A stretch of DNA of 26,486 nt from a virus, in IMG/VR virus record IMGVR_UViG_3300049846_000427, positions 1-26,486 of that record; one strand, given 5' to 3'. This document shows positions 1 through 26,486 of this stretch, piece by piece. The notes beneath the pieces are model-generated. The model did no database searches, was not told the DNA's origin, and was given only the letters and a program-made list of their open reading frames with translations. Within the stretch, counting starts at the first letter, position 1. The number at the start of each line of letters is the position of its first letter. The position numbers and the translations under genes are program-made.

Positions 1-497
1 TCTTTTGGGTCTGAGATTATGAGATCCCTCATCTGAATCTTATGTTCAGTGTCTCTAATCTTACCAGTCAGTTTGAAGGTAGCTTCAGCCAAAGAATGAG
101 TAGCCTTAAATCCAGAGGCAGCATCCCCTTCAAGTCTCTCCCATTTTGGCTTTGGCTTTACCGTGAACTTTTTCTTTCCATCCACTAGCTGCATCCCATA
201 GGAAAGATGGGAATGATTTGTAAGGCATCGGTATTCGAAGAAGAGATCTATCCACTCAAAGTCCAGGGGATTAAGTCCAAGGGCAATTAGAGACCTTGCC
301 TCAGCCACGCAAGAGTAGCCAATGAGAAGGTCGTATTTCTTCAGGAATGAAGCTAAATTCCTATAGGATTCTTTGTCATTGTGGAGCCAGAAATTTCTAG
401 TTCTTCCGGTCTCTGAATCCAGAGTGGAACAACAGACTAAGTTCAATTTTGGGTGAGTGATTTGATTAAACTCAAAATCGAGGAACAAAGACTTCAT
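1..497 (-). CDS. DNA polymerase-like protein, N-terminal 3'-5' exonuclease domain (partial)
   Basis: The open frame starts at ATG 497 and runs off the left edge, giving about 165 residues. The protein opens with a beta strand holding a D-x-E pair (FLDFEF, Asp7 and Glu9), which fits the ExoI motif of DEDD exonucleases. It continues with segments such as GYSCVAEARSLIALGLNP and THSLAEATFKLTG. From memory, these resemble the N-terminus of family A phage DNA polymerases in environmental siphoviruses, where the domain proofreads newly made DNA. A weak GGAG lies about 10 bases upstream of the start. The gene is read in the same direction as the late genes and lies beyond the lysis cassette, so it probably opens a replication module. 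The polymerase domain is outside the window, so a standalone exonuclease cannot be excluded. Confidence 0.6.
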   Translation of the reverse strand, partial: MKSLFLDFEFNQITHPKLNLVCCSTLDSETGRTRNFWLHNDKESYRNLASFLKKYDLLIGYSCVAEARSLIALGLNPLDFEWIDLFFEYRCLTNHSHLSYGMQLVDGKKKFTVKPKPKWERLEGDAASGFKATHSLAEATFKLTGKIRDTEHKIQMRDLIISDPK

Positions 498-553
498 GAC
501 TTTTAGACTCCAGACTTAGTGACTTCTTGGGGACAGCTTCATACAATTTTTAA

Positions 554-922
554 GTGGATCGCAAGACAATAATTCACATTGCTAAAGTTTTACGCAGGGG
601 TACTTTGACCTGGCATGGCCGGAATGAAGCCCTGGCAAAGGTTTCCAAGAAAAAGTGGGAAGGTAAGAAAACCAAAAAAGGTAAAAAGATTCTGAAGACT
701 TACTGGCAATGTTTGAAGTGTCTTGAGTGGTTCAGAGATTCTTCTTCACTTGAAGTTGACCACATTATTGAAGTTGGGAAAATGCCAGAGAGAGTCGAAG
801 AAATTCTTGATTATGCTAAGAGACTTTACGATGCCCCAAACCTTCAGTGCCTCTGTAGTGTATGCCATCAGAAGAAAACGAGTGGCTACAATGCCACTCG
901 TAAGTATAAGAGAAAATCTTAG
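554..922 (+). CDS. HNH endonuclease (small phage type)
   Basis: This 122-residue protein has a zinc-knuckle HNH core. A CxxC pair (CLKCLEW, about residues 53-59) is followed by EVDHI, which holds the first catalytic His, then NLQCLC and a second CxxC in CSVCHQKKT. The family nicks or cuts DNA. Small phage HNH proteins act as homing endonucleases or assist packaging. The N-terminus is very basic (many Lys/Arg), as expected for DNA binding. The start is GTG 554, directly after an in-frame TAA, and I see no strong Shine-Dalgarno site. It is the only convincing plus-strand gene here. It diverges from the polymerase gene, and its stop codon overlaps the stop of the last lysis gene by four bases. 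A polymerase neighbour and opposite orientation suggest a mobile insertion, but that is inference. Confidence 0.85.
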   Translation: MDRKTIIHIAKVLRRGTLTWHGRNEALAKVSKKKWEGKKTKKGKKILKTYWQCLKCLEWFRDSSSLEVDHIIEVGKMPERVEEILDYAKRLYDAPNLQCLCSVCHQKKTSGYNATRKYKRKS

Positions 923-1746
923 AGTACTTTACAGAGTTCCCTATTTGAATTGACCATGATGTCTATGGACTCAAGCATATCTTCACAGGCTGGAAGAATT
1001 CCTGCCTCTCTCTTTCTTAAAGGTCCGTAGTGTCCAGTAGATCCACCATTTACTCTGACCATGACTGCTGCGTATTCCGTAGCGAACATGGGACATTCCT
1101 TAGAGAGTTTCTGAAAAGTCACTCCCTCACCCTCGCCCCAATTTTTCCAAGAATTCTCAGTGCAGCTAACTCTGTCCTTGAATAGGTCAAGATAGCATTT
1201 GCTTCCGTCTGCTTTATATTTCTCGTACATCTTTGGAAGAATGGAATGCTTTACTCTTGAGTTGTAGCTTGTCTGAAATAATCCTGCTTCGCAAGTTTCA
1301 TGGGTATAGTTAGTAGCGGCCATGTCCCTTCCTTCACAGAATTTTCCAGATGATTCTCTCATTCCTAGACCAATGAGTAGTTGGTAGGTTTTACGGATTG
1401 ACTGAATTCCAGGAGATGCTTCAATCGCATAGTGAGAGAGGGCATCAGAGGTCACGGCTCCCTTCTGCGGAGCCTTTGAGACAACCGTTAGGATGTCCTC
1501 TCTCTCCATATTGCATACTGCCCTTGCGTAGGCTACTGCCATTCCCTTCATGTAGGCCTTTGGAGCCCTTCCCCTCTCATGCCAGGAGTAGGAAGTGCAA
1601 GCATGGGAATCTACAAACTTCAGAAGATCCCCAATCTCCTTTGGAATTGGAAGACTAGGCTTCGGCGTGGGAGTAGGCTTTGGACCTTCTCCGACTGGAA
1701 GCTGAGTACACCCAGAAATAAAAATAAATAAAAGTGGAAGAATCAT
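919..1746 (-). CDS. Lipoprotein with lysozyme/transglycosylase-like domain, putative second lytic enzyme
   Basis: This 275-residue protein begins with a very short lipoprotein signal: MILPLLFIFISGC, lipobox Cys13. It has no basic residue before the hydrophobic stretch. A Pro/Lys/Thr-rich linker (about 20-36) follows. The C-terminal half has a pattern like soluble lytic transglycosylases: MRESSG with candidate catalytic Glu131, AGLFQTSYN (154-162) and a late GSTGHYGPL. About ten Cys residues suggest disulfides and a periplasmic location. The residue after Cys13 is Thr, which under the Lol rule predicts sorting to the outer membrane. The start is fixed by an AAAGGAG site and an ATGA overlap with the amidase gene upstream. 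Cleavage of peptidoglycan glycan strands at lysis is likely but inferred; a regulatory or spanin-like role is the alternative. Confidence 0.6.
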   Translation of the reverse strand: MILPLLFIFISGCTQLPVGEGPKPTPTPKPSLPIPKEIGDLLKFVDSHACTSYSWHERGRAPKAYMKGMAVAYARAVCNMEREDILTVVSKAPQKGAVTSDALSHYAIEASPGIQSIRKTYQLLIGLGMRESSGKFCEGRDMAATNYTHETCEAGLFQTSYNSRVKHSILPKMYEKYKADGSKCYLDLFKDRVSCTENSWKNWGEGEGVTFQKLSKECPMFATEYAAVMVRVNGGSTGHYGPLRKREAGILPACEDMLESIDIMVNSNRELCKVL

Positions 1747-3017
1747 ACAAGTCTCCTTTCAATAAATTCTCTATAGTCGTCCATGGGCATTGATAGTGCT
1801 CCTCCTGGATCATTCTTTCTCCAGTACCCAAGGCCAAGTTTTCCACTTACCTCATGGTGTCCAAGGATATTATCAATCTTCATAGTCCCATAGGGGTCAT
1901 TTTGAAGTAGCCAAATTATAGTACGAGTCAGAGATGCCTCCTGAATTTTTGAGTAAGGCAGATACCACCCCTCAGGACAGTCATAGTCATCTTCTGTAAC
2001 GTAGATGGGATTCCCATGAATATCTGGATTTATTTTCTTATTAAACCAAGTATAAAATCCATCAGATCTCTTCTCGAGTCTTCCAGGATTTGCCATTTCA
2101 ATTCCAATTAGGTCATCAGATACTGATCCAATTAAGGGATAGGTTCCCCTAGCCCAGGAGGATTCTCCGGCATGATACCCCCAGAGATTTACTGGATGGG
2201 CTTGAAGAACCTCCCCAGTGGAGGCAATTCCTAGGAATGCAAAACCTTGGTTAACTCCCCAGTTCATAGTGTCTTCCATGTCGGAGTACTTCTCCCATTG
2301 ACCAGCGGTGAAGTGAATGAGAATTCCTTTAGGGTATCCTCCTTCGTAGCCTCCTCTGGTCTTCATCTTATTTTTCATCTGAATTGCAAATGGGATTATT
2401 GTTTCCCCAGTTCCCTTGAATGCTCCTCCATCAATTGGAATTGAAGGGTCTAATTTATTCCATGTCTGAGGTCCTACAACTCCATCGGGCAGAAGGCCAT
2501 TAGCAGATTGAAAGGCCTTTACCATTCTCTCGGTGTAAGTATCAAAGTCTCCGTAAGATTCATCAGAGGAGCTGTACCCCTTTTCAAAAAGTAATCTGTG
2601 GAGTATAGAGACATCTTGCCCCTTATCTCCAAGTTTAAGTCTAGACCTAATTGTTTTTTCCACTGACCCTCCCTTGGCTTTAGTGGCTTTATCTACTATG
2701 GGATCGATTCTCTTTGAGGAGTCTTCAATTTTATCCACTATATCTTTGGTACAGACTCCAGTATCACCACATAGTTTTAACAGGGCAGCTTTAAGATTGG
2801 CATAGTTAGAGGAGTCAGTGCAAAGCATTCCAACTCTCTCCTTGTCCCATTCAGGTTTTGTTAGAGATCTACGTCTTGAAGTGAATATCCTGTCACACTC
2901 AGCTCCAACTTTACCCATGTCCCCACACCACTCAGAGTCTTTAATGGGGACTGTAGTGCAGCTAGAGAGGGCCAGTGTAAGAACTAGGATGCTTGATAAG
3001 TTTATCGAGTTTCTCAT
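1743..3017 (-). CDS. Endolysin: lipoprotein N-acetylmuramoyl-L-alanine amidase with peptidoglycan-binding domain
   Basis: This 424-residue protein has three parts. Residues 1-20 are a lipoprotein signal ending in LALSSC (lipobox Cys20). Residues 126-190 match a PG_binding_1 domain (LKLGDKGQDV, then VKAFQ and DGVVGPQTW). Residues 228-410 are an Amidase_2 domain, which cuts the bond between MurNAc and L-Ala of the stem peptide. Expected zinc ligands are His235 (ILIHFTAG), His387 (GHHEVS) and Asp403 (NDPGG); Glu307 in GIEMANPG is a conserved active-site region. ATG 3017 has an AAGGGA site. Thr after Cys20 suggests outer-membrane sorting. Most endolysins wait in the cytoplasm for a holin; this one should be exported by Sec and tethered by lipid, so its control must differ. 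Function is well supported; topology is inferred. Confidence 0.9.
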   Translation of the reverse strand: MRNSINLSSILVLTLALSSCTTVPIKDSEWCGDMGKVGAECDRIFTSRRRSLTKPEWDKERVGMLCTDSSNYANLKAALLKLCGDTGVCTKDIVDKIEDSSKRIDPIVDKATKAKGGSVEKTIRSRLKLGDKGQDVSILHRLLFEKGYSSSDESYGDFDTYTERMVKAFQSANGLLPDGVVGPQTWNKLDPSIPIDGGAFKGTGETIIPFAIQMKNKMKTRGGYEGGYPKGILIHFTAGQWEKYSDMEDTMNWGVNQGFAFLGIASTGEVLQAHPVNLWGYHAGESSWARGTYPLIGSVSDDLIGIEMANPGRLEKRSDGFYTWFNKKINPDIHGNPIYVTEDDYDCPEGWYLPYSKIQEASLTRTIIWLLQNDPYGTMKIDNILGHHEVSGKLGLGYWRKNDPGGALSMPMDDYREFIERRLV

Positions 3018-3324
3018 GGAATCTGTCCCTTATTTGTTGAATCTCTTTAGGGTCATATTCTTCAATAGGTTTATCTGATTCTTCAATAGCTTTTATTTCT
3101 AGGACTATTTCTTTATATTCTTCATCCTGGATAGCTACTTCGTAGTCTATTATTTTGAAATCAATGACAGTTCCAAGGACTGCAAAGGCTGGCTTTAACC
3201 AGAGATCAAATGCAAATTGTGCAAAGGGCCTCACCCAAGGAAGGTTAAGTACTGGGATTTTTATAAAGAGAATGCCTACAAACACTCTGTAGGCATACTC
3301 ACTCATCAATCTTTTAAAGAGCAC
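2962..3324 (-). CDS. Small membrane protein of the lysis cassette, unknown function
   Basis: This 120-residue protein starts at GTG 3324 with an AAGG site about nine bases upstream; ATG 3306 is a possible alternative start. Residues 10-55 are hydrophobic and aromatic (FVGILFIKIPVLNLPW, then FAFDLWLKPAFAVLG) and probably form one or two membrane segments. The rest is a charged, acidic helical tail with many Glu/Asp and Lys residues. It sits six bases after the holin-like gene, and its last 56 bases overlap the amidase gene, so translation of the two is probably coupled. I do not recognise the family. Its place between a holin candidate and an endolysin suggests a lysis role, such as antiholin or inner-membrane spanin. 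No direct evidence supports either role. Confidence 0.7.
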   Translation of the reverse strand: MLFKRLMSEYAYRVFVGILFIKIPVLNLPWVRPFAQFAFDLWLKPAFAVLGTVIDFKIIDYEVAIQDEEYKEIVLEIKAIEESDKPIEEYDPKEIQQIRDRFHEKLDKLIKHPSSYTGPL

Positions 3325-3329
3325 TTAGA

Positions 3330-3740
3330 TTAGCCTTTGTAGAGGTCACCCATGATTTTCTTTGCCAGGTACTTTCCGATCAGATCCCAAGTTCCTGAGG
3401 CGAAGATACCTGCGATAATTCCGTTGAGGAGTGCTGGCCCTACGCTTGCTCCTGGGGTCATGAGGGCCATACCTGCCATTCCGATTGAACTTAGGACCAT
3501 GGTTACGATTGGCAGAGTTTCGTGAGTGAGATTTAACTTTGGGAGGACATACTGCCTAATCCCCACAATCAAGATCATGATACCAATTCCGTAAGCCACG
3601 TTATGATTTCCTGTAGCGATTGCTTCCAGAAGTTTTGGAAGGTAGCCAACTACTTGATCCACTGTCTCTGGAGGAGCTACCTCCTGTGCCCAAGAAATAA
3701 TTGGGGTAATCAATAGGGTAAATAGGGTAATAACTTTCAT
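3330..3740 (-). CDS. Holin candidate with N-terminal signal peptide
   Basis: This 136-residue protein begins with a typical Sec signal (MKVITLFTLLITPIISWAQ, likely cut after Ala18). It then has hydrophobic segments at about 48-64 (YGIGIMILIVGI), 76-96 (IVTMVLSSIGMAGMAL) and 101-118 (GPALLNGIIAGIFASG). A short basic C-terminus follows. Small size, several membrane segments and a place just upstream of the endolysin are the usual reasons to propose a holin, which would permeabilise the inner membrane at a set time. A cleavable signal is uncommon in holins, so another small exported membrane protein is possible. The start has a very strong AAGGAGG site, implying high translation. No family was recognised. 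Confidence 0.65.
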   Translation of the reverse strand: MKVITLFTLLITPIISWAQEVAPPETVDQVVGYLPKLLEAIATGNHNVAYGIGIMILIVGIRQYVLPKLNLTHETLPIVTMVLSSIGMAGMALMTPGASVGPALLNGIIAGIFASGTWDLIGKYLAKKIMGDLYKG

Positions 3741-3779
3741 TCTTTCCTCCTTGTTTAATTTAGCGTCATTACTAATATG

Positions 3780-3808
3780 GAAAATGGCAAGGGATTATTG
3801 GCCTTGCC
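3780..3808 (-). terminator. Possible weak intrinsic terminator
   Basis: On the minus strand a 7-bp stem (GGCAAGG with CCTTGCC) and a 9-nt loop are followed by ATTTTCC. The loop holds the stop codon of the 92-residue gene. The stem is moderate and the T-tract short, so partial termination or an RNA processing site is as likely as full termination. Confidence 0.4.
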
Positions 3809-4073
3809 GATCTATTTTACCTTCAAGTCTTCCAAGACCTTGAACCATAGAAAGGAGGATAGAGTGCATTGCCTCGATTTTTTCCCAGATTGCCCTCTCC
3901 TTTATGTCGTGATTATTGCGAATATCGGAAAGGTCTTTCTCCTGCTTTTTCTCGAGTTCAAATACTTTTGTAGTTAATGAATTTATACGGGAATCCATTC
4001 TCACCAACTGGGCAAATCCGCCCAGGATAAGAGCTATGGCAGCAATGGTGTGGTAGTTAAGTTCTATTCCCAT
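3795..4073 (-). CDS. Small N-terminally anchored coiled-coil membrane protein
   Basis: This 92-residue protein has one hydrophobic segment near the N-terminus (TIAAIALILGGFAQLV, about residues 9-24). A long charged heptad-like region (about 28-90) follows, consistent with a coiled coil. That topology resembles inner-membrane spanins and single-span lysis accessory proteins. XhlA-type haemolysins have the opposite order, with the membrane segment at the C-terminus. It is the first gene of the lysis-type cassette, after the tail fibre chaperone. The start at ATG 4073 has no clear Shine-Dalgarno site, and a perfect 12-bp hairpin lies 11 bases upstream, so translation may be structured or reduced. 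The exact role is unknown. Confidence 0.7.
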   Translation of the reverse strand: MGIELNYHTIAAIALILGGFAQLVRMDSRINSLTTKVFELEKKQEKDLSDIRNNHDIKERAIWEKIEAMHSILLSMVQGLGRLEGKIDRQGQ

Positions 4074-4084
4074 GAGATCTAGTA

Positions 4085-4122
4085 AAGTACGGGCTAGGGG
4101 TTAGGTCAATTAGCCCGTACTT
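4085..4122 (-). promoter_or_regulatory. Perfect 12-bp inverted repeat between tail fibre and lysis genes
   Basis: AAGTACGGGCTA pairs perfectly with TAGCCCGTACTT across a 14-nt loop. It occupies most of the 68-base gap between the fibre chaperone gene and the first lysis-cassette gene. No T-tract follows on either strand (only TTTACT on the minus strand), so it is not a clean intrinsic terminator. It could be an attenuator, an RNase III or transcript-end site, or a protein operator separating structural from lysis expression. Confidence 0.6.
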
Positions 4123-4141
4123 GTTGCAGTAGATCAGGACT

Positions 4142-4690
4142 TTACTCTTTACCCTGAGCCTGGAGGAAGGCCGTGATTTCATCGGTAAGAGCTGTTTTCT
4201 CTTGGACTGTGTAATAGGTCTCATCCATTGAAGTAATTAAAACTCTAGCGTCCATGAGCCATCCGTTTTTAAGGGACTCCATAGTCATTGCGTAAACTTG
4301 AATCCCAGCTAAGGTAGCAAACGAGATCTGTTTAGACTCTGTAAGGCTAGCTACTTTGTCAAACAGCCTCATTCCGACCTGTCTGGACATTTGTCTGTAT
4401 GAAAGTTCCATCTCAGTATTTATGTCCTGGGATACATCCAAATACTGAATAGTGAACTCAGCCGGAAATTGGTATGTGGTGACTCCAGCGACATCTGTCT
4501 GACTGGATAGGGCTTGATTGATTGCTTTACCCTCCCTAACAGTTTCTTGTTCAGTTAGCCATCTGAGTACTTTCCCAAATGCTCCGGTTTGTGAGACCTG
4601 ACTTACCCAGGATTCAGCAAGTTCTTGGGTAGCAAAGGTACCAGCGTGGGTTACGTCATTTTGAAGATTTTTAATTACTGCCTTGATCAT
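4142..4690 (-). CDS. Probable tail fibre assembly chaperone or fibre accessory protein
   Basis: This 182-residue protein is soluble and mostly helical by composition, without signal or membrane segments. Its start forms a TAATG overlap with the stop of the fibre gene upstream, with an AAAGGA site about ten bases before it. The N-terminus (MIKAVIKNLQNDVTHAGTF, then ELAESWVSQV and AFGKVLRWL) resembles, from memory, short proteins that follow tail fibre genes in siphoviruses. Phage fibres often need a dedicated chaperone encoded directly downstream, so this role is inferred from position and resemblance. No catalytic motif is visible. Confidence 0.5.
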   Translation of the reverse strand: MIKAVIKNLQNDVTHAGTFATQELAESWVSQVSQTGAFGKVLRWLTEQETVREGKAINQALSSQTDVAGVTTYQFPAEFTIQYLDVSQDINTEMELSYRQMSRQVGMRLFDKVASLTESKQISFATLAGIQVYAMTMESLKNGWLMDARVLITSMDETYYTVQEKTALTDEITAFLQAQGKE

Positions 4691-6666
4691 TAGTTACCGA
4701 TCCTTTCAATAGTCATTGTGTTGTAAATTGGGGAAGCAGTGATGCCAGTCGTAGCTACCGAGGCAGCGGCTCTGACATCCAGTGTTCCACCAGCAAGTAA
4801 ATCCACTGTTGAGGTGACTGTGATGTAATAGTTATTACTCGCCCCATTTCCAAGGATTGCATTAGACTCTATCGTCGAAGAGTTCTTCCTGATGTTGGCA
4901 ACAAGAACTTGAGAAGTGGATAAGGATACCCCTGCCGTTACTACCTTAGCGACAATCCTGTACTTCCCTGCAATTGGAGCAGTGAATACTCCAGTCGAAG
5001 TATTGTAGGCGTTATGGGTATCATATACTTTCGTATTGTAAATGAAAGTAGCATCTGAGGTTCCAATTACCTGACCACTTACATCAGTGTACCTAGCTGC
5101 AACAGTTTCAGATGCGGCTATCTGAGCTGGCCCTGAAATTCTAGAAACACTCAAAACGGTATTTTCATTTGTTCCACCAGTCGAAGTGACAGTTACGTTC
5201 TGGCTATTAGCTAAAACCCAAAGGCTTACGTAATCTCCTGCATTCAAATAAACTTCAGTATTCGAAATTAGGGAATAGAACTTGGAAGCTACAGTATCAG
5301 TAGTGTAGTGGATTCCTAAGTTTGCACCAGTGCCATTTTTCTTCCAGTAAGATGAAACATCACTTGGAGCAGTTCCACCAGTCTCAATCAATGTCTGAGC
5401 CTTCAGTAAATAGTACCCACTTACTGGAGCAGTGAATCTTCCAGTAGAGGTGGAGTAGGCCCCATGAGTGTCTTGAACTGAGGTATTTCCAATTACTTCT
5501 AGAGCTACTCCGGCAGTAGCCGTCTGGGAAGTAGATGTCCTAATGGCCTTGGCAGAGATGACTCTAGTCTCTGCATCATTAGAGAGTTGGAGATTGGAAC
5601 TCCATCCAACAATTGGGACTTTGAAATTAACATTGATATAGTTCCCAGATGCCCAGGTTGACGGGGCAGTACTTGATACCGCTGATATCGTACCAGTAGT
5701 TGAACTCGGATAGAGTAGATAAACAGAAGTAGTATTGTTGTAGGCTACATAGAATCCTTTTACAGTAGACCCATCATACCCAGATCCCATACCCAAATGT
5801 GGTACTGCTGATCCTACGGCAGTAGTCAACTTAGTGGTGTCAATTGCAAGTCCAGATGGGATACCTACTTGGAGAGTAGTGGCAGTTGGAGCCCCACTCA
5901 AAGCAACGTGGACCGTCCCTTCAAGGCTATCTCCAACTCTTCGATACATTCCAGTGTAAGTGGTATTAGTTACCCAAGTGCCTGTAGGAGTGTAAGATTT
6001 CCAATCTCCTACATAAGCCCCATTAGCCGATACTTGCTTTGAAATGGAAAAATTATCCATCTTCAAAGAGTAAGCAGAGGTCGAAGTCGAAGAGACGTGA
6101 AGACAAAGGCGGTAAGAAGTAGAGCTACTTGTTTGGAATACTCCCTTATACTTGTAATTGTACCCACTCAAAGCTGGCTCAAGTAATCTTGGCGCTGGCT
6201 CAATTACTACAGCATTTGTCACGTCATACAAGTAGACAGTGACATCTGATGGAGTAGCTGGAGCTGTGGAACCAGCAAAGGTTCCGGAGTTTAAAAGCCA
6301 GTCAAACTCTACCTGAAGTACATTATGCTTATCCCCAGACTCCGTAGTAAAGCTGTAAGCTGCCCCATTACCTTGCCTGTTTGCAGAATCCTTGGTCAGG
6401 ATAAAGCTTTGAAGTCCACTCATTGGGGAAGTTGAACTTCTAGCGAAGGTTAAAGAGGGAGATCCCCCAGTACAATCAACAGGTACTACCCCAGCCGCGT
6501 CAGCGTAGGTAGTCCACTTTGGAGCTGGAAGTTCAGCGTCTCCATTTACAATAAAATTCTTTGGGACTTTTACTCCCCTCAAAGTATCTACATCAATGAT
6601 CTTTGACTGACCAAAGGCCATAGCCCCAGTCAGCAAGAGACCAATCAAAGTTACTAACTTAGTCAT
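4690..6666 (-). CDS. Tail fibre-like protein with signal peptide and two C1q-like domains
   Basis: This 658-residue protein opens with a Sec-type signal: basic Lys3, hydrophobic LVTLIGLLLTGAMA, likely cut near Gly19. Residues 36-220 hold a carbohydrate-binding-like beta sandwich beginning FIVNGDAELPAPKW. A central beta-rich region (about 225-350) follows. Two related C1q/TNF-like jelly rolls are at about 359-515 and 520-658. Each contains a YDTHNAYNTSTGVFTAP-type strand and a GKYRIVAK/GYYLLKAQ strand. C1q-like heads form trimers and bind receptors in several phage fibres. The start has a strong GGGAGG site and a TAATG overlap with the fibre gene upstream, so the signal peptide is not a start-site artefact. 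A signal peptide is odd for a virion protein assembled in the cytoplasm. Ser/Thr/Gly richness is typical of fibres. Confidence 0.75.
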   Translation of the reverse strand: MTKLVTLIGLLLTGAMAFGQSKIIDVDTLRGVKVPKNFIVNGDAELPAPKWTTYADAAGVVPVDCTGGSPSLTFARSSTSPMSGLQSFILTKDSANRQGNGAAYSFTTESGDKHNVLQVEFDWLLNSGTFAGSTAPATPSDVTVYLYDVTNAVVIEPAPRLLEPALSGYNYKYKGVFQTSSSTSYRLCLHVSSTSTSAYSLKMDNFSISKQVSANGAYVGDWKSYTPTGTWVTNTTYTGMYRRVGDSLEGTVHVALSGAPTATTLQVGIPSGLAIDTTKLTTAVGSAVPHLGMGSGYDGSTVKGFYVAYNNTTSVYLLYPSSTTGTISAVSSTAPSTWASGNYINVNFKVPIVGWSSNLQLSNDAETRVISAKAIRTSTSQTATAGVALEVIGNTSVQDTHGAYSTSTGRFTAPVSGYYLLKAQTLIETGGTAPSDVSSYWKKNGTGANLGIHYTTDTVASKFYSLISNTEVYLNAGDYVSLWVLANSQNVTVTSTGGTNENTVLSVSRISGPAQIAASETVAARYTDVSGQVIGTSDATFIYNTKVYDTHNAYNTSTGVFTAPIAGKYRIVAKVVTAGVSLSTSQVLVANIRKNSSTIESNAILGNGASNNYYITVTSTVDLLAGGTLDVRAAASVATTGITASPIYNTMTIERIGN

Positions 6667-8246
6667 TACATTCCTCCCTTATAGATCCATCTTGTTAAAC
6701 TATTTAACCAAATAAATGTGGCCTGTCTTCCCCTTGTCAACTGAAGACTAGTAAAGTTTCCGATTACCCCGTAGCTTGCATCATTGTAGGAAACTTCCAG
6801 ATAGTCATCGGCATTTGTTCCAACGAGAGTAACTTCAGTTCCATCGATCCAGCCACCGCCAGATCCAAATGGAGTTGTAGATGCAGATACTCCACCAGTG
6901 TCACCCTTAACAGGTCTAAGTTGTCTAGAGTTAAATGTAGTAGTTGTTACTGTTCCACCTGCGGTTACTGTTTGTTCGGAAGAAACTACGTAAGTACCTC
7001 CACCGCCAGATCCACTTCCTGATTTTAATTTCCACCGAGATTCAGTAGTGGAATAGAAGAACTCAATTGAAGTGTCTGGAGAAAGAGTAATGTCAGTAGC
7101 ATTTGGAAGAGAGAATCGATTAGTAGCTGTGGCTCCAGCGTCTTCTTCCTCAATAGTTACATCCGCAGTAGATTCATTGTGGAGGAGGAGTACCTTTGCA
7201 TTCCCAGTGGCGTCTATACCTTTAAGAGAGGTAGCAGTTGAGCCAGTTAGTTTTACAATTGATTTAGTAGCTGAAAGAGCCGTGATAGAGGCCGCTGTTG
7301 CAACGTCTTGATACTCTAGTTCAAGGGCCTCAATGGAGACTCTCTCTTTAAGTGCAATCTTATCGTCGATTCTAATCTTCTCAGTTGGAGTAGTCTGGCC
7401 AGTCTTAGTTACACTGACTTTCATCCTAGTGCCTACTGCGGTAGTGGAGTGATTCTCAGTGGCCTCTACTTCAATTTTTGCGGCTAGTATGTCTGAGGTA
7501 GTTTCATCAGTTGATTGAAATTCATGGACTGAAATAATGTCTCCGGACTGAACTGCACCAGTGCCAGAGATACGAGATTTCTTAGAGATAAATTTAGATC
7601 CAGTTGTAGTGTCTGTCTTATTCTCAGATCTGATACCAGTACCTACAGCGTGAATAGTATTCTGAGGAGAGGTAGTGTTTACTGCAAATTTTTTATCGAT
7701 TATTCTAGCTACTTCAGCCAGAGTAGCGGTGGCGTCTTCTACGACTTCAAACGCTAAGTAAGCCCCGGTAGCAGAGGCAGTCATATTGTCACTTGCAATG
7801 GATCTAACTCTAGCTACTACTGGATTACTTGAGTCATTACCGCGACCAATGAATTTAAGTTCCCCAATTACATCCCCATCAAGTACCTGACCATTGTTGG
7901 CAACTCTTCTCTTAACTAATTCGAGGACTGGGCCAACGGTATCGGCAGTAAATCGGCTGACCGTGAAGGTATTGCTAGCTCCGTCGATACTGGAGGTATT
8001 TCCAGCTAGGTCAATTCTAAAAAGTTTAATGTCTGTAGTTCCAGTGTAGAGTTTAATGTCCCAGTAAAAATTTGGAGATCCCTCATTTGTCGTATCAATC
8101 CAATAACCGCCAGCTTGAAGGTTTGTCGGTCTTGAAGTTCCCCGGAATCCAGAGACTATGATATCCTTCAGATCATTCAGTAACGTGGCTAATTGATTAC
8201 CCGACGTTGTAGCTGGGTCTATAGATGACCAAATTGAACCTGGCAT
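6666..8246 (-). CDS. Tail fibre protein
   Basis: This 526-residue protein is rich in Thr, Ser and Gly with repeated beta strands. The N-terminal part has GGYWIDTTNEGSPNFYWDIK (about 45-64), a pattern seen in phage fibres near their virion attachment. The middle (about 85-330) has spaced motifs such as DGDVIGELKFIGRG, found in receptor-binding fibre shafts. A Gly/Ser hinge (about 410-419) separates a compact C-terminal domain with GGGWIDGTEVTLVGTNADDY, probably the tip. It follows the tail-tip protein directly, with an AGGAGG site, and is TAATG-coupled to the second fibre. Host surface binding is likely; the ligand is unknown. Confidence 0.75.
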   Translation of the reverse strand: MPGSIWSSIDPATTSGNQLATLLNDLKDIIVSGFRGTSRPTNLQAGGYWIDTTNEGSPNFYWDIKLYTGTTDIKLFRIDLAGNTSSIDGASNTFTVSRFTADTVGPVLELVKRRVANNGQVLDGDVIGELKFIGRGNDSSNPVVARVRSIASDNMTASATGAYLAFEVVEDATATLAEVARIIDKKFAVNTTSPQNTIHAVGTGIRSENKTDTTTGSKFISKKSRISGTGAVQSGDIISVHEFQSTDETTSDILAAKIEVEATENHSTTAVGTRMKVSVTKTGQTTPTEKIRIDDKIALKERVSIEALELEYQDVATAASITALSATKSIVKLTGSTATSLKGIDATGNAKVLLLHNESTADVTIEEEDAGATATNRFSLPNATDITLSPDTSIEFFYSTTESRWKLKSGSGSGGGGTYVVSSEQTVTAGGTVTTTTFNSRQLRPVKGDTGGVSASTTPFGSGGGWIDGTEVTLVGTNADDYLEVSYNDASYGVIGNFTSLQLTRGRQATFIWLNSLTRWIYKGGM

Positions 8247-8258
8247 TTTAAATCCTCC

Positions 8259-11200
8259 TTAGATTACTTCAGTAGCTTTGCGACCATAGCCTTTAACAAC
8301 AGCGTCGAAAGTTCTTGCAACAGGATTATTCGAGCTATCGTAAAAGACAACAGTAAATTGACTTAATGTCCTGCTGGAGAATGTCCAATAATCTCCAGAT
8401 TGTCCATCTTGCATGGATATCTGGATGTTTGGCGTGGTTCCAGGGCCAGCAAATTCTGGAACGTAAGTTAAAGTGTATCCTGAAACCGTAGCTGCCAAGT
8501 TGTTATAGGAGTCCACCCTGTCCGGCATATCTGCCCGTATGATTCCGTCAATAACTCTTGGAGTAACCGCAGGTTTAAAAGATTGAAGTCTAAGTCTAAA
8601 CTGGAATATTCGTCCAGTGGCATCCCCAGCTATGAACTTCCTCCAAGGGGTAAAGTTATCATCAGACCCTCCAGAGATTACGGACACTGAAGAGAGGGTA
8701 GCCCAAGTAGACATGAGATTTAAGGTATCTGTGGATCGATACTGAGTCTCTACGTCCCACTCAGAGGTCCTAGCATTTGACAGATAGATCACACTCGAGA
8801 GAGTTGTCCAATTGGACATCATATCGCTTTGAGTAAATCCCTCTGCTTCAACTAACGACTGAAGTCTTACGGTAAAAATATCTCCAAGGTCCAACAGATT
8901 CTCATAGTAATAGAATCCTTCCTCATAGTACTCAAGAGTATCTGGATCTCCGGGAATCTCTACGGCCATGAGAAGGGCATTCCCAGATTTCACAGTTCTA
9001 TCAAAGACTCCATTAAGAGCCGGAAAGTCTGAAGTCTCTTCGATGATATTCAGATTAAATAACTCTGGGACTGTGGTGATAGCTACAGCCGCATTGAGGG
9101 ATTCATTCCCGTTGAAGTCTACAGCCTTAATTAAATATGTCCCAGTTCTTGCCTGAGTCGCAGCTAGAGTGGAATTCCTGTCAGCTCTAAGAAGTGGGAT
9201 AGAGGTAGCCCACGTTGCTGAAAGATTAGGCGAATACCTTATTAGGTATTCATCCACATCACAGTCAGAAACCTGAGGCCATACTAGCTGTAAAACCTCT
9301 CCAGTGATGTCTGTGGATAGCCCCTCTACATCCGAGGGCCTCGTAGACTTTGAAACTGGAGTAGCAGTCACAGCGGCTACCGATCCAAGTTCCAATTTCT
9401 TTCCGGTAGCCGAAACAGCTATGACTTTGAAAGAGTGGAGGGAGCCAAGATAATTTTCATCTACGAGATACTCGTAAAAAGATTCACGAGTAGACGCGAC
9501 AAAGTTGTACCCAGTGCCTTTATCCACGTAGATATCAAATACCTCAAAGGCTGATCCAGAGGGAGGATTCCAATCAAGATCTACATAGTACTCATACCCA
9601 GCTCCAGCGCATCTCCAGGTATTCTCCACTACTTCTAAATCTTCCACTTCCCCAGGAGGAACTAAATTTGGATCAGTCGTGGTATTTAACTGTGGGTCGT
9701 ATATGGGGAAAGTATCTGTAGACTCAGCCGAGTGAATTGCATCAGCTTTTTCAACTAATACTAAAGTAGCAGACAAGTCATCATTTGGATTGATAGCCTT
9801 GACTATGCAGTCATAGACAATCTGGCCAACATTTCCAATCACTAAAAGATTTCCTACCGCAGGAATTGTCCCAGTGAGATTAAATGTATCAGCAGATACT
9901 TGAGTGCAAGTTCCAGTGGAGATGACTCCGGTAGAACTTCTAAATACATATCCTAAAGATCCTGAGATATCTATTCCGTCATCAACTACTATTTGATTCC
10001 CCGAGACAGATCTAACTCTACAAGGAACTCCTCCAACTTTCATTACGTCCTGAGTGATCTGGACATAATCTCCCCTAGTACAGACTAGATATTCAAAGTC
10101 CACTGTAATTGAGATTGTCTCTTGTCTTAGTCTATTCTGGGCAAGTAGGTATCTTCCATATCTCCAAGCCTGTTCGGAGTTGGTACAAGCAAAGGCTGTT
10201 ACTTCATCAAACTCAGTGGCTGTATTGAAATCATATCCAGAGTCATAGACCACTACTTCTGAAACCTCGTATGCTGATCCAGAGTCTACGTATTTTACTT
10301 TTAGGGCGTGAGGCTTCTTAGCGTAACTTCTAGATGAGGAGAAATTGCTAGAGTTCCTTGGAGTAAATATCTGAACTGGAACTGTCTTTAACTTATCAAT
10401 TAACACTCCATACTTATTATCCACTACGTTGATTGAAGCATTGGCCGCAGAACTTACTTGGTTAAGTACCTGCTGAAGAGTGGTGGAATAGTCTAGGATG
10501 AAGTTTGATTCAAACCTTGCCTTGGTATTCGTATGGCTTGGAGGGGAGGTAGGGACTGCACTACAGAAATTTGCCCACTCAAGGAGTGAGGCGGTGTTTA
10601 GCTTTGATTGAGAGATTGCCCTCTTATTTATTTCCCCTGTAAGTAGGTCAGCAAATACCCACGCAGGATTTTTAGTCTCCTGCTTCACCCAGGAACTACC
10701 ATTCCATACTGGAAGTATACTGGATACTTCAGCAGAGAGATTTGAGATAGCCCCATTCAATTGGTTAGTAGCTCTAATCCTCATCTCAAGGAAGGTATGC
10801 CTCTTGTCAGTGACAATTGGCTCCCGGTTATAGGATGTGGAGAGAGAAAGGACTGTTAAAGAATCTTCAGTCTGTGACGTAAAAGTTGAGTAAGAAGATA
10901 CTCTAGTGATCCTGACTTTATATGACCCGGTTTGTCTCGGAGTAAATTTGAAAGTTGTGAATGCCTGTTCAGTGGTAGCTCTAGAAATTCTAACAAGGCC
11001 TCGATTTCCGCGCTCAAGGAATACTTTCCCAAATACTGTGTGATCTCTCCTAACTATAGTCCTTGCAGGGTCTGAGTTTAATGTTCCAGTGATCTCTGAA
11101 AAGAATATGAAATTTCTATCCACGGCTCTATCAAGAGTATAGACCGAATATCCAGTTAGTCCGTAAATCCCTGGAAGTGGGGCAATACTAACAACCTTAC

Positions 11201-12626
11201 CAATGAGGGATGAAGTTATCTTAGCTGGAATAGTTCCAGAGATAGCTGCGGCTCCAGTGGCCCTTAGCCACATACCTGGAAGAATAGCGGAGTCAGTCTT
11301 TAGAACTATTCCGGTATTTCCAAAGGTTAAACCATAGTTTTTCCTAGTAGCCCAGAATCTAGTTCCACTTCCAGAAGTATCAGCTCCATTTATTTCTGCT
11401 GTTGTGGCTTCAAGAGTAGTGTAGTTATTCTGAGTAGCTCCTATCTGACCCCAATAAGGGAATATTAACTCATTACCCCCATCGATGTATGTGAATGGAG
11501 CCGTCTCTAAGTCTTTCTCTTCAGTAGGTGCGTATCCGCCTGTTTCCTTAAAGTAGGATACGTACTCTGGGTCATTGAATCCCTTCCAGTCTTCAGTTCC
11601 AACTAAAGCAAATTGCACCGATAAAAGGACTTCACGAGTGCCTATTGTCCCGTTGGCAGAGAATCCAAATAGTCCTCTAGTATTAGCCACGTTAAGAGTA
11701 ATAGTTTGTTCCAGTGCATCTGTGTTAGGAGCTGCATTCCTAAGAACTCTGTAACCTGCCTCTGGACCGGAATCCACTTCATTAGCATCTAGAGTGACTC
11801 CAATACTCTCAGTTGTTACGTCCTTCTTGTAGAGTTCAAAGGTACTTCTAGTTTGTTCATCCCAGTACCCTTCATTCGATACGGGTTTATTGGGATCTAC
11901 CAGATTGAACTGGATGTCACTGTATTGTCCAATCTCAGTTTCCCCGATACGAATATCTCTAACCATACTTGGGCCATATCCAAAATCATAAATGGCATAG
12001 AGGTACTGAACTAACTCCCCATTAGTGTCAGCCTCGATCTCAATAAATGGATTGGCAGCAACATACGGATACATCTTATGAGTTCCGTAGACCTTTGGAA
12101 CTGATCCGTATCTCCTTACCTGATTAGACTGGCCAGAGATGGAGTAGACTTGACTCTCAGATAGTGGGGATGCCCCAGCTATCTCTTGCTGACTTTGGAT
12201 AGGAGGAGGAAATAAAGCAAAGGCAACAGCAGAGGACAGTATTGATGCCCCGGCAGTAACTAAAGCGGCTCCTACACTTCCAGCAGAAAGGCCTAAGGCG
12301 GCAGATGCAAGTCCCCCAGTGTAGATAGTAGCAGCGACGATAAAGATCGTTCTAAGAACTGAAGTCGGGTCATCACCTTTAATCCTTGGGGCAATGAGAA
12401 TTTCATCAGACTCTTTAGTTTTTACATGAGTCCATAGATCACTTTCAACTTCATAGCCATTTACTAGGACTACAAAAATTTCTTTAGCTGACCTTTCTCC
12501 AAGGTCTACCCTTCCCTCTAGACATCGATCAATTGCCTTATCTAGAAATTCACCTTCTATTATGGGTAGGCAGGATTCATTGATTCCATTTTCATCCTTG
12601 AAGGTCTTAAAAAGAATCTTAATCAT
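8259..12626 (-). CDS. Tail tip host-specificity protein, I+J fusion type
   Basis: At 1455 residues this is the largest gene here. Residues 1-85 look like the small beta-grasp part of lambda gpI-type tail assembly proteins. Residues 90-140 are a Gly/Ala-rich hydrophobic stretch (ASAALGLSAGSVGAALV) ending in FPPP, typical of gpI C-termini. From about 150 the sequence is J-like (VRRYGSVPKVYGTHKMYPYV), with later segments such as TLQQVLNQVSSAANASI and WRYGRYLLAQNRL. Two fibronectin type III-like domains lie at about 989-1085 and 1095-1185. The C-terminal 260 residues include a repeated SNWTTLSSV/STWATLSSV module and are probably the variable receptor-binding part. The protein forms the central tail tip hub. 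Its start overlaps the K-like gene as ATGA. Confidence 0.85.
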   Translation of the reverse strand: MIKILFKTFKDENGINESCLPIIEGEFLDKAIDRCLEGRVDLGERSAKEIFVVLVNGYEVESDLWTHVKTKESDEILIAPRIKGDDPTSVLRTIFIVAATIYTGGLASAALGLSAGSVGAALVTAGASILSSAVAFALFPPPIQSQQEIAGASPLSESQVYSISGQSNQVRRYGSVPKVYGTHKMYPYVAANPFIEIEADTNGELVQYLYAIYDFGYGPSMVRDIRIGETEIGQYSDIQFNLVDPNKPVSNEGYWDEQTRSTFELYKKDVTTESIGVTLDANEVDSGPEAGYRVLRNAAPNTDALEQTITLNVANTRGLFGFSANGTIGTREVLLSVQFALVGTEDWKGFNDPEYVSYFKETGGYAPTEEKDLETAPFTYIDGGNELIFPYWGQIGATQNNYTTLEATTAEINGADTSGSGTRFWATRKNYGLTFGNTGIVLKTDSAILPGMWLRATGAAAISGTIPAKITSSLIGKVVSIAPLPGIYGLTGYSVYTLDRAVDRNFIFFSEITGTLNSDPARTIVRRDHTVFGKVFLERGNRGLVRISRATTEQAFTTFKFTPRQTGSYKVRITRVSSYSTFTSQTEDSLTVLSLSTSYNREPIVTDKRHTFLEMRIRATNQLNGAISNLSAEVSSILPVWNGSSWVKQETKNPAWVFADLLTGEINKRAISQSKLNTASLLEWANFCSAVPTSPPSHTNTKARFESNFILDYSTTLQQVLNQVSSAANASINVVDNKYGVLIDKLKTVPVQIFTPRNSSNFSSSRSYAKKPHALKVKYVDSGSAYEVSEVVVYDSGYDFNTATEFDEVTAFACTNSEQAWRYGRYLLAQNRLRQETISITVDFEYLVCTRGDYVQITQDVMKVGGVPCRVRSVSGNQIVVDDGIDISGSLGYVFRSSTGVISTGTCTQVSADTFNLTGTIPAVGNLLVIGNVGQIVYDCIVKAINPNDDLSATLVLVEKADAIHSAESTDTFPIYDPQLNTTTDPNLVPPGEVEDLEVVENTWRCAGAGYEYYVDLDWNPPSGSAFEVFDIYVDKGTGYNFVASTRESFYEYLVDENYLGSLHSFKVIAVSATGKKLELGSVAAVTATPVSKSTRPSDVEGLSTDITGEVLQLVWPQVSDCDVDEYLIRYSPNLSATWATSIPLLRADRNSTLAATQARTGTYLIKAVDFNGNESLNAAVAITTVPELFNLNIIEETSDFPALNGVFDRTVKSGNALLMAVEIPGDPDTLEYYEEGFYYYENLLDLGDIFTVRLQSLVEAEGFTQSDMMSNWTTLSSVIYLSNARTSEWDVETQYRSTDTLNLMSTWATLSSVSVISGGSDDNFTPWRKFIAGDATGRIFQFRLRLQSFKPAVTPRVIDGIIRADMPDRVDSYNNLAATVSGYTLTYVPEFAGPGTTPNIQISMQDGQSGDYWTFSSRTLSQFTVVFYDSSNNPVARTFDAVVKGYGRKATEVI

Positions 12627-13015
12627 GGATTTTCCTGGAGTCGGTAGTACCCAGAGATCATTCCTTTGTACCTGTCTATGCGGTCAACTACTGATCCGGT
12701 ATTCTCTTTAGTATGAAGGAAAGTTTCATTGTCTAAAGCTATTCCTATGTGAGACTCTATTCCCCTAATCATAATTAAAATCAGGTCTCCAAATTTCGGA
12801 TTCTCTACTTGAACAAAGTCTCCCACATTAGCGTAGATTAAATTCCTTCTGTCTTCCCTTGTCTCCGGCCTTTGATCAAAATAATGATTCAGCTCAACGT
12901 GGAATACCAGCTCATAGAATCTGATACACAACTTCCAGCAATCTGCCTCGGAGTACGGAACTCCTACCAGGCTACTAGAAAATGCCTGGAAAGTTTGTAG
13001 GCCCGTATTTTTCAC
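12623..13015 (-). CDS. Tail assembly protein K-like, NlpC/P60 peptidase
   Basis: This 130-residue protein has the NlpC/P60 catalytic layout: Cys26 in SEADCWKLC, His89 in SHIGIA and a third polar residue, His101, in FLHT. In lambda-type tails the K protein acts at the tail tip and may cleave peptidoglycan stem peptides during DNA entry. Only the peptidase part is present; the JAMM domain of lambda gpK is absent, as in many phages. The GTG start at 13015 overlaps the L-like gene by 41 bases but has a well spaced GGAG site, so the start is well supported. Order M, L, K, then I/J matches the canonical tail-tip operon. Confidence 0.85.
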   Translation of the reverse strand: MKNTGLQTFQAFSSSLVGVPYSEADCWKLCIRFYELVFHVELNHYFDQRPETREDRRNLIYANVGDFVQVENPKFGDLILIMIRGIESHIGIALDNETFLHTKENTGSVVDRIDRYKGMISGYYRLQENP

Positions 13016-13445
13016 TAGTCATCTCCGTATTAAGAAAATTGTCAAAAATTAGTGAGGCAGTAATCCTAGTCTTGGAATAAGTTAAATTAGTAATGAGTAG
13101 TTCATCAAGTATCATTTGAACCTGGTCCGGCATGGAGGCAAGAATCATTTCTAACTTTACCGTAATCTCTGTGGTGACTGACCTTATCTCATCTACCAGT
13201 TCCCTGGAGACGTTATCTAGCTCTAATTGGACTACCCTAGCAGACTCTCCATCGTCTACGGGAAGCCTTACTCTAACTGGGAATGCCTGATAGGTATTTC
13301 CCCTTGAAACTATATTCTCGGTGTTATTGACGAGTCTGATAGTATTGAAACTTGAATGGGAAATTGTGACAAGTACCAGGAACGGGTCGCCAGATTGCTG
13401 CGCGAATAATTGAGCAAGTAGAGAATTTGAAAGGCTATTACTCAT
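12975..13445 (-). CDS. Minor tail protein, DUF1833/L-like
   Basis: I chose ATG 13445, which overlaps the stop of the previous gene as ATGA and has a GGGAG site. A GTG six codons further upstream would lie inside that gene. The 156-residue product has the beta-rich pattern of DUF1833 tail proteins: LVLVTISHSSFNTIRLVNN near the N-terminus, FPVRVRLPVDDGESARVVQL in the middle and FLNTEMTSEKYGP near the end. These proteins are thought to build the tail-tip ring between the distal tail protein and the central hub, like lambda gpL. No Fe-S cysteines like those of lambda gpL are visible. Its place between M-like and K-like genes supports the call. Confidence 0.75.
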   Translation of the reverse strand: MSNSLSNSLLAQLFAQQSGDPFLVLVTISHSSFNTIRLVNNTENIVSRGNTYQAFPVRVRLPVDDGESARVVQLELDNVSRELVDEIRSVTTEITVKLEMILASMPDQVQMILDELLITNLTYSKTRITASLIFDNFLNTEMTSEKYGPTNFPGIF

Positions 13446-13801
13446 GTAGCAACAATCTCCCACTCCATGCTCACTGAAAATACTCCGGCTCCAAGTGATC
13501 TTAGAGATGGGGTAGAGGCAAACTTAAATACAGAAGCTACTCCAGTAATTGGATGATTGTAGTTAAACTCTTCAATGCCCCCATTAAGGTCAGTATCAAA
13601 GAAATTATAAAAGTCATTATACTCCGATACAGTTTCAAGAATGATAGACACAGAGAAAATGTCTATACCCTTAGTAAATCTTCTTCTGTACTTGGCAGGT
13701 CCTACATCCATATCCGATTTAATTCTTGTCTCCCCAAGTGCTAAGTTGAAGGAGTCAGAATTTACTTTATCTTGTAGTGTCGCTGGCCAAGCTACAGGCA
13801 T
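13442..13801 (-). CDS. Minor tail protein, M-like (distal tail)
   Basis: This 119-residue protein begins PVAWPATLQDKVN and has alternating strands with FTKGIDIFSVSIILET and VFSVSMEWEIV. Short tail proteins encoded directly after the tape measure gene often look like this and are compared with lambda gpM, which forms a ring at the tube end. The gene starts two bases after the tape measure stop with an AAAGGA site. The assignment rests on position, length and strand pattern, so structure-based searching would be needed for firm homology. Confidence 0.7.
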   Translation of the reverse strand: MPVAWPATLQDKVNSDSFNLALGETRIKSDMDVGPAKYRRRFTKGIDIFSVSIILETVSEYNDFYNFFDTDLNGGIEEFNYNHPITGVASVFKFASTPSLRSLGAGVFSVSMEWEIVAT

Positions 13802-13803
13802 TA

Positions 13804-16017
13804 CTAAAATCCTTTCCTTCTAATTCCGTAAGCAGAACTAAATGAATTATCGAATGCTCCGGAGGCAATTCCCTCTCTAACTCTTGAAGTGATTATTAGG
13901 TCTAGAACTCTCTCCCCATTTGGACCTGTGGATTCCTGCTGTTCAACATCTGCATTGGCATTATTGATCACGTTTACTGTAACTCCAGCTCCAGGCTGAC
14001 TAACACTCTGACCCCCAACGCTTGGTCCGAGTTTACCTATTGTGGTTCCAGGAGTTATAAAGCTACTGCTAGGAGTTCCCGGTATTAGTGTTCCCTCTCC
14101 ACCCTGCACTGGGCTTGCAAAGCTATCTGCGTATCCTTGAATACCGGAAACTAGTGGGCGAATGATTTGCTGCCTGACAACGATTCTAGTTATCTCATCA
14201 AGGATAAACTGAGTGAACTTCCTCCAGTCCTGAGTTCCTGTCTGGATGAAATCTACTAGAGAGTCTTCAAGGGATTTAAACACTCCCTCAATTGAACTCT
14301 TAATCTGCTCTGCAAGAGAGCCAATAGATCTCAAATACCTTTCAGATCCCTGGGCTATAAGGCCACTAGGATCTAGTGCTGTAGAAACTTTATCAACTTC
14401 TTGCCTATAGTCTTGCCAAGATTTTTTACCTGAGTCTAATTCAAGTCTAAGTTGTGCGAGTTTGTTTGATTCAATCTGCCTATTGAATTCTTCAAGAGAG
14501 ATTCTATTCTGATTATAGTCTCTGGCTATCTCCAATGCCTGGAGTTCCAAAACTTCTTTTCTGTATTTTTCTATAGTTACAGTTCCATTTTGGAATTCAA
14601 CATTTAGCTTACTAAGTTCAAGCTGATTTATTTTATCATAGTATTCGCTAGCGGTAAGGCTTCCGCTCATGAAAGACTTATTTAGTTCACGGATTGCTTC
14701 CTTGATGACATCAATATCCTTAACAACTTTTTTAGATTTTGCAGCTATCTTATCTAGTGCCTCTTTCTGGAAAAATTCTTGGATCTCTGCTAAAGTATCA
14801 GTAGGAGCATTTGGGCCAGTGTTCCTGGCCAAGTCTTCCCTGGTTCTATAGAATGCAGCTACCTCTTCTCGGAGTTCTTGAGACTTTCTTTTAAGATTAT
14901 CAAAAAGTTTATCTGGGAATGCCTTACTGAATGCAAGACCAAAAAGAGTAGTGAGGGGATTAAGAAGTAAGAACCACTCAATTACTGTCTTTATGGCCTT
15001 AGGGACTTCATACAATTCGGCTGTGAATAATTTTATGTCGGCTTTAAAGTCATCTATCGAATCAAAGGTAGAAAGAAATGCTGCCGTGATAGCTGTCATC
15101 GCAAGTACTACTGGATTGGATGCCCCAACAAATACCGCTAGGGCTTTAGCCCCATTGATAAAATAAGGTGCAAGCGGTATGGCTACAATTCCAAGTAATA
15201 CTGTTCCAAGTAAATCCAAATTCTTGATCACAGTCTCTAAGGCATTTGCATACTTTACGTTTAACCCGACACTTTTATTTAACTCATTCAAACTGAGTTT
15301 AATGCTATTAAGGGCCTTTGCATTTGATTGTTCAAAGGTAGGTCCTAGTTTAGCTGCCTCTTCCGTAATTTCTTTTTGATCCTTGAGAAGTAGGCCAAGA
15401 AATTTTGATAGGGAGATAGCCCCTTCTTCAGCTTTTTTATAAACCTCTGATCCAAATTCTTTCCTGAGAATTCTTGCTACAATAGCATTTTGTTCCATTA
15501 CAGATCTTAATTCCTGGCCACGTAACTCCCCAGATGAGAATGCCTGGGATAGCTGAATCAGAGTGTTTACAGTTTCCGTAGTGGTAGCTCCAGACAACCT
15601 GAAGGTATTTATCAGAGTCTCGCTAATTCCTATTAGGGCTTGGGCGCTTATTCCAGTTCCAGAAGTAGCATTGGCTAGACGAACATACGCAGTAGCTACG
15701 GCATCAATACTTTGATTAGTTCTAGAGGCAAGGGCAGAGAGTTCTACCATTCTTACCCCAGCAGCTTCCACACTTCCCTCGGTAATTTTTAATCTGTCAT
15801 TGAGCTGTTGGATAGTGTCTAGAAGTCCAGTGAGCTGGGATATCCCAACTCCGGCAAAACTAAAGGCAAATAAATTGGTAAGCTGCCTACTGAACCCGGA
15901 AAGAGTAGATACCTCTTTAGTGAGCATCCCAAGTTCCCTAGAAATCTTTCTAAGTTGAACGTCTCCCTTAGTATCTACCTTTACTAGAATTTGCCTTACC
16001 TGGGTTTGTTGGGCCAC
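13804..16017 (-). CDS. Tape measure protein
   Basis: I chose GTG 16017 (AGAGGG site about ten bases upstream), giving 737 residues; a TTG at 16053 would add 12 residues. The N-terminal third matches tape measure domains, with LSALASRTNQSIDAVATAY, a conserved GELRGQELRSVMEQ and VARILRKEFG. The middle has hydrophobic segments (about 270-335), probably the part that enters the host membrane, and repeated amphipathic helices (about 440-560). The C-terminus has SLEDSLVDFIQTGTQDWRKF followed by ILDEITRIVVRQQI, very like the end of lambda gpH. The protein sets tail length and is ejected ahead of DNA. At roughly 0.15 nm per residue, the tail would be about 110 nm. It overlaps the GT extension by 50 bases. 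Confidence 0.9.
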   Translation of the reverse strand: MAQQTQVRQILVKVDTKGDVQLRKISRELGMLTKEVSTLSGFSRQLTNLFAFSFAGVGISQLTGLLDTIQQLNDRLKITEGSVEAAGVRMVELSALASRTNQSIDAVATAYVRLANATSGTGISAQALIGISETLINTFRLSGATTTETVNTLIQLSQAFSSGELRGQELRSVMEQNAIVARILRKEFGSEVYKKAEEGAISLSKFLGLLLKDQKEITEEAAKLGPTFEQSNAKALNSIKLSLNELNKSVGLNVKYANALETVIKNLDLLGTVLLGIVAIPLAPYFINGAKALAVFVGASNPVVLAMTAITAAFLSTFDSIDDFKADIKLFTAELYEVPKAIKTVIEWFLLLNPLTTLFGLAFSKAFPDKLFDNLKRKSQELREEVAAFYRTREDLARNTGPNAPTDTLAEIQEFFQKEALDKIAAKSKKVVKDIDVIKEAIRELNKSFMSGSLTASEYYDKINQLELSKLNVEFQNGTVTIEKYRKEVLELQALEIARDYNQNRISLEEFNRQIESNKLAQLRLELDSGKKSWQDYRQEVDKVSTALDPSGLIAQGSERYLRSIGSLAEQIKSSIEGVFKSLEDSLVDFIQTGTQDWRKFTQFILDEITRIVVRQQIIRPLVSGIQGYADSFASPVQGGEGTLIPGTPSSSFITPGTTIGKLGPSVGGQSVSQPGAGVTVNVINNANADVEQQESTGPNGERVLDLIITSRVREGIASGAFDNSFSSAYGIRRKGF

Positions 16018-16348
16018 TATTTGAATCCCTCTTTTGTTTTTTCTTATTCTCAAGTTTTAGGAAGGAATTGTCCATGATCCTAATAAGGTAGTGGAATTCA
16101 TCCCTGTCCTCGATATCATAAAGAGTAGAGTACTCAGCGATAGCAGTAAAGGGTATTGGTCCAGGTCCAAAGGAACTATGCCTACAGCTAGAAAGTTCCT
16201 GGAATGCGTCAAAGTAGAATACAAATGGGCCTAGCTCTGGTTCGTAGTCCTCAGACTTCAGCATCCCCCTAGACATCAAAGAATAATAGAACCCGGACTC
16301 AAGGTGCTCCGACCATTTGTAGGCCCATTCCAAATATCGGACTAGGAG
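15968..16348 (-). CDS. T-type extension of the tail assembly chaperone (made by -1 frameshift)
   Basis: This 126-codon segment is read only after a -1 shift from the G-type gene, re-reading the C at 16348. It has no ATG near its beginning; the first possible start is TTG 16333, without a good Shine-Dalgarno site. The fused GT product would be 131 + 126 = 257 residues. The segment contains PIPFTAIAEYSTLY and FHYLIRIMDNSFLKLE, which resemble the T part of lambda-type chaperones, and ends in a basic tail. In lambda, GT binds the tape measure protein and recruits tube subunits, at a few percent of G. Position just before the tape measure gene fits exactly. Confidence 0.85.
   Translation of the reverse strand, partial: LLVRYLEWAYKWSEHLESGFYYSLMSRGMLKSEDYEPELGPFVFYFDAFQELSSCRHSSFGPGPIPFTAIAEYSTLYDIEDRDEFHYLIRIMDNSFLKLENKKKQKRDSNSGPTNPGKANSSKGRY
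16308..16341 (-). promoter_or_regulatory. Stem-loop stimulating the -1 frameshift
   Basis: Six bases after the slippery heptamer the RNA can form an 11-bp stem: TCCGATATTTG with CAAATG plus TCGGA, one bulged G and one T-G wobble. The loop is 11 nt (16330-16320). A 5-9 base spacer to a stem is the standard layout for programmed -1 sites. Confidence 0.7.
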
Positions 16349-16740
16349 TTTCCCAGGTCTTCTCGGTAGTTCTTCGAGTCGCTAGCGTAATCTCTAAGAG
16401 CATCGCAAAGATCAGGAAGATTAGTAAGGAACTTAGTAGCCATCTCCACACTAAAAGGAGTATCCGATCCATCTATTTCAACTCCCTTCCAGTCTACCAG
16501 GGAGGACTCAACAAAAATCCGAGTCATGATCTCCCTAGACTTCTCGTCGCTTAGAGTATCATTCTGGATCTGGGAAGCGTAAGGCTTATAGTGTTTGGCC
16601 AAGGCCTTTTTTATCTGAGTGGAGTTCATTCCACCAAATCTTCTAATGAGGAATCCAGTGGTCTCATTGATCATGAACCACACCCCATCTTTTTCAAAAC
16701 TTTGATTGTTTTTAAATAGCCCGTCTAAATTTGTTTTCAT
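16342..16740 (-). CDS. Tail assembly chaperone, G-type
   Basis: I chose ATG 16740, preceded by a near-perfect AAGGAG six bases away. An ATG 17 codons upstream would lie inside the terminator hairpin. The product is 132 residues, mostly helical and acidic, with VWFMINETTGFLIRRFGG near the start and SLVDWKGVEIDGSDTPFSVE further on. The latter resembles a family pattern in which VVGWEGV/WKGVEIDG precedes FTPENV-like residues. These proteins bind the tape measure protein during tail assembly and do not appear in the virion. The frame ends at TAG 16342, just after the GGGAAAC site. The gene lies between the tube and tape measure genes, as expected. Confidence 0.85.
   Translation of the reverse strand: MKTNLDGLFKNNQSFEKDGVWFMINETTGFLIRRFGGMNSTQIKKALAKHYKPYASQIQNDTLSDEKSREIMTRIFVESSLVDWKGVEIDGSDTPFSVEMATKFLTNLPDLCDALRDYASDSKNYREDLGNS
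16348..16354 (-). promoter_or_regulatory. Slippery heptamer GGGAAAC for -1 frameshifting
   Basis: The heptamer is in the correct phase (G GGA AAC in the G reading frame), one codon before the G stop codon. It matches X XXY YYZ and is close to GGGAAAG of lambda G/GT. The extension frame is exactly -1. Confidence 0.88.
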
Positions 16741-16768
16741 AGGTCTCTCCTTGTCTGAAGAGATCGTC

Positions 16769-16807
16769 AAAAAATTTGGGGCCAGAGTCAAGAATAACTC
16801 TGGCCCC
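16769..16807 (-). terminator. Intrinsic terminator after the tail tube gene
   Basis: On the minus strand GGGGCCAGAGT pairs perfectly with ACTCTGGCCCC (11 bp, 8-nt loop), followed at once by AAATTTTTT. It begins 32 bases after the tube stop and ends 28 bases before the chaperone start. It would reduce transcription of downstream genes relative to the abundant tube protein. Confidence 0.9.
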
Positions 16808-16838
16808 TACCCTAGAAACTTGGAGAGATCTATGGGTA

Positions 16839-18029
16839 TTAGACTGATCTGTAAATAGTCATAGAAGATTCGCCGCTGGAACCAACTTTGGCCTGTCCTT
16901 CCATTTCAAGAAGGATATCTTGGTCTTGTCCAGGAGACGCAGGGTCATCAAAGGATACCTGCACCGCTGGGAGATAAAATCCATACCAGCCGCCAGTATT
17001 CTTAACCATGAAACCAAGTGCAAATGACTCCTGGGACAACTTCTTAGGAAGTACTGCCCAAGCGTCGTCATTGAGGTAAGCACTGAGACTCACTTCAATT
17101 CTTGCAGTACCAGAGGAGTAGTCAATTGGAGCTGAGTTTCCAATTACTGTCTGAGAAGTTAAGTTGTTATTAAGACTGATTCCGACTGACTGAAGTGCAA
17201 ATTCCGATGCCCCGAAAGTACCGATAGCATCAGAGGCAAGAAATGGCATATCGATAGATCCGTTGAATGTCTGAGTAGTGGCCGAAGCGTCGATAGTTCT
17301 TCCATCAGTAAGGAACTCATTCGCTGCATCTGCAAATGCCTGGTAGTTTCCAGAGAAACTAAAAGAGCCAGTAGCAAGTTCACCGTATGAGAATGTGAGA
17401 CTCATCTCAGAACAAATCATACCTTTGTAATTAATTGCCTTAGTGGTGAGATCTAAGAATGCTTTTTCAATCGAGAAAGATTTCTTAGTTGTACCAACGG
17501 AAATCTTATCAGCTCGAGTGTAGCTTGTACCAGATCCAGTCTCATTCACCATTCCGTCAGGGATGGCGCAAGTGAGTACTAAAGCCGTGATAGCTGTAAT
17601 CATCACTGGTACGTTATTAGTAGAGTTAGAAAATCCAGCGAGGGTAATGAAGTCACCTTTAACAAGTCCGTCAGTGATGAAACTTCCAGATGCCCGAGTC
17701 AAAGTTCTAGCACTTACTGCCAGAGTCATGTCTATGCTGACTGTAGCCAGAGTACTCCATGCTGACTGGTGCATGGCTGACAACATGAATTCTTCAAGTG
17801 CAGACTCTTTCGCTAACTCGAAGTTCATCTCGCCGCCGACCTCTAGGCCTACGACAACTTGGCCAGAGGACAATCGGTCAGTACGGATCTGAGCACTCTC
17901 TACGGTATTCGGAGATGCTGAAAGAGCCTCAGAAGTAAACCTTGCAGTTTTAAAGTTTCCTGCACCGGGAGTTACTCCATAAGTTGACTCTGCAATGAAG
18001 GCCAGTCGGACACGATTCGATGAACTCAT
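16839..18029 (-). CDS. Major tail (tube) protein
   Basis: This 396-residue protein has the opening typical of tail tube proteins of the Phage_tube_2 type (RVRLAFIAESTYGVTPGAG, then FKTARFTSEALS). It also carries paired motifs near LEVGGEMNFELA and, later, GFMVKNTGGWYGFYLPAVQ. A beta-rich insert at about 95-170 (GDFITLAGFSNSTNNVPVMI) is common in this family and may decorate the tube surface, which explains a length above the usual 300. The protein forms stacked rings of the non-contractile tail. The start has an AAAGGAG site. A strong terminator directly downstream fits a highly expressed structural gene. Confidence 0.88.
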   Translation of the reverse strand: MSSSNRVRLAFIAESTYGVTPGAGNFKTARFTSEALSASPNTVESAQIRTDRLSSGQVVVGLEVGGEMNFELAKESALEEFMLSAMHQSAWSTLATVSIDMTLAVSARTLTRASGSFITDGLVKGDFITLAGFSNSTNNVPVMITAITALVLTCAIPDGMVNETGSGTSYTRADKISVGTTKKSFSIEKAFLDLTTKAINYKGMICSEMSLTFSYGELATGSFSFSGNYQAFADAANEFLTDGRTIDASATTQTFNGSIDMPFLASDAIGTFGASEFALQSVGISLNNNLTSQTVIGNSAPIDYSSGTARIEVSLSAYLNDDAWAVLPKKLSQESFALGFMVKNTGGWYGFYLPAVQVSFDDPASPGQDQDILLEMEGQAKVGSSGESSMTIYRSV

Positions 18030-18040
18030 CTGTAACTCCT

Positions 18041-18499
18041 TTATAGATCCTTATCGTTCATATACTCTACCAGGAAACTTATTGATGAGTATCCCTGGCC
18101 AAAATTAAAAGTTCCTCCATCATTATTCTGTGGAGGGGTTATCGATTCAACAAAAATTGAGCCTAGACGTTTACCTCTTAACTTATCTCGCAACGCTTCA
18201 GCTCTGGCAAGGGTAGCGGCATTTCCACTGGTCCCAAGTCGTGCCAGCCCGACTATGTGGAGATAAACTGCACCAGTTTCCCGGTACTTACCTTTGGTAT
18301 TGTCTGACCCAATGGTAATCGGGATCTCATCACCTGCTATGAACTCTATTCCTGTCCACACCTCTCCAGAGGCAATGGACTCATCAGCTAAGAGTTCCTT
18401 TATCTCCCGGTATTCCCCAGAGAGGTCGATAAGAGTCTCTGATCCTATATTGGCAGAGATGTAGTTTTTAAACTCTGTTCTAACGTAAGAAGAACTCAT
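18041..18499 (-). CDS. Tail terminator protein
   Basis: This 152-residue protein shows the alpha/beta layout of lambda gpU-like terminators. An N-terminal helix (YVRTEFKNYISANIG) is followed by strands around WTGIEFIAGDEIPITIG. A segment GAVYLHIVGLARLGTSGNA leads into a helix with ALRDKLRGKRLG and a closing strand FLVEYM. Terminators cap the tail tube at its head-proximal end once the tape measure length is reached. It is ATGA-coupled to the neck gene upstream, with a GGAGGAG site, and is followed 11 bases later by the tube gene. The order matches HK97-type modules. Confidence 0.8.
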   Translation of the reverse strand: MSSSYVRTEFKNYISANIGSETLIDLSGEYREIKELLADESIASGEVWTGIEFIAGDEIPITIGSDNTKGKYRETGAVYLHIVGLARLGTSGNAATLARAEALRDKLRGKRLGSIFVESITPPQNNDGGTFNFGQGYSSISFLVEYMNDKDL

Positions 18500-19350
18500 T
18501 TAACTCCTCCACCCTGGATGACTATCCTTATGCTGGGGTAAACATAGGGCCCCTTAGATACCGATCCACTGTGATTTCTCTTTGTCCCTGTGAATCTGGC
18601 CCTAAGTTTTTTCCCCTGGTAGTCCCTAGTTGGAAACCCCCCACTTGGAGTTAAATTGGAACCATTGATAAATTCAAAGAAAATTTTAGAATTGAACTTA
18701 AATTTTCTCTTAATGGCCCTACTTGCTAGGAAGTAGGCTCCATTGGCCATTCTCACCATAGCATCGCCAGTACGTTTAAGTGGCCTCTCCTGCCTGTCTC
18801 TAGACTGACCGAGTTTCCTGTATTTCCTGGAAGTAGTTCCCTTCCCGGCAGAGATGCCCTCTAGCTCAAGGAAAGTAGCATAAGGGGTTATATTGACTAT
18901 TCTAATTATATCCCCGTCAGTTATCTTAGATTCATTTATCTTTAACCATCCAGCAAGCTGGGCTTCATTTCTGGCTACCTCTACACCATTGTAAGATAAG
19001 ATATGATTGTCCCTGTAGAATCCAGTTCTTACTGGAGAGGTCCTAATCACCTGAGAGTACAACTCTCTAAGTAATCCCCCAGCTTCAACCCGAGCTGTAA
19101 AAGAAATTTGTCCTAAGGGACTTACATTGATGATAGGTTTGCCGACTTTCCCATCAACGGCTACGATGGGAGTTTTATCAAATCCTTTAGCCTGTTCTTC
19201 TTTTAGGGCCGCATCTGAAATTATGATGAGATTTCTTTTAGTGAACTCCAGTAATTCAGAAAGGGTAACTTCTCCGGAGAAATCAGAATCTACTTTCCAC
19301 TTGGGAGATTTTTTTCCTCTCTCCTCAATATAAAAATCTACCGCGAGCAT
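18496..19350 (-). CDS. Neck/tail completion protein, HK97 gp10-like
   Basis: This 284-residue protein contains the family hallmark: TSPVRTGFYRDNHILSYNG (about 115-133) and, later, VNITPYATFLELEG. Basic C-terminal regions (SRKYRKLGQSRDRQERPLKR and KKLRARFTGTKRNHSG) follow. HK97 gp10 and related minor tail proteins (also compared with lambda gpZ) act between head and tail. Usual lengths are 110-190, so this one is long, with an extra N-terminal 90 residues or so. The start has no clear Shine-Dalgarno site and depends on a TAATG overlap with the head-closure gene. The order connector, closure, gp10-like, terminator is canonical. Confidence 0.75.
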   Translation of the reverse strand: MLAVDFYIEERGKKSPKWKVDSDFSGEVTLSELLEFTKRNLIIISDAALKEEQAKGFDKTPIVAVDGKVGKPIINVSPLGQISFTARVEAGGLLRELYSQVIRTSPVRTGFYRDNHILSYNGVEVARNEAQLAGWLKINESKITDGDIIRIVNITPYATFLELEGISAGKGTTSRKYRKLGQSRDRQERPLKRTGDAMVRMANGAYFLASRAIKRKFKFNSKIFFEFINGSNLTPSGGFPTRDYQGKKLRARFTGTKRNHSGSVSKGPYVYPSIRIVIQGGGVK

Positions 19351-19682
19351 TAGCTAGTAGTGCAGCGATATCCGATTACTGCCCCTCCAAGGTCATACAT
19401 CTCCCGGATCTGATCAATAACTGATTCTCCAAGTTCTGAATCCTGGAGAATGTCTCCGCGTCTAAGAACTGTAAACCCTGCGGCCTCTAGGGAAGTTTTG
19501 GTAATTACAAATTCTCTTCCCTCGATAACTAAATTATCTGGTCCCTGGAGATTTCTAAAGTAATTTGAAGGGGAGACTTTTACAGTCCCAGAAATATCCG
19601 GGCCTGAGGCTGGCCTCCTGAGTAGGGTAACACTTCTAGAGTGTCTTGATAGTATTGCTTCAAAGGCATCCCTAAGTGACAA
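19350..19682 (-). CDS. Head closure / head-tail joining protein
   Basis: This 110-residue protein starts at TTG 19682, which has an AAGGAG site seven bases upstream and overlaps the connector gene by 11 bases. It has a small beta-rich layout with RSVTLLRRPASGPDISGTVK, then VIEGREFVITKTSLEAAGF and RRGDILQDSE. The last two look like the strand-rich core of stopper proteins (SPP1 gp16 or HK97 gp7-like), which seal the DNA exit channel below the connector. The assignment rests on size, gene order and strand pattern. Confidence 0.65.
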   Translation of the reverse strand: MSLRDAFEAILSRHSRSVTLLRRPASGPDISGTVKVSPSNYFRNLQGPDNLVIEGREFVITKTSLEAAGFTVLRRGDILQDSELGESVIDQIREMYDLGGAVIGYRCTTS

Positions 19683-20304
19683 AATCTAGCTCCTTGATAT
19701 GAGTGAATGCTCGTTCACTTCGGTAGTTATCAAGTACATTTAAAGTGTTCCCGAGGATCTGTCCAAAGGCACTAGACCTCTCATTGGTCTGTAGAGAGTA
19801 GTCAAAGTCGATAGAAATAGTTCCTGGAATAGAAACCCTCTGAACATCCGACCCGAAGTTCAGAGAAACCCCACTTTTCTTTTTATTGTATCTCTCTTCA
19901 ACTAACTGATAGACCACGCTTTTAACTATTGTGGGGATTGTTGCAAAACCGGCACTGAAGGTAAGTTCTAGCTCATCCCAGGAATGGTCAAAATCACTCA
20001 GGAGTTTAATAATCCCTGTTGGCTTATGGATTCTGTACTCCTCAGAGTCAGCAGTCACTCCATCTACTTTCAGAGTAGTTACTGAAATTATTGGGAAGTG
20101 GAATGGCAGTATTTCCCTTGGGTTTCTGTAATTGAAGTCATCAGTATACCAAGTTTGAACATAGCTTGCCTGGGCAAATTTCCTTCGGCAATACGCCTCA
20201 ATGGTATCTGAGATTAACTCAATCTGTTCAGTAAGAAAGGCATCGTCATCGTTTCCGGTGATCCCAAGATAAGTCTTCATTTCTGCCAGAGTAACCAGTC
20301 CCAT
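19672..20304 (-). CDS. Head-tail connector (adaptor) protein, gp6-like
   Basis: This 210-residue protein begins with the adaptor signature VTLAEMKTYLGITGNDDDAF, followed by a helix reading LISDTIEAYCRRKF. A strand segment with PIISVTTLKVDG and ELTFSAGFATIP comes next, then the C-terminal helix VVYQLVEERYNKK. These features match the gp6-like DNA packaging/connector family (Phage_connect_1 type). The adaptor forms a ring under the portal that joins head to tail. ATG 20304 has a GAGAGG site. It leads a four-gene neck block joined by short gaps or overlaps. Confidence 0.85.
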   Translation of the reverse strand: MGLVTLAEMKTYLGITGNDDDAFLTEQIELISDTIEAYCRRKFAQASYVQTWYTDDFNYRNPREILPFHFPIISVTTLKVDGVTADSEEYRIHKPTGIIKLLSDFDHSWDELELTFSAGFATIPTIVKSVVYQLVEERYNKKKSGVSLNFGSDVQRVSIPGTISIDFDYSLQTNERSSAFGQILGNTLNVLDNYRSERAFTHIKELDFVT

Positions 20305-20329
20305 CTTGACCTCTCACTTTAGTCTAGTA

Positions 20330-20599
20330 TCATTTTGTCCAGTCCCAAATTTCCTTGGTATTAGTTTCTCCTACCAGAGAATTTTGGCAATGATTTTCTT
20401 CCCCAAATACATAGTAGAAAAATCCGTCAATGAGTCTTTCCTGGATCTCAAACCACATACCCTTAAAAGTGGGAGAGAGATAGTGGGCGTTAGCGGCCTT
20501 TGCCGTCCTTTGACTAGTGGACTCTTTAGGAGACCCTCCGGTCAGTGCCGAGATTAGACAAGAAATGGCGTGGAATATATTGTAAATATATTGCTTCAT
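20330..20599 (-). CDS. Small conserved-looking phage protein, unknown function
   Basis: ATG 20599 has an AGAGGG site five bases upstream, giving 89 residues; a TTG at 20620 is less likely. The N-terminus is amphipathic and hydrophobic (YIYNIFHAISCLISALTGGS). A GGSPKESTSQRTAKAA motif follows, then IDGFFYYVF and a late HC pair. From memory, a widespread family of short siphovirus proteins of unknown role has the same outline (hydrophobic start, GGxPxExxSxRxxxA, then IDxxF and HC). The link is a pattern impression only. It sits alone between probable virion genes and the neck genes. Confidence 0.65.
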   Translation of the reverse strand: MKQYIYNIFHAISCLISALTGGSPKESTSQRTAKAANAHYLSPTFKGMWFEIQERLIDGFFYYVFGEENHCQNSLVGETNTKEIWDWTK

Positions 20600-20600
20600 A

Positions 20601-21404
20601 CTACCCTCTGAAAATTTCAAATACGGCCTGAAGTCTGTGTTGAGTTCCCACAGGATGCCTTACTACAAATCTAATCCTATTTGTACCAGCTCCTCCACCT
20701 AACAGTGGATGAGTGTAGTGTAACAGGGTGCCAGATACTCCATTCATCCCTAGTAATTGATTTTTATCGGCAAACGATAAATTGAGTCCACCCTCTAGGA
20801 AGGTTGACTGTGGGCCACCGTAAGCCTCATCAAGGTCAGCTCCTAGCGCCCAGACATAAATATTATCTGTTGGAATTTCTAACTGTGCGATGAATCCAGC
20901 CTTAATCATATAGTCAATATTTGGCATCCACAGAAGATCAGTCCTTACACAATTTGACGGAAGAAAAGTATCATTGAGATCTTCCCCAGTTATCTGAGTC
21001 TCTACTCCGCTGACTAACTTGTAGAATTTTAATGATGCCCAACCAATATCCTGATTTAAGTAATTCTTTTCATGAATGGAATTTAACTTAGAGGTTTTAA
21101 ACTCTAGCTCAAACATTTGCTGAGTCCACCCATCAGGGGCATATTTTGGAGAATGTTTTAGGCCCCCGGTATTCTCATCTATTGGTTGAGAATCCAATAG
21201 AAACCTTAACCCACTGCCGGGATCAGAAATATCAGATACTCCATCAGACATTTGACATGAACCGCTGGCGATTGACTCCAATACCTCTGAATCACTTTGC
21301 CACCTATACAGTTCAGAGTATTGAATCGAGTAGTAAGAGTTATTAGTTATAGTTTGCCCAGCCCATATTCCAGAAGATCCAGATATGTTTTTAAACTTTT
21401 TCAT
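20601..21404 (-). CDS. Probable virion protein, unknown function
   Basis: This 267-residue protein is soluble with no signal or membrane segments. Its composition (many Leu, Gly, aromatic residues and beta-strand patterns such as NIYVWALGADLD and RIRFVVRHPVG) fits a structural protein. I do not recognise a family. ATG 21404 has an AAGGG site. It follows a fibre-like gene and another unknown gene in the block between portal and connector, so a role in capsid decoration or the head vertex is plausible but unproven. It does not show the N-arm, E-loop and spine-helix pattern expected of an HK97-fold capsid protein. Confidence 0.6.
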   Translation of the reverse strand: MKKFKNISGSSGIWAGQTITNNSYYSIQYSELYRWQSDSEVLESIASGSCQMSDGVSDISDPGSGLRFLLDSQPIDENTGGLKHSPKYAPDGWTQQMFELEFKTSKLNSIHEKNYLNQDIGWASLKFYKLVSGVETQITGEDLNDTFLPSNCVRTDLLWMPNIDYMIKAGFIAQLEIPTDNIYVWALGADLDEAYGGPQSTFLEGGLNLSFADKNQLLGMNGVSGTLLHYTHPLLGGGAGTNRIRFVVRHPVGTQHRLQAVFEIFRG

Positions 21405-21413
21405 ATTAAACCC

Positions 21414-21983
21414 TTACGTAGTTTGTATAAATATCCCGAGTACAGGCTTTGTCATATTCCCAGAGGTAACTTGTGCGGATATCTCATCCCCAGCCGCAAG
21501 ACCTATAGACAATCCAGATACAGAGTTTTTGTCCTGGCTTGAAAGAGATATAGAAGATATCGAGCTACCGTTTCTAAAAATCTCTACAGTCCCAGTGTGT
21601 GTACCGCTGACAGATAGAGATAGTTCTTTCAAGGTTGAAGTATTTGGAACAACGAAAGGACTATCACTACTAGATACGGATGCAAAAAATTCTAACCACT
21701 TTCCGTTCGAGGCGTTACTGTTAGTCCCACATATTGCCACATACCGAGTGGCAGCTAGTCCAGTGGAGAGACTGTTCAATGTCTTATACCCAGTTTGAAC
21801 AGCATCCTTCCACTGAATTTCTCCGAAGCTACTTAGATCCAAAACAGTAGTTGAAAGACCCCTGAAAGAAATCCCCATAGCCGCAAGGTAATCCTCTAAA
21901 GGATCTAACTCAGTGGGGTACAGATCTGTCTCTGTACCCCCTCTAGCCGGACTCTCAAACTTAAGGGGTCTAACTAAATCCAT
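21414..21983 (-). CDS. Probable virion-associated protein, unknown function
   Basis: This 189-residue protein begins LVRPLKFESPARGGTETDLY, followed by PTELDPLEDYLAAMGISF. From memory this opening recurs in proteins near fibre genes of environmental phages. The rest is Ser/Gly-rich with alternating strands (LSLSVSGTHTGTVEIFRNGS, then GDEISAQVTSGN), which suggests a jelly-roll domain like those in fibres. The start forms a TAATG overlap with the stop of the 464-residue gene, with only a weak AAGAAG upstream, so translation is probably coupled. A fibre-associated or decoration role is inferred. Confidence 0.6.
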   Translation of the reverse strand: MDLVRPLKFESPARGGTETDLYPTELDPLEDYLAAMGISFRGLSTTVLDLSSFGEIQWKDAVQTGYKTLNSLSTGLAATRYVAICGTNSNASNGKWLEFFASVSSSDSPFVVPNTSTLKELSLSVSGTHTGTVEIFRNGSSISSISLSSQDKNSVSGLSIGLAAGDEISAQVTSGNMTKPVLGIFIQTT

Positions 21984-23377
21984 TAAGCGTTCTTCTTAAT
22001 GAATTCTACTTCTACGTGAAGGTCAGTAGCATTCTTAGCAACGCCTACTTTCCAAACGTGGGCTCCGCCACCTGAAGGAAGTGTAGCTGTGAGTGCAGAC
22101 CCAGACCAATAGATTGTCTGACCAGCGGTAGCTCCACTCAAAACCCCAGTCAAAACAGTGTCATTAGCAAGAACCTTAACCGTAGCCGCAGCGGTCTCAG
22201 TGGTAGCTGCAAGTCCAATTACTCGGGCAGTATTTGTAAGAGCGCCGTACTCTGCAACAGTGTCATTGGCAGAAACATATACAGGAAAACCTTTAGTTAC
22301 TCCACCGACTGCTACTGTGTAGTTAACGCCTACTTGGCCAACAAGCCCGTAAAGTTCCTGGAGGGCTCCTTCAACTTGAGTTTGAGCTGTGTAGTTACCA
22401 GCATCAGCAATAGGAACGTCAGCCGCAGATACTTGGTTAGCTCCAGTACCCCAGTCAATGTGGGTGTCGTTAATTCCATCGGCTTTTACTCGAAGAGTGT
22501 CAGAGTTGATTTCAATAGTAGAGCTATCGACATTTACACTGAGGACTCCAGAAGAAAATCCGAGACCAGCTCCAGCGGAAGAGGCATCAAGCCGGATGTC
22601 AAAACCAACTTTTACAAGACCAGTTGAAGCCGTTGTGGACTCTTCATATTTAGCTGCCCAGCTTGATCCACCCCAGAGGTAAAAAGCTACAGACGCCTCA
22701 TTGTCTACAGCTACTCGCGTACCAGTAGTTGGAGTCGTGGCTACCCATACAGTTCCGTTGAACCGAACGATATCTCCAGCCGCAGCTCCATCGTAGGCCG
22801 CATTTGGAGTTCCACCGTCATGGCTCAAAACATATACAGTTCCAGTAGTCTCAACTACAGGTGCAATAGTGTTGTCAGCAACGTAATCAAGTGCCGAGTA
22901 TGGGTACCACTCGCTAGTTATAAGTACGTCATCAACATACTTTTTATCTACAAGCTGAGTGTCTGCTGTGAAAGTAGGGTGAGAGTTGTAAGACTGGATG
23001 CCAGTCAAAGCCCTAGTTCCATCAGTTCTTAGATATTGAGTGTGATCGTCATCCCCGAGACCCCCGATAGACCCGTGGTCAATATCAGAATCATCAATCA
23101 AAGAAGCATCGATCTTTCCGCCAGCATCAGTCTTGACTGGCTTACCGGCGTCTCCAGCTCCAGCAGAAGTGGCAATAAATTCATTCTCTCGGTAGTATCT
23201 AGCATCATGGATATGTTCATCAGCAGAGTCAGCCCCATCGATAAGGTTAGATAGCTTTGCATCTGTTAGTTCTTTATTCGCAGTTTTAAAAGACAGGAAC
23301 TTTACAGAGTCCCCAGACTCTGAGTGCTCCTGATCATACCCATTCGCATTTTTATAGATCACTTTAATATCGGCCAT
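21983..23377 (-). CDS. Fibre-like virion protein with GDDDHTQY motif
   Basis: This 464-residue protein has recognisable fibre motifs: HIHDARYY (55-62), KPVKTDAGGKIDASLI (79-94) and SIGGLGDDDHTQYLRTDG (103-120). HxH and DDHxQY elements occur in tail fibre shafts and can bind metal along a trimer axis. The middle (about 155-340) is beta-rich with GDIVRFNGTVWV. The C-terminal 110 residues form a Gly/Thr/Ala-rich beta domain like those at the ends of two proteins just upstream. ATG 23377 has an AAGGAGG site. Its place between portal and connector suggests a head fibre or decoration role, but a tail fibre encoded out of order is possible. Confidence 0.7.
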   Translation of the reverse strand: MADIKVIYKNANGYDQEHSESGDSVKFLSFKTANKELTDAKLSNLIDGADSADEHIHDARYYRENEFIATSAGAGDAGKPVKTDAGGKIDASLIDDSDIDHGSIGGLGDDDHTQYLRTDGTRALTGIQSYNSHPTFTADTQLVDKKYVDDVLITSEWYPYSALDYVADNTIAPVVETTGTVYVLSHDGGTPNAAYDGAAAGDIVRFNGTVWVATTPTTGTRVAVDNEASVAFYLWGGSSWAAKYEESTTASTGLVKVGFDIRLDASSAGAGLGFSSGVLSVNVDSSTIEINSDTLRVKADGINDTHIDWGTGANQVSAADVPIADAGNYTAQTQVEGALQELYGLVGQVGVNYTVAVGGVTKGFPVYVSANDTVAEYGALTNTARVIGLAATTETAAATVKVLANDTVLTGVLSGATAGQTIYWSGSALTATLPSGGGAHVWKVGVAKNATDLHVEVEFIKKNA

Positions 23378-23399
23378 GTCTCACTCCCTCCTTGGTAGT

Positions 23400-23792
23400 T
23401 TATTTTTCTATTTCAATCTTTCCAGTACTTGGGTCGTATCCAAACTTATCTCCAGGCAAGTTATAAATTTTAAAAATATCTTGTTTTAAGGCATGATATT
23501 TTTCTTTAGAACTTTCATATTCCTTGGCTTTCGATTGAAGGACAATCTTTTGCTTTTCAATCCTAGACTTTAGTATCTCCATGGTCAGCGTCATGTTTTG
23601 AAGTGCCTGTTCTTCTAAGGCCATTCGCAATTTAAAATTTTCCATGTCTCTCTGTAGACACTCGATATGAAGTAAATGGTCTGGATTTAAAAATAATCCT
23701 TCGTCCCCGAAGAAACTGGGCTCCTGTTGAACTACGGCCTCTTCTTTAACTTCTGGAATAATTGCAGGTTTCTTACTTTTTGATTTAGCCAT
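23400..23792 (-). CDS. Coiled-coil protein, unknown function
   Basis: ATG 23792 lies one base before the previous stop codon and has a GGGGG site, giving 130 residues; an ATG further upstream would overlap that gene. The N-terminus is Lys-rich (AKSKSKKP). Residues 45-105 form a long heptad-like coiled coil (IECLQRDMENFKLRMALEEQ and onward). The tail ends GDKFGYDPSTGKIEIE, a pattern seen at the C-terminus of several small phage proteins of unknown role. Between fibre-like genes in the head region it could be a scaffold or internal structural protein, but nothing proves this. Confidence 0.65.
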   Translation of the reverse strand: MAKSKSKKPAIIPEVKEEAVVQQEPSFFGDEGLFLNPDHLLHIECLQRDMENFKLRMALEEQALQNMTLTMEILKSRIEKQKIVLQSKAKEYESSKEKYHALKQDIFKIYNLPGDKFGYDPSTGKIEIEK

Positions 23793-23793
23793 C

Positions 23794-24318
23794 CTATGCC
23801 CCCAGTTGAGTTGGATATCCAATAGAAATAAAGATTGTATTAGAACCGAGTGCTTTGGCAACAGGAGTTAAAAATCCTGTTAGAGGCTTAGTGTCAGTAA
23901 GTCCTCCGTCCTCATCCAAATACAAGAGTTGGTTCACTGAGAATACGGAAAAGATCGGATCTACTATGGCTCCTAGTAAGATGACCCCTACACTCTGTCC
24001 AGCACTTGCTGAATTAAGAGCTAGCCCGATTACTATGGCCCTGGCCAAAGTTGGGTTATTTGTAGCTACCCCAACGTGGGTGCTACTCACTGAGTACAGG
24101 CAGTCACCTTTAGCTATTGCCTCACTTGCGGTTCTTGTAACTTGTAGGGTAGCAGCAGCTCCCACTGAAGGTATAAGAGAAGGATCAATAACTCCACTTG
24201 AGTTAGTCTTAACTGGAAGTCCGAATGTCACATTAAAAGAGTCAATAAAATCTGAAGGGTCAAAACTACTAACTTCTGCGGTTCTATTTTGAGAGTCTTT
24301 AAATAAATATCTTTTCAT
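23794..24318 (-). CDS. Beta-rich decoration-like protein
   Basis: This 174-residue protein has a short N-terminal part (RYLFKDSQNRTAEVSSFD), a LPVKTNSSGVIDPSLIP segment, and a core of about 120 residues with alternating strands (GDCLYSVSSTHVGVATNN, then ARAIVIGLAL and LLYLDEDGGLTDTKPLTGFL). The VKTxxxGxIDxSLI segment also occurs in the 464-residue fibre, and the core resembles the C-terminal domains of both neighbouring fibre-like proteins. Such domains are common in phage decoration and fibre proteins. ATG 24318 directly follows the collagen-like gene's stop, with a GAGGG site. A role on the virion surface is inferred. Confidence 0.65.
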   Translation of the reverse strand: MKRYLFKDSQNRTAEVSSFDPSDFIDSFNVTFGLPVKTNSSGVIDPSLIPSVGAAATLQVTRTASEAIAKGDCLYSVSSTHVGVATNNPTLARAIVIGLALNSASAGQSVGVILLGAIVDPIFSVFSVNQLLYLDEDGGLTDTKPLTGFLTPVAKALGSNTIFISIGYPTQLGA

Positions 24319-26187
24319 CTAGGCCCTCACAATTCTATCACCGCGCTGGTAAAAGAACCTAGTCGGAGAAAAAGGAAGTCCAAGCCTTACTAACACTGTC
24401 CCAGTGGCTGTAGGTGCCTGAGGTAGTGCCACAATTTGCCCAGGATAAACATCAGATAAATAGTATTCCTCATAGATATCCAAACCTATGAATAGTGCTC
24501 CAGTAATACCTGCTACCCTAATATTACATAAATTTAAACTTGGCTTTGACTCAACAATTCCAAAGACATTCGAATTTGTATAATTGTCAGCAAGTGCATT
24601 TACTGCAACAGTAGCATAAGTGCTAGCGTCCATCGTGGGGAGAGTAGACAGAAGGGTCCACTGATCCATTGTTAGGGCTACAAGGCCAGTGGCATTCATC
24701 CTAACCGCAGCTCCAACGTATACAGAAGAGTCGCAAGCCACATTAGTTACTATCTCGTTAGCTGCGCCTCCAGAAATCGTTCCCTGATAAACCCAAGTTC
24801 CAGCAATCTTCTTATATTGATCCCCGTTGCTAGTGTCTTGATAGATATCTCCATCAACTCCAAGGCCTCCAAAAGGAGTCCCAGATCCAAAGTAATACTG
24901 ACTTCCGTCAGCTCCATCGGTCCCATTGGTTCCGTTGGTCCCGTTAGTTCCATTATTCCCTGCTGGGCCTGTAAGATTGTCTTGAAGAACCCAAGAGCCA
25001 GAAATCTTTTTATACTGATCCCCGTTAGAAGTATCCTGATAGATATCTCCATCAGTTCCAGAAGCATTAGACGGAACTCCAGATCCAAACAGATAGTCAA
25101 AGTCAGAAGATCCGCCTCCACCGCCAGATCCACCGCCACCTGAAGTTACGTAAACTACTCCGGTAGCTCCAGATGGAAGAGTTACAGACCTAGTGCGTAT
25201 CTGAGCCCCATCAGAAAATACGAAAACGAATTCAATGGTATCTTTGAACTGGTCTATTCTTACATCTACAACTACTGGGGCATCTTTTCCGTCTTGTCCA
25301 TTAAATCCCTGAGGCCCAGAAAACCCTCTAGGGCCAGATAGTCCAGGAAGACCGCGCATTCCAGTTTTCCCGGTATCCCCTTTATCTCCCTTTTCACCCT
25401 GGGGGCCAATTGGACCTTGCTTACCTCTTTGCCCTCTAGATCCCTTTAACTCTAATTTTTGATCGGGGGTTAGATACTCAAACTTTAATCGGAGAGATTC
25501 TCTTTCCCCCTCCGTGAGGTCAGAGAATCTCAGTTTCAAACTCTCCTTCTCCTCATCCGTAAGGTCGGAGAATTTAAGTTTTAAACTTTGAAAGAATTCA
25601 AGATGCTCCTCAAATACAAAATCTTTACCAGGCTTACCCCTCTGACCCCTTTTACCCTTAGGTCCCCTTAACTGAGATATCTCCTCTGGGACTAAATCAG
25701 AAAAGTTTAGTTTCAGATCATCTTTTATAAAGTTTATATGCGAGGCAATTAAAATTGCTATTTCATCTTTATTTTCTTCAAAATTAAAACTAAGTCCGTC
25801 AGTCCCTGGGGGACCTCTGAGACTCTCAATCTCCTCCTTAGTTAGGTCAGAAAGTTTTAGAGATGATTCTTTTATCCAAGATCTTAATACTTCTTCTACT
25901 TCATCTAATTGGAAGTCCTTACCGTCTCTTCCATCTCTGCCACTTGGTCCTCTGAGTAATTCAATTTTCTCTGGAGTCAATTCTGAGGCAATATCTACAG
26001 CCTCAGTAATCCATTTCTGAATTACTGTACCGTGCTCATCAATGCTAAATGATTTGCCTGGGTCTCCAGACTCCCCTTGAGGTCCTCTTGGTCCTTGCCT
26101 CGAGGCAATGGATCTTCCTAGAAGACTTTCCTCAATCTTCTCTTCGACAATCTTAGTGACTATCGCTAAGAGTACGGAACTCTTCAC
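24319..26187 (-). CDS. Collagen-like fibre protein
   Basis: This 622-residue protein begins at GTG 26187 (AAGGG site). Collagen-type Gly-X-Y runs lie at 32-45, 80-90, 125-132, 174-189 and 249-301, the last with about 17 triplets (GPIGPQGEKGDKGDTGKTG). Between them are six copies of a helical motif like SDLTKEEIESLR. A Gly/Ser hinge (349-361) is followed by two near-identical modules with GTDGDIYQDTSNGDQYKK (365-405 and 431-471), linked by an NGT repeat. The C-terminal 145 residues form a beta domain. Phage collagen-like proteins fold as trimers in fibres. The gene lies directly after the portal gene, so a head or vertex fibre is the natural guess. Confidence 0.8.
   Translation of the reverse strand: MKSSVLLAIVTKIVEEKIEESLLGRSIASRQGPRGPQGESGDPGKSFSIDEHGTVIQKWITEAVDIASELTPEKIELLRGPSGRDGRDGKDFQLDEVEEVLRSWIKESSLKLSDLTKEEIESLRGPPGTDGLSFNFEENKDEIAILIASHINFIKDDLKLNFSDLVPEEISQLRGPKGKRGQRGKPGKDFVFEEHLEFFQSLKLKFSDLTDEEKESLKLRFSDLTEGERESLRLKFEYLTPDQKLELKGSRGQRGKQGPIGPQGEKGDKGDTGKTGMRGLPGLSGPRGFSGPQGFNGQDGKDAPVVVDVRIDQFKDTIEFVFVFSDGAQIRTRSVTLPSGATGVVYVTSGGGGSGGGGGSSDFDYLFGSGVPSNASGTDGDIYQDTSNGDQYKKISGSWVLQDNLTGPAGNNGTNGTNGTNGTDGADGSQYYFGSGTPFGGLGVDGDIYQDTSNGDQYKKIAGTWVYQGTISGGAANEIVTNVACDSSVYVGAAVRMNATGLVALTMDQWTLLSTLPTMDASTYATVAVNALADNYTNSNVFGIVESKPSLNLCNIRVAGITGALFIGLDIYEEYYLSDVYPGQIVALPQAPTATGTVLVRLGLPFSPTRFFYQRGDRIVRA
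24775..25095 (-). repeat. Internal duplication in the collagen-like fibre gene
   Basis: Two modules of about 41 codons, 25095-24973 and 24897-24775, share the stretch DGDIYQDTSNGDQYKKI exactly and much of the surrounding DNA. They are separated by a short NGT triplet repeat (around 24917-24956). This looks like a recent tandem duplication with a collagen-like linker. Confidence 0.75.
25444..25569 (-). repeat. Tandem 45-bp repeats encoding LKFSDLTxEExES units
   Basis: Three consecutive units with a period of about 15 residues: SDLTDEEKESLK, SDLTEGERESLR and EYLTPDQKLELK, each followed or preceded by LK(L)(R/K)F. DNA of the first two is clearly similar. Three more copies occur singly upstream in the gene, at residues 68-79, 113-124 and 163-174, each next to collagen triplets. 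Confidence 0.8.
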
Positions 26188-26189
26188 AG

Positions 26190-26486
26190 CTATCTACCCT
26201 TTAGGAATTTGATAGCGGCCTGAGTTAATTCCTTATCCTCTGGCTCCTCTACCTTAGTTGGCTCCTCGCTTTTATTTTCTTGTCCAGATCCTTTAGCTAT
26301 TTGAGCATCAATAACTTCATCCATTCTATCTACTGGAGTAAAGTTATTCATAGCTATGTAGAAGTTGTCCCCATCTTTGTAAGTTGGATATCCCTCTTTT
26401 TCCCTGATTTCATTAGGAGTCATGGCCCCATTCTGCATCATTTTAGAAAAGTAATTTGCCCGAGTTGTCATGTCCCCACGGAATAT
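26190..26486 (-). CDS. Portal protein, HK97 type (C-terminal part, partial)
   Basis: The frame is open through the right edge of the window (IFRGD precedes the first ATG at 26471), so the gene starts outside it. The visible 98 residues contain TTRANYFSKMMQNGAMTPNE, which closely fits the C-terminal helix-turn of HK97-type portals (ARAxYYxxLxxxGxLTPNEIR). It is followed by KEGYPTYKDGDNFYIAMNN and a charged Glu/Lys-rich tail. The portal is the dodecameric vertex channel for DNA packaging and exit. Its stop lies two bases before the collagen-like gene's start. Only the tail of the protein can be judged. Confidence 0.85.
   Translation of the reverse strand: MFRGDMTTRANYFSKMMQNGAMTPNEIREKEGYPTYKDGDNFYIAMNNFTPVDRMDEVIDAQIAKGSGQENKSEEPTKVEEPEDKELTQAAIKFLKGR

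Follow-up and report, generated by a model that had tools for sequence, protein, structure and literature searches.

What is an amidase doing behind a lipoprotein signal in a phage lysis cassette? In the window, the 26,486-nucleotide stretch of IMG/VR virus record IMGVR_UViG_3300049846_000427 that was analysed, one open reading frame places a lipobox in front of the two domains of an endolysin (Table 1). The original prediction took its product for an endolysin carrying a lipoprotein signal, exported before lysis and in need of another control of timing, such as inhibition by a partner or membrane potential. The comparisons presented here favor a different answer, to which we assign a probability of about two in three: that in 1743-3017 an o-spanin gene has been joined in frame to the endolysin gene that once followed it in the cassette, with pairing to an i-spanin and a dual product included in this reading.

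Table 1 Features of the lysis region in the window.
Feature	Positions	Strand	Basis and remarks
Lysozyme-like protein (phrog_33367)	919..1746	(-)	hydrophobic N-terminus and ISGC; possible second lipoprotein
Putative fusion gene: o-spanin-like lipoprotein domain, PG-binding domain, amidase	1743..3017	(-)	424 aa, ATG start
Amidase_2 domain, residues 228-405	1803..2336	(-)	Pfam E 5e-8, above cut-off; presumed zinc ligands H235, H387, D403
PG_binding_1 domain, residues 133-189	2451..2621	(-)	Pfam E 3e-14, above cut-off
Possible internal start, AAGGGAGGG-TCA-GTG, codon 119	2661..2675	(-)	anti-SD pairing -11.8 kcal/mol
O-spanin-like domain with linker, residues 20-108	2694..2960	(-)	33-47% identity to stand-alone lipoproteins in L006, L007, L008
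Predicted lipoprotein signal, residues 1-19, Cys20 next	2961..3017	(-)	lipobox rule; Cys20 kept in 4/4 family members
I-spanin-like gene	2962..3324	(-)	start codon uncertain; one marginal hydrophobic segment, then charged, probably helical tail
Holin-like protein	3330..3740	(-)	phrog_1299 holin E 2e-4; signal-peptide-like N-terminus, two hydrophobic segments
XhlA-like small coiled protein, cassette head	3795..4073	(-)	Pfam XhlA E 7e-5, below curated cut-off

Domains of the 424-residue protein

The N-terminus of the protein, MRNSINLSSILVLTLALSSC, contains Arg2, a hydrophobic stretch and the lipobox LSSC ending in Cys20, with Thr at +2, and it is the sole match to a PROSITE-like lipoprotein rule among the 60 open reading frames of at least 60 residues in the window. 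The lipobox of the original prediction was thus borne out, as were the Amidase_2 domain with its zinc ligands and the PG-binding domain: both domains score above the Pfam cut-off, and the three presumed ligands are kept, together with K401, in MW202458, the nearest named amidase. Phage endolysins of the Amidase_2/PG_binding_1 type (phrog_880, phrog_1493) have the same two domains and the same presumed ligands. The difference lies in front of them, where the window protein has a lipoprotein domain; in the MW202458 relative a glucosaminidase domain takes that place, and a lipobox is absent. The only other ATG near the front of the reading frame is codon 34, and a start there would truncate the conserved N-terminal domain. 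An AlphaFold model of the whole protein had a mean pLDDT of 39 and was unusable.

Overlooked in the original prediction was that residues 20 to ~104 form a separate conserved domain. The full-length protein retrieved no relatives from the viral contigs or genome contigs searched, and a profile of the amidase domain had no match in the viral contigs. A search with residues 20-110 alone brought out a relative in the IMG/VR contig L006, and a two-row profile then found two further relatives, in L007 and L008. Further profiles of the domain returned the same three viral contigs only, with no second fusion, and no match in the genome contigs. In L006, L007 and L008 the domain is the entire gene (122, 122 and 143 aa), with its own signal and its own stop codon, and pairwise comparison with the window protein gives E values of 2e-22, 1e-23 and 6e-20. 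These lipoproteins contain the motif I-x-D-S-E-W-C and a Cys aligned to Cys20, which is invariant in all four family members. On the amidase side the nearest relative, in MW202458, has no lipobox, so the check for relatives without the Cys gives a split answer. At another place in its genome, the L007 virus encodes a separate PG-binding endolysin of its own, and in L008 XhlA/holin-like genes lie directly upstream of the lipoprotein gene pair. The fused form is known from one example, on a single metagenomic contig, which weighs against the fusion.

The junction and a possible internal start

Where would the lipoprotein end and the endolysin begin? From Cys20 up to codon 119 there are 99 residues, compared with 88-110 in the mature stand-alone relatives, and this fit in length argues for a whole o-spanin joined to a whole endolysin. 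Codon 119 is a GTG preceded by AAGGGAGGGTCA, and its pairing with the 16S tail is the strongest among the 222 internal in-frame start codons of the main genes of the window and on a par with that of the top-ranking gene starts (-11.3 to -12.0 kcal/mol). Its predicted product is a 306-residue endolysin that lacks the signal, and GTG119 is the sole start that would give a free endolysin. The Shine-Dalgarno spacing of 4 nt is slightly short, and a value of -10.3 kcal/mol occurs at another internal codon, 410, presumably as a chance pairing; for these reasons the use of dual starts, giving both the full-length protein and the GTG119 product, is judged from the sequence to have roughly even odds. 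A strong-looking Shine-Dalgarno sequence also precedes codon 64, but a start there was discounted, since the conserved o-domain would be cut.

The resemblance of this strong Shine-Dalgarno sequence and start to the beginning of a gene also fits another explanation, in which the two genes are normally separate, with the endolysin starting at GTG119, and appear joined through a sequencing or assembly error or through recent loss of a stop codon in one genome. Only one metagenomic record shows the fusion, each of the three stand-alone relatives ends in its own stop codon, and at the junction there are several Lys, Glu and Arg codons that a single substitution would turn into a stop. However, the frame is open and the composition even across the junction, a frameshift error would need a chance match of two frames, and the lysis genes on both flanks fit one cassette, which makes a chimeric join unlikely. 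We consider error or stop-codon loss unlikely.

The overlapping partner gene and the lysis cassette

If the N-terminal domain is an o-spanin, which protein would be its i-spanin? The lipoprotein gene starts inside the gene of a small membrane-type protein and in its +1 frame in the window as well as in L006, L007 and L008, with an overlap of 56 bp in the window and of 11, 101 and 125 bp in the three relatives. This is the arrangement of overlapped two-component spanins (PMC6139136), and on this basis the N-terminal part is best read as an o-spanin and the product of 2962-3324 as its i-spanin. As in overlapped spanins of the phage P2 type, the lipoprotein gene starts within the gene of a small membrane protein, is read in a different frame and adjoins holin-like genes; moreover, the o-part has several periplasmic Cys and the i-part none, which is reported to be common in two-component spanins (PMC6139136). 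The difference is that the window o-part is not terminated and continues into the PG-binding domain and amidase. Two further observations count against the fusion. The partner genes are poorly conserved, with 17-24% identity between the window product and those of the three relatives, and their membrane segments are marginal (one hydrophobic segment in the window and L006, none above threshold in L007 and L008). In addition, the o-domain and its stand-alone relatives have no match to a named spanin family. A hairpin at 3263-3306 (-), in the 5' part of the i-spanin-like gene, has a folding energy of -19.8 kcal/mol (z -3.4) and is followed by a weak T-rich stretch.

The gene pair also bears on the model of the original prediction, in which an endolysin acquired a lipoprotein signal, the first ~110 residues are a spacer, and timing is set by an inhibitor or by membrane potential. 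Lipobox and enzyme do lie within one reading frame, and this pair of domains also occurs in cellular lipoprotein amidases of the outer membrane, such as E. coli AmiD. However, the supposed spacer is a conserved domain that makes up an entire gene in each of three other viruses and comes with an overlapping partner gene, and the presence of a whole o-spanin-like domain with relatives in spanin gene pairs argues for a fusion of two genes over an endolysin that gained a signal. We regard the acquired-signal model as unlikely. What holds of the original prediction is a lipobox-bearing amidase in a lysis cassette, probably exported; the idea that the signal was simply added to an endolysin probably does not.

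The putative fusion of an o-spanin with an endolysin gene can be compared with the cassettes of Bdellovibrio phages. The cassettes of phi1402 and MAC3UK run from a small membrane protein through a holin-like protein, an i-spanin-like gene and an overlapping lipoprotein to a PG-binding protein (a match below the Pfam cut-off) and a lysozyme-like protein, and the window has the same order except that the lipoprotein and the PG-binding endolysin occupy one reading frame. In phi1422 the overlapping pair and the lysozyme-like protein are present with other genes in between. The same overlap and +1 frame occur in these three phages with a lipoprotein family that has no detectable homology to the window o-domain family, and the window holin-like and XhlA-like genes do not align with phi1402; since homology is detectable only for the lysozyme-like protein, the likeness is one of order and anatomy.

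The annotated starts of two of these Bdellovibrio phage genes, phi1402 (L003) gp37 (18684-19076) and phi1422 (L005) gp72 (23071-23436), are too late. The longer frames encode predicted lipoproteins (lipoboxes IISC and LSGC, respectively) and overlap the preceding gene in the +1 frame, making both unrecognised o-spanin candidates.

That the window N-terminal domain is some other cassette lipoprotein, e.g. a wall-binding anchor or an amidase inhibitor, would suit the missing family match and the weakness of the partner genes as i-spanin candidates but is very unlikely, given that in all four family genomes and in the three Bdellovibrio phages the lipoprotein gene overlaps that of a small membrane protein and lies in its +1 frame, and that spanins are so diverse in sequence that an absent family match carries little weight (PMC6139136).

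The lysozyme-like protein at the end of the cassette retrieved no relatives as a single query. A profile of its family reached six loci, two of them in known phages, and among named phages the window product is related only to proteins of phi1422, phi1402 and MAC3UK (33-46% identity). In the window and the Bdellovibrio phages the protein stands alone with a hydrophobic-looking N-terminus. In contigs L015 (5275-6822) and L017 (5266-6840) the phrog_33367 domain instead forms the C-terminal side of larger PG_binding_1 proteins, which have a sub-threshold CHAP match and neither a signal nor a hydrophobic N-terminal segment. This placement inside larger PG-binding, probably CHAP-bearing endolysins suggests that the phrog_33367 family is muralytic. 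The family has an invariant Arg-Glu-Ser (E131). A model of the protein gave nothing significant with Foldseek, and with VIA-align it gave middling Z scores of up to 5.8, with Slt, MltE and phiKZ gp144 among the rows; lytic transglycosylases are among these structural matches, and the fold of the protein is a lead. Past the lysozyme-like gene, an HNH endonuclease gene (554-922) lies on the opposite (+) strand and converges on the end of the cassette.

A proposed lysis mechanism, known systems and the host

How might such a fusion act in lysis? We propose, tentatively and with the odds somewhat against it, that a single outer-membrane-anchored o-spanin/endolysin chain works alongside free endolysin from the internal start, so that wall cutting and outer-membrane removal would be physically coupled. 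We infer that the full-length product is lipidated and probably sorted to the outer membrane; the sorting rule based on the +2 residue is that of E. coli and may not be this host's. Across the periplasm, the N-terminal domain would form a pair with the i-spanin-like product of 2962-3324, and the C-terminal PG-binding/amidase part would be held at the wall. Holin triggering and cutting of the wall would then free the complex, which would fuse the inner and outer membranes. The GTG119 start may also give a cytosolic endolysin; because its release would depend on the holin, lysis would stay under the usual timing control.

Export of an active amidase could bring premature lysis, and this is counted against the fusion. 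However, the E. coli wall hydrolases MltE and AmiD are anchored in the outer membrane and tolerated by cells, which suggests that an anchored amidase need not kill early. This tolerance and the possible cytosolic product weaken the earlier argument that lysis timing requires a special inhibitor.

A natural fusion would put both lysis steps in one molecule, as opposed to the model of a wall-caged spanin freed by a separate endolysin. It would make directly testable whether the two steps must be separate, whether an outer-membrane amidase is silent until the holin acts, and what sets the lysis clock. An endolysin-fused form would join the known spanin gene architectures, which are embedded (the class of lambda Rz/Rz1), overlapped, separated and unimolecular. 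In the accepted view, the wall restrains spanins until it has been cut (PMC6139136); if the fusion is real, the restrained molecule would also carry the cutter.

Several known systems share part of this design. A canonical holin-dependent cytosolic endolysin has no export signal; the full-length window product has a lipoprotein signal, and the GTG119 product would not. In E. coli AmiD, a cellular outer-membrane lipoprotein, an Amidase_2 and a PG-binding domain are combined as in the window protein, but in reversed order and without an o-spanin-like domain or an overlapping partner gene. SAR endolysins (phi21 R) and the signal-peptide lysin of fOg44, which is cited in PMC9430671, are also wall enzymes exported by the host before lysis; they rely on a membrane anchor or a cleaved signal peptide, whereas the window protein has a clear lipobox with Cys20, a predicted lipid anchor and an extra domain, which sets it outside the SAR class. 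Single genes that yield two endolysin polypeptides through internal starts are described for phages of Gram-positive hosts (PMC9430671) and for LysA of mycobacteriophage Ms6 (PMC3111421). Like the window gene, they have a strong in-frame start inside the endolysin gene; in the window, the predicted short product is the whole endolysin and the long product is the endolysin plus an o-spanin. No description of a natural lipidated or spanin-fused endolysin was found in the open-access literature searched.

Such a fusion also draws attention to how phages of Bdellovibrionota lyse their hosts, a subject almost absent from the literature searched. Two genes of the window point to this group: the lysozyme-like gene and a minus-strand gene at 3-497, cut off at the window end, whose sole match among named phages is in a Silvanigrella aquatica phage (35-37% identity) with which the window has no other clear gene match. 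The matches of the tail genes lie in phages that infect many other hosts, and with this mixture in view a Bdellovibrio-like host, or one within Bdellovibrionota, is likely from gene content. The virion-type products of two further minus-strand genes, 4690-6666 and 24319-26187, feature a C1q-like domain and collagen-like repeats.
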